Shown here piece after piece: positions 1 through 40,086 of a stretch of 40,086 bases of DNA (within the stretch, counting starts at the first letter, position 1; each line of letters begins with the position of its first letter). The notes beneath the pieces are model-generated. The model was not told the DNA's origin. It worked only from the letters and a program-made list of their open reading frames with translations, and did no database searches. The stretch spans positions 1-40,086 of the forward strand of contig JAAEZA010000010.1 of NCBI GenBank assembly GCA_018223125.1, given 5' to 3'. The position numbers and the translations under genes are program-made. This stretch comes from Paracoccaceae bacterium. GTDB taxonomy: Bacteria; Pseudomonadota; Alphaproteobacteria; Rhodobacterales; Rhodobacteraceae.

Positions 1-586
1 AGAAGAAGCGGTTCAGCGTGGCGTTATCCACCGACGGTCCGCCCAGCAGCCATGTTTGCAGGATCTCACCGATGCCGGGGATCGCGCCAAACAGGCCGGT
101 AATCACGGTTGCACCCCAGAAGGACATTTGCCCCCAAGGCAGAACGTAGCCAAGGAAACCGGTTGCCATCATCAGCAGGTAGATCAGCATACCGATGATC
201 CATGTGATTTCACGGGGTGCCTTGTAGGAACCGTAGTAAAGACCACGGAAGATGTGGGCATATACCGCGATAAAGAACAGGGACGCGCCGTTTGCGTGCA
301 TATAGCGCAGCGCCCAGCCGCCGTTCACATCGCGCATGATGTGTTCAACAGAGTCAAACGCCAGATCAACGTGCGGTGTGTAGTGCATCACCAGCACGAT
401 GCCGGTCACGATTTGCAGCGCCAGACAGAATGTCAGGATAATTCCCCAGATCCACATCCAGTTGAGGTTCTTCGGGGTCGGGATCATCAGTGTATCATAC
501 AGCAGGCCAACTACTGGCAGCCGCTTGTGAACCCATTTTTCGATGCCGGTTTTCGGCTCGTAGTGATCGTGTGGAATTCCAGCCAT
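1..586 (-). CDS. petB: Cytochrome b of the bc1 complex (N-terminal part, runs off the left edge)
   Basis: Cytochrome b is the membrane core of ubiquinol:cytochrome c reductase; it binds two b hemes and oxidises ubiquinol. The reading frame begins with [18 protein letters not shown] and continues through [18 protein letters not shown], the heme-ligand segments RYMHANGAS and YAHIFRG, and [17 protein letters not shown], all characteristic of cytochrome b. About 195 of roughly 440 residues are present; the 3' end lies outside the window. The ATG at 584-586 follows an AAGGAG ribosome site. It begins 12 bases after the Rieske gene, the usual petA-petB order, so petC (cytochrome c1) is expected beyond the left edge. 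Identity is clear from the sequence. Confidence 0.96.
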
Positions 587-598
587 GATCTTTTCTCC

Positions 599-1153
599 TT
601 AACCGAGCTTCAGCGTCGTGCCGTCAAGAACGGCAGTGGGCACAGGGAGGTTTTCCGGTGCCGGACCTTTGCGGATACGGCCGGCCGTGTCGTAGTGGGA
701 GCCGTGGCAGGGGCAGAACCAGCCACCAAAGTCACCCGCATCGCCCAGAGGCACACAGCCAAGGTGCGTACAAACGCCCATCATCACCAGCCATTCGCCG
801 TCTTCGTCCAGTGTGCGGTTTTCATCCGAAGCGTCCAGACCGGGGTTGTTGGCGTTCCGGTCCTGATTGTCAGGAAGCTCCGACAGGTCCACGGCACGGG
901 CCGCTTCGATTTCTTCCGGTGTGCGGCGGCGGATAAACACCGGTTTACCGCGCCATTTAACCGTAAGCTGGGTGCCGGGTTCAATATCGGCTACATCAAC
1001 TTCGATCGACGCGAGTGCTTGTACATCCGCGCTGGGGTTCATTTGATTGATCAACGGCCAAACCGCGGCACCAACGGTGACCGCGCCTGTTGTTGCCGTT
1101 GCAACATACAGAAAATCGCGGCGAGTGCCTGCGGGTTCATCAGCATGAGACAC
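599..1153 (-). CDS. petA: Ubiquinol-cytochrome c reductase iron-sulfur subunit (Rieske protein)
   Basis: The Rieske subunit carries the 2Fe-2S cluster that takes the first electron from ubiquinol in the bc1 complex. The 184-residue protein has the two cluster-binding boxes, C128-T-H130-L-G-C133 and C147-P-C149-H150-G-S-H, which supply two Cys and two His ligands plus the disulfide. The N-terminus has a twin-arginine motif (TRRDFL, residues 10-15) followed by one hydrophobic segment that acts as uncleaved anchor and Tat signal. The start is a GTG at 1151-1153: it has AAGGAG eight bases upstream and gives the MS-A-D-E beginning typical of the family. The nearby ATG at 1144-1146 is out of frame. 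It is the first gene of the pet operon; its promoter must lie in 1154-1450. Confidence 0.97.
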
Positions 1154-1452
1154 GTGCTTTTCTCCTTGCCAGGCCCGACTGTCCGGCGGGCTTGTTAACT
1201 GGGTCTGTCCAAAAGGGATTCCAGACAGTCACGGCGGGTATTACACATAGCTTTAGCGCTCGTCTAGCGGACTTTAGGCCGCAGAGCGCGACTCTTGGGC
1301 GCTGTGTCGGATGTGGCAACATTTTTTCAGGGATTTTTGCTGGGCACAATGGCCCTGACTGATGATTTCGCACCAGTCCGGCACAGAAAGCAGCGGAAAG
1401 CACAATTTCTGCGCGAGTCGATTTAGGGATGGGAGAGGGATTTTGCAAGTGC
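1154..1452. other. Non-coding gap upstream of petA
   Basis: About 345 bases separate petA from the alcohol dehydrogenase stop, both genes being on the minus strand. The right end holds the hairpin described separately; the remainder must carry the pet promoter. I saw no pair of -35/-10 boxes convincing enough to place it. A possible open frame across 1140-1448 on the minus strand has no ribosome site, no recognisable motif and an Arg/Pro/Cys-rich composition, so I do not call it a gene. Confidence 0.6.
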
Positions 1453-1489
1453 GTTGCTCTGGCGCATCAGTGCGACGCGCCAGAGCAAC
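1453..1489 (-). terminator. Hairpin terminator-like element after the alcohol dehydrogenase gene
   Basis: A perfect 13-base inverted repeat, GTTGCTCTGGCGC at 1453-1465 and its complement at 1477-1489, with an 11-base loop. It begins ten bases after the stop codon of the minus-strand gene ending at 1499, as expected for a 3' stem. There is no U-run after the stem on the minus strand, so it could stabilise the transcript end or need Rho instead of acting as an intrinsic terminator. Confidence 0.6.
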
Positions 1490-1498
1490 AGATCGGTG

Positions 1499-2644
1499 TT
1501 ACAGGCAGGCTTTGAAAAGCGCCGTAACGTTTTCTTTGGTCAGTTCGACCGGATTGCCGCCACAGCTTGGGTCGGTCAGGGCGGATGCAACCAATGCGTC
1601 GATGTCCGGATCGGTGACGCCCAGCTCTGTCAGGGTTGCCGGAATCCCGAGAGAGGCATTCAGTTCCCCGACGAAATCATAAAATCCGTCAAAGCCGCCT
1701 TCAATGCCTAAATAAGCCGCTGCCTGTGTCAGGCGCTCTTCCACTTCGGGGCGGTTCAACTTCAGAACAGCCTGCATTACGACCGCGTTTGTGGTGCCGT
1801 GGTGTGTGTGGTGAACTGCGCCGATCGGGTGGGACATTGCATGGATCGCGCCAAGCCCCTTCTGAAACGCAGTGGCCCCCATAGCAGCGGCAGACATCAT
1901 ATGGGCGCGGGCTTCGATATCTGTTCCATCGTTATAGGCGCGGGGCAGGTATTCCTTGACCAGCCGCATGCCTTCCAGCGCCATGCCTTGGGACATAGGG
2001 TGGTAATGGGGGGAGCAGAAAGCTTCCAGACAATGGGCAAAAGCATCCATGCCGGTGCCTGCGGTGATCATTGGAGGCATGCCAACAGTCAGTTCGGGAT
2101 CGCAGATCACGACGGACGGCAGGAACTTCGGATGGAAGATGATCTTCTTTTCGTGGGTTTCGCTGTTGGTGATCACTGATGCGCGGCCCACTTCGGAACC
2201 GGTGCCAGCAGTGGTCGGTACGGCCACGATCGGGGCAATTCCATCGGGATCGGCGCGGGTCCACCAGTCCCCTATGTCCTCGAAATCCCAGATCGGGCGG
2301 GTCTGGCCGGACATGAAGGCGACCAGCTTGCCCAGATCAAGACCGGAGCCGCCACCAAAAGCGATCACGCCGTCATGGCCACCGTCACGGAACATCTTGA
2401 TACCGGCTTCGGCGTTCTGTTCTGTCGGGTTCGGGTCTACATCCGAAAACATCGCACGGCCAAGTCCGGCGGCTTCCATCAGATCCAGTGTGGACTGTGT
2501 GATCGGCAGGTAGGACAGGCCCTTGTCAGTCACCAGAAGCGGTTTCTTGATGCCCGCTGCTGCGCAAGCATCGGCGAGTTCGGAGATTCGGCCAGCGCCG
2601 AAACGGATTGCGGTCGGATAGGACCAGTTTGCAGTCAAAGACAT
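1499..2644 (-). CDS. Iron-containing alcohol dehydrogenase
   Basis: A group III, metal-dependent NAD(P) alcohol dehydrogenase of 381 residues, the usual family length. Visible motifs are the glycine-rich nucleotide site GGGSGLDLGK (97-106), the PTTAGTGSEV box (143-152), and the expected metal ligands D200 and H204 (GMDAFAHCLEAF), H268 and H282 (IHAMSHPIGAVHHTHHG). The extra histidines around H278-H282 make the second metal loop unusually His-rich. It is the last gene of the island, four bases after the aldehyde dehydrogenase stop, so the two are co-transcribed and may act on successive alcohol and aldehyde intermediates. The substrate cannot be read from sequence; an omega-hydroxy acid or an amino-alcohol derivative is the inference from context. 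Confidence 0.93.
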   Translation of the reverse strand: MSLTANWSYPTAIRFGAGRISELADACAAAGIKKPLLVTDKGLSYLPITQSTLDLMEAAGLGRAMFSDVDPNPTEQNAEAGIKMFRDGGHDGVIAFGGGSGLDLGKLVAFMSGQTRPIWDFEDIGDWWTRADPDGIAPIVAVPTTAGTGSEVGRASVITNSETHEKKIIFHPKFLPSVVICDPELTVGMPPMITAGTGMDAFAHCLEAFCSPHYHPMSQGMALEGMRLVKEYLPRAYNDGTDIEARAHMMSAAAMGATAFQKGLGAIHAMSHPIGAVHHTHHGTTNAVVMQAVLKLNRPEVEERLTQAAAYLGIEGGFDGFYDFVGELNASLGIPATLTELGVTDPDIDALVASALTDPSCGGNPVELTKENVTALFKACL

Positions 2645-2648
2645 CGGG

Positions 2649-4022
2649 TCAGCCCTTTTTCAGATGGTAGGATTTTGGACGGGTAAGGTTGTGATAGCCG
2701 ATCACGGACAGGCCACCGCCGCGCCCTGTATCCTTGCAGCCGGTCCAGCACAAGCCGGGATCAAGATAGTCGGCGCGGTTCATAAAGACGGTTCCGGTTT
2801 CGATCCGGTCCGCAATCGCCTCTGCGCGGGCGGCGTCCTGTGTCCAGAGCGATGCGGTCAGGCCGAAATCGCTGTCATTCATCAGGGCGATGGCTTCTTC
2901 ATCGTCCTTGACGGACATGATTCCCACGACAGGGCCGAAGCTTTCTTCGCGCATGACGCGCATGTCATGGGTCATGCCGGTCAGGATCTGGGGCATCAGA
3001 TAGGCACCACCGTCCTCGGGGAAATCCGCAGGGTCAATATGGGCTTTGGCACCGGCGGCGATTGCCTCGGCGGTCTGGGCGCGGACTTCGTCTGCGAAAC
3101 GTACATGGGCCATCGGGCCGATGGTCGTCTCCTGTTCCAGCGGATTGCCGAGCTTGTAACCCTTCACAATCGCCACTGCCTTTTCGACAAAGGCATCGAA
3201 CAGGGTTTCATGGACGTAAATCCGCTCGATCCCGCAGCAGCACTGGCCGGAGTTGAACATCGCCCCGTCGATCAGTGTATCAACGGCAGCGTCCAGATTG
3301 GCGTCTTCCATCACATAGCCCGGGTCTTTACCGCCCAGTTCCAGCCCGATCCCCGTAAAGGTGCCAGCCGCCGCCTGTTCCATGGCCTTGCCGCCCCCGA
3401 CAGAGCCGGTGAAGTTCACAAACCCGAAGGCGCGGTCCGCAATCAGGCCGGATGTGGTCTGATGGTCAAGGAACACATTCTGGAACACGTCTTCAGGGAT
3501 ACCGACTGAATGAAACGCCTTTGCCATACGTTCCCCCACCAGCGGGGTTTGCGAGGCGTGTTTCAGCATCACCGCATTCCCTGCGATCAGGGCAGGGGCC
3601 ACGGTGTTGATCGCGGTCATATAGGGATAGTTCCACGGGGCAACCACCAGAACCAGCCCGTGGGGCACCCGTTTGATGACACGGCGGAAGGCATCGGAGT
3701 CTTCTACCTCAATCGGGGCGAGCGCCTCTGTCGCGATGCTGGCCATATAGCTGGCCCGTTCGTTAAACCCGCCAAATTCGCCGCCATAGCGCACGGGGCG
3801 CCCCATCTGCCACGCGATTTCGGGAACGATTTCGTCGTTCATCGCGCCCACTGCGGCAACGCCCGCTTCAACCAGTGCGATCCGGTCGGCAAGCGGCTTT
3901 GCGGCCCAATCGGCCTGTGCAGCTTTGGCCCGTTTTACCGCAGCATCCGCCTCGGCGCGGGTCAGGGTGGGACGTTCGGCATAGACCGACCCGTCGATAG
4001 GAGAGATACATTTGATCGTCAT
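2649..4022 (-). CDS. NAD(P)-dependent aldehyde dehydrogenase
   Basis: Oxidises an aldehyde to the carboxylic acid. The 457-residue protein is slightly short for the superfamily (about 480-500) but has every catalytic element: PWNYP with N131, the cofactor lysine K154, the general base E228 in LELGGKDPG, and the nucleophile C262 in FNSGQCCCG, where three consecutive cysteines occur. EESFGPVVGI and the C-terminal GCKDTGRG are also typical. ATG at 4020-4022 is only three bases from the upstream ligase stop codon, which implies translational coupling. It resembles the succinate-semialdehyde and gamma-aminobutyraldehyde dehydrogenase side of the family; next to a gamma-glutamyl ligase it probably oxidises a gamma-glutamylated amino-aldehyde. 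The precise substrate is inference. Confidence 0.93.
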   Translation of the reverse strand: MTIKCISPIDGSVYAERPTLTRAEADAAVKRAKAAQADWAAKPLADRIALVEAGVAAVGAMNDEIVPEIAWQMGRPVRYGGEFGGFNERASYMASIATEALAPIEVEDSDAFRRVIKRVPHGLVLVVAPWNYPYMTAINTVAPALIAGNAVMLKHASQTPLVGERMAKAFHSVGIPEDVFQNVFLDHQTTSGLIADRAFGFVNFTGSVGGGKAMEQAAAGTFTGIGLELGGKDPGYVMEDANLDAAVDTLIDGAMFNSGQCCCGIERIYVHETLFDAFVEKAVAIVKGYKLGNPLEQETTIGPMAHVRFADEVRAQTAEAIAAGAKAHIDPADFPEDGGAYLMPQILTGMTHDMRVMREESFGPVVGIMSVKDDEEAIALMNDSDFGLTASLWTQDAARAEAIADRIETGTVFMNRADYLDPGLCWTGCKDTGRGGGLSVIGYHNLTRPKSYHLKKG

Positions 4023-4025
4023 GGA

Positions 4026-5390
4026 TTAAGCCCTTTCAAAGCCCCGTGCGATTTCCCAATCGGTTACAACACGGTCGAATTCTTCCTGTTCCCATTCCGC
4101 CGCGCGGGTGTAATGGTCGATCACATCGTCGCCCATGACCTCGCGCAGGAATTTGGAGTTGCGCAGCAGTTCGGTCGCCGCCCGCAGGGTCTGGGGAATG
4201 TCGCCTGCCTTGGCGTCCTCATAGACATCGCCTTTGGTCGGGGCAGACAGTTCCATTTTCTCTTCGATGCCCTTGATGCCTGCGGCCAGCATCGCGGCCT
4301 GTGCAAGATAGGGGTTCAGATCGGACCCGCCGATGCGGCATTCCACGCGGATGCCTTTGGTGCCATCACCGCAGAGACGGAAACCGGCGGTGCGGTTGTC
4401 CACGGACCAGACGGTTTTGGTCGGCGCAAAGGTGCCTTTGGCAAAGCGTTTGTAGCTGTTCACATAAGGCGCAAGGAAATAGGTGTAATCCGGCGCATAG
4501 GCGATCAGTCCGGCCATATAGTGGCCCATCATCTCTGACATACCCAGATCACGGTCCTTGTCATAAAAGGCAGGCTCTCCGTCTTTCCACAGGGACTGGT
4601 GCACATGGGACGACGACCCCACCCGATCCTTGTGCCATTTCGGCAGGAAGGTTGCGGCGTGGCCGTTCTGCCACGCGATTTCCTTGATCGCGTGTTTGGC
4701 GATGGAGTGGTAATCGGCGCAGTCCAGTGCTGCGGAATAGCGGATGTTCAGTTCTTCCTGACCGGATTCCGCTTCCCCCTTGGAGTTCTCGATTGGCAGG
4801 CCCGCCGCATACAGATGGTTGCGGATCGGGCGCATTATGCCTTCTTCCTTGGTGGTCTGGAAGATATGGTAGTCTTCGTTATAGCCGCTGATCGGTTGCA
4901 GATCGCGAAAGCCGTCGCGGCGCAATTCGTCCAGTGTCTTTTCAAACAGGAAGAATTCCAGCTCGGTCGCCATCATCGCATCAAAGCCCAGCTCTTTCAG
5001 GCGGGCGATCTGCTTTTTCAGCATGGCACGGGGGGAATGGGGGATTGGTTCGTGAGTGTGATGATCCAGAATATCACACAGCACCATCGCGGTGCCTTCC
5101 AGCCACGGCACGGGACGGATGGTGTCCAGATCGGGCTTCATGACATAATCGCCATAGCCGGTTTCCCAACTGGTAGAGGCATAGCCGTCAGGGGTGGCCA
5201 TCTCCAGATCGGTGGCCAGCAGGTAATTACAGCAGTGTGTTTCCTTGTAGGAGTTTTCTACAAAGTTGACAGCGTGGAAACGCTTGCCCATCAGGCGGCC
5301 TTGCATATCCACAAAACAGACAAGAACGGTGTCGATTGATCCATCGGACACGCGGGACTTCAGATCATCAAAACTAAGATTGGCAGGCAT
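4026..5390 (-). CDS. Glutamine synthetase-like gamma-glutamyl amine ligase (PuuA/GMAS type)
   Basis: A 454-residue member of the glutamine synthetase superfamily. These enzymes join the gamma-carboxyl of glutamate to ammonia or, in the PuuA, methylamide and ethanolamine branches, to an amine, using ATP. Recognisable segments are the N-terminal beta-grasp part (VLVCFVDMQGRLMGKR), the metal/glutamate site ATELEFFLFE, GSSSHVHQSLW, and the C-terminal VECRIGGSDLNPYLAQAAMLAAG. It lacks the adenylylation-site region expected of a true GlnA and is the amine-ligase subtype by context: aldehyde and alcohol dehydrogenases follow directly. I chose ATG 5388-5390; a TTG at 5415-5417 is in frame but sits inside the left arm of a strong hairpin. 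The amine substrate is not known. Confidence 0.9.
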   Translation of the reverse strand: MPANLSFDDLKSRVSDGSIDTVLVCFVDMQGRLMGKRFHAVNFVENSYKETHCCNYLLATDLEMATPDGYASTSWETGYGDYVMKPDLDTIRPVPWLEGTAMVLCDILDHHTHEPIPHSPRAMLKKQIARLKELGFDAMMATELEFFLFEKTLDELRRDGFRDLQPISGYNEDYHIFQTTKEEGIMRPIRNHLYAAGLPIENSKGEAESGQEELNIRYSAALDCADYHSIAKHAIKEIAWQNGHAATFLPKWHKDRVGSSSHVHQSLWKDGEPAFYDKDRDLGMSEMMGHYMAGLIAYAPDYTYFLAPYVNSYKRFAKGTFAPTKTVWSVDNRTAGFRLCGDGTKGIRVECRIGGSDLNPYLAQAAMLAAGIKGIEEKMELSAPTKGDVYEDAKAGDIPQTLRAATELLRNSKFLREVMGDDVIDHYTRAAEWEQEEFDRVVTDWEIARGFERA

Positions 5391-5413
5391 GGTGATTCCA
5401 CTTTCTAATCGGA

Positions 5414-5440
5414 CCAAGGGCGGCAGAACGCCGCCCTTGG
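5414..5440 (-). other. Intercistronic hairpin between the TRAP binding-protein gene and the ligase gene
   Basis: A perfect 11-base-pair stem (5414-5424 with 5430-5440, arm CCAAGGGCGGC) with a five-base loop, 22 bases after the binding-protein stop codon and just before the ligase start. There is no U-run on the minus strand. In many solute-binding-protein operons a stem here protects the abundant upstream message and damps expression of the downstream genes; that role is inferred from position. Confidence 0.65.
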
Positions 5441-5462
5441 AATGTCATTTCAAAGACCGGCT

Positions 5463-6494
5463 TCAGGTGTAGCGGTACGGACGGCCGGCTTTCAGCATGT
5501 CGGCGTTGTACTTCTTGATGATGTCCACCACGCGGCGTTTCGTTTCGGACTCGGCAGCGATTTCTTCCCAGAATTCCTGTGCAGCAGTTTCCACGGTTGC
5601 CCATTCGTCGTCCGGAATGGAGGTCAGTTCCATTTTCGGGCCGTTCACGCGCAGATCGGCCTCGCCACCCCAGTACCACCACTGACGATAGTAGTGGGAC
5701 TGGTCACAGCAGACACGGAACAGCGCTTGCAGGTCTTCTGGCAGTTCGTTCCAGCGTTCCATATTGGCAAAGAAGGAACCGGCCCATGCGCCGGAAATGT
5801 TGTTGGTCAGGAAGTAGTTGGTCACATCGGCCCAACCAACGGTGTAATCCTCGGTGATGCCGGACCACGCGATCCCGTCAAGTTCGCCGGTCTGTACCGC
5901 AACCTCGATGTCTTCCCACGGCAGGTTCACTGGAACCACACCGAACTGGGACATAAAGCGGCCCGCTGTCGGGAAGGTGAAGATGCGCTTGCCCTTAAGG
6001 TCTTCGAGGCTGCGGATCGGGTCTTTGGTGGCAAAGTGGCACGGATCCCATGCACCGGCAGAAATGTGTTTCACGCCGACTTTGGAATATTCTTCGTCCC
6101 AAATTTCGTTCAGGCCGTATTTGTTGAACAGCACAGGCACATCGAGCGAGTAGCGCGAAGCAAACGGGAAGTAGCCGCCAAACACGGTCACTTCGGTCGG
6201 GGAGGCCATAGAGTCATCATCCGATTGCACAGCGTCGATGGTGCCGCGCTGCATCGCCTGGAACAGCTCGCCTGTCGGGACCAGCTGATCTGCAAAGAAC
6301 AGCTCGATCTGCATGCGGTCGCCTGCGATCTTGTTGAACATATCCACGGCAGGCACGATCACATGTTCCGCCAGTGCAGCCCCCGCATAGGTCTGCATCC
6401 GCCATTTGATGGTGCTTTGCGCCAGTGCAGGGGTTGCAAGCGCCGCAGCCGGAGCCACGGCAGCGCCCTGAATAAACTTACGTCTGGTAGTCAT
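5463..6494 (-). CDS. dctP: TRAP transporter solute-binding protein (DctP/TakP type)
   Basis: Periplasmic receptor of a TRAP transporter: it binds the substrate and delivers it to the DctQM membrane pair. The protein has 343 residues. It begins with a twin-arginine signal (TTRRKFIQG) and an Ala-rich stretch ending ATPALA-QS, so Tat export and signal peptidase cleavage after about residue 26 are expected. The body has the family arrangement, including the GKRIFTFPTAGRFMSQFG segment with the conserved arginine that normally holds a substrate carboxylate, and the WSGITEDYTVGW and YYRQWWYWG regions seen in the TakP/mannitol-chloroaromatic subgroup. The ligand therefore probably carries a carboxylate, but it is not otherwise identified. 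It lies downstream of dctQ-dctM in the same operon. Confidence 0.92.
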   Translation of the reverse strand: MTTRRKFIQGAAVAPAAALATPALAQSTIKWRMQTYAGAALAEHVIVPAVDMFNKIAGDRMQIELFFADQLVPTGELFQAMQRGTIDAVQSDDDSMASPTEVTVFGGYFPFASRYSLDVPVLFNKYGLNEIWDEEYSKVGVKHISAGAWDPCHFATKDPIRSLEDLKGKRIFTFPTAGRFMSQFGVVPVNLPWEDIEVAVQTGELDGIAWSGITEDYTVGWADVTNYFLTNNISGAWAGSFFANMERWNELPEDLQALFRVCCDQSHYYRQWWYWGGEADLRVNGPKMELTSIPDDEWATVETAAQEFWEEIAAESETKRRVVDIIKKYNADMLKAGRPYRYT

Positions 6495-6536
6495 AGTCTT
6501 TCTCCTTGTTTTGATTGGGGCCGGTTGGTCCGGCTT

Positions 6537-7865
6537 CTAGGGTTTGTTGTAAATGTAATCGGGCAGCCATGTGGCGATGCCGGGGAACACCATGACCAGT
6601 ATCAACGCCAGCAGCATGACCAGCACAAACGGTGTGATCGAGGCATAGATGTCCCGCAGACCGATTTCCGGCGGCGCCATGGCCCGCATCAGAAACAGGT
6701 TATAGCCGAATGGCGGTGTCATATAGGCGATCTGGGTCGTGATCGTATAAAGGATACCATACCAGATCAGGTCAAAGCCGAGCGCGCCGACAAGCGGCAC
6801 ATAAAGCGGTGCCACGATCACCAGCATGGCGGTATCGTCCAGAAACGTCCCCATCAGAATAAAGCTGAGCTGCATCAGGATCAGGATCATCCACGGGCTG
6901 AGGTTCAGCTTCTCGGTAAAGACGCTCTCAATCGCTTTCACCGCGCCCAAACCGTCAAACACCGCGCCAAAGGCAAGGGCGGCAAGGATGATCCACATGA
7001 ACATACAGGTGATGCCAAGGGTGTTGCGCACGGAATTCTCAAACACCTCGCGGGTCATGCGCCCTTTCAGCACCGCCGCGACAAAGGCCGCCAGCGCCCC
7101 GATGGCAGAGCTTTCCACCAGAGAGGTCCAGCCGTTCACAAAGGGCACCATCATGACAGCAAAAATCGCAATCGGCAGGATACCCGCCCGCAGCAGGCGC
7201 ATTTTCTCGGCGCGGGGGATATCCCGTTCGGAAGGGTCAAGCACCGGACCCAGCACCGGATTCATCCGGCAGCGGATCACGATATAGGCGATGAACATCC
7301 CTGCCATCATCAGGCCGGGCACCACACCGGCCAGCCACAACTGGCCCACAGGCTGCCGCGCGATCATGGCGTAAAGCACCAGCACCACAGAAGGCGGCAC
7401 AAGGATACCAAGGGAAGACCCCGCCTGTATCACTCCTGTGACCATCCTTTTGTCATACCCCCGCTTTAACAGTTCGGGCAGGGCAATGGTGGAACCGATG
7501 GCCATACCGGCCACAGACAGTCCGTTCATGGCGGAAATCAACACCATCAAACCGATCGTCCCGATTGCCAGACCGCCGCGCAGGCCGCCCATCCAGACGT
7601 GGAACATTTTATACAGGTCGTCGGCAATCTTGGATTCCGACAGCACATAGCCCATGAAAATAAACATCGGCAGCGTCAGCAGCGGATACCATTTCATCAG
7701 CTTCATAGCGGCAGAGAAGCCTATATCAAAGCCCCCCCTGTCCCCCCAAAGCAGCAGGGCCGCGACAACAGCGATAAATCCGATAGCCCCGAACACGCGC
7801 TGGCCGGTCAGCAGCATCAGCATCATGGAAGAGAACATCAGAATGGCGATCAATTCATAGGACAT
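6537..7865 (-). CDS. dctM: TRAP transporter large permease subunit DctM
   Basis: The 442-residue, highly hydrophobic large subunit that forms the ion-coupled transport channel. It starts MSYELIAILMFSSMMLMLLTGQRVFGAIGF and contains the DctM signatures PMFIFMGYVLSESKIADDLY, GMAIGSTIALPELLKRGYDKRM, GSSLGILVPPSVVLVLYAMI and GTFLDDTAMLVI, with roughly twelve membrane segments. Length and motifs are normal. Its ATG (7863-7865) overlaps the dctQ stop by one base, so the two membrane subunits are translationally coupled; the binding-protein gene follows 42 bases downstream. Confidence 0.95.
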   Translation of the reverse strand: MSYELIAILMFSSMMLMLLTGQRVFGAIGFIAVVAALLLWGDRGGFDIGFSAAMKLMKWYPLLTLPMFIFMGYVLSESKIADDLYKMFHVWMGGLRGGLAIGTIGLMVLISAMNGLSVAGMAIGSTIALPELLKRGYDKRMVTGVIQAGSSLGILVPPSVVLVLYAMIARQPVGQLWLAGVVPGLMMAGMFIAYIVIRCRMNPVLGPVLDPSERDIPRAEKMRLLRAGILPIAIFAVMMVPFVNGWTSLVESSAIGALAAFVAAVLKGRMTREVFENSVRNTLGITCMFMWIILAALAFGAVFDGLGAVKAIESVFTEKLNLSPWMILILMQLSFILMGTFLDDTAMLVIVAPLYVPLVGALGFDLIWYGILYTITTQIAYMTPPFGYNLFLMRAMAPPEIGLRDIYASITPFVLVMLLALILVMVFPGIATWLPDYIYNKP

Positions 7866-8434
7866 CAGATTTCTTCGCCTTTAAGCCGCAGCACGTCTTT
7901 CAACAGCTCCGAGATGCATTGCAGTAACATGAGTGTGAGTCCGGCGATCATGATGGATTTGATCGGCCACAGATAAGGGCGCCACGCCGAAGAAGACCGC
8001 TCCGCGCGGCCCACCTCTTCGGCGCCTGTGGCGAGACCGGCAAGGAAGGAAAACGGCTCGCCGCCCCAATACCCAAGGGAATAGGCGGTCGAACTGACCG
8101 CGCCATAGATCATGACGGCGAGATAGAAGATCAGGAACAGCACGGTAATCAGATCGGTCCATGCCTTTCGTCGCAAGGACCATTCACCATAAAGCAGGTC
8201 CATGCGCACGTTCGATCCCATCTGGATCGAATAGGGTCCGCCCAGAATGTAATAGGCCACCATGCAGAACTGTGCCATTTCCAGCGTCCAGAGCGACGGC
8301 AGGAAGAAGGTCTTGCTGATCGAGGACCACAGCAGGATGCCCATCAGCACAAAGATGCCGTACATCATGAAGCGGCCGATGCGATAGTTTACAGCGTCAA
8401 CAGCGCGAATGTATCCATAAGCCAACCCGCGCAT
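7865..8434 (-). CDS. dctQ: TRAP transporter small permease subunit DctQ
   Basis: A 189-residue protein with four membrane segments (about 22-42, 50-70, 95-118 and 155-175), matching the DctQ fold that pairs with DctM. The loop between segments three and four (GGEPFSFLAGLATGAEEVGRA) is long and polar. The ATG at 8432-8434 overlaps the stop of the preceding amidohydrolase gene by one base, and the gene's own end overlaps dctM, so the amidohydrolase and transporter genes are tightly coupled. Small permeases diverge quickly, but the position next to dctM makes the identity secure. Confidence 0.93.
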   Translation of the reverse strand: MRGLAYGYIRAVDAVNYRIGRFMMYGIFVLMGILLWSSISKTFFLPSLWTLEMAQFCMVAYYILGGPYSIQMGSNVRMDLLYGEWSLRRKAWTDLITVLFLIFYLAVMIYGAVSSTAYSLGYWGGEPFSFLAGLATGAEEVGRAERSSSAWRPYLWPIKSIMIAGLTLMLLQCISELLKDVLRLKGEEI

Positions 8435-9201
8435 TAAGCCTGCCCTTCTTCTGACAGGGCGGTCATTGCGGACTCCAGCCAGCCGCAGATCGTATCGCCC
8501 ATGTCCCGTTGCTGTCGATCCGATCCTATCAGATCATTCCGGACCTCCAGCATCACATTGGCGTAACCGAACGGCAGGCCGTGTTCTTTAAGTGTGTGCG
8601 TCACACCGTTTTCAGGGCCGTAGGGTTCGTTGCGCTGGACGACAAAAGCGCTGCCTTGCGCAGCTTCGAGCATTCCGTCCGCCAGTCGTGTATCGCTGTC
8701 ATGGAGAATGCCGATTTCAACGGTGCGCGGGTGTCCGTGATATACCGGCGTGAAGCTGTGGACCGTCACGATAACTGGCGTAGCACCGCGCGCGGCTGTT
8801 GTCTTGATTGTGTCGGCAAGTGTCTTTCGGAAGGGGTGGTAGTAGGTGTCTGCGCGTGCCTGACGGGCCGCATCATCCAGTTCTGCGTTGCCGGGAACCA
8901 CAACCAATTCGCTGCGGGCCGGCATTGCGTCCGGTGCGCTCGGCGGGCGGTTGCAATCGTAAACAAGGCGGGAAACATTGCTGGCCACCAGTTTTGCATC
9001 GAGCCGTTCTGCCATCCGCCTTGCAACAGCCAGTGCGCCCGGATCCCATGCCGCATGGCTGAGCCGGTCCGCGGATGCGAGTCCGAGATCCTGCAACTCG
9101 GGCGGAATGAAAGAGGATGCGTGCTCACACACCAGCACCACAGGCGATTCGCCCGCGGGGTTCAGAACCTCTACAACGTCTTCTGCTTTGGTGGCAGTCA
9201 T
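8434..9201 (-). CDS. N-formylglutamate amidohydrolase family protein
   Basis: A 255-residue metal-dependent amidohydrolase of the N-formylglutamate deformylase family (HutG/PF05013). The family pattern is visible in order: VLVCEHASSFIPPEL, HAAWDPGAL, NVSRLVYDCNRPPS and VTVHSFTPVYHG, which carry the usual His, Asp and Arg metal/substrate residues. The classical reaction releases formate from N-formylglutamate at the end of histidine degradation, but there are no hut genes here. It is instead the first gene of an operon with a TRAP transporter and a gamma-glutamyl ligase, so it may cleave an N-acyl or gamma-glutamyl amide; this is inference. Its ATG at 9199-9201 is preceded by the divergent promoter region at 9202-9321. 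Confidence 0.88.
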   Translation of the reverse strand: MTATKAEDVVEVLNPAGESPVVLVCEHASSFIPPELQDLGLASADRLSHAAWDPGALAVARRMAERLDAKLVASNVSRLVYDCNRPPSAPDAMPARSELVVVPGNAELDDAARQARADTYYHPFRKTLADTIKTTAARGATPVIVTVHSFTPVYHGHPRTVEIGILHDSDTRLADGMLEAAQGSAFVVQRNEPYGPENGVTHTLKEHGLPFGYANVMLEVRNDLIGSDRQQRDMGDTICGWLESAMTALSEEGQA

Positions 9202-9250
9202 TGAAACTATTTTCCCTGTTCGGGTTAAACTTCTTGCGCATCGCGGAATA

Positions 9251-9256
9251 TGTCAA
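9251..9256 (-). promoter_or_regulatory. Perfect -35 box (TTGACA) for the catabolic operon
   Basis: On the minus strand TTGACA occurs at 9256-9251, about 50 bases before the amidohydrolase start. The matching -10 region, 17-18 bases on, is poor (GAAGTT/AAGTTT), which fits a regulated promoter needing an activator or one held off by the neighbouring regulator. Only the -35 hexamer is clear. Confidence 0.4.
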
Positions 9257-9266
9257 CAGAATTGTG

Positions 9267-9298
9267 TTACAAAAAGAACAGAAGTCGCAGCGTTGTAA
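9267..9298. promoter_or_regulatory. Candidate operator for the RpiR-type regulator
   Basis: Two inverted half-sites, TTACAA at 9267-9272 and TTGTAA at 9293-9298, flank 20 bases within the gap between the divergent regulator and operon. TGTAA half-sites are known for some RpiR-family members (for example HexR). The overlapping shorter palindrome TTGT-N3-ACAA at 9262-9272 touches the same place. Assignment rests on position and weak symmetry. Confidence 0.3.
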
Positions 9299-9321
9299 TT
9301 TTAGTCGTCAAACGAGTCTCC

Positions 9322-10194
9322 ATGCCAGAAAACCAGCCTACTATTTCCGACCGCATCCAACGGGAGCTGGACAGGCTTACCCGAGCCGAACGCCAGCTTG
9401 CCCATTCGATTCTGGAAAACTATCCGGCCTCGGGGCTGGGTCCGCTGGCGACACTGGCCAAGGATGCGAATGTTTCGGCGCCGACCGTGGCGCGGATGGT
9501 GCAGAAACTGGGGTTCAAGGGTTATCCCGAATTCCAGACCGAACTGCGCGAGGAACTGCGCTCCAAGGCAAAGAACCCGATTGCCAAACATGATACATGG
9601 GCGGAAGGCGCGCCGTCGGGGCATGTGCTGAACCGCTTCACCGATGCGGTGATCGACAATATCCGTCACACGCTCGGCCAGATCGACCCTGATGATTTTG
9701 ACGCCGCTTGCGGTTTGATCGGAGATCCGGACCGCGCCCTATACATCGTCGGCGGGCGGATTACCCATACAATGGCGGAGTATCTGTTCCTGCATGCACA
9801 GGTGATCCGCGCAGCGGTGACACATATCCAGTCCACTTCCAATACATGGCCCCATTACCTGCTGGACGTGAAAGAGGGCGATGTCTTTGTCATTTTTGAC
9901 AACCGCCGCTATGAAAACAACACGCTGAAACTGGCGGAGATGGCCCATGCCAAGGGTGCAAAGATTGTTCTGTTTACCGACCAGTGGCGCTCCCCTGTAC
10001 ATCATCTGGCCGATATCTGTTTCAGCAGCCGGATCGTTGTGCCCTCTGCATGGGATTCGGCGGCGACAACTCTGCTGTTGGTAGAAACGGTGATTGCTGC
10101 CATTCAGGACCAGAACTGGGCGCAGACCAAAGACCGGACGGAACGGCTGGAGGATATGTTCGACCAGACCAAACTGTTCCGCAAGTTTACCTGA
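9322..10194 (+). CDS. MurR/RpiR family transcriptional regulator
   Basis: A 290-residue DNA-binding regulator. Residues 1-77 form the RpiR helix-turn-helix domain (TRAERQLAHSILENY, NVSAPTVARMVQKLGFKGYPEF) and about 115-260 a sugar-isomerase (SIS) ligand domain (RALYIVGGRITHTMAEYLF, VFVIFDNRRYENNTLKLAEMA). In this family the SIS domain normally senses a phosphosugar, but members controlling amine and amino-acid catabolism also exist. The ATG at 9322 is preferred; an ATG at 9250 is in frame but would place coding sequence over the promoter of the divergent operon and adds a tail unlike the family. It is transcribed away from the catabolic operon and is its likely local regulator. Confidence 0.92.
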   Translation: MPENQPTISDRIQRELDRLTRAERQLAHSILENYPASGLGPLATLAKDANVSAPTVARMVQKLGFKGYPEFQTELREELRSKAKNPIAKHDTWAEGAPSGHVLNRFTDAVIDNIRHTLGQIDPDDFDAACGLIGDPDRALYIVGGRITHTMAEYLFLHAQVIRAAVTHIQSTSNTWPHYLLDVKEGDVFVIFDNRRYENNTLKLAEMAHAKGAKIVLFTDQWRSPVHHLADICFSSRIVVPSAWDSAATTLLLVETVIAAIQDQNWAQTKDRTERLEDMFDQTKLFRKFT

Positions 10195-10197
10195 CCC

Positions 10198-10233
10198 GAA
10201 AGGCGCTATGGGGTTAAACAATTCGCGCCTTTC
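10198..10233 (+). terminator. Hairpin after the RpiR-type regulator gene
   Basis: A nine-base inverted repeat, GAAAGGCGC at 10198-10206 and its complement at 10225-10233, with an 18-base loop, starting just after the regulator stop codon. No U-run follows, so it is a weak terminator or 3'-end stem; trmL begins 45 bases later. Confidence 0.4.
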
Positions 10234-10277
10234 ATCCCGCTATTCCCTTCAATGCGGATTTGCCCTATCGCAGAACC

Positions 10278-10733
10278 ATGAGACTTGCCGCTTACCAACC
10301 CGATATCGCCCCCAATCTGGGCGCCATGATCCGCCTGTCGGCCTGTTTCGGCGTGCCGCTGGATATTATCGAACCCTGCGGTTTTCCCCTGTCGATCAAG
10401 GCGCTGAAACGCTCTGCCATGGATTATGCGGATATTGCCGATCTGACCCGCCATGACAGTTGGGACAGCTTTGCACAGGCGCCGCGGGACGGGCGGATTG
10501 TATTGATGACGACACGGGCGGAACAATCGCTTTGGGAATTTTCCTTTCAACCGGGCGATACGATCCTGATGGGGCGGGAAAGTGCGGGCGTGCCGCAGGA
10601 AGTGCATGATTTTGCACAGGCACGGGTGAAGCTGCCGATGACAGGTCAGGCGCGCAGCCTGAATGTGGCGATGAGTGCGGGAATGGCCGTCAGTGAAGCA
10701 TTACGACAAATGAATAACAAAACATCTGAATAA
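10278..10733 (+). CDS. trmL: tRNA (cytidine(34)-2'-O)-methyltransferase
   Basis: A 151-residue SPOUT-class methyltransferase that 2'-O-methylates the wobble base of certain leucine tRNAs using S-adenosylmethionine. The family start MRLAAYQPDIAPNLGAMIRL is present, followed by GVPLDIIEPCGFPLS, the knot motifs ILMGRESAGVP and the closing LPMTGQARSLNVAMSAGMAVSEAL, all characteristic of the short TrmL type that lacks an extra RNA-binding domain. I place the start at ATG 10278; a TTG at 10260 is in frame but adds residues not seen in relatives. It shares the plus strand with the following small transporter 12 bases on. Confidence 0.94.
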   Translation: MRLAAYQPDIAPNLGAMIRLSACFGVPLDIIEPCGFPLSIKALKRSAMDYADIADLTRHDSWDSFAQAPRDGRIVLMTTRAEQSLWEFSFQPGDTILMGRESAGVPQEVHDFAQARVKLPMTGQARSLNVAMSAGMAVSEALRQMNNKTSE

Positions 10734-10745
10734 GAGGATCATGCC

Positions 10746-11075
10746 ATGACTTGGGTTTATCTGCTGCTCGCGATCGGGGCCGAGGTGATCGGGACGCTGT
10801 CCCTGAAAGCCTCTGACGGGTTAAGCAAACTGCCTTTTGTGGGCCTGACAGCGGTGGGATACGCGGTCTCTTTCTATTTTCTTGCAATCGTCCTGCGCAG
10901 TTTTCCGGTGGGGCTGGCCTATGCGGTCTGGTCCGGTGCCGGTGTTGCGGTGGTGACAGTAGCTGGTGCGCTTTTGTTCGGTGACAGGATCGACACGGCA
11001 GGTTTTGTCGGGATTTCCCTGATTGTCTGCGGGGTATTGGTGATCAATCTGTTTTCGTCTTCGGTTCCCCATTAA
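10746..11075 (+). CDS. Small multidrug resistance (EmrE/Qac-type) transporter
   Basis: A 109-residue, four-helix inner-membrane protein of the SMR family, which exchanges protons for lipophilic or guanidinium-type cations as a dimer. The essential membrane glutamate is E13 in AIGAEVIGTLSLK; the signature VGLAYAVWSGAGVAVV and the last helix GFVGISLIVCGVLVINL are normal. The GLAYAVW motif points to the multidrug (EmrE) branch more than to the SugE/Gdx guanidinium branch, though specificity cannot be fixed by reading. It follows trmL by 12 bases, with AAGAGGATC as ribosome site, and ends in a strong hairpin. Confidence 0.92.
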   Translation: MTWVYLLLAIGAEVIGTLSLKASDGLSKLPFVGLTAVGYAVSFYFLAIVLRSFPVGLAYAVWSGAGVAVVTVAGALLFGDRIDTAGFVGISLIVCGVLVINLFSSSVPH

Positions 11076-11087
11076 CCCTTTGGTGCA

Positions 11088-11106
11088 CGGGGGCATTCTG
11101 CCCCCG
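11088..11106 (+). terminator. GC-rich terminator with a trailing motif
   Basis: The stem CGGGGGCA (11088-11095) pairs with TGCCCCCG (11099-11106) across a three-base loop, right after the small transporter gene. The sequence that follows (GGACCCCCTGAGGATATTTG, 11106-11125) resembles a tail I remember after many genes in Rhodobacteraceae. It serves the plus-strand gene and may also end the convergent minus-strand message from 11150. Confidence 0.8.
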
Positions 11107-11149
11107 GACCCCCTGAGGATATTTGCCCCAAAAAGAGCATTGGTTGCGT

Positions 11150-11884
11150 TCAGGATTTGGTCGCGGCGCGGATCAGGGCGTCGAACAGGTTTTGCTGGCT
11201 TTTGTCCGTTTCCGCCGAAAGTTCGGGATGCCATTGCACGGCAAGGAAGAACGGGTGGTTCGGATCCTCCAGCGCCTCGACGATGCCATCGGGGGCATGG
11301 GCTACAGCGCGCAGTGCGGGGGCGACACGGCTGATTGCCTGATGGTGGCCGGAAAAGGTATCGACCTCGGTACAATCCATCACGTCTGCCAGTTTTGAAT
11401 CCGGATCAACGGCGACAGGCTGGCGGGTCCACCCGCCATCTGCATTGCGGTGAATGTCGCCGGGATGAAGGTCGGGAATATGCTGGAGAAGATCCCCGCC
11501 AAGCGCAACGTTCAGCACTTGCATCCCCCGACAGATGAACAGGACCGGTATGTCCTTTCGCGTCTGTAGGGCTTTCAGAAGGGCCAGTTCGGTTTCATCC
11601 CGCTCCGTTGATGCTTTAAGCTGGTTCGGGTGCTCCGGATTTCCTTTGTAATATTTCGGGTCCATATCGGTGCCGCCGGTGAAGATGATCCCGTCCAGCA
11701 CCCGCAGCCAGTCCCCGTGATGGGGTTCGCCGGAGGGAAGGAGCATGGCAGTTCCGCCCGCGCGACGCACGGCGTCAACATAAAGGGCAGGGGTGCTATA
11801 GTAATCGTCGTAGTAGTTTTCCACCGCTTCTACGTCGGTGCGCCCTTCGGTCAGGATGCCGATGAGCGGCCTTTTGTGTGTCAT
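11150..11884 (-). CDS. Class I glutamine amidotransferase-like gamma-glutamyl hydrolase (PuuD family, peptidase C26)
   Basis: A 244-residue member of the family that hydrolyses gamma-glutamyl-gamma-aminobutyrate to glutamate and GABA in the E. coli putrescine pathway. The catalytic triad is visible: nucleophile C118 in PVLFICRGMQVLNVALGG, and H219 and E221 in AVQWHPEL; FTGGTDMDPKYY and FSGHHQAI are also typical. The start is ATG 11882-11884; an upstream in-frame TTG at 11965 would overlap thiQ and adds a non-family extension. It follows thiQ by 61 bases on the same strand, yet its biochemistry matches the gamma-glutamyl ligase island 2 kb away, separated by trmL and a transporter. No good ribosome site is visible. 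Confidence 0.88.
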   Translation of the reverse strand: MTHKRPLIGILTEGRTDVEAVENYYDDYYSTPALYVDAVRRAGGTAMLLPSGEPHHGDWLRVLDGIIFTGGTDMDPKYYKGNPEHPNQLKASTERDETELALLKALQTRKDIPVLFICRGMQVLNVALGGDLLQHIPDLHPGDIHRNADGGWTRQPVAVDPDSKLADVMDCTEVDTFSGHHQAISRVAPALRAVAHAPDGIVEALEDPNHPFFLAVQWHPELSAETDKSQQNLFDALIRAATKS

Positions 11885-11945
11885 GTCGGGACGGCCTTGC
11901 AGAGAGTGATAATCCGGTCTCTCAAAGCCTGAGTAATTGGCCCTG

Positions 11946-12653
11946 TCAAGAGGGCGGACGGCCAAGGTAGCGTTGCAGAACCTCGGGGGGATCAGCCATC
12001 AGGGTTTTGGTGTCGACCGGCGGGTGGGCCTTGCCCTCTGCGATGAGCAGGGTCTGGTCGCTGATGCGGATCGCGTCCTCGGGCTGGTGTGTGACCATGA
12101 GCAGGGTCGCTCTGGCGGCCTCTGTGATCTCGGCAACAAGATCGAGCATCTCCAGTTTGAGCGCGGGGCCGAGGGCGGCAAAAGGCTCGTCCAGCATAAG
12201 AACCGGCTTGTCCCGCAGCAGCGCACGGGCGATGGCGACCCTTTGCTGTTGTCCGCCAGAGAGTTCCGCGGGTCGTTTGGCACCCAGCGCGTCCAGTCCG
12301 ACCCGTGCCAGCGCCCGTTCCACGGTTGCATGTTCCGCCCCTGAAAGCCTGAGATCGGGGCGTAATCCGAGACCGATGTTCTGTGCTGCTGTCAGATGGG
12401 GAAACAGGTTGTGGTCCTGAAACAACAGGGTGACAGGCCGCCGGGCAGGGTGTGTGCCTGTGATGTCGTCACCCCGCCACAGGATACGGCCGCTTTGGGG
12501 TGTTTTGAAACCGGCCAGAGCAGATAGCAGGGTGGACTTCCCGCCGCCTGATGGACCGAGCAGGGCGACTTTATGCCCTTCTTCAATCTCAAGATCGGCG
12601 CTGAGGGTAAACTCCCCCTGCATCAGGCGCAGCTTATCGAATGTGATGGTCAA
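11946..12653 (-). CDS. thiQ: Thiamine ABC transporter ATP-binding protein
   Basis: The 235-residue ATPase that powers thiamine/TPP import through ThiP. Walker A GPSGGGKS (33-40), Q-loop LLFQDHNLFPHLT, signature LSGGQQQR (131-138) and Walker B VLMLDEP (151-157) are in place. The D-loop, usually SALD, reads AALG (G162), so its aspartate is replaced. I choose a TTG start at 12651-12653: it has GGAGG five bases upstream and puts Walker A about 33 residues from the N-terminus as in E. coli ThiQ, while overlapping the end of thiP by 20 bases. A longer reading from 12704 would overlap thiP by some 70 bases. Last of the riboswitch-controlled operon. Confidence 0.93.
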   Translation of the reverse strand: MTITFDKLRLMQGEFTLSADLEIEEGHKVALLGPSGGGKSTLLSALAGFKTPQSGRILWRGDDITGTHPARRPVTLLFQDHNLFPHLTAAQNIGLGLRPDLRLSGAEHATVERALARVGLDALGAKRPAELSGGQQQRVAIARALLRDKPVLMLDEPFAALGPALKLEMLDLVAEITEAARATLLMVTHQPEDAIRISDQTLLIAEGKAHPPVDTKTLMADPPEVLQRYLGRPPS

Positions 12654-14250
12654 GGCGACCTCCGCGATCAAAGGCCCAGAACAGGGCAAGGGATGTGCCG
12701 ACAAGCAGCAGGGCCGCTCCGGCGGCGGCCTCCATCTGATAGGCTGCCATAAGACGGTACATGGTTAGGGGCAGGGTTGCAAAATCCGGTGGCGCAAACA
12801 GCGCGATGACGCCGAGATCGCCCATCGAGAGCGCCGCCGACAGTCCCGCTGCAAAGCCTGCGGCCCGTTTGATCCGCGGCCAGATGGCGATGCGGAACAG
12901 GGTCAGGCCGGTCATGCCCAGCGAAGCACCCAGTCGCCCGTAGTGATCCTCTGCCCGTTGCAGCGCGGGCAAAAGAATGCGCAGGGCAAAGGGCAGCGAC
13001 ATGGTTGCGTTGACCGCAATTGTGATCGGCAGGGCGAGCTTGAACGGGTCGATTACCGGGTTGAGCAGAACAAACAGTCCGGTGCCGATGACAAATGGCG
13101 ATGCGGCCAGCGCGAGAAAGCCGATGGCTTCCAGCAGGGCGGCTGCTTTGCTGCGGCGGGCCATATCGGTGATCAGCGCGGCCAGCGCCAGCGCCAGTGC
13201 CGTGGCCAGCAGCGCGGCGGGGATGGCAATCAGCAGGGAATTCAGCAGGGCGGGCCAGATTTGCGGCGGCAGCGAGAACAAAGGCGGTAATCCGCGCAGG
13301 ACAACCGACACCAGCGGTGCAAAGAGAAACAGTGCCACCCCCAGCAGCAGAACCGTATCAAAGATGCGTGTTCCGGTTTCCGTGCCGTCCCAGCGCGCTG
13401 GCGGATGGTCCAGCCCGACAGAAAAAGCGGTGGGTCGTGCCAGCGCCAGCGTTGCGCCGGCTGTGGCTGTACAGAGCGCGAATTGCAGGATGGACAGAAG
13501 TGCTGCCTTGGACAGGTCAAAGTCGAAGCGGAGCGCCTGATAGATGGCAAGTTCGATTGTGGTTGCGCGGGGCCCGCCGCCAAGGGAAAGGGCCACGGCA
13601 AAGCTGGTCAGGCACAGCAGGAAGACCAGCAGGAAAGCCCCCGGAACAGCGGCGCGCAGCATCGGGCGCTCCAGCTGGCGGTTTACGTCCCTGCTGGTAA
13701 AGCCGAGCTCTGCCGCAAGCCGGAAATGTTCAGCGGGAATTGTCATCCAACCTTGCAGGATCAGCCGGGTTGCAAGGGGCAGGTTGAAGAATACATGGGC
13801 CAGGACGACTCCGCTGAACCCGTAAATATTGAGAGGTGCCAGCCCGAGCGCCGTCAATCCGCCGGATATCAGGCCGGAGCGTCCCCAGACAGAGACAATC
13901 CCGAGAACCGCAACAATGGCGGGCAGAATGAAGGGTGCACCGAGCAGGGCTACCATGACCTGACGGCCCCGAAACCGGCGCCTTGCCAGAGCGCGTGCGG
14001 TGGGAATAGCGAGGGCAATGCTTAACGCTGCCGAAAGAAGGGCCTGAAGTACGGTGAAACGGATTGCAGCCCAGTCGGCCAGAGTGAAGCCGCGCCCCGC
14101 TGTTGCCTGTGAAGCCACGGCCGCCACCGTTCCGACCGTCAAAAGCAGCACCACCAGAAGGGCGGCGCTGCCTGTGACAGTCTTGAAACGGGAGGGGCGG
14201 GACCAATGCCCGTTACGGGCAGGGATTATTTGCTGAGCGCGGTCAGCCAT
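12634..14250 (-). CDS. thiP: Thiamine ABC transporter permease
   Basis: A 538-residue inner-membrane permease of the ThiP type: two fused permease halves, each about 250 residues with six or so membrane helices. The characteristic cytoplasmic coupling loops appear at LAAELGFTSRDVNRQLERPMLRAA (half one) and LGASLGMTGLTLFRIAIWPRIKRAA (half two). The N-terminus is basic and the C-terminus ends LALFWAFDRGGRLDHHIR. The ATG at 14248-14250 overlaps the thiB reading frame by 25 bases and the gene itself overlaps thiQ, so thiB-thiP-thiQ is a coupled unit. ThiP transports thiamine and its phosphates; the substrate follows from the TPP riboswitch upstream and the ThiB-type binding protein. Confidence 0.94.
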   Translation of the reverse strand: MADRAQQIIPARNGHWSRPSRFKTVTGSAALLVVLLLTVGTVAAVASQATAGRGFTLADWAAIRFTVLQALLSAALSIALAIPTARALARRRFRGRQVMVALLGAPFILPAIVAVLGIVSVWGRSGLISGGLTALGLAPLNIYGFSGVVLAHVFFNLPLATRLILQGWMTIPAEHFRLAAELGFTSRDVNRQLERPMLRAAVPGAFLLVFLLCLTSFAVALSLGGGPRATTIELAIYQALRFDFDLSKAALLSILQFALCTATAGATLALARPTAFSVGLDHPPARWDGTETGTRIFDTVLLLGVALFLFAPLVSVVLRGLPPLFSLPPQIWPALLNSLLIAIPAALLATALALALAALITDMARRSKAAALLEAIGFLALAASPFVIGTGLFVLLNPVIDPFKLALPITIAVNATMSLPFALRILLPALQRAEDHYGRLGASLGMTGLTLFRIAIWPRIKRAAGFAAGLSAALSMGDLGVIALFAPPDFATLPLTMYRLMAAYQMEAAAGAALLLVGTSLALFWAFDRGGRLDHHIR

Positions 14251-15251
14251 TCGGCAAGGGCGTCCTCTCTGATCGCTTCCACTTCGCTATCGCTGAAGAT
14301 CAGGCTGTCTTCGGGAGTGATCAACTGTTCGAACCCTTCGGGCAGGCCGTCGTCAGGGAATTTGGCAGGATACATCCAGTTTGTTGTCGGAATGATCGAC
14401 TGGAAGGCATCGGTCGTCATGAAGCTCAGGAACCGGTCTGCCAGTTCCGGTTGGTCTGTCGCTGCCAGCTTTCCGGCCACTTCGATTTGCATGTAATGGC
14501 CCTCTTCAAAAGACGCGGCCGATTTGGTGTGATCTTCTTCTGCAATGATGTGATAGGCGGGGGAGGTGGTGTAGCTCAGCACCATATCCGCCTCTCCTTC
14601 CAGAAACATGCCGTAGGCTTCGGACCAGCCTTTGGTGACGGTCAGGATGCGCGGAGCGAGCGATTCCCAGATATGGGCCGATTTGTTCGGATAAGCCGCT
14701 TTGATCCACATCAACAGTCCCAGTCCCGGGGTGGAGGAACGCGGATCCTGAATGACGATCTTCAGGTCTTCGTCCGCCTCGATCAATTCCTGAAAACTGC
14801 CCGGAACATCTTGCAGCTTGGTGTTGTCGTAAACAAAGGCGAAATAGCCCCAGTCGTAAGGGGCGAAAGTGTCATCGCTCCATTCTACGGGCACATCCAG
14901 ACCGGAAGGCGCAGGGGAGAGTTTGGCGAACAGGCCGGTGGCCTTGGCCCGCGCTGTAATATTGGTGTCCAGCCCGAGAACCACGTCGGCATCGCTGCGC
15001 GCGCCTTCCAGTTGCAAACGGGACAGCAGGGCAGCGCCGTCACCGGCGTTGATCAGTTGCAAATCGCATTCACAGATTGCTTCGAAGGCTTTCTCCACTT
15101 GCGGTCCCGGTCCCCAATCCGTGACAAAACTGTCGTAGGTGTAAACGGTCAGCACAGGCTTCTCCTGCGCCTGCACGATGCCCGCCAGAGTTGCAGACAG
15201 GCCGATTGATGTGATGCAGCCGATAAATCCAGTGCGCAGGGAAAAAATCAT
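14226..15251 (-). CDS. thiB: Thiamine ABC transporter substrate-binding protein
   Basis: A 341-residue periplasmic receptor for thiamine, TMP and TPP. It has a signal peptide (MIFSLRTGFIGCITSIGLSA, cleaved near VQA-QE) and then LTVYTYDSFVTDWGPGPQVEKAFE, the usual beginning of ThiB proteins. Later segments such as DVVLGLDTNITARA, APYDWGYFAFVYD, IQDPRSSTPGLGLLMW, GWSEAYGMFLEGEADMVLSYTTSPAYH and NWMYPAKF are those of the iron/thiamine/spermidine binding-protein group and its ThiB branch. A ribosome site AAGGA precedes the ATG. It is the first gene behind the TPP riboswitch. Confidence 0.94.
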   Translation of the reverse strand: MIFSLRTGFIGCITSIGLSATLAGIVQAQEKPVLTVYTYDSFVTDWGPGPQVEKAFEAICECDLQLINAGDGAALLSRLQLEGARSDADVVLGLDTNITARAKATGLFAKLSPAPSGLDVPVEWSDDTFAPYDWGYFAFVYDNTKLQDVPGSFQELIEADEDLKIVIQDPRSSTPGLGLLMWIKAAYPNKSAHIWESLAPRILTVTKGWSEAYGMFLEGEADMVLSYTTSPAYHIIAEEDHTKSAASFEEGHYMQIEVAGKLAATDQPELADRFLSFMTTDAFQSIIPTTNWMYPAKFPDDGLPEGFEQLITPEDSLIFSDSEVEAIREDALAEWLTALSK

Positions 15252-15303
15252 TTCTTCAATCCTTTCAAGCTACAGACGGTTGGCAGGATCAGGAAAATTC
15301 ACC

Positions 15304-15395
15304 GCACCTTCCCTCCGCCGGTATGATCCGGTTCAGGTTCAACGGGTCACGCGATGGCGTATCTCAGGCCGGATAAACGGCCCCCCCGAGGTTGC
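15304..15395 (-). promoter_or_regulatory. TPP riboswitch (THI element) controlling thiBPQ
   Basis: Read on the minus strand, this 92-base stretch has the conserved thi-box order: P1 5' arm GCAACCT (15395-15389), a G-run, CTGAGA (15367-15362), TGACCCGTTGAACCTGA, GGATCATACC and GGAGGGAAGG (15316-15307), closing with AGGTGC (15309-15304), which pairs with the 5' arm around one bulged A. The aptamer ends 52 bases before the thiB ATG, so the expression platform lies in 15252-15303; control of translation initiation is likely because no terminator with a U-run is visible there. Binding of thiamine diphosphate should repress the importer. Confidence 0.95.
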
Positions 15396-15562
15396 TTCAG
15401 GTGTAACAGCGCAGGGTCAAAAAGCAAGTGGATCGGTGGCGCGTTGCGGCTTTGTCTGTGGATAGTCGCTACAAAATCCAATTTGAGACAAAGTTCTGAC
15501 CAAATGTGCGGCTAGCTTTAGCGAAAGTTAAGTAGCGTATTTGAGCATGAGGAACGCAGGCA
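15396..15562. other. Divergent promoter region between thiB and the acidic orphan
   Basis: Together with the riboswitch this completes a 311-base gap between divergently transcribed genes. It should hold the minus-strand start of the riboswitch transcript and the plus-strand promoter of the 399-residue gene. A short symmetric CTTT-AGCG-AAAG element lies near 15520-15530. I could not place convincing -35/-10 pairs for either direction. Confidence 0.5.
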
Positions 15563-16762
15563 ATGGCACTGAATTACGAATTTGATGTGTTTACGATCAA
15601 CTCTGATAAAGCGCCATCCGGCCCGGTTATGCAGGAGATGCTAACGGATCTGGACCGCAAAATGGAAAACAAGGTGGCGCGGTTTCGAAGTCCGCTGACG
15701 GTGAATGCGCTGCGCTCGGCCGACTCGCGCGTAAGGGGCATCTTCCGCTCGGCCGGTTTCGAGTTCGATGAAGAAGAATTGAAAGAAAAAGGCACCTTGT
15801 TTGAGGACAAGGAAGCTCATGCTGTTTTTCTGGTCCGCGTCACCGACGGGATTGAGAAAACTTACAGCAGCGCGGAACTCGACACGGATGATGTGCTTGC
15901 GCAGCCTTCTGTCGACAGGAATTACGACGAAGGTATTGCGCCGGAAGGGGCTTTTGTTGTGCTGCAATGGATGAACGACACAATCGCTGTGCATGAAGGC
16001 GACGGCGATGAGGACGGCTTTGATGCCGGTCTGGATGAAGCCACAGAGGCGCACGCCGATCCGGAAATGGATGATGAAGGTGAAGCGGTCGATGAAGGCA
16101 TTCTGAAGCTACAGCAGTTCGCGATCCAGGACGAAAGCGACAACGATGAAGTTGAGGCCGCAGCAGACGAACCGGAAGAAGTTGTTTTCGATCTCGGCGT
16201 TCTGCGGACAGTGATCGAAGATGCGATTCCTGTGGAAACCGCGGAGCCAAAGGATGAAACTCCGGAGCATTTCAAACTGGAAACACCGGAAGCTGACGAT
16301 ACACGTTTCAAGATCATTTCATCGGCGTTTGACACGGGAGAAACTGTCGGCGCACAGAAGAAAGAGACAGGAACCGGAAATTGGACACCCGAGGTCGAAA
16401 CCGAATTTGATCTGGAAGAGGTGTCTGTCGCCAAAAATCTGGAGGTCGATCCCGAGCAGATGGAGATCTCTCTGGAAATGGATGCAGAAATGACTTCCCT
16501 GGCGAATGTTGCGGCCAAAGCCGACGGGCCGATTGATGTGAAAATGCGCCGTCCGCGCAAATCCGCTAAAGAGCGGCGGGTGCGGGTGCTTGAAGTCCGT
16601 CAGGAGATGCAGGCAGAAAAAACCACCGAAACTCCGGCTTTGAAACCAACCCGCCCGCGCTCTTTCCTGCTTGGGCAGATGAACACGCCGGCTATGGGTA
16701 TTCTGGCAGGACTGCTGTTCTCGGGCGCTGGTATTCTGTTGATTTCCCAAGTGCTGGCCTGA
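15563..16762 (+). CDS. Uncharacterised acidic protein with a C-terminal membrane anchor
   Basis: I do not recognise this 399-residue protein. Three regions are visible. Residues 1-135 look folded and contain basic patches (LDRKMENKVARFRSPLTVNALRSADSRVRGIFRSAG). Residues 136-305 are strongly acidic and of low complexity, rich in Asp and Glu. After a short basic stretch (MRRPRKSAKERRVRVLEVRQ, 326-345), a single hydrophobic segment (MGILAGLLFSGAGILLISQVLA) closes the chain, as in a tail-anchored inner-membrane protein with the bulk in the cytoplasm. No signal peptide or catalytic motif is seen. ATG 15563 follows GAGGAACGCAGGCA. It is monocistronic, with its own terminator, between the thiamine operon and aroC. 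Coding bias matches its neighbours, so the gene looks real. Confidence 0.85.
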   Translation: MALNYEFDVFTINSDKAPSGPVMQEMLTDLDRKMENKVARFRSPLTVNALRSADSRVRGIFRSAGFEFDEEELKEKGTLFEDKEAHAVFLVRVTDGIEKTYSSAELDTDDVLAQPSVDRNYDEGIAPEGAFVVLQWMNDTIAVHEGDGDEDGFDAGLDEATEAHADPEMDDEGEAVDEGILKLQQFAIQDESDNDEVEAAADEPEEVVFDLGVLRTVIEDAIPVETAEPKDETPEHFKLETPEADDTRFKIISSAFDTGETVGAQKKETGTGNWTPEVETEFDLEEVSVAKNLEVDPEQMEISLEMDAEMTSLANVAAKADGPIDVKMRRPRKSAKERRVRVLEVRQEMQAEKTTETPALKPTRPRSFLLGQMNTPAMGILAGLLFSGAGILLISQVLA

Positions 16763-16793
16763 TCCGGTTCTGGGGACAGATACTAAAAACCGT

Positions 16794-16824
16794 AACAGGC
16801 CCGCTGTCCGGCGCGGCCTGTTTT
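16794..16824 (+). terminator. Rho-independent terminator after the acidic orphan
   Basis: AACAGGCC (16794-16801) pairs with GGCCTGTT (16815-16822), with an additional CGC/GCG pairing in the loop, and the stem runs into TTTT at 16821-16824. It lies 31 bases after the stop codon, a standard intrinsic terminator layout. Confidence 0.75.
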
Positions 16825-16918
16825 AGCATGCAGGTCGCGATTAAACCTTCGGGTCTTACACAAAGGGGTTTTCTAGGGAGCGGGGTTCAACTATCAGGTT
16901 TTCACAAGGAGAAAGCCT

Positions 16919-18022
16919 ATGTCGATCAATTCCTTCGGACGTTTGTTCACTGTTACCACCTGGGGTGAAAGCCATGGACCCGCGCTCGGGGCGACGGTTG
17001 ACGGTTGCCCTCCGGGGGTGCCGCTTACCGCTGAAATGTTGCAGCACTGGCTTGACCTGCGCAAACCGGGACAGAACAAATACACGACACAAAGGCGCGA
17101 ACCGGATGCGGTGGAAATATTGTCCGGTGTGTTTGAAGGGCAGACCACAGGAACACCGATCCAGTTGATGATCCGTAACACGGACCAGCGCAGCAAGGAT
17201 TACTCCGACATAATGGAAAAATTCCGTCCGGGCCATGCGGATATTACGTACTGGCAGAAATACGGTATCCGCGACTATCGCGGCGGCGGACGGTCCAGCG
17301 CACGGGAAACCGCAGCACGGGTGGCCGCAGGTGGCGTTGCGCGCGAAGCGTTGAAGATGCTGGTTCCGGAGTTGGAAATCACCGGCTGTATGGTGCAGAT
17401 GGGCCCCCATAAAATCGACCGGGAGTCATGGGACTGGGACCAGATTTCGCAAAACCCCTTCTGGACACCTGACGCGCAGGCAGCCGAGGATTGGGCTGCC
17501 TATCTCGACGAATTGCGCAAGTCCGGCAATTCTGTCGGTGCAGTGATCGAGGTTGTTGCCAAAGGCGCGCCTGCCGGTCTGGGTGCACCGGTATATGGCA
17601 AGATCGATACGGATATTGCCACTGCGATGATGTCGATCAACGCTGTCAAAGGCGTTGAAATCGGTGCGGGCATGGCGGCAGCCGAACTGACTGGCGAAGA
17701 CAATGCGGACGAGATTTTTATGGGGAACGACGGCAAGCCGGTCTATTCCTCGAACCATGCGGGGGGGGTGCTTGGTGGCATCTCCACAGGGCAGGATCTG
17801 GTATGCCGGTTCGCCGTGAAGCCGACCTCTTCGATTTTGAAACCGCGCCAGACCATTACCAAATCGGGGCAACCGGCAGAAATCATCACCAAAGGACGCC
17901 ATGACCCTTGCGTGGGTATCCGGGCGGTTCCGGTTGGCGAAGCAATGATGGCCTGTGTGATTCTGGACCATGTTCTGCTGCATCGCGGGCAAATCGGGGA
18001 GAACCGCGGCGCGATCGGTTGA
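16919..18022 (+). CDS. aroC: Chorismate synthase
   Basis: Converts 5-enolpyruvylshikimate-3-phosphate to chorismate, the last step of the shikimate pathway, using reduced FMN. The 367-residue protein has the signature starts and blocks: [32 protein letters not shown], the RR-E-P-D box in [65 protein letters not shown] and [17 protein letters not shown]. Length is normal. A strong AAGGAG site precedes the ATG. It stands alone on the plus strand between two uncharacterised genes. Confidence 0.98.
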
Positions 18023-18092
18023 TCGTGGTTCGACCGGATCGTTGAATTTTTGCAACACAATACAGCTAAAAAGGGATGCAATGGCGCTCTTG

Positions 18093-18128
18093 AATGGGAA
18101 ATTTACCATCTGGTCCAAATTTCCCATT
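18093..18128. promoter_or_regulatory. 36-base interrupted palindrome enclosing a RutR-like core
   Basis: AATGGGAAATTT at 18093-18104 is the exact reverse complement of 18117-18128; the 12 bases between hold ACCATCTGGT, itself symmetric. The 16-mer at 18102-18117 (TTTACCATCTGGTCCA) agrees with the published RutR consensus TTGACCAnnTGGTCAA at 12 of the 14 defined positions. No U-run follows on either strand, so a protein-binding operator is more likely than a terminator of aroC. It lies about 140 bases before the small gene at 18271. A GCAATGG at 18078-18084 can pair with the right flank as an alternative, so an RNA switch is another reading. Confidence 0.5.
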
Positions 18129-18270
18129 GCGTCACGGGAAAACCGGCTTATGTAGCCCGCAACACACGCCAGCCACAGCCTGCCCATCAGGATCCAGCCA
18201 TACGCGTAGCCATCCGGCTGCCCAATCACCTTTTTATTATCACCTTTAAACTAGGAGGTTGTTGCCTGCC

Positions 18271-18687
18271 ATGGGGTACATTTCTTTTTTCAAATACATG
18301 GCGAACCGTCATCTGGACGGCCATGATGCCCTTGTATCCCGCAACTTCGTCTTTCCCCTGCCGATCTTTGTGAAGGACAGGGTTTCGGTAATAAAAACCG
18401 AAGAAGCCTTTCGCGTGTTGCTTGCGGAATACCGGTCTACGCTTGAACTGGCAGGCATTGTGCGCACAGATGCCCGACAGGTCAGCGCGCACCGTCATCA
18501 GGCTGACGGCATCAGTATCTCTCTGGAGAAACAGTTCTACGATATCAACGACAATGCCTGTGCCTCTTGTGAAGTGACCTATTACGCGACGCCGGCAGAC
18601 GACCGTTTGAAACTGCACATGGTTGAATACACCGACATCAAGGCACCGATGCCGCTGGACCAGATGTCGATTTTCCGGACAGGCTGA
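18271..18687 (+). CDS. Uncharacterised small protein, possibly SnoaL/NTF2-like fold
   Basis: A 138-residue protein that I cannot assign with confidence. The pattern of an N-terminal helical part (MGYISFFKYMANRHLDGHDALVSRNFVFPLPIF), a middle helix (TEEAFRVLLAEYRSTLELAGI) and alternating strands in the second half (ISISLEKQFYDIND, ASCEVTYYATPADDRLKLHMVEYTDI) suggests the NTF2/SnoaL-like fold; this is a guess from secondary-structure pattern. AGGAGG lies 12 bases before the ATG, a little far; in-frame TTG codons at 18259 and 18262 sit too close to it. The stop codon (TGA) directly abuts the stop of the convergent transporter gene in the hexamer TGATCA. A long palindrome lies in its 248-base upstream region. 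Confidence 0.75.
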   Translation: MGYISFFKYMANRHLDGHDALVSRNFVFPLPIFVKDRVSVIKTEEAFRVLLAEYRSTLELAGIVRTDARQVSAHRHQADGISISLEKQFYDINDNACASCEVTYYATPADDRLKLHMVEYTDIKAPMPLDQMSIFRTG

Positions 18688-19563
18688 TCAACCGGCCGGG
18701 CGTGCCCCTGCGCGCGACGACTGGACAGCGAGAATACCGGCCATAACGATGGCAACGCCTGTGATATCCGTGCTGCTCAGGCTTTCATTCAGGATCACCG
18801 CAGCAATCAGAACCCCGAAAAACGGATTGAGAAAGTGGAACGTGCTGGCCCGTGTTGCGCCGATGCGTTCGACCAGCAGGAACCAGATGATGGTGGCCAC
18901 GATACCGGGCATCACGACAGTATAGGCAAAGGCCTCTGCCAGCGAGCCGGTCCACACGAAACTCTGTTCTTCCAGTAGCAGGGCCGGAACCGCCAGCGCG
19001 ACACTGCCGATCATCATTTGTAGCCCGACCACCATCAGGACATTCCCCTTGGAAGAGGTCGCCCGCACCGCCAGTGTCGCGATGGCAAGGGCGGTCACGC
19101 CGATCAGGCACAACAGAATACCGAAAAGATCGACACCGCCCGAAACTCTGGCGCCCATTATAAGGGCGACTCCGGCGAATCCTGTGAACAGGCCCGCCCA
19201 GCCCAGCCAGCCGACCCGTTCGCCTTGCAAGGCAGACACAAGACCGACGATCAGCGGAACGGCAGAGGCGATGATCGAAGCAAGCGAAGCCTCGATCCGT
19301 TGCATGGCCATGAAGAACAGCCCCAGATACAGCGCGTTCTGGCAAATCCCGAAGATTGCGACGGCCCCCCAATTGCGGCGGTCCAGCCGGATGCGCTGTC
19401 CCATAAGATAGGCAATCCCCATGCAGAGCAGTCCTGCCAGCAAAAAGCGCAGCGCCGAGATGGTCAGCGGGGGCGCTTGCAGCACGATAATCCGCGCTGA
19501 CGTGAAGGCGCTCGACCAGATCAGGGCGAACACAAGGCCCATAAAAATTGCTTTAACGTCCAC
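18688..19563 (-). CDS. EamA/DMT superfamily permease (RhaT/YdcZ-like exporter)
   Basis: A 291-residue inner-membrane protein with ten hydrophobic helices arranged as two EamA repeats. The first repeat starts MGLVFALIWSSAFTSARIIV and includes ISALRFLLAGLLCMGIAYL and ALYLGLFFMAMQRIEASLASIIASAVPLIVGLVSAL; the second ends with FLNPFFGVLIAAVILNESLSSTDITGVAIVMAGILAV. These are typical drug/metabolite transporter signatures; the substrate is not predictable, metabolite or amino-acid export being usual. The start is GTG at 19561-19563 with AAGGA eight bases upstream. It is convergent with the 138-residue gene, with no base between the stops, and downstream of the RTX-type gene on the same strand. Confidence 0.9.
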   Translation of the reverse strand: MDVKAIFMGLVFALIWSSAFTSARIIVLQAPPLTISALRFLLAGLLCMGIAYLMGQRIRLDRRNWGAVAIFGICQNALYLGLFFMAMQRIEASLASIIASAVPLIVGLVSALQGERVGWLGWAGLFTGFAGVALIMGARVSGGVDLFGILLCLIGVTALAIATLAVRATSSKGNVLMVVGLQMMIGSVALAVPALLLEEQSFVWTGSLAEAFAYTVVMPGIVATIIWFLLVERIGATRASTFHFLNPFFGVLIAAVILNESLSSTDITGVAIVMAGILAVQSSRAGARPAG

Positions 19564-19652
19564 TTGTCCCGTCCTTCACCCAGCGTTGCCAAAGGCTTGC
19601 CCGAAGGCAGCCCGAAAGGGAAGGGCAGATTTGAAATGCCGTAACGGGTGAT

Positions 19653-21002
19653 CTATCCCCAGTCGAAGAACGCGAAATCATCCAGTGTCAATTCGGGCGC
19701 ACCTTCGATCACGGCGACTTTTTCCCAGCCGGACCCGTTGTAGAACCGCAGCACCCCTGTTTTGTGCAGATAGGAAAATTCGTCGGCTTCCACAGTGTCG
19801 TAGACCGACAGGTATTCCAGCGTGAAGCGCAGGGCTTCGGCGTCGTCTTTTTCCACCACAACTTTGGTGTCGGAGAGGGACTTCACTGCCGCACGGGGAT
19901 CATCGCTGTTCAGCACATAGGAGCCGGTAAAATCGAGTCCGATACTGTCCGTACCTTGCTTGAAATCGGTGATCCGCGTGAAATATTCGATGTTCTGACC
20001 GTGTGACACTGCAAAGATATCCGCCCCGCCTCCGCCGGTGGAGATTATGCTGCCAGCTCCAAGCACACCAATACCGGCGGAAAAGATCGTGTCATTCCCC
20101 GAACCGCCGAACAGGTGGTCTGTCCATCCGCGCCCCTGACCGCCAGCACCTGTGATGACGTCGTCACCCTTGCCGCCGAAGATGAAGTCGTCTTCGTTCT
20201 GATAGCTGCCCACGATAAAATCATCACCGTTATGGCCGTGAATGGTCAAATCCTGATTGCGGCTCTTGCTGCTATCAAGCCAGATAAGTGAATCGTCCAG
20301 CCGCGCGCCGTGCATTTTGGTGACAGAGCGTGCGCCGATGTTCAGCGTGAAAGCTTCAAAATCGGTGAAGCTCGCATTGGCAATTGTCATGGTGCCTGCG
20401 TTCGCCTCGCGAAAATCCAGCACCTTTTCGGACGTCAGTTGCAGTTTAACCTGAATAGTGTTCAGGAACAGCCGGTCCTGCCCTTTGCCCCCGTCCAGAT
20501 GCAGGCTGCGGTCTTCCCAATGGTGCCCGTCGGGGCCGAACGTGTCGCCAAAGGTGATATTCGCCTGATCTGCGCCGCGCCCCATAAAGGCGCGATCTGC
20601 ATCGCCGTCATCGGCGTTGGTTAACAGGCGGGCGTTGGTGAAGTAATCCCCTTGCGTGCCGCCGTAATAATCTGTGGAGCCATAGGTGTCATAGAAAATA
20701 TCTGCGCCGCCCTGACCTTTCAGGATGTTTGCGCGACTGTAAGTTTCGTCAAAGCCCGTGCCGCTGCTGAGGAATGTATCGCCGCCGCGCCCGCCATAGA
20801 TGTCTGCAGTGTCACCGGAAAACCGGTCTGCCTTGTCACCACCAGTGACTTCAAGAATGGGTCGTTTCATGTAGGAGTAGATGTAGCTGGTGATGCCAAA
20901 GTCGTTTTCGCGACCTGCTGATAACGTGATCTGCGACTGATCAGGATCAGCCGCGATCTCTTTTCCATTCAGGTAGTGGTATCCGTAATCGCCAACAGCC
21001 AT
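19653..21002 (-). CDS. RTX-type calcium-binding repeat protein, probably secreted by a type I system
   Basis: A 449-residue acidic, glycine- and aspartate-rich protein with degenerate GGxGxDxUx nonapeptides, for example GGRGGDTFL, GGKGQDRLF, GHNGDDFIV, GGKGDDVIT, GGSGNDTIF and GGGGADIFA. Such repeats fold into calcium-filled beta-rolls in exported proteins. There is no N-terminal signal peptide, and the C-terminus ends in hydrophobic and acidic residues (LTLDDFAFFDWG), as expected for type I secretion. The N-terminal 60 residues (MAVGDYGYHYLNGKEIAADP...) show no catalytic motif. No ABC exporter, membrane-fusion or TolC gene is in the window, so export would use components encoded elsewhere. 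Function could be surface or adhesive; enzyme activity is not supported. Confidence 0.85.
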   Translation of the reverse strand: MAVGDYGYHYLNGKEIAADPDQSQITLSAGRENDFGITSYIYSYMKRPILEVTGGDKADRFSGDTADIYGGRGGDTFLSSGTGFDETYSRANILKGQGGADIFYDTYGSTDYYGGTQGDYFTNARLLTNADDGDADRAFMGRGADQANITFGDTFGPDGHHWEDRSLHLDGGKGQDRLFLNTIQVKLQLTSEKVLDFREANAGTMTIANASFTDFEAFTLNIGARSVTKMHGARLDDSLIWLDSSKSRNQDLTIHGHNGDDFIVGSYQNEDDFIFGGKGDDVITGAGGQGRGWTDHLFGGSGNDTIFSAGIGVLGAGSIISTGGGGADIFAVSHGQNIEYFTRITDFKQGTDSIGLDFTGSYVLNSDDPRAAVKSLSDTKVVVEKDDAEALRFTLEYLSVYDTVEADEFSYLHKTGVLRFYNGSGWEKVAVIEGAPELTLDDFAFFDWG

Positions 21003-21065
21003 AATATTCTTTCAAATAGTCAATTTGAGAGATGTCAGCTTATACCACGCTGCCGGTCGGGCAAG

Positions 21066-21093
21066 AAAAAAGGCCGACTGCGAACAGACGGCC
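21066..21093 (-). terminator. Rho-independent terminator of the HU gene
   Basis: On the minus strand a nine-base stem (21093-21085 with 21080-21072, one mismatch) with a four-base loop runs into a U-run (A-tract 21066-21071 on the plus strand). It begins 22 bases after the HU stop codon. Confidence 0.82.
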
Positions 21094-21115
21094 CGTTTTC
21101 AAACTGTTTTCGCAA

Positions 21116-21406
21116 TCAGGCGTTGATTACGTCTTTCAGAGCTTTTGCAATGGTCACTTTTGCCACGCGGTCAGCGTCTTTCTTCATTTGCTCGCCAGTG
21201 GCAGGGTTCCGAACCATGCGCTCCGGACGGGCACGACAAGCGAATTTGCCAAGACCTGGGATGGTTGCGGCGCCACCGGCTGCAACTTCTTTGGTGATGA
21301 CGGAAGCCAGCGCCTCGAGAAATTCGTTTGCTGTTTTCTTGTCAGAATCTGTTGCTTCGGCCAGTGCGGCAACGAGCTGTGTTTTGGTCATAGGTTTTTG
21401 CGTCAC
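21116..21406 (-). CDS. HU family nucleoid DNA-binding protein
   Basis: A 96-residue histone-like protein that bends and compacts DNA. After MTQKPMTKTQLVAALAE comes the two-helix dimerisation part, then the DNA-binding arm GKFACRARPERMVRNPATGEQ with the intercalating proline (RNPATG), and the closing VAKVTIAKALKDVINA. The start is GTG at 21404-21406: GAGGAG lies seven bases upstream and the result resembles the MATKPMTKTQ beginnings I recall from relatives. The in-frame ATG at 21421 would use the ribosome site itself as coding sequence. IHF is less likely because the arm reads RPERMVRNPATGE, as in HU proteins of this order. Single gene with its own promoter and terminator. Confidence 0.94.
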   Translation of the reverse strand: MTQKPMTKTQLVAALAEATDSDKKTANEFLEALASVITKEVAAGGAATIPGLGKFACRARPERMVRNPATGEQMKKDADRVAKVTIAKALKDVINA

Positions 21407-21471
21407 GTGACTGCTCCTCATTGATCTTACGACATGCCCGGCGTCGGGCCCCGTAGTGGGTGTCCTGCGGC

Positions 21472-21500
21472 ATTTAACAAGATATTGCGGTTCAACACAA
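21472..21500 (-). promoter_or_regulatory. Candidate sigma-70-type promoter of the HU gene
   Basis: On the minus strand TTGTGT (21500-21495) and TTAAAT (21477-21472) are 17 bases apart, about 65 bases before the HU GTG codon. The -35 box matches three of six consensus bases and the -10 box four of six. Between promoter and gene a short GCCCG-acg-CGGGC stem occurs in the leader. Confidence 0.4.
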
Positions 21501-21577
21501 TGATAGAGACCGCCGAAAAGGCTGAAAAACGCCTATTTTTATGGGTTATTCGCAAATTGCCCCCTATTTTGGCCGGT

Positions 21578-21606
21578 GCCCGCCGGTCGCCGGCTTAACG
21601 GCGGGC
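21578..21606 (-). terminator. GC-rich hairpin after the AMP nucleosidase gene
   Basis: GCCCGCCG (21578-21585) and CGGCGGGC (21599-21606) form an eight-base stem with a 13-base loop, 36 bases after the minus-strand stop at 21642. There is no U-run, so a Rho-assisted or 3'-stabilising role is more likely. Confidence 0.45.
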
Positions 21607-21641
21607 ATTTCTGGTGAGAAACCGGCGCGGCGCAATGGCTG

Positions 21642-23129
21642 TCAGAGGAAGGCTGTCTCGTCAAAGCTGCGTAATTTGCGCGAATGCAGGCGTTCCAGCG
21701 GCATGTCGCGAAGGGACTCCATGGCGCGGATTCCGATAAGCAAATGGCGTGTCACCTGTGTGCGATAGAATTCGGACGCCATGCCCGGTAGTTTCAATTC
21801 GCCGTGCAGGGGCTTGTCCGAAACGCACAGCAAAGTGCCGTATGGGACGCGGAAGCGGAAGCCGTTTGCCGCGATTGTGGCGCTCTCCATATCAAGGGCA
21901 ATGGCGCGGGATTGGGACAGTCTTTGCACCGGGCCTGAATGTTCCCTCAACTCCCAGTTGCGGTTGTCAACGCTGGCCACAGTGCCGGTCCGCATCACCC
22001 GTTTCAGGGCGTAGCCTTCCAGTTCCGTGACATCTGCAACAGCCTGTTCCAATGCGATCTGGATTTCCGCCAGAGCCGGCACCGGCACCCAGATAGGCAG
22101 GTCGTTGTCCAGAACGCTGTCTTCTCGCACATAGGCATGGGCAAGCACATAATCCCCGAGGCTTTGGGAATTGCGCAGCCCCGCACAATGGCCGAGCATT
22201 ACCCATGCGTGGGGCCGCAGCACCGCGATATGATCGGTCGCGGTTTTTGCATTGGACGGCCCGACGCCGATATTCACGAGGGTAATGCCGGACCCGTCCG
22301 CCCGTTTCAGGTGGTAAGTGGGCATCTGCGGCTGGCGGAAGGCGGAATCCACATGGGGATTTTCTGCTGTTGCGATGGAGTTTCCCGAGGCCACAAATTC
22401 GGTGTAGCCGCTGTCGGGATCCTGAATTGCCTGCATCCCGAAGGTGACGAACTCATCCATGTAAAACCCGTAGTTGGTAAACAGGATGTGGTTCTGGAAA
22501 TGCTCGGGGTCGGTGGCGGTGTAATGGGCCAGACGGGCAAGCGAATAGTCGATCCGTTGCGCTGTAAATGTGGCCAGTGGCCGGATACCATCCGCATCCG
22601 GTTCCGCATCCCCGTTGGCGATGTCGTCATTGGTGGTTTTCAGATCCGGCACATCAAAGATATCCCGCAGGGGACGGGCATCGGCGCGGACCTGACCCTC
22701 GGCCAGACGCAATTCTTCGGTCAGGGCAAAGTGCAGCGGGATCGGCACATCCGAAACCGAGACTGTAACCGGAACTTCGTGGTTTTCCAGCAAAAGCTCG
22801 ATCTGCTGGCGCAGGTAATTGCCGAAAAGTTTGGGTCGCGTCAGTGTGGTTGTATAGGTTCCGGGCTCCCCTACATGACCAAACGACAGGCGGCTGTCTA
22901 CTTGGGTGTATGTGGATGTAGTGATGGAAAGCTGCGGGTAATAGGCGCGATAGTGGCCTTTGGGCGGGGTGCCTGCGTGATACTCCGAGAACTGCGCACA
23001 CAGAAAATCCGTCGCAATCGTGTAAAGCCGTTCAATCGCAGCAACGGCCTCTGCGGCCGAGCTAAAGGTCTCGGCTTTGGGGGTTTCCGGTATAATCAGG
23101 TTGGTCAGTATCGGTGTTTTACTATGCAT
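21642..23129 (-). CDS. amn: AMP nucleosidase
   Basis: Cleaves AMP to adenine and ribose-5-phosphate. The 495-residue length is close to E. coli Amn (484). The N-terminal domain shows the family run HYRAYYPQLSITTSTYTQVDSRLSFGHVGEPG and HFQNHILFTNYGFYMDEFV. The C-terminal nucleoside-phosphorylase-like domain shows ITLVNIGVGPSNAKTATDH, AWVMLGHCAGLRNSQSLGDYVLAHAY, ALDMESATIAANGFRFRVPYGTLLCVSDKPLHGE (with the catalytic aspartate in VSDKP) and a typical RTQVTRHLLIGIRAMESLR ending. It follows adenine deaminase by 64 bases on the same strand; together they convert AMP to hypoxanthine, ammonia and ribose-5-phosphate. A RutR-like operator precedes the pair. Confidence 0.96.
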   Translation of the reverse strand: MHSKTPILTNLIIPETPKAETFSSAAEAVAAIERLYTIATDFLCAQFSEYHAGTPPKGHYRAYYPQLSITTSTYTQVDSRLSFGHVGEPGTYTTTLTRPKLFGNYLRQQIELLLENHEVPVTVSVSDVPIPLHFALTEELRLAEGQVRADARPLRDIFDVPDLKTTNDDIANGDAEPDADGIRPLATFTAQRIDYSLARLAHYTATDPEHFQNHILFTNYGFYMDEFVTFGMQAIQDPDSGYTEFVASGNSIATAENPHVDSAFRQPQMPTYHLKRADGSGITLVNIGVGPSNAKTATDHIAVLRPHAWVMLGHCAGLRNSQSLGDYVLAHAYVREDSVLDNDLPIWVPVPALAEIQIALEQAVADVTELEGYALKRVMRTGTVASVDNRNWELREHSGPVQRLSQSRAIALDMESATIAANGFRFRVPYGTLLCVSDKPLHGELKLPGMASEFYRTQVTRHLLIGIRAMESLRDMPLERLHSRKLRSFDETAFL

Positions 23130-23193
23130 ATTCAGCTCGTCTCGTTTCTTGTTATTCTTTGGTCAGGCGGGCATTTGCCGCTGAAGTGCCGCG

Positions 23194-24993
23194 TTATTCG
23201 ACAAACAGGGGCGTCATTTCGAATTTGACGACATCAACCAGTCCCAGATCCGAAATCCGCAATTCCGGTATCACCACCAGCGCCAGCAGGGAATGCTGCA
23301 TATAGGCATTGTTCACCGTGCAGCCGCATTCCGCCATCGCCGCGACCATCCGGTCCGCGGCTTTGGCCACGTCTTGTGCGGGGCGGTCCGACATCAGGCC
23401 GGCGATGGGCAGTTCCACCATTGCGATTTCGACGCCATCCTTAAAGACACAGATGCCGCCGCCCACTTCACCCAGACGGTTGGCTGCAAGCGCCATATTC
23501 TCGCGGTCGGTGCCAACGACAATCATATGGTGGCTGTCATGGGCCACGGTCGAGGCCATAGCCATTTTGCCGGTATAGTTGAAACCGGACACGAAACCGT
23601 TGGTAACGCCCCCAGTTGCGCGGTGCCGTTCTACCAGTGCGATCTGGCAGACATCCTGTGAGGGGTCACCGTTAACCCTGCCGTCATCAACGTCAAGCTC
23701 TGCTGTCAGTGCCTTTGTCGGAGCCTGATTTTCCACAACGCCGATGACTCTTGCCGTGACAGTATTCGCGCCCTCCGGCGCGGTGATGCTAAAATCATCC
23801 GCGCCAAGGGATTTGCCCAGATGCACCGTTTGCCGCGTGTCCGCCGGCCAGGCGTAGGCCGTTGGATCGACGGTGTTTTCGCCATTCTCTGCCACGATTT
23901 CACCGCGGGCCATGACCAGCTCTATCGGCAGGGTTTTCAGGTCCGAGGTCAGGATAATATCCGCCCGCCGCCCCGGTGTGACAGAGCCGATATCCCGTTC
24001 CAGTCCGAAATGTGTGGCCGTGTTGATGGTTGCCATTTGCAACGCAACGACGGGATCACATCCGCATTCGATGGCATGGCGTACAACGCGGTTCATGTGG
24101 CCGTCGTTTACCAGCGTGCCGGAATGGCTGTCATCCGTGCACAAGATAAAGTTGCGCGGGTCGAGCCCCTTTTCCGTCACCGCCGTAATCTGTGTTTCCA
24201 CGTCATACCATGCCGAACCGAGCCGCATCATGGAACGCATGCCCTGACGGACACGGGCAATGGCGTCTGCCTCGCAGGTGCCTTCGTGATCATCTGCAGG
24301 GCCGCCCGCCACATAAGCCGCGAAATCCGGCCCGAGATCGGGGGAGGCGTAATGTCCGCCCACGGTCTTCCCTGCCCGTTGTGTAGCAGCAATTTCGCCC
24401 AGCATCTTGGGATCACCGTGGATCACACCGGGAAAATTCATCATTTCGCCCAGACCGATAATATTCGGCCAGTCCATCGCTTCGGCCACATCATCTGGCC
24501 CGAGTTCGGTGCCCGTGGTTTCGAGGCCGGGTGCAGATGGCGCGCAGGACGGCATTTGTACGAAAACGTTGATCGGCTGGGCCAGTGCCTCGTCATGCAT
24601 ATGCCGCACGCCATCCATGCCGAGAACGTTGGCAACTTCGTGCGGATCCACAAACATGGTGGTGGTGCCGTGGGGAATCACCGCCTCGGTAAAGCGGGAA
24701 ACTGTCAGCATCCCGCTTTCGATATGCATATGCCCGTCGCACAGGCCCGGCATGATATAGCGGCCCTTGGCTTCTATAATTCTGGTGCTTTCCCCGATGC
24801 AATGGCTGGCATCCGGCCCGCAAAAGGCAATGCGGCCTTCGCGGATTGCAATGTCGTGATCGGGCAATAGTTCGCGGGTGTGGACGTTCACCCAGATACC
24901 GCCCTTGATAACCGTGTCCGCCGGTTCACGTCCGGCAGCGGTAGCAATGAGTTGGGGGGCGACGTCGGGCCATGCAGGGAAGTGTGTTTTCAT
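23194..24993 (-). CDS. ade: Adenine deaminase
   Basis: Deaminates adenine to hypoxanthine and ammonia. At 599 residues it matches the adenine deaminase family of the amidohydrolase superfamily (E. coli Ade 588). The metal site HxH is at H88-M-H90 (PGLCDGHMHIESG), followed by TTTMFVDPHEVANVLG, GLGEMMNFPGVI, GGHYASPDLGPD, the metal/substrate aspartates in LCTDDSHSGTLVNDGHMNRVV, GSVTPGRRADII and the adenine-deaminase C-terminal domain ending QHSLLALVVIPELRISDLGLVDV. Loop SPDLGPD replaces the SG-type loop of enterobacterial Ade, a possible specificity variant. It is the first gene of an operon with amn; a palindrome fitting the RutR consensus lies 42 bases upstream of the ATG. Confidence 0.94.
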   Translation of the reverse strand: MKTHFPAWPDVAPQLIATAAGREPADTVIKGGIWVNVHTRELLPDHDIAIREGRIAFCGPDASHCIGESTRIIEAKGRYIMPGLCDGHMHIESGMLTVSRFTEAVIPHGTTTMFVDPHEVANVLGMDGVRHMHDEALAQPINVFVQMPSCAPSAPGLETTGTELGPDDVAEAMDWPNIIGLGEMMNFPGVIHGDPKMLGEIAATQRAGKTVGGHYASPDLGPDFAAYVAGGPADDHEGTCEADAIARVRQGMRSMMRLGSAWYDVETQITAVTEKGLDPRNFILCTDDSHSGTLVNDGHMNRVVRHAIECGCDPVVALQMATINTATHFGLERDIGSVTPGRRADIILTSDLKTLPIELVMARGEIVAENGENTVDPTAYAWPADTRQTVHLGKSLGADDFSITAPEGANTVTARVIGVVENQAPTKALTAELDVDDGRVNGDPSQDVCQIALVERHRATGGVTNGFVSGFNYTGKMAMASTVAHDSHHMIVVGTDRENMALAANRLGEVGGGICVFKDGVEIAMVELPIAGLMSDRPAQDVAKAADRMVAAMAECGCTVNNAYMQHSLLALVVIPELRISDLGLVDVVKFEMTPLFVE

Positions 24994-25034
24994 GTCCTAG
25001 TGTTTCACCGCTCGCGCTTTGGTTCAAGAGAAAA

Positions 25035-25050
25035 TTGACCAGATGGTCAT
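25035..25050. promoter_or_regulatory. RutR-like operator upstream of ade-amn
   Basis: TTGACCAGATGGTCAT at 25035-25050 agrees with the published E. coli RutR consensus TTGACCAnnTGGTCAA at all defined positions except the last base. It lies 42 bases upstream of the adenine deaminase start and 194 bases upstream of the STAS gene, in the gap between the divergent genes. RutR is a TetR-family regulator responding to uracil and thymine; related regulators control purine and pyrimidine breakdown. The protein binding it here is not encoded in the window. Confidence 0.6.
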
Positions 25051-25243
25051 GTATCCTGTCCTGCAACGGCCGTGGCGTGCAATTTGCCTGACAAGGGGCG
25101 ATGCGCCGGAGGTTTATCTAAAAATGATAACAATTTTCTAAACGCGGTTTCGCTCTGAAAGGTTTTGGTAGGATTTTTCTGGAATGTTCAATCCGGCGAA
25201 CTGCGCTGTCGTGTCCCAAACCGCTTTTGAGATTGGAAACCAT

Positions 25244-25591
25244 ATGGAAGTTGAAGCCCGTAATTTCGATGGAATAACCGTGGTGCGGTTGGGCGGCCCG
25301 CGGCTGGACGCGGCGCAATCCGTGCGTTTTAAAGAAGCCTTAAGGGATATTTCCGACAACGGCGCGGATCATATCCTGCTTGATATGTCGAATATCACCT
25401 TCATGGACAGCTCCGGCCTGGGGGCCATCGTAACTGTCCTGAAACAGATGGGGCAGGCAAAAACGCTGGAACTGGCCGGTTTGACCCCGATCGTTGCCAA
25501 GGTATTCGCCCTGACGCGGATGGATAAGGTGTTTCGCTTGCATGACAGTGTCGACGCCGCGCTTTCTTCCTGTCGGAAAGTGGCGGGATGA
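25244..25591 (+). CDS. STAS-domain anti-sigma factor antagonist (SpoIIAA/RsbV type)
   Basis: A 115-residue single STAS domain. In partner-switching systems this protein binds an anti-sigma kinase when unphosphorylated, freeing the sigma factor or another target. The phosphorylation loop is clear: FMDSSGLGAIV, with S57 the expected phosphosite after D55-S56. The start at ATG 25244 (after GGAAACCAT) begins at the usual distance from the first strand; an in-frame ATG at 25184 would add 20 residues with no family counterpart. Its end overlaps the kinase gene by four bases (ATGA). No PP2C phosphatase or sigma factor lies alongside. Confidence 0.9.
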   Translation: MEVEARNFDGITVVRLGGPRLDAAQSVRFKEALRDISDNGADHILLDMSNITFMDSSGLGAIVTVLKQMGQAKTLELAGLTPIVAKVFALTRMDKVFRLHDSVDAALSSCRKVAG

Positions 25592-26070
25592 CCGGTTCGC
25601 TAAAGGCCGGTCGACGGGTCGCCAAAGTGCATGAGTTGCATCTGCAAGTCGCCATCCGAAGCGTCCAGTCAGAGGTGTCCCCCGTTCTGGGCCGCATCAC
25701 TGATTGGCTGGGGACGCATAAAATCAACCGCAATTTTGTGGAGGAGGTAGAGCTTGTCACAGCAGAGGCGCTGAACAATGTTGTCGAACACGCCTATCTT
25801 TACGCAGAAGATGGTGAAATCCGCATTCTTATGTCCCTGCGTCCGGGAAAACTTCAGGTGCAGATCACGGACGGGGGGCGCAAATTTGACGGCCCTCCGC
25901 CGGAAAAGAAGATGGATGTCGAAAAATTCGCGTTCGAAGAACTCCCCGAAGGCGGTTTCGGCTGGAACCTGATCCGGTCTCTGACAGATGAAGTGGCCTT
26001 CGAACGGGCCGGAGAGAAGAACCGCCTTACCCTCACCCGTAAACTGCCCGAAACGGCCGGTGCGGGGTGA
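25588..26070 (+). CDS. Serine kinase/anti-sigma factor with HATPase_c domain (RsbW/SpoIIAB type)
   Basis: A 160-residue GHKL-type ATPase predicted to phosphorylate the STAS partner and to sequester a sigma factor or other target. The N-box TAEALNNVVEHAY (58-70), G1 box ITDGGRKFDGP (93-103, D95) and the glycine-rich lid EGGFGWNLIRSLTDEV (121-136) are all present. It starts four bases inside the STAS gene, a typical coupled pair. The 169 bases after it contain nothing I can identify. Its target in this organism cannot be deduced from the window. Confidence 0.9.
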   Translation: MTGSLKAGRRVAKVHELHLQVAIRSVQSEVSPVLGRITDWLGTHKINRNFVEEVELVTAEALNNVVEHAYLYAEDGEIRILMSLRPGKLQVQITDGGRKFDGPPPEKKMDVEKFAFEELPEGGFGWNLIRSLTDEVAFERAGEKNRLTLTRKLPETAGAG

Positions 26071-26239
26071 CTGCGATCCTCGCCGCGGGCTGGTGCGACT
26101 TCCGTTGCCGGCTTTCGGGGCGAATATCAGACATGCGCCGCAAACTGAAAAATACCGGTCAGTAAATGTCAGTGTGATTTGCGAAAAATGGCGGGCTCTG
26201 GCATGATTTAATCAGATTTTATGTATTTGGAGCGGTGCA

Positions 26240-29200
26240 ATGGCATTTCAAAAGGCTAAAGGGCTTTGGGTTTGGGCTATTCTGTCGGGGATTGTCACCC
26301 CCCTAGCAGCGCCAGCGCAAACTGTGGGGCATGCGATTCCCGAACGTCGGATCGAGCTGTCGGAAAAGACCGATTTTTACGGCTCCGACCTGCGCAACAT
26401 TTTCGATGTGACATTTCAGGACTGTGTCGCTGCCTGTCTTGCCGATCCCAATTGTAAGGCCTTTACCTATAACCGGACCTCATCCGCCTGCTTCCCCAAA
26501 TCTGCCATAGGGGAGGCAAGCGTGTTTGAAGGCGCAACTTCGGCCGAGGTGCACGAGGTTGCAAGCGGTGATCTGCAATTTGCCGACACTCAGGCGCAGA
26601 AACTCGAATTCTTAACGGAAACCTATCTCAAAAATGCGAGCAAGATCGCAGGGCGCAACGGAACGTGGTACCCGACGAATGGCTGGTCTTACGATGCGCT
26701 TCTTGCAGAGGCCCGCAAGGTCGAAGCAGAGGGCCGTTTGGTCCGCGCCCTAGAACTTTCTCTTGCTGCTGCGAATGACGCAGACCGCGCAGAAGCATGG
26801 ATAGAAGCTGCGCGCCTTGCCAATCAGGCCAAGGCGAACACAGGTAACCAGCGCAGATTGATTGGTGACATCCGGACCGCAGGCGCGATCAACGGTTTCC
26901 TGCGTGCGCGGGAAGCGCCCCAACAGGTCAACGCGCTGCAAGAACTGGCCCGCGGTTTGGAAGCGGACGGACAAGGCCGCCAGATGATTCCGGTTTTGCG
27001 TTTCGCCCAGTCCATCTCGCCGCGACAGGAAACACAAGAGGCGCTTGACCGTGCGATCAACCTGTATGGCTTTCGCATTCTGGATCACACGGTCGATCAC
27101 AACGCTGCCGCACCACGTGTCTGTGCAGAATTTTCTGAAGAACTGGTGACAGGCACTGTCGAATATTCCGATTTTGTCCGCACCGATGCGCAAGGATTGG
27201 TGGCCGAAGCTGACGGACATCAATTGTGTATCGAAGGTGTCAGCCATGGCCAGACCCACCGTATTGCCTTCCGGCAGGGATTGCCTGCGTCAAACGGTGA
27301 GGTTCTGCAAAAAACCGTAGAGCTGAACATCTATGTGCAGGACCGCGATCCCGTTGCGCGGTTCGCAGGGCGCAGTTATCTGATGCCCAAACGGGACGGG
27401 GGCAGCGTGCCGCTTACAACGGTGAACCTTGAGAAGGTTGACGTCAAAATATACCGCGTTGGCGACCGGAACCTGCTGCGCAGCCTGCAGGAAGGCCTGT
27501 TTTCCAAGCCGGTTTCCCGTTGGGATCTGGATTTTGTTGCCAACGAACTGGGGCAGGAAGTCTGGAGCGGGACTGCGGATATCACGCCGGAACTGAACCG
27601 CGAAGTGGTGACGGCTCTTCCCATCGGGGACGCGCTCGGCGAATTCGAGCCGGGCGTCTACACGATGACGGCGCGGGTGCCGGGGGCCTCGCGCGAGGAA
27701 GAGGATACCATTGCAGCGCAGTGGTTTATCGTCTCGGATATCGGCATTTCCTCGTTGAAGGGAAATGACGGGTTGCATGTGTTTGCCCGATCGCTGAACA
27801 GCGCCGAACCGATTGGCGGTGCTGCGGTCCGGCTGGTCAGCAAGGCCAATGTGGTTCTGGCCGAAGCGACAACGGATGATGCGGGTCACGCCCGTTTTGA
27901 CAGCGGTCTTGCGCTGGGCACGGGCGGAAACGCCCCCGCGCTGGTGACCGTAGAAACACCGGACGGAGATTATGCCTTTCTGGATCAGGCAGCAGCAGAA
28001 TACGATTTGTCCGATCGCGGGGTTGAGGGCCGGCCGGCGCCCCCCCCGATTGATGTATTTCTGGCCACAGACCGTGGGGCCTACCGTCCCGGCGCTGTGA
28101 TCCATACCACGCTTCTGGCGCGCAATCACAAAGTGGAGGCGCTGGACGGCGTGCCGGTCACACTGGATCTGATCCGCCCTGACGGGGTGCGCCACAGCCG
28201 CAAACTTGCCCGTGCTGCGGGCGCGGGCGGGGCTGTTACATCTTTCGATCTGCCCGCGAATGCCGCGCGGGGCAGTTGGAAATTACAGGCTTATACCGAC
28301 CGGGAAGCGCCTGCCCTGCTGGAACGGCGTATTCTTGTTGAAGACTTTATCCCCGAGAAAATTGATTTCGATCTGGCGCTGGGCGCCGGTCCGTACCTTG
28401 TGACAGACCGCCCCGAACTAAGCATTGATGCGCGCTACCTGTTTGGTGCTGTCGGGGCGGGGCTGGATATCGAAGGGGAGGTCAAACTCTCTGCCGCGCG
28501 TAGTTTGGACGGGTTTTCGGGTTTTGTGTTCGGACCTGTGGATGACGTGTTCAGCACACGATACGAAACCATCAGCGGTGCGGGGCAAACGGACGCGACG
28601 GGCAAACGGACCCTGACGCTTAACCTGCCTGCTGTGGATGATGTGGCGAAACCTCTGGAAATGACCGCCCATATCCGGTTGCGGGACGGCTCCGGCCGCC
28701 CTGTAGAGCGGAGAGTGTCGGCGCCTGTGCTGCCAGGACGGGCAATGCTCGGGATCAAACCCCTGTTTGACGGGACACTTGGCGAAGGGGCGGAGGCCGG
28801 CTTTCAGCTTGTGGCTGTCGGGGCAGATGGCACTGCGACCGAAATGAAGGCTGTCAGTTGGGAGTTGAACCGGCTTCACACCCGTTACCAGTGGTATCAG
28901 CAATACGGCAGCTGGAATTACGAACCGATCACCCGACGGGAACGAATCGCGGCGGGGACCGTTGATATTCCGTCAGATGGTGGCGCACAGATTGCTGCCG
29001 GTGTGGCGTGGGGGGCTTACGAGTTGAAAGTCACCCATAAAGCCGCCCCTTATGCGGCGAGTTCCCTGCGGTTCAATGCAGGATGGTTTGCCAGTGGCAA
29101 CAGCGATGATACGCCGGACCTTCTGGATGTGGCGATGGACCGTTCGAAATACGCGGTCGGGGACAAGGCCACATTGCGCATGAACGCCCGCTTTGACGGT

Positions 29201-31705
29201 GTCGCGCAGGTCTCTGTGCTGTCGGACCGTCTGATTGAAACCCGTGCGGTTGCGGTGTCAAAAGGGGGGAATGAAATCGCATTTGATGTGACAGAAGACT
29301 GGGGCGCGGGGGCTTATGTCACTGCATCGGTGCTGCGCCCGATGGAACAGGGCCACACCCCGTCCAGAGCACTCGGTCTGGCCTATGCACCAGTTGATCC
29401 GGCACAAAGGCTGTTGAAGGCGCAATTCGTCAATACGCCAGAGGCGGACCCGCGCGGACCGTTGGATGTGGCCCTGCAACTGAACGGTTTGCCAGCCGGA
29501 GAAACCGGATATGTCACCATAGCGGCTGTCGACCTTGGCGTTCTGAACCTGACCGGATTTGAAACTCCGGCACCGGACGATCATTACTTTGGCCAGCGCA
29601 AGCTGGGGGTGGAACTGCGGGATGTCTATGGCCGGCTGATTTCAGGAACCGGAGCCGTCGGGCGTTTGCGCTCCGGCGGGGACAATCAGGCGCAGGCGGG
29701 GCTTCAGGGCCCACCCCCGGCAGAGGCTGTGCTGGCGCAGTTTTCCGGTGCTTTGACTGCGGATGCGGATGGCATGGTGCGGCACCGCTTCGATTTACCC
29801 GATTTTAACGGAACCGTGCGATTGATGGCTGTAGCTTGGTCGCAAACGGCCGTCGGCCATGCCGAACAGGATGTTCTGGTGCGGGATCCGGTGGTCATGG
29901 CCCTTCATGCGCCCCGCTTTCTGACGCCGGGTGATCTTAGCCGCGCGCGGCTGGAACTGACCCATACGTCCGGTCCGTCCGGTCGATTCGAATTGGTTTT
30001 GAACAGCGGTGCTGCACTGGCGCTTGGCGGACCGCTGAAGCAGGATGTTACGCTTGAGGAAGGACAGAAAACCAGCCTGAATATTCCGCTTTCTGCGCAA
30101 GAGACGGGAACAGACGGGATAGAGGTTACACTGAAAACGCCGGACGGCAGGACGTTGCGCAAGGCGATCACGATGGGGGTGCAATGGAATGATCCCCCCA
30201 TTGCCCGCCAGACCCGTATCAACTTGCAATCTTCCCGTGCGTTGACGCTGGACAGTAATACACTTGCCGGATTGCACGCCGACACGGTTCACGCGACACT
30301 TGCAGTAGGGCCGTTGGCGCGGTTCGACGCGCCCGGATTGTTGACGGCACTGGACCGCTACCCCTACGGCTGCACCGAACAGATCACCTCCAAAGCCATG
30401 CCGCTGCTTTACTTCGACCAATTGTCAGAAGCGCTCGGACTTGGCGGCAAGGAACAGGTAACCGAACGGATCAATCAGGCCATCGCGCGTGTGCTGAGCA
30501 ATCAGGGAAGCAACGGGGCCTTCGGGATGTGGCGTCCGGCGTCAGGGGATCTCTGGCTCGACAGTTATGTTACCGATTTCCTGAGCCGCGCACGCTTGCA
30601 GGGCCATCCGGTCCCTGATCTGGCCTTTGAACAGGCGCTCGACAACCTGCGCAACCGCGTCAATTACGCTGCGGATTTTGAACAGGGTGGCGAGGATGTC
30701 GCCTATGCGCTGATGGTTCTGGCCCGCGAAGGATATGCTGCCATCGGTGACTTGCGCTATTATGCGGACACCCGTGCAGGCGCGTTCGCAACCCCGCTGG
30801 CACAGGCCCAACTGGGGGCAGCGCTTGGCTCTTACGGCGATCAGAGCCGTGCAGATGCCATGTTCCGCCGCGCCGGAGCGCGTCTGGCGCAACAGGAAAC
30901 CGGTGACGGCTATCGCGTGGATTACGGATCGGTACTGCGGGATTCCGCTGCGGTCCTGACCCTTGCAATTGATGCAAATTCCGACGCGCTGGACCGGACG
31001 GCTCTGGCGGAAAGGATCAGCCGCGCGCCCGTGGCCCGCCAGTCCACACAGGAAAATATGTGGTCTTTGATGGCGGTGCGTGCACTGGTACAGGATGGCA
31101 GCGTCGACGGGCTGCTGCTGAACGATGCACCGATGTCCGCGCCCCTTGTTCGCAGCCTGTCGGGCGATGATTTACAGGCGGGGGTCCGGCTGGAAAACGG
31201 GGGGGCACAGGATACACCTGCGGTTGTAACCGTGTTTGGTGTGCCTTCCGAACCGGAACCGGCTGGGGGCAACGGTTATAAAATCGAGCGGATGTATTTC
31301 ACGGCAGAAGGGGAGCCGGTCTCACTGGATCAGGTTCGCCAGAACGACCGTTTCGTCGCCGTGTTACGGATCACACCCCTTCGGGATCAGGAGGCGCGAT
31401 TGATTGTCGATGATCCCCTGCCGGCGGGGCTGGAGATTGACAACCCGAACCTGATTTCGGGCGGCGATATCAAGGCGCTGGACTGGCTGGACCTGAATGC
31501 GGATACGCGTTTTGCAGAGTTTCGGACGGACCGTTTCATTGGCGCTGTGGATTGGTCCGGGCGCCGGCCGTTCCAGCTTGCCTATATGGTGCGGGCTGTC
31601 TCGCCGGGCAGCTTTCATCACCCCGCCGCACTGGTAGAGGATATGTATCGTCCCGATTTCCGCGCCCGCACAGCGACAGGACGTGTGACTGTGGCGGGCC
31701 GGTAG
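26240..31705 (+). CDS. Bacterial alpha-2-macroglobulin with N-terminal PAN/apple domain
   Basis: A giant 1821-residue periplasmic protein. A signal peptide (1-27, ending LAAPA-QT) has no lipobox cysteine. Residues 30-95 form a PAN/apple module with cysteines 62, 66, 72 and 84 (DCVAACLADPNCKAFTYN). Macroglobulin-type beta domains follow, including VFLATDRGAYRPGAVIHTTLL. The alpha-2-macroglobulin core is around 1165-1255 (MVRHRFDLPDFNGTVRLMAVAWS), and the thioester YPYGC1378-T-E-Q1381 opens the helical thioester domain (to about 1620). Such proteins trap proteases that enter the periplasm by covalent capture. PBP1C starts immediately after its stop codon, the known yfhM-pbpC pairing. E. coli YfhM is a lipoprotein; this one seems soluble or otherwise tethered. 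Confidence 0.93.
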   Translation: MAFQKAKGLWVWAILSGIVTPLAAPAQTVGHAIPERRIELSEKTDFYGSDLRNIFDVTFQDCVAACLADPNCKAFTYNRTSSACFPKSAIGEASVFEGATSAEVHEVASGDLQFADTQAQKLEFLTETYLKNASKIAGRNGTWYPTNGWSYDALLAEARKVEAEGRLVRALELSLAAANDADRAEAWIEAARLANQAKANTGNQRRLIGDIRTAGAINGFLRAREAPQQVNALQELARGLEADGQGRQMIPVLRFAQSISPRQETQEALDRAINLYGFRILDHTVDHNAAAPRVCAEFSEELVTGTVEYSDFVRTDAQGLVAEADGHQLCIEGVSHGQTHRIAFRQGLPASNGEVLQKTVELNIYVQDRDPVARFAGRSYLMPKRDGGSVPLTTVNLEKVDVKIYRVGDRNLLRSLQEGLFSKPVSRWDLDFVANELGQEVWSGTADITPELNREVVTALPIGDALGEFEPGVYTMTARVPGASREEEDTIAAQWFIVSDIGISSLKGNDGLHVFARSLNSAEPIGGAAVRLVSKANVVLAEATTDDAGHARFDSGLALGTGGNAPALVTVETPDGDYAFLDQAAAEYDLSDRGVEGRPAPPPIDVFLATDRGAYRPGAVIHTTLLARNHKVEALDGVPVTLDLIRPDGVRHSRKLARAAGAGGAVTSFDLPANAARGSWKLQAYTDREAPALLERRILVEDFIPEKIDFDLALGAGPYLVTDRPELSIDARYLFGAVGAGLDIEGEVKLSAARSLDGFSGFVFGPVDDVFSTRYETISGAGQTDATGKRTLTLNLPAVDDVAKPLEMTAHIRLRDGSGRPVERRVSAPVLPGRAMLGIKPLFDGTLGEGAEAGFQLVAVGADGTATEMKAVSWELNRLHTRYQWYQQYGSWNYEPITRRERIAAGTVDIPSDGGAQIAAGVAWGAYELKVTHKAAPYAASSLRFNAGWFASGNSDDTPDLLDVAMDRSKYAVGDKATLRMNARFDGVAQVSVLSDRLIETRAVAVSKGGNEIAFDVTEDWGAGAYVTASVLRPMEQGHTPSRALGLAYAPVDPAQRLLKAQFVNTPEADPRGPLDVALQLNGLPAGETGYVTIAAVDLGVLNLTGFETPAPDDHYFGQRKLGVELRDVYGRLISGTGAVGRLRSGGDNQAQAGLQGPPPAEAVLAQFSGALTADADGMVRHRFDLPDFNGTVRLMAVAWSQTAVGHAEQDVLVRDPVVMALHAPRFLTPGDLSRARLELTHTSGPSGRFELVLNSGAALALGGPLKQDVTLEEGQKTSLNIPLSAQETGTDGIEVTLKTPDGRTLRKAITMGVQWNDPPIARQTRINLQSSRALTLDSNTLAGLHADTVHATLAVGPLARFDAPGLLTALDRYPYGCTEQITSKAMPLLYFDQLSEALGLGGKEQVTERINQAIARVLSNQGSNGAFGMWRPASGDLWLDSYVTDFLSRARLQGHPVPDLAFEQALDNLRNRVNYAADFEQGGEDVAYALMVLAREGYAAIGDLRYYADTRAGAFATPLAQAQLGAALGSYGDQSRADAMFRRAGARLAQQETGDGYRVDYGSVLRDSAAVLTLAIDANSDALDRTALAERISRAPVARQSTQENMWSLMAVRALVQDGSVDGLLLNDAPMSAPLVRSLSGDDLQAGVRLENGGAQDTPAVVTVFGVPSEPEPAGGNGYKIERMYFTAEGEPVSLDQVRQNDRFVAVLRITPLRDQEARLIVDDPLPAGLEIDNPNLISGGDIKALDWLDLNADTRFAEFRTDRFIGAVDWSGRRPFQLAYMVRAVSPGSFHHPAALVEDMYRPDFRARTATGRVTVAGR

Positions 31706-33754
31706 ATGCGCCTGCGCCGCCTGATTGTCTGCTTTGCTGTGCTGGCGATATGCGCGCTTGGCGCCCAAAAGGGGCTGGCAGTTTGGGTGGCGAAAACAGA
31801 AATGCCCTCTCTGACGCCGGAAGTTTCCGTCGTGGTGGAGGACCGGCAGGGCCGTTTGCTCCGCGCCTTTACCGTTGATGACGGAAGGTGGCGGATGCCG
31901 GTAGAGCTTGGGGAAGTATCGCCTAACTATCTAAACCAGCTGGTCGCCTTTGAAGACAAACGGTTCTACCGGCATAGCGGCGTGGATGCACGGGCAGCCC
32001 TGCGCGCAATCGGGCAGGCCGTCACCAGCGGAAGAATCGTTTCCGGCGGATCGACGATTACCATGCAGGTGGCCCGGCTTCTGGAAGACAGCGGAACCGG
32101 ATCATGGCCCGGCAAACTGCGCCAGATACGTTTGGCCTGGGCGCTTGAAGAAAAGCTTGGCAAAGATGAAATCCTGCAACTCTACCTGCATCTCGCGCCG
32201 TTCGGTGGCAATCTGGAAGGTGTGCGGGCCGCATCGCTCGGCTATTTCCGCAAGGAACCAATCCGCCTCACCGAAGCAGAGGCGGCCCTTCTGGTTGCCT
32301 TGCCCCAAGCCCCAGAACGGCGCAGGCCGGACCGCTACCACTCCAGCGCGGTTGCTGCCCGCGACAGGGTGCTTGCGCGGGGGCATTCGGCCGGCGTGCT
32401 GGATGCGGATACAGTGTCTGCCGCCCTGCTGGAGCCGGTCCCGAAGCAAAGGTACCGGTTCGACACGCTTGCCCCCCATCTGGCAGAACGGATGGTTGCG
32501 CAGGCACCTGATCGCAGGCGGCACCGGCTGACGATGGAGCGTGAAATTCAGATCAAAGCGGAAGCGTTGTTGCGCGCACGGGTACAGGGGCGACACAGTT
32601 CAATGTCCGGTGCGATTATGGTCCTCAATCATCAAAGCGGCGAGGTGGTCGCTTCGGTCGGTTCCCCCGATTATCTGGATGCTCGACGACAGGGTTTTGT
32701 CGATATGACGCTTGCAGTCCGCTCCCCCGGGTCCACCTTAAAACCGCTGATCTACGGACTGGCCTTCGAGCAGGGGCTGGCCCACCCCGAAACCGTCATC
32801 GCGGACAGGCCGGTGCGGTTTGGCAGCTATGCACCGCAGAATTTCGACAAACAGTTTCACGGGGAACTGCGGGTCCGCAAAGCACTGCAGATGTCCCTGA
32901 ACATCCCTGCGGTCAGCCTGCTGGATGCGGTGGGTCCCGGGGTGCTGATGGCGCGTATGCGCCGTGCGGGGGCGAAACCGGTTCTACCGAACGGACGCCC
33001 TGCCGGGCTCGCGGTCGGACTTGGCGGGGTTGGATTGCGTTTGCAGGATCTGGTTGCCATTTTCGGTTCAATCGCTCGGGGCGGAGCAGCTGTGGAGTTG
33101 ACGTGGCGTGCTGGGGAGGGGCCTGCCGTTTCGGCGCGCCCACCTGTCCTGAGCGATGTGGCTGCGTGGTATGTAGGCGATATATTGCGTGGGGTGCCCG
33201 CGCCGGTGTCTGCGCGGCAGGGTGAAATTGCATATAAGACGGGGACGTCCTACGGGCATCGTGACGTTTGGGCGATCGGTTTTGACGGGCGCCATACCGT
33301 GGGAGTCTGGCTTGGACGGGCTGACGGGGCGGCCATGCCGGGCGAATTGGGCGCCGGACTGGCAGCACCTCTCCTGTTTGACGTTTTTTCGGCTGTGAAG
33401 CCTGCGGCTGATCCGTTGCCGCCTCCGCCTGCTGCCGCACTGACAGTGACAACGGAAGCCTTGCCGCAGACCCTGAAAAATTTTCGTCCGCGCGGGCAGA
33501 TCGGAAGGGATGCAGGGCCGAGAATTACCTTCCCGCCAGACGGGGCCCGACTGGCCCTTGGCGCGGACCCCGAGCTTGTCGCCAAGGTGGACAGGGGCGT
33601 GCCGCCGTTTACGTGGCTTGCAAACGGTGTGCCTGTGGTTGTCGGGCATTTCGAGCGGCAGGTGGTTCTGGATGCACCCGGCGCGGGGTTTCTGTCGCTA
33701 TCGGTTGTGGATGCGACAGGTGTTTCCCAAGGGGTGCGGGTTACGCTGGACTGA
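31706..33754 (+). CDS. pbpC: Penicillin-binding protein 1C (bifunctional glycosyltransferase/transpeptidase)
   Basis: A 682-residue peptidoglycan synthase with one N-terminal membrane segment (about 5-25). The glycosyltransferase domain has the catalytic E83 in AFEDKRFYRHSGVD and the second motif GGSTITMQVARLL. The transpeptidase domain has the S343-T-L-K346 box in SPGSTLKPLIYG, the SLN motif in LQMSLNIPAVSLL and the K511-T-G513 motif in YKTGTSYGHRD. A C-terminal beta domain typical of PBP1C (about 600-682, PPDGARLALGADPELVAKV) follows. The ATG directly touches the TAG of the macroglobulin gene, so the two are translated as a pair, consistent with repair of murein when the envelope is attacked. 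The convergent SDR gene ends six bases downstream. Confidence 0.96.
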   Translation: MRLRRLIVCFAVLAICALGAQKGLAVWVAKTEMPSLTPEVSVVVEDRQGRLLRAFTVDDGRWRMPVELGEVSPNYLNQLVAFEDKRFYRHSGVDARAALRAIGQAVTSGRIVSGGSTITMQVARLLEDSGTGSWPGKLRQIRLAWALEEKLGKDEILQLYLHLAPFGGNLEGVRAASLGYFRKEPIRLTEAEAALLVALPQAPERRRPDRYHSSAVAARDRVLARGHSAGVLDADTVSAALLEPVPKQRYRFDTLAPHLAERMVAQAPDRRRHRLTMEREIQIKAEALLRARVQGRHSSMSGAIMVLNHQSGEVVASVGSPDYLDARRQGFVDMTLAVRSPGSTLKPLIYGLAFEQGLAHPETVIADRPVRFGSYAPQNFDKQFHGELRVRKALQMSLNIPAVSLLDAVGPGVLMARMRRAGAKPVLPNGRPAGLAVGLGGVGLRLQDLVAIFGSIARGGAAVELTWRAGEGPAVSARPPVLSDVAAWYVGDILRGVPAPVSARQGEIAYKTGTSYGHRDVWAIGFDGRHTVGVWLGRADGAAMPGELGAGLAAPLLFDVFSAVKPAADPLPPPPAAALTVTTEALPQTLKNFRPRGQIGRDAGPRITFPPDGARLALGADPELVAKVDRGVPPFTWLANGVPVVVGHFERQVVLDAPGAGFLSLSVVDATGVSQGVRVTLD

Positions 33755-33760
33755 CCAAAG

Positions 33761-34570
33761 CTACCCGATCCGGCAGCCTGACGCCCCGTCTACCCGCAAG
33801 CTGATTCCCGAAATAAACCCCGCCTCGTCAGAGGCCAGAAACAGCGCGGCATTGGCTACGTCCTGCGCTGTTCCCTGACGTTTCATCGGCACGCGGGCGG
33901 CCCGTTCTGCCGCCACATCGGCGCGGCTGCGATCCCAGGCTTTGGCGCGGGCGTCCACGGCCATGACCGTGTCGATCATGCCGGGCTGGATGGCAACGGC
34001 ACGGATGCCATATTCCGCATTCTGGATCGCCTGTTGTTCTGTAAGCGCAAGAATTGCCGCTTTGGACGCTTTATAACCGACCCACGGGTAGGTTTCCGTT
34101 GCTGCTATTGATGAAATATTAATGATTACGCCGCTATTCTGATTGCGCATCACCGGCAGGGCGTGTTTGGCGGCCAGCACCATGGCCCGCAAGTTCAACC
34201 GCATGATGTGGTCAAAAGCGTCGGCGTCAATTTCAGTAATCGGGGCATCGCCTGCCTCTATCGACAGGCCGACGTTGTTGTGCAAAATGTCGAGCCTGCC
34301 CCAAAGCGCGACGGTCTGTGAAATCGTGTCTTTTATCTGGGCTTCTTCCAGCACATCGCAGGCAATCGCCTGTGCGGTGCCTCCTGCGGCGGTGATTTCG
34401 TCGGCCACGGCGCGGGCTGCTTTGATGGAACGATCTGCGACCATCACTTTCGCGCCCTCCCGCGCAAAGGTAAGCGCGGTGGCGCGTCCGTTGCCCATCG
34501 GCGCAGCAGGACTGTCGGAAGGGGCTTGTCCGCCGCCGAAGATAAGGGCGATTTTGTTGTTCAGGCGCAT
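33761..34570 (-). CDS. Short-chain dehydrogenase/reductase (SDR) with extended glycine loop
   Basis: A 269-residue NAD(P)-dependent oxidoreductase of the classical SDR fold. The catalytic set is S153/S154 (INISSIAATE), Y166 and K170 (YKASK), with N98-N-V-G101 (NNVG) and PGMIDT later in the chain. The cofactor loop is unusual: instead of TGxxxGxG it reads FGGGQAPSDSPAAPMGNG, an insertion of about eight residues before the last glycines, like a subgroup I recall with long GxGPGWGNG loops. The substrate is unknown. Its ATG overlaps the stop of the FAD oxidoreductase gene by one base, so the two probably act on one substrate. Confidence 0.9.
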   Translation of the reverse strand: MRLNNKIALIFGGGQAPSDSPAAPMGNGRATALTFAREGAKVMVADRSIKAARAVADEITAAGGTAQAIACDVLEEAQIKDTISQTVALWGRLDILHNNVGLSIEAGDAPITEIDADAFDHIMRLNLRAMVLAAKHALPVMRNQNSGVIINISSIAATETYPWVGYKASKAAILALTEQQAIQNAEYGIRAVAIQPGMIDTVMAVDARAKAWDRSRADVAAERAARVPMKRQGTAQDVANAALFLASDEAGFISGISLRVDGASGCRIG

Positions 34571-35643
34571 TATTCACTCCCTGTGTTTGCAAAGCGGTTC
34601 GGGTGAAACGGATCGAGCAGGGCATGGCGCTGACCTGTCGTGATTTCATCTGTGGCCAGCGCCCCGACAGCAGGTGCCAGCGTGGCACCGGAATGCATGA
34701 CGGTCAGGTAAAGCCCTTGCAGCGGGCTGCCTATTACGGGAAAGCCGTCTTGTGGCGTGGGTCGCAGACCCAAAGTATGGTGAGAATATTCCAGCGGTGC
34801 CGGGGGGCAGAGTGCCTTTTGCAAACGTTCAAACAGGATTTGTGCGCCTGTTTCCGGATCATCGTTGACCGCACCACCGCCAAAATCGCCGCCTGCGGTG
34901 ATCGTTCCGTCCGGCCATTGCGCCATATGAAGGTCTTCCGTCAGGATCGTCCGGTTGATCAGTGGAGGCGCGGGCTTTGTATGGATCAGCAGACCGGGCG
35001 GGGCCGTCATCGGGATTTTTACACCAACGGTTTGGGCAAGCTGTCCTGTATGACGGCCAGCGGCCAGAACGGTAACATCGGCTTTCAGTTCTGCGTGTTC
35101 GGTCCTTACGCCTGTGACCCTGTCCTGTTGCCGCAGAACGGACAGGACACGGGATCTGACATACTCAGCGCCAGCCTTCACTGCGCGTTCCCGAAGGAAG
35201 ACAGCCGCCTCATGGGGGGCAACGTGGCCTTCCACAGGGCAAATCAATCCCCGTTCGGGGCGGACGGAAAGACGGGGTTCCAGCTCTGCCATCTGTTTAG
35301 CGCTGACCCACGTCATCGGATAGCCCCAAGGCGTGTGCTCGTCGTATACGGTTTGCAGCGGTGTGCCGTAAAAGCTGGTGTAAAGAGTTCCGTTCCGCCG
35401 GTAGGGCAGGTCGGGGTAAGTGGCCTTCAGCGCATCCCAGCGCTCCATCGAAAACCGCCGCAAATCGTAGTAAAACCGCGGATTTTCGTAAGTTGCGTTG
35501 GTCCAGCCGAGCGACATGGCGCTGGCTGCGCCGCCGGTATCGGAAGGGTCAACAAGTGTGACCTTGCACCCTGCCTCTGCCAGATGCCAGGCCATGGCGC
35601 TGCCGATAATGCCCGCGCCGGTTACCAGTGTCGATTGTGCCAT
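34570..35643 (-). CDS. FAD-dependent oxidoreductase of the DAO (D-amino-acid/glycine oxidase) family
   Basis: A 357-residue flavoprotein. The dinucleotide-binding motif is VTGAGIIGSAMAWHLAEAGCKVTLVD (G9, G11, G14), followed by the DAO-family blocks GGAASAMSLGWTNA, CPVEGHVAPHEAAVFLRERAVKAGAEY, VTVLAAGRHTGQLAQTVG, YSHHTLGLRPTPQDGFPVIG and the C-terminal GLYLTVMHSGATLAPAVGALATDEI, where the flavin contact HSG occurs. These enzymes oxidise amines or imino acids to imines with FADH2 formation; the specific substrate is not visible. It is transcribed first in a two-gene unit with the SDR. Confidence 0.9.
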   Translation of the reverse strand: MAQSTLVTGAGIIGSAMAWHLAEAGCKVTLVDPSDTGGAASAMSLGWTNATYENPRFYYDLRRFSMERWDALKATYPDLPYRRNGTLYTSFYGTPLQTVYDEHTPWGYPMTWVSAKQMAELEPRLSVRPERGLICPVEGHVAPHEAAVFLRERAVKAGAEYVRSRVLSVLRQQDRVTGVRTEHAELKADVTVLAAGRHTGQLAQTVGVKIPMTAPPGLLIHTKPAPPLINRTILTEDLHMAQWPDGTITAGGDFGGGAVNDDPETGAQILFERLQKALCPPAPLEYSHHTLGLRPTPQDGFPVIGSPLQGLYLTVMHSGATLAPAVGALATDEITTGQRHALLDPFHPNRFANTGSE

Positions 35644-35707
35644 ATTCCACCCTGTTCTCTAACGGATGGGTGGCATGTTTCGGGGGGGAGGTGCAAAATT
35701 ATTTGTG

Positions 35708-35724
35708 GTTTCGGCCCCCGAAAC
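35708..35724 (-). terminator. Small hairpin after the HD hydrolase gene
   Basis: GTTTCGG (35708-35714) pairs with CCGAAAC (35718-35724) across three bases, nine bases after the HD gene stop. A second GTTTCGGGGG at 35677-35686 can pair with the same CCCCCGAAAC, so two alternative foldings exist. A T-containing run (AATAATTTT on the minus strand) follows. A weak terminator is the simplest reading. Confidence 0.4.
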
Positions 35725-35732
35725 GCTGCGGG

Positions 35733-36374
35733 CTAGCAGGCCTCGCCGGTCAGGGTTTCGCAAAACGCCCGCATAAAGCCCACCCGTTCAGCCGCCATTG
35801 CGCGGGCGGTCGGGGTGCACAGGGTTTCAGCGATGCCGAACAGTTTGGTCTGGAAATGGTCAAGCGCATAGGTGCCTTCGTCCAGTTCGCGGTCTGTGGC
35901 CATCGGATCGGTCGGATGAAACAGCGTGCGCCCCAACTGGCCGGACACGGCAAAACACCGCGCGATCCCGATGGCGCCCAATGCGTCAAGCCTGTCCGCA
36001 TCCTGAAGCACCTGTGCTTCGAGCGTTTCGGGGCGGATGTTGGCGGAGTAGCTGTGTGCGTGAATTGTGTGATGCAGGTTGTCGAGCAATGCAGCGGGAT
36101 AGCGGGTGGTTTTCAGATATTCCGCCGCATAATTCGCAGAAAGATAGGATGCCTCGGCCCGCTTGGGGGAGGATTTCGGCGGGTTGATGATGTCGTGGAA
36201 AATGGCGGCAGGATGCAAAACCCGCAGATCGGCGCCTTCGGCCTGTGCGATGGTCTGGCAATTGTGCCAGACCCGTTTCACATGGGCCAGATCATGGGCG
36301 GAGTCCCTCTGGCTGGCCCAGACACGGCGCAGTTCGGCCATGTAAAGAGTGTGCGTGGCAGTCGCCACAATCAA
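35733..36374 (-). CDS. HD-domain metal-dependent phosphohydrolase (YedJ-like)
   Basis: A 213-residue HD-superfamily protein. Metal-binding residues are visible as H27 and H31 in SAHDLAHVKRVW, the HD pair H60-D61 in AAIFHDIINPPK, and the downstream aspartate in LQDADRLDALGAIGIARCF, the typical order of uncharacterised YedJ-type hydrolases. Substrates in the family are phosphomonoesters or nucleotides; none can be assigned. The ATG overlaps the engB stop by four bases (ATGA), so it is translated with engB. It is the last gene of the yidC-MOSC-engB-HD unit. Confidence 0.88.
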   Translation of the reverse strand: MIVATATHTLYMAELRRVWASQRDSAHDLAHVKRVWHNCQTIAQAEGADLRVLHPAAIFHDIINPPKSSPKRAEASYLSANYAAEYLKTTRYPAALLDNLHHTIHAHSYSANIRPETLEAQVLQDADRLDALGAIGIARCFAVSGQLGRTLFHPTDPMATDRELDEGTYALDHFQTKLFGIAETLCTPTARAMAAERVGFMRAFCETLTGEAC

Positions 36375-37021
36375 ACGATCCCGGCGACAATCGCGCGCAG
36401 GGTTTCCACACCTTCACCCTTTGCAGAGCTGGTTTTCACCAGTTCCGGATAGGCCGCAGGATACTTGCGGATCGCCTCAATCGTGCGGTCGATCACCTTG
36501 TCCAGTTCTTCGGCGCGCAGCTTGTCGCATTTGGTCATGACAACCTGAAAGGTAACAGCGGATTTGGACAGCAGATCCATGATTTCGAGATCAACCTTCT
36601 TGGGTCCGTGGCGCGAATCGATCAGCAGGAACACGCGGCGCAGGGACGGGCGTCCCGACAGATAGGATTTCAGCAGCCGTTGCCATTTTTCCACCACCGC
36701 CACAGGGGCGTTGGCAAAGCCATAGCCCGGCACGTCAACAAGATAGTGTTCCGGCCCCATGGTGAAAAAGTTGATTTCCTGCGTGCGCCCCGGCGTGTTC
36801 GATGTGCGGGCCAGCGCCTTGCGTCCGGTCAGTGCATTGATAAGCGAGGATTTTCCCACGTTTGAGCGGCCTGCAAAGCAAACCTCGATCCGGTCGGGAT
36901 CGGGCAGTCCGGACATGGCGACAACGCCTTTCAGGAAATCGGTATTGCCCGCAAAAAGCAGACGGCCCTTTTCCAGAGCCTCCGCATCGGGTCTTTCGGC
37001 CAGTGTGAATTGCATATCCAT
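36371..37021 (-). CDS. engB: Ribosome biogenesis GTPase EngB (YihA)
   Basis: A 216-residue GTPase needed for assembly of the large ribosomal subunit. G1 is GRSNVGKSS (51-59), G3 DVPG (96-99), G4 TKCD (163-166) and G5 SSAKG (198-202); the segment TSNTPGRTQEINFF is the EngB switch I. I take the ATG at 37019-37021: its first base is the last base of the MOSC stop codon (TGATG), so translation can pass straight across. A longer reading from 37105 would overlap the MOSC gene by 85 bases. Confidence 0.96.
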   Translation of the reverse strand: MDMQFTLAERPDAEALEKGRLLFAGNTDFLKGVVAMSGLPDPDRIEVCFAGRSNVGKSSLINALTGRKALARTSNTPGRTQEINFFTMGPEHYLVDVPGYGFANAPVAVVEKWQRLLKSYLSGRPSLRRVFLLIDSRHGPKKVDLEIMDLLSKSAVTFQVVMTKCDKLRAEELDKVIDRTIEAIRKYPAAYPELVKTSSAKGEGVETLRAIVAGIV

Positions 37022-37776
37022 CAGAGCAGTTCCAGCTTGTCGCCGAGTTTTACGTCGCCGGTTTCGATTACTTCGCCGTAAACGCCAAAGTCCTTGTGAC
37101 CCCATCCTTCGGACAGGAGCGCGAGCGTGTCCAGATCCCTTTCGCCGGTTGCCGGATTGGCAGAGGTCGCAGGGCAGCGCGTGATGCGTTCGCGGATGGC
37201 AAGGCGGGTGGTGCCGATCTGCACCTCGCGCCCGATCCAGTCAAACTCGGCCCAAGGTTCCAGCCCGTCGATCCAGATATTCCCGCGCCAGCGCAGCGGG
37301 GAAACGTCCTGTCCCGCCTTGTCAGCAATCGCCCGCAAGGAAGCCCGCGAATTGATCGAAACAGACGGGAAGGCGGTGTCGGTCATGCCCCTATCCGGCG
37401 CCCGCACGATCCTGTCAGAGGCCGCACGGTCCGCCGGCATGATCGGTTTGGTCCATTCCACCAGTCGGGCGGCCTGTTCGGGAATGTCGGGATTTATCGA
37501 CAAATCGGGCCGGTCCGGATGGCTGAAGGTCAGGGTATTTGTGGCTTCGTCGGTTTTTACCTTGATAGCCATAAGCGCGGGGGCCTTGGCCCCGCGGGAG
37601 AAGTTGACACAATGGGCCCACGTTGGGGCCGCATCGTTGAATTTGCTCATCTCGTGGGCCACGGCCCAGACACGATCCATTGGCATGGTTTTACCAGCCT
37701 GCAGGGTCACCGCAGACAGAGCCTCACTGCCGTGCGCTTTCACGGGGTGGCGGTAAAGCTCTGTGACCGTGATCAT
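37021..37776 (-). CDS. MOSC domain-containing protein
   Basis: A 251-residue protein with a MOSC_N beta-barrel (2-85, VTELYRHPVKAHGSEAL) and a C-terminal MOSC domain (about 120-250). The expected molybdenum-ligand cysteine is C201 in ITRCPATSANPATGERD, as in YcbX/mARC-type enzymes and the molybdenum-cofactor sulfurase tail. Members with this cysteine reduce N-hydroxylated compounds or carry sulfur to Moco; which applies is unknown. There is no ferredoxin domain as in YcbX. The gene overlaps yidC upstream by four bases and engB downstream by one, so it is embedded in the essential cluster. Confidence 0.93.
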   Translation of the reverse strand: MITVTELYRHPVKAHGSEALSAVTLQAGKTMPMDRVWAVAHEMSKFNDAAPTWAHCVNFSRGAKAPALMAIKVKTDEATNTLTFSHPDRPDLSINPDIPEQAARLVEWTKPIMPADRAASDRIVRAPDRGMTDTAFPSVSINSRASLRAIADKAGQDVSPLRWRGNIWIDGLEPWAEFDWIGREVQIGTTRLAIRERITRCPATSANPATGERDLDTLALLSEGWGHKDFGVYGEVIETGDVKLGDKLELL

Positions 37777-39587
37777 TTTTCCTGCGCTTTCTTGCGTTTG
37801 AAACCGCCAATGATGTTACCGAAGATATCCGGCTTCACCCCTTGCAGACGCATGATGGAATATTGCTGGATGAAGGTGATCGTGTTGTTGGCCACCCAGT
37901 AAACCACCAGACCGCTGGCAAACTGGCCGAGCATGAACATGAACACCCAAGGCATCCACGCAAAGATCTGCGCCTGTGTCTTGTCGGTGGGGGCCGGATT
38001 CAGCTTTTGTTGCAGCCACATGGTCACGCCCATCAGGATCGGGAAGACACCGATGGAGAAGATCGCAAAGAAGGATGCGGGATCGGGCGCGGACCAAGGC
38101 AGCAGGCCGAACAGGTTCAGGATAGAGGTCGGATCCGGTGCGGAGAGGTCTTCGATCCAGCCGATGAACGGCGCGTGGCGCAGTTCGATCGTCACGAAGA
38201 TCACCTTGTAGAGCGAGAAGAAGATCGGAATCTGCAAAAGGATCGGCAGACAGCCCGCGGCGGGGTTTACCTTCTTCTCCTTGTAGAGCTTCATCATCTC
38301 CTGCTGCATCTTCTGGCGGTCGTCTCCGGCCCGTTCCTTGATCTTTTCCATCTCCGGCTGAAGCTCTTTCATCCGCGCCATGGAAGCATAGGATTTATAG
38401 GCCAGCGGGAAGAGGATCGCCTTGATTACAAGGGTCAGACCGATGATGGCCCAGCCCATATTGCCGATCTGGGCGTTCAGCCAGTGTAGAACCTGGAAAA
38501 TCGGTTTGGTCAGGAAGAAGAACATGCCCCAGTCGATGGAATCCACGAACTGCTGAACGCCTTGTTCGTCCTGATACTTCTTGATCGTTGCCCATTCCTT
38601 TGCACCCGCAAACATCGAAGATGTGGTTTCCGCAGTTGCGCCGGCGGCAATGGTCATGGTGGGCTGGCGCATATCGGTCTGATAGACGTCATTGGACGGC
38701 GTGTATTTCGCAACCGATGTGAAGGGCGAACCCGGTGCAGGCACCAGCGTTGTCATCCAGTATTTATCGGTGAAACCGATCCAGCCGTCGTTCGCCACTT
38801 TGATCTTGTCAACATTACCGCCCTCAGAGCCGTCGGCATCCAGATCGGGCATGTCGTCATAGTCGATTTCCTGAATCTCGCCGTCGGAAGCACGCACAAC
38901 GCCTTCGTGCAGGATGTAAAACCCGATGGTTTCCGGTTCGCCTTCGCGGGCAACAATACCGTAGGGCTGTACCCGAACATCTGCATCGGTGGTGTTTTCA
39001 ACGCCCTGTTTGATCGAGAACATATAATCTTCGTCAATCGAAATGGTGCGGCGGAAGATCAGGCCCTTGCCGTTGTCCCATTTCAGGGTGACAGGGGAAT
39101 CCGTGGTCAGAACATCGCCGGATTCGACCTCCCAAGGGGTGTTGGCCCCCGGAACATCGGCAAAATCCAAACCGCCCGCAGGGGCCCAGCCGTAAAGCGC
39201 ATAATAGGCGTTCGGGCCGCCAGCAGGGGACAGCAGGGTCACTTTTTCGGACGGGTCGTTCAGTTCAACGTTGTAATCCAGCAAGCGCAGGTCATCAAAA
39301 CGACCGCCGGTCAGGGACAAAGACCCTTCGACACGGCTGGTTTTGATCTGGACACGGGCGGTCTTGCCCAGCGCCGCAGTGCGGCTGTCTGCGGGCTGTC
39401 CGTCCACTGTCGGCACGCCTGTTGCGACCTCCGCATTCGGTGCGGTCGCAATGCCCTGTGCCGTGGTCTCTGTGCTTGTCGGCTCTACCGGAACCGGCTC
39501 TTGCGGTGGGAACAGGGCGAACCACCCGAGGATCACGAGCATGCTCAGACCGGTTGCAAGGAGAAGATTCTTGTTTTGATCGTCCAT
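37773..39587 (-). CDS. yidC: Membrane protein insertase YidC
   Basis: A 604-residue inner-membrane insertase that integrates membrane proteins with or without the Sec translocon. MDDQNKNLLLATGLSMLVILGWFALFPP gives the first anchor, residues to about 370 make the large periplasmic beta-sandwich, and the C-terminal five-helix core includes GWAIIGLTLVIKAILFPLAYKSYASMARMKELQPEM and NPAAGCLPILLQIPIFFSLYKVI. The start is ATG 39585-39587; a longer reading from 39707 adds residues that fall on the promoter region. Its TGA overlaps the MOSC start. rnpA and rpmH, often upstream, are not next to it here: an OxyR-like gene precedes instead. Confidence 0.97.
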   Translation of the reverse strand: MDDQNKNLLLATGLSMLVILGWFALFPPQEPVPVEPTSTETTAQGIATAPNAEVATGVPTVDGQPADSRTAALGKTARVQIKTSRVEGSLSLTGGRFDDLRLLDYNVELNDPSEKVTLLSPAGGPNAYYALYGWAPAGGLDFADVPGANTPWEVESGDVLTTDSPVTLKWDNGKGLIFRRTISIDEDYMFSIKQGVENTTDADVRVQPYGIVAREGEPETIGFYILHEGVVRASDGEIQEIDYDDMPDLDADGSEGGNVDKIKVANDGWIGFTDKYWMTTLVPAPGSPFTSVAKYTPSNDVYQTDMRQPTMTIAAGATAETTSSMFAGAKEWATIKKYQDEQGVQQFVDSIDWGMFFFLTKPIFQVLHWLNAQIGNMGWAIIGLTLVIKAILFPLAYKSYASMARMKELQPEMEKIKERAGDDRQKMQQEMMKLYKEKKVNPAAGCLPILLQIPIFFSLYKVIFVTIELRHAPFIGWIEDLSAPDPTSILNLFGLLPWSAPDPASFFAIFSIGVFPILMGVTMWLQQKLNPAPTDKTQAQIFAWMPWVFMFMLGQFASGLVVYWVANNTITFIQQYSIMRLQGVKPDIFGNIIGGFKRKKAQEK

Positions 39588-39822
39588 GATCTGCCTTGAA
39601 AACGTTTGGAAATGTTTGAGGCGGTTCAATAGATTTGACAGGCAAAGGTCAAGGGATAAGGGCTGTATTGCTGCGTTTGGGCGCAGACTGTCTGACCGGC
39701 ACGGCATCAGCCGCAGCCGAATGTGCTGACGAAAGAGCAGCTTAGGGCAGGGAAATGGTGGGGTCTTTCAGGAAACGGGTCGGAACCAAAGCCGCGCGTT
39801 AAAGCAGGGCAAAAGCCGGGTT
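39588..39822. other. Non-coding gap upstream of yidC
   Basis: Between the LysR-type gene and yidC lies a 272-base gap, of which the right part is the terminator listed separately. On the minus strand TTGACC (39652-39647) lies about 60 bases before the yidC ATG and could be a -35 element, with a weak ATTGAA 16 bases on. No small gene is visible. Confidence 0.4.
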
Positions 39823-39847
39823 AAAAGGCGAAGCGCAGGGATTCGCC
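39823..39847 (-). terminator. Terminator of the LysR-type regulator gene
   Basis: On the minus strand GGCGAA (39847-39842) pairs with TTCGCC (39832-39827), nine-base loop, followed by TTTT (39826-39823). It begins 13 bases after the stop at 39860. Confidence 0.6.
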
Positions 39848-39859
39848 CCGTGACAAAGA

Positions 39860-40086
39860 TTACCTGCTGGCCAGAATTTCACGGGTTTCTTGTGTTTTCT
39901 GCCGGCCTGCTTCTGCGAATATGTGTTCAAGCGCGCTACTGTCCATCGTCTTTGCCATATGACTTTTGCTGACGAAGGAAATGGTCCGTTCCGGTTCGGG
40001 GGTGGCAATGCGCAACACGGCCAGCGGCCCCTTGGCCCGCGTGTCTTCAAAGGCGATTTCGGGGATCAGCGTTGCGCCATAGCCCG
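39860..40086 (-). CDS. LysR-type transcriptional regulator, OxyR-like (C-terminal fragment; runs off the right edge)
   Basis: The minus strand has an open frame to the TAA at 39860-39862 that enters from beyond the window; 74 full residues are visible. It begins GYGATLIPEIAFEDTRA and continues LAVLRIATPEPERTISFVSKSHMAKTMDSSALEHI to the end. The G-x-G-x-T-L-(I/L)-P-E block is the end of the effector domain of OxyR-like LysR regulators. N-terminal helix-turn-helix and the redox cysteines cannot be seen, so peroxide sensing is only inferred. Confidence 0.75.
   Translation of the reverse strand, partial: GYGATLIPEIAFEDTRAKGPLAVLRIATPEPERTISFVSKSHMAKTMDSSALEHIFAEAGRQKTQETREILASR

Follow-up and report, generated by a model that had tools for sequence, protein, structure and literature searches.

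We identify the eight genes at positions 1499 to 10194 of the window (the whole stretch of 40,086 nucleotides analysed, from a contig of a Paracoccaceae bacterium) as an eto-type operon for the uptake and catabolism of ethanolamine, an assignment that we consider very probable. The first-pass annotation of this DNA had proposed the gamma-glutamylation of an imported compound that has an alcohol group as well as an amine; the same function has already been proposed in print, with ethanolamine as the substrate (PMC10132767). The eight-gene cluster is thus already known, and the observation is correct but not new. Ethanolamine is a headgroup of membrane lipids, recognition of the cluster assigns a substrate to eight genes, and etoX has been reported in about 5–10% of ocean bacteria, at all depths (PMC10132767).

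Gene content and order

All eight genes are full-length open frames with strong Pfam matches; seven are close-packed on the minus strand, with a divergent RpiR regulator. The features, in order of coordinates, are as follows.

1499–2644, minus strand: iron-containing alcohol dehydrogenase (Fe-ADH), a putative gamma-glutamylethanolamide dehydrogenase, GETADH-like; Pfam Fe-ADH 165 bits and ADH_Fe_C 157 bits (PF00465/PF25137)
2649–4022, minus strand: aldehyde dehydrogenase (ALDH), GAADDH-like; PF00171 Aldedh 386 bits
4026–5390, minus strand: glutamine-synthetase-like ligase, ETAGA-like; PF00120 Gln-synt_C 329 bits
5414–5440, minus strand: hairpin of 11 pairs between the binding-protein and ligase genes; stem listed as terminator-like on the plus strand only
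5463–6494, minus strand: DctP, the EtoX-like (type A) solute-binding protein of the TRAP system, carrying a Tat-type leader; PF03480, Tat model cut-off reached
6537–7865, minus strand: DctM, TRAP large permease, EtoW-like; PF06808 225 bits
7865–8434, minus strand: DctQ, TRAP small permease, EtoV-like; PF04290 62 bits
8434–9201, minus strand: amidohydrolase of the N-formylglutamate amidohydrolase family, GGAH-like; PF05013 154 bits
9202–9321, no strand: divergent intergenic region separating the hydrolase gene from that of the regulator; probable site of the operon promoter and operator
9322–10194, plus strand: RpiR-type regulator, HTH_6 and SIS domains; PF01418 and PF01380

The minus-strand operon of amidohydrolase, TRAP transporter, ligase, ALDH and Fe-ADH described in the first-pass annotation was recovered gene for gene, with Pfam support at each position, as was the divergent RpiR-type regulator (HTH_6 and SIS) on the plus strand. 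The intergenic gaps, from the Fe-ADH end to the hydrolase, are 4, 3, 72, 42, −1 and −1 bases, and are so small that the seven minus-strand genes are likely to form a single transcript. For two genes the probable start differs from that of the listed frame: the ATG at 5390 for the ligase, in place of the TTG at 5417, and the ATG near 9322 for the regulator, in place of 9250. NCBIfam models were compared for all eight genes (for the ALDH, the best 25 of 44 matches); among the matches listed, no equivalog model reached its cut-off for any of the genes and, for the Fe-ADH, no NCBIfam model did so.

The first reading of this DNA had suggested looking for the same gene set elsewhere. In the loci of the best 80 ligase relatives, taken with their flanking genes and with ligases 73–87% identical to that of the window, all eight genes were present at 57, with the same order and a divergent regulator in each of these 57. 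Completeness and co-linearity at this frequency place the arrangement beyond chance. Flanking DNA was long enough for this comparison at 65 loci, of which 53 were complete and 12 incomplete, and the ligase was found in 117 of the 198 genomes of the window's family, its own genome counted. Median identity across the relatives was lowest for the hydrolase (53%), followed by the regulator (61%) and DctQ (66%), with values of 78–85% for the other five proteins. The Fe-ADH gene occupies the same place in the 57 complete relatives, and residues N131, E228 and C261–C263 of the ALDH, which presumably include the catalytic residues, are invariant across the aligned orthologues.

Identity of the ligase

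The ligase scored 777 bits against PDB 5dm3, which we take to be the ligase of C. salexigens, and 598 bits against 11zs, the next best PDB sequence reaching 188 bits. We propose that it is an ethanolamine gamma-glutamylase (ETAGA-like). A quick tree including PuuA and the genome's own paralogues had very long branches to the outside rows and was of limited use, so identities and bit scores were used to place the protein; the accompanying group comparison covered all labelled rows except L071 and L076, which are cut by contig ends. Membership of the glutamine synthetase superfamily would also suit a module for nitrogen assimilation or methylamine use, with a ligase of the GlnA or gamma-glutamylmethylamide synthetase type. 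However, the ligase reached only 258 bits on the GlnA model TIGR00653 (cut-off 429) and 242 bits on the type III/gamma-glutamylmethylamide synthetase model TIGR03105 (cut-off 470), and its scores against 9qur (148 bits) and 7cql (120 bits), which we assume to be methylamine ligases, were far below that for 5dm3. Either use would also leave the two dehydrogenases unexplained, and we regard such a module as extremely unlikely. The amine-ligase assignment of the first-pass annotation, for which a true GlnA was a refuting case, is supported. Its other refuting cases do not hold either: the spacing of the genes fits one operon, and five proteins of the homologous operon in Phaeobacter sp. MED193 rise on phosphorylethanolamine (PMC10132767).

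The hydrolase and the neighboring PuuD-like protein

The hydrolase belongs to the PF05013 family, not to the PuuD family, and scored 273 bits against PDB 2odf (Atu2144). Atu2144 is presumably part of the ethanolamine pathway of Agrobacterium. We propose that the window protein is a gamma-glutamylglycine amidohydrolase (GGAH-like). The earlier suggestion that the amidohydrolase could free the product agrees with the release step proposed in print for the eight-gene cluster (PMC10132767).

A PuuD-family protein (PF07722) is encoded outside the operon, at 11150–11965, and could be an alternative hydrolase. No homologue of this protein was found in the loci of the 80 relatives (E 1e-10, half length; several loci are short), and it was set aside as an operon member for this reason. 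Its proximity would fit a putrescine-type (Puu) polyamine route, as would the gamma-glutamyl capping ahead of the aldehyde step, which the E. coli Puu pathway shares with the scheme proposed for the window. However, the Puu pathway uses the PuuB oxidase and the PuuD hydrolase, both absent from the eight genes, which instead include an alcohol dehydrogenase and a PF05013 hydrolase. The ligase, furthermore, is only 27.3% identical to E. coli PuuA over 447 residues and scored 206 bits on the GGputSyn model, against a cut-off of 650. Together with the lack of PuuD homologues in the loci of the 80 relatives, these differences leave the polyamine route with a negligible probability.

Proposed pathway and comparison with known systems

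Ethanolamine is the most likely substrate. It would be captured in the periplasm by EtoX and imported by the DctQM-type permease, and the ligase would join it to glutamate at the expense of ATP, yielding gamma-glutamylethanolamide. The iron alcohol dehydrogenase would then oxidize the hydroxyl group of this compound to an aldehyde, the ALDH would convert the resulting gamma-glutamyl-aminoacetaldehyde to gamma-glutamylglycine, and the PF05013 hydrolase would release glutamate and glycine. With the glutamate cap in place, no free reactive amino-aldehyde would be formed, and neither a B12 enzyme nor a microcompartment would be needed. Gene content, order, orthology and diagnostic residues were computed here; each catalytic step in the window's organism, the hydrolase assignment and the regulation are what we infer.

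The ethanolamine ammonia-lyase (Eut) pathway acts on the same substrate, and its ammonia-lyase is a B12 enzyme. EutB was not found in the organism's own genome (98.99% complete) by a search for which the control was positive in E. coli (1/14), and the Eut reading was rejected.

The published counterpart is the cluster of Phaeobacter sp. MED193 (MED193_10021–10056), consisting of RpiR, GGAH, EtoV, EtoW, EtoX, ETAGA, GAADDH and GETADH (PMC10132767). As described there, it has the same eight gene types as the window in the same locus-tag order, with the regulator at the hydrolase end and no difference found in content or order; the link is drawn from gene order and solved relatives. The MED193 EtoX binds ethanolamine with a Kd of 7.9 uM, and five products (the hydrolase, EtoX, the ligase and both dehydrogenases) were more abundant on phosphorylethanolamine, the induced proteins being ascribed to a single operon (PMC10132767). 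The MED193 scheme, in a figure titled as predicted, runs from EtoVWX import through glutamate ligation and oxidation of the alcohol to the aldehyde and the acid, to amidohydrolase release, with the hydrolase step based on annotation and induction (PMC10132767).

That paper, which also cites pathway versions from Agrobacterium C58 and Chromohalobacter salexigens, is the one that we found describing the TRAP-type cluster, among the parts of the literature covered; EtoX-type binding proteins are also treated in PMC4646407 and PMC12410723. The closest solved relatives of the window proteins are the binding protein 4uab of C. salexigens, the ligase 5dm3, presumably of the same organism, and the hydrolase 2odf (Atu2144), presumably of the Agrobacterium pathway. 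The same ethanolamine scheme has been predicted for C. salexigens and for Streptomyces GlnA4 (PMC6529630). The GlnA4 route of Streptomyces coelicolor has the same chemistry, with a predicted release step of the formylglutamate-amidohydrolase family, but belongs to a different phylum, and a TRAP transporter is not mentioned in the available passages of that paper (PMC6529630).

The EtoX binding protein and its two types

The binding protein scored 643 bits against PDB 4uab/4xf5, in an ungapped alignment over residues 25–342 (318 residues), the next PDB sequence reaching only 71 bits. PDB 4uab is Csal_0678 with ethanolamine bound, and by sequence comparison the window protein is orthologous to this ethanolamine-binding protein. 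TRAP binding proteins normally have a carboxylate-binding arginine at the position occupied by Phe172 in the window. This residue aligns with an arginine of 4yzz that, from its place, appears to be the equivalent of Arg-147, the carboxylate-binding residue, and the 66 EtoX rows have phenylalanine (44 rows) or tyrosine (22 rows) at this position. Csal_0678 also lacks the carboxylate-binding arginine (PMC4646407). Glu215 is invariant in all 66 rows and corresponds to index 217 of the 4uab chain; with a three-residue numbering offset, it may be the equivalent of the platform residue Glu220 of Csal_0678, which contacts ethanolamine.

The EtoX sequences fell into two clades on opposite sides of one fully supported branch, type A (44 of the 66 rows, including the window) and type B (22 rows). 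At ten positions each type has a single residue of its own; among these are the selectivity-filter position (Phe172 in A, Tyr in B) and positions 90 (Gln in A, His in B), 149 (Trp in A, Gln in B) and 193 (Trp in A, Tyr in B). The EtoX gene has apparently been swapped repeatedly inside an otherwise conserved operon. The same route might naturally serve a different primary amino alcohol, for example 3-aminopropanol or serinol, or several of them, ethanolamine being just one. Such an enzyme set could conceivably handle any primary amino alcohol, the panel of analogues named for EtoX is narrow (PE, G1P, G3P and PC; PMC10132767), and the EtoX residues differ between the two clades. However, 4uab, with ethanolamine bound, has the window's residue at all ten separating positions, and it was to supplied phosphorylethanolamine that the MED193 proteins responded. 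We therefore consider a broader or different substrate set unlikely and retain ethanolamine as the substrate.

No residue fixed with EtoX type was found in the ligase, the dehydrogenases, the hydrolase or the regulator, a result that argues against any major shift in substrate between the types. The best Fisher p outside the TRAP genes was 1e-5 (Fe-ADH position 210), uncorrected for relatedness or column number; the permeases covaried more with EtoX type (p of 1e-9 for DctM and 2e-8 for DctQ). The neighbors of a type-B TRAP system in Litoreibacter encode a glycerol-kinase-like FGGY kinase, EamA transporters and a FadL-type protein, and these annotations gave no clear answer as to the type-B ligand.

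At seven loci, the ligase and alcohol dehydrogenase genes are kept and no ALDH orthologue was found in the available sequence of those genomes, a pattern that may point to gamma-glutamyl-amino-alcohols being used in a second way. Lentibacter sp. XHP0401 and HTCC2150 are strains with only this ligase and alcohol dehydrogenase pair. A search for residues that at least four of the five stand-alone ligases share, and that occur in no more than three of the other 76 rows, found none. Tentatively, EtoX may exist as two interchangeable forms with different ligand preferences, with this second use occurring in the lineages that have the ligase and alcohol dehydrogenase, although we consider this combined reading rather doubtful. 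Were it true, two different amino-alcohol catchers would supply a single catabolic line; and should type B have another ligand, counts of etoX with a single profile, as in its ocean-wide use as a marker, would mix two functions.

Probable promoter region and intergenic hairpin

The RpiR protein is likely to be the regulator of the operon. Of 63 divergent intergenic regions, the 30 whose regulators are closest were aligned and contained a conserved, TTGACA-like run, ATT.TGTTGACA; no operator was recognized in this alignment. A consensus promoter scan detected no site in the operon gaps or the divergent region, the conserved run included. Two minus-strand promoter-like sites lie inside the hydrolase gene (8518–8489) and the Fe-ADH gene (1704–1676), and the total of three promoter-like sites is fewer than in shuffled sequences (mean 5.4).

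The 72-base gap between the DctP and ligase genes folds at −27.9 kcal/mol, versus −18.3 kcal/mol for base shuffles (z −3.1). A fold of −12 kcal/mol or lower was obtained for 61 of 63 gaps, but base shuffles reached the same level in about 54 of 63, making this measure uninformative, and z-scores were used. The z-score was below −2 for the DctP–ligase gap in 38 of 63 relatives, and for the DctM–DctP gap in 14 of 59. One possible role of the hairpin is to keep the binding protein more abundant. An Rfam scan at the gathering threshold returned one match, a TPP riboswitch located outside the operon.

Gene content and affiliation of the cluster

The cluster comprises eight complete genes: seven on the minus strand and a divergent regulator on the plus strand. 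The following genes were assigned with Pfam:

1499–10194, whole eight-gene cluster
4026–5390 (-), glutamine-synthetase-like ligase (ETAGA-like)
5463–6494 (-), TRAP solute-binding protein DctP (EtoX-like)
8434–9201 (-), hydrolase of the N-formylglutamate amidohydrolase family, PF05013 (GGAH-like)
9322–10194 (+), RpiR regulator with HTH_6 and SIS domains
remaining minus-strand genes: iron alcohol dehydrogenase (GETADH-like), aldehyde dehydrogenase (GAADDH-like), TRAP DctM (EtoW-like) and TRAP DctQ (EtoV-like)

The gaps between the minus-strand genes, calculated from the coordinates, are 4, 3, 72, 42, -1 and -1 bases. The first-pass annotation had placed this gene set in one cluster, which the seven complete genes, the divergent RpiR gene and the Pfam matches bear out. 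It had also proposed a possible gamma-glutamylation route, a reading that is well supported. Gene content and order are those of the ethanolamine cluster described in PMC10132767. In Phaeobacter sp. MED193 (MED193_10021 to 10056), that cluster reads RpiR, GGAH, EtoV, EtoW, EtoX, ETAGA, GAADDH and GETADH, an order identical to that of the window. The window cluster is therefore an already described system in content and order, and one further member of the published type.

According to the same paper, five of the MED193 cluster proteins increase with phosphorylethanolamine. The Kd of purified EtoX for ethanolamine is given as 7.9 uM, with PE, G1P, G3P and PC reported there as not bound; the title of the pathway figure calls the pathway predicted (PMC10132767). 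A matching chemical scheme, with a predicted release step by a formylglutamate-amidohydrolase-family enzyme, is given for Streptomyces GlnA4 in PMC6529630, which describes the C. salexigens pathway as an in silico prediction. Among the NCBIfam matches listed (25 of 44 for the aldehyde dehydrogenase), none of the eight cluster genes reached the cut-off of an equivalog model; the only models reached by DctP were those for a TRAP subfamily and a Tat leader.

Distribution and conservation

Of 515 confirmed relatives of the ligase, the contig search covered the best 80, so the sample leans to close kin. These 80 loci come mainly from Rhodobacteraceae as formerly circumscribed; Hoeflea, Stappia and further Rhizobiales-like genera are also represented, as are Thalassospira and a single Halomonas. 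Counting a gene as present at >= 60% length, we found all eight genes in 57 of the 80 loci, and they were co-linear in all 57. Sufficient flanking sequence was available for 65 of the 80 loci (53 complete, 12 incomplete). Among 198 genomes of the window's family, its own included, 117 carry the ligase (E <= 1e-100) and 108 carry EtoX (E <= 1e-60). Across relatives from the best 80 of 515, median identity was 53% for the hydrolase, 61% for the regulator and 66% for DctQ; the ligase, both dehydrogenases, DctM and DctP were better conserved (78–85%).

Evidence for the substrate

The closest solved relative of the window binding protein was 4uab (643 bits; the second scored 71 bits), the structure of Csal_0678 with ethanolamine (PMC12410723). 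According to PMC4646407, the carboxylate-gripping Arg is present in 96.8% of 6142 DctP-type proteins, Phe is its commonest replacement and Csal_0678 does not have it. In our alignment, Phe172 of the window lies opposite an Arg of 4yzz, which, from the aligned sequences, we take to be the carboxylate-gripping residue. In 66 aligned rows (the window and 65 relatives, from the best 80 of 515), position 172 was Phe in 44 and Tyr in 22, and Glu215, probably the counterpart of the ligand-binding Glu220 of Csal_0678, was invariant.

The ligase matched the solved structures 5dm3 (777 bits) and 11zs (598 bits), the next glutamine synthetase scoring 188 bits; 9qur and 7cql scored 148 and 120 bits. Its identity was 27% with E. 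coli PuuA and 25–31% with the five of its six own-genome paralogues that were compared and gave a BLAST match. The hydrolase matched Atu2144 at 273 bits. EutB had no match in the own genome.

Two forms of EtoX

A single branch with support of 100 splits the 66 binding proteins (that of the window and 65 from the best 80 of 515) into type A (44 sequences, including the window) and type B (22 sequences: L013, L021, L026 and 19 other loci). Members of type A share a median identity of 84% and those of type B one of 81%, against 64% across the two types; the ranges barely touch (minimum within types 70.7%, maximum between types 71.2%). The full-length matches of the family-wide search likewise fell into bands of 71–100% or 59–65%, the latter with 26 matches (counted by hand and banded by identity alone, five partial matches being left out).

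EtoX type required 11 changes on the ligase tree, five of them forced by well-supported branches (FastTree: 12 changes, five forced), and eight on the DctM tree, two of them forced. The binding-protein gene has therefore been exchanged within the operon. EtoX type also groups by descent, with fewer changes than shuffled labels (mean about 18.7).

Ten positions differ consistently between the types (71, 90, 147, 149, 172, 191, 193, 271, 283 and 342, though some rows do not extend to 342), including Q90H, W149Q, W193Y and F172Y, this last at the selectivity-filter position. Residues 90, 149 and 193 would line the pocket. As read by eye from the alignment, 4uab carries the type-A residue at all ten. 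No residue change fixed with EtoX type was found in the downstream enzymes. This speaks for one and the same chemistry behind both types.

In two Litoreibacter genomes (L110, 6037–11688, and L111), an EtoX of about 60–62% identity lies with its permeases apart from the ligase, adjoining a divergent glycerol-kinase-like FGGY gene (family scan: L110).

Incomplete and rearranged clusters

The alcohol dehydrogenase directly follows the ligase in seven of the 80 loci (best 80 of 515), namely L016, L029, L034, L043, L078, L040 and L019. The aldehyde dehydrogenase had no match at E <= 1e-60 in these seven genome sequences, some of which are metagenome assemblies, and did have one in the eight others searched with them. 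On the ligase tree, its absence required six changes, three of them forced (shuffled mean 6.8); the label is scarcely more clustered than the shuffles, so the gene has probably been lost several times.

The first five of these pairs stand alone among other genes (zinc-uptake and asparagine-synthase genes in L034, for example), and their genomes gave no EtoX match at E <= 1e-30. L040 and L019 retain TRAP genes, beside which the hydrolase and regulator are missing in L019. Both dehydrogenases are kept in L037, L058, L060, L064 and L077, with no TRAP genes beside the ligase, and the alcohol dehydrogenase is the sole missing gene in L020. Beside the hydrolase (near 8250–9210 of the respective locus), the regulator is replaced by a DeoR-type gene in L058, and in L060 as judged by position, and by a LysR-type gene in L064.

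Hairpin between the binding-protein and ligase genes

The 72-base gap between these genes (5391–5462, minus strand) contains an 11-pair hairpin; the gap as a whole has a folding energy of -27.9 kcal/mol versus -18.3 in base shuffles (z -3.1). In the relatives, z was below -2 for 38 of 63 such gaps (median -2.6), compared with 14 of 59 DctM–DctP gaps (median -0.9). The hairpin may be a device raising the level of the binding protein.

Neighbouring genes

About 1 kb beyond the regulator lies a PuuD-family gamma-glutamyl hydrolase-like gene (11150–11965, minus strand; PF07722, 196 bits), for which no homologue was found in the 80 fetched loci (best 80 of 515); the own genome encodes another protein with a strong PF07722 match (208 bits). 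A TPP riboswitch (15293–15397, minus strand; 65.6 bits) is located upstream of the minus-strand genes at 11946–15251, which presumably encode a thiamine ABC transporter.
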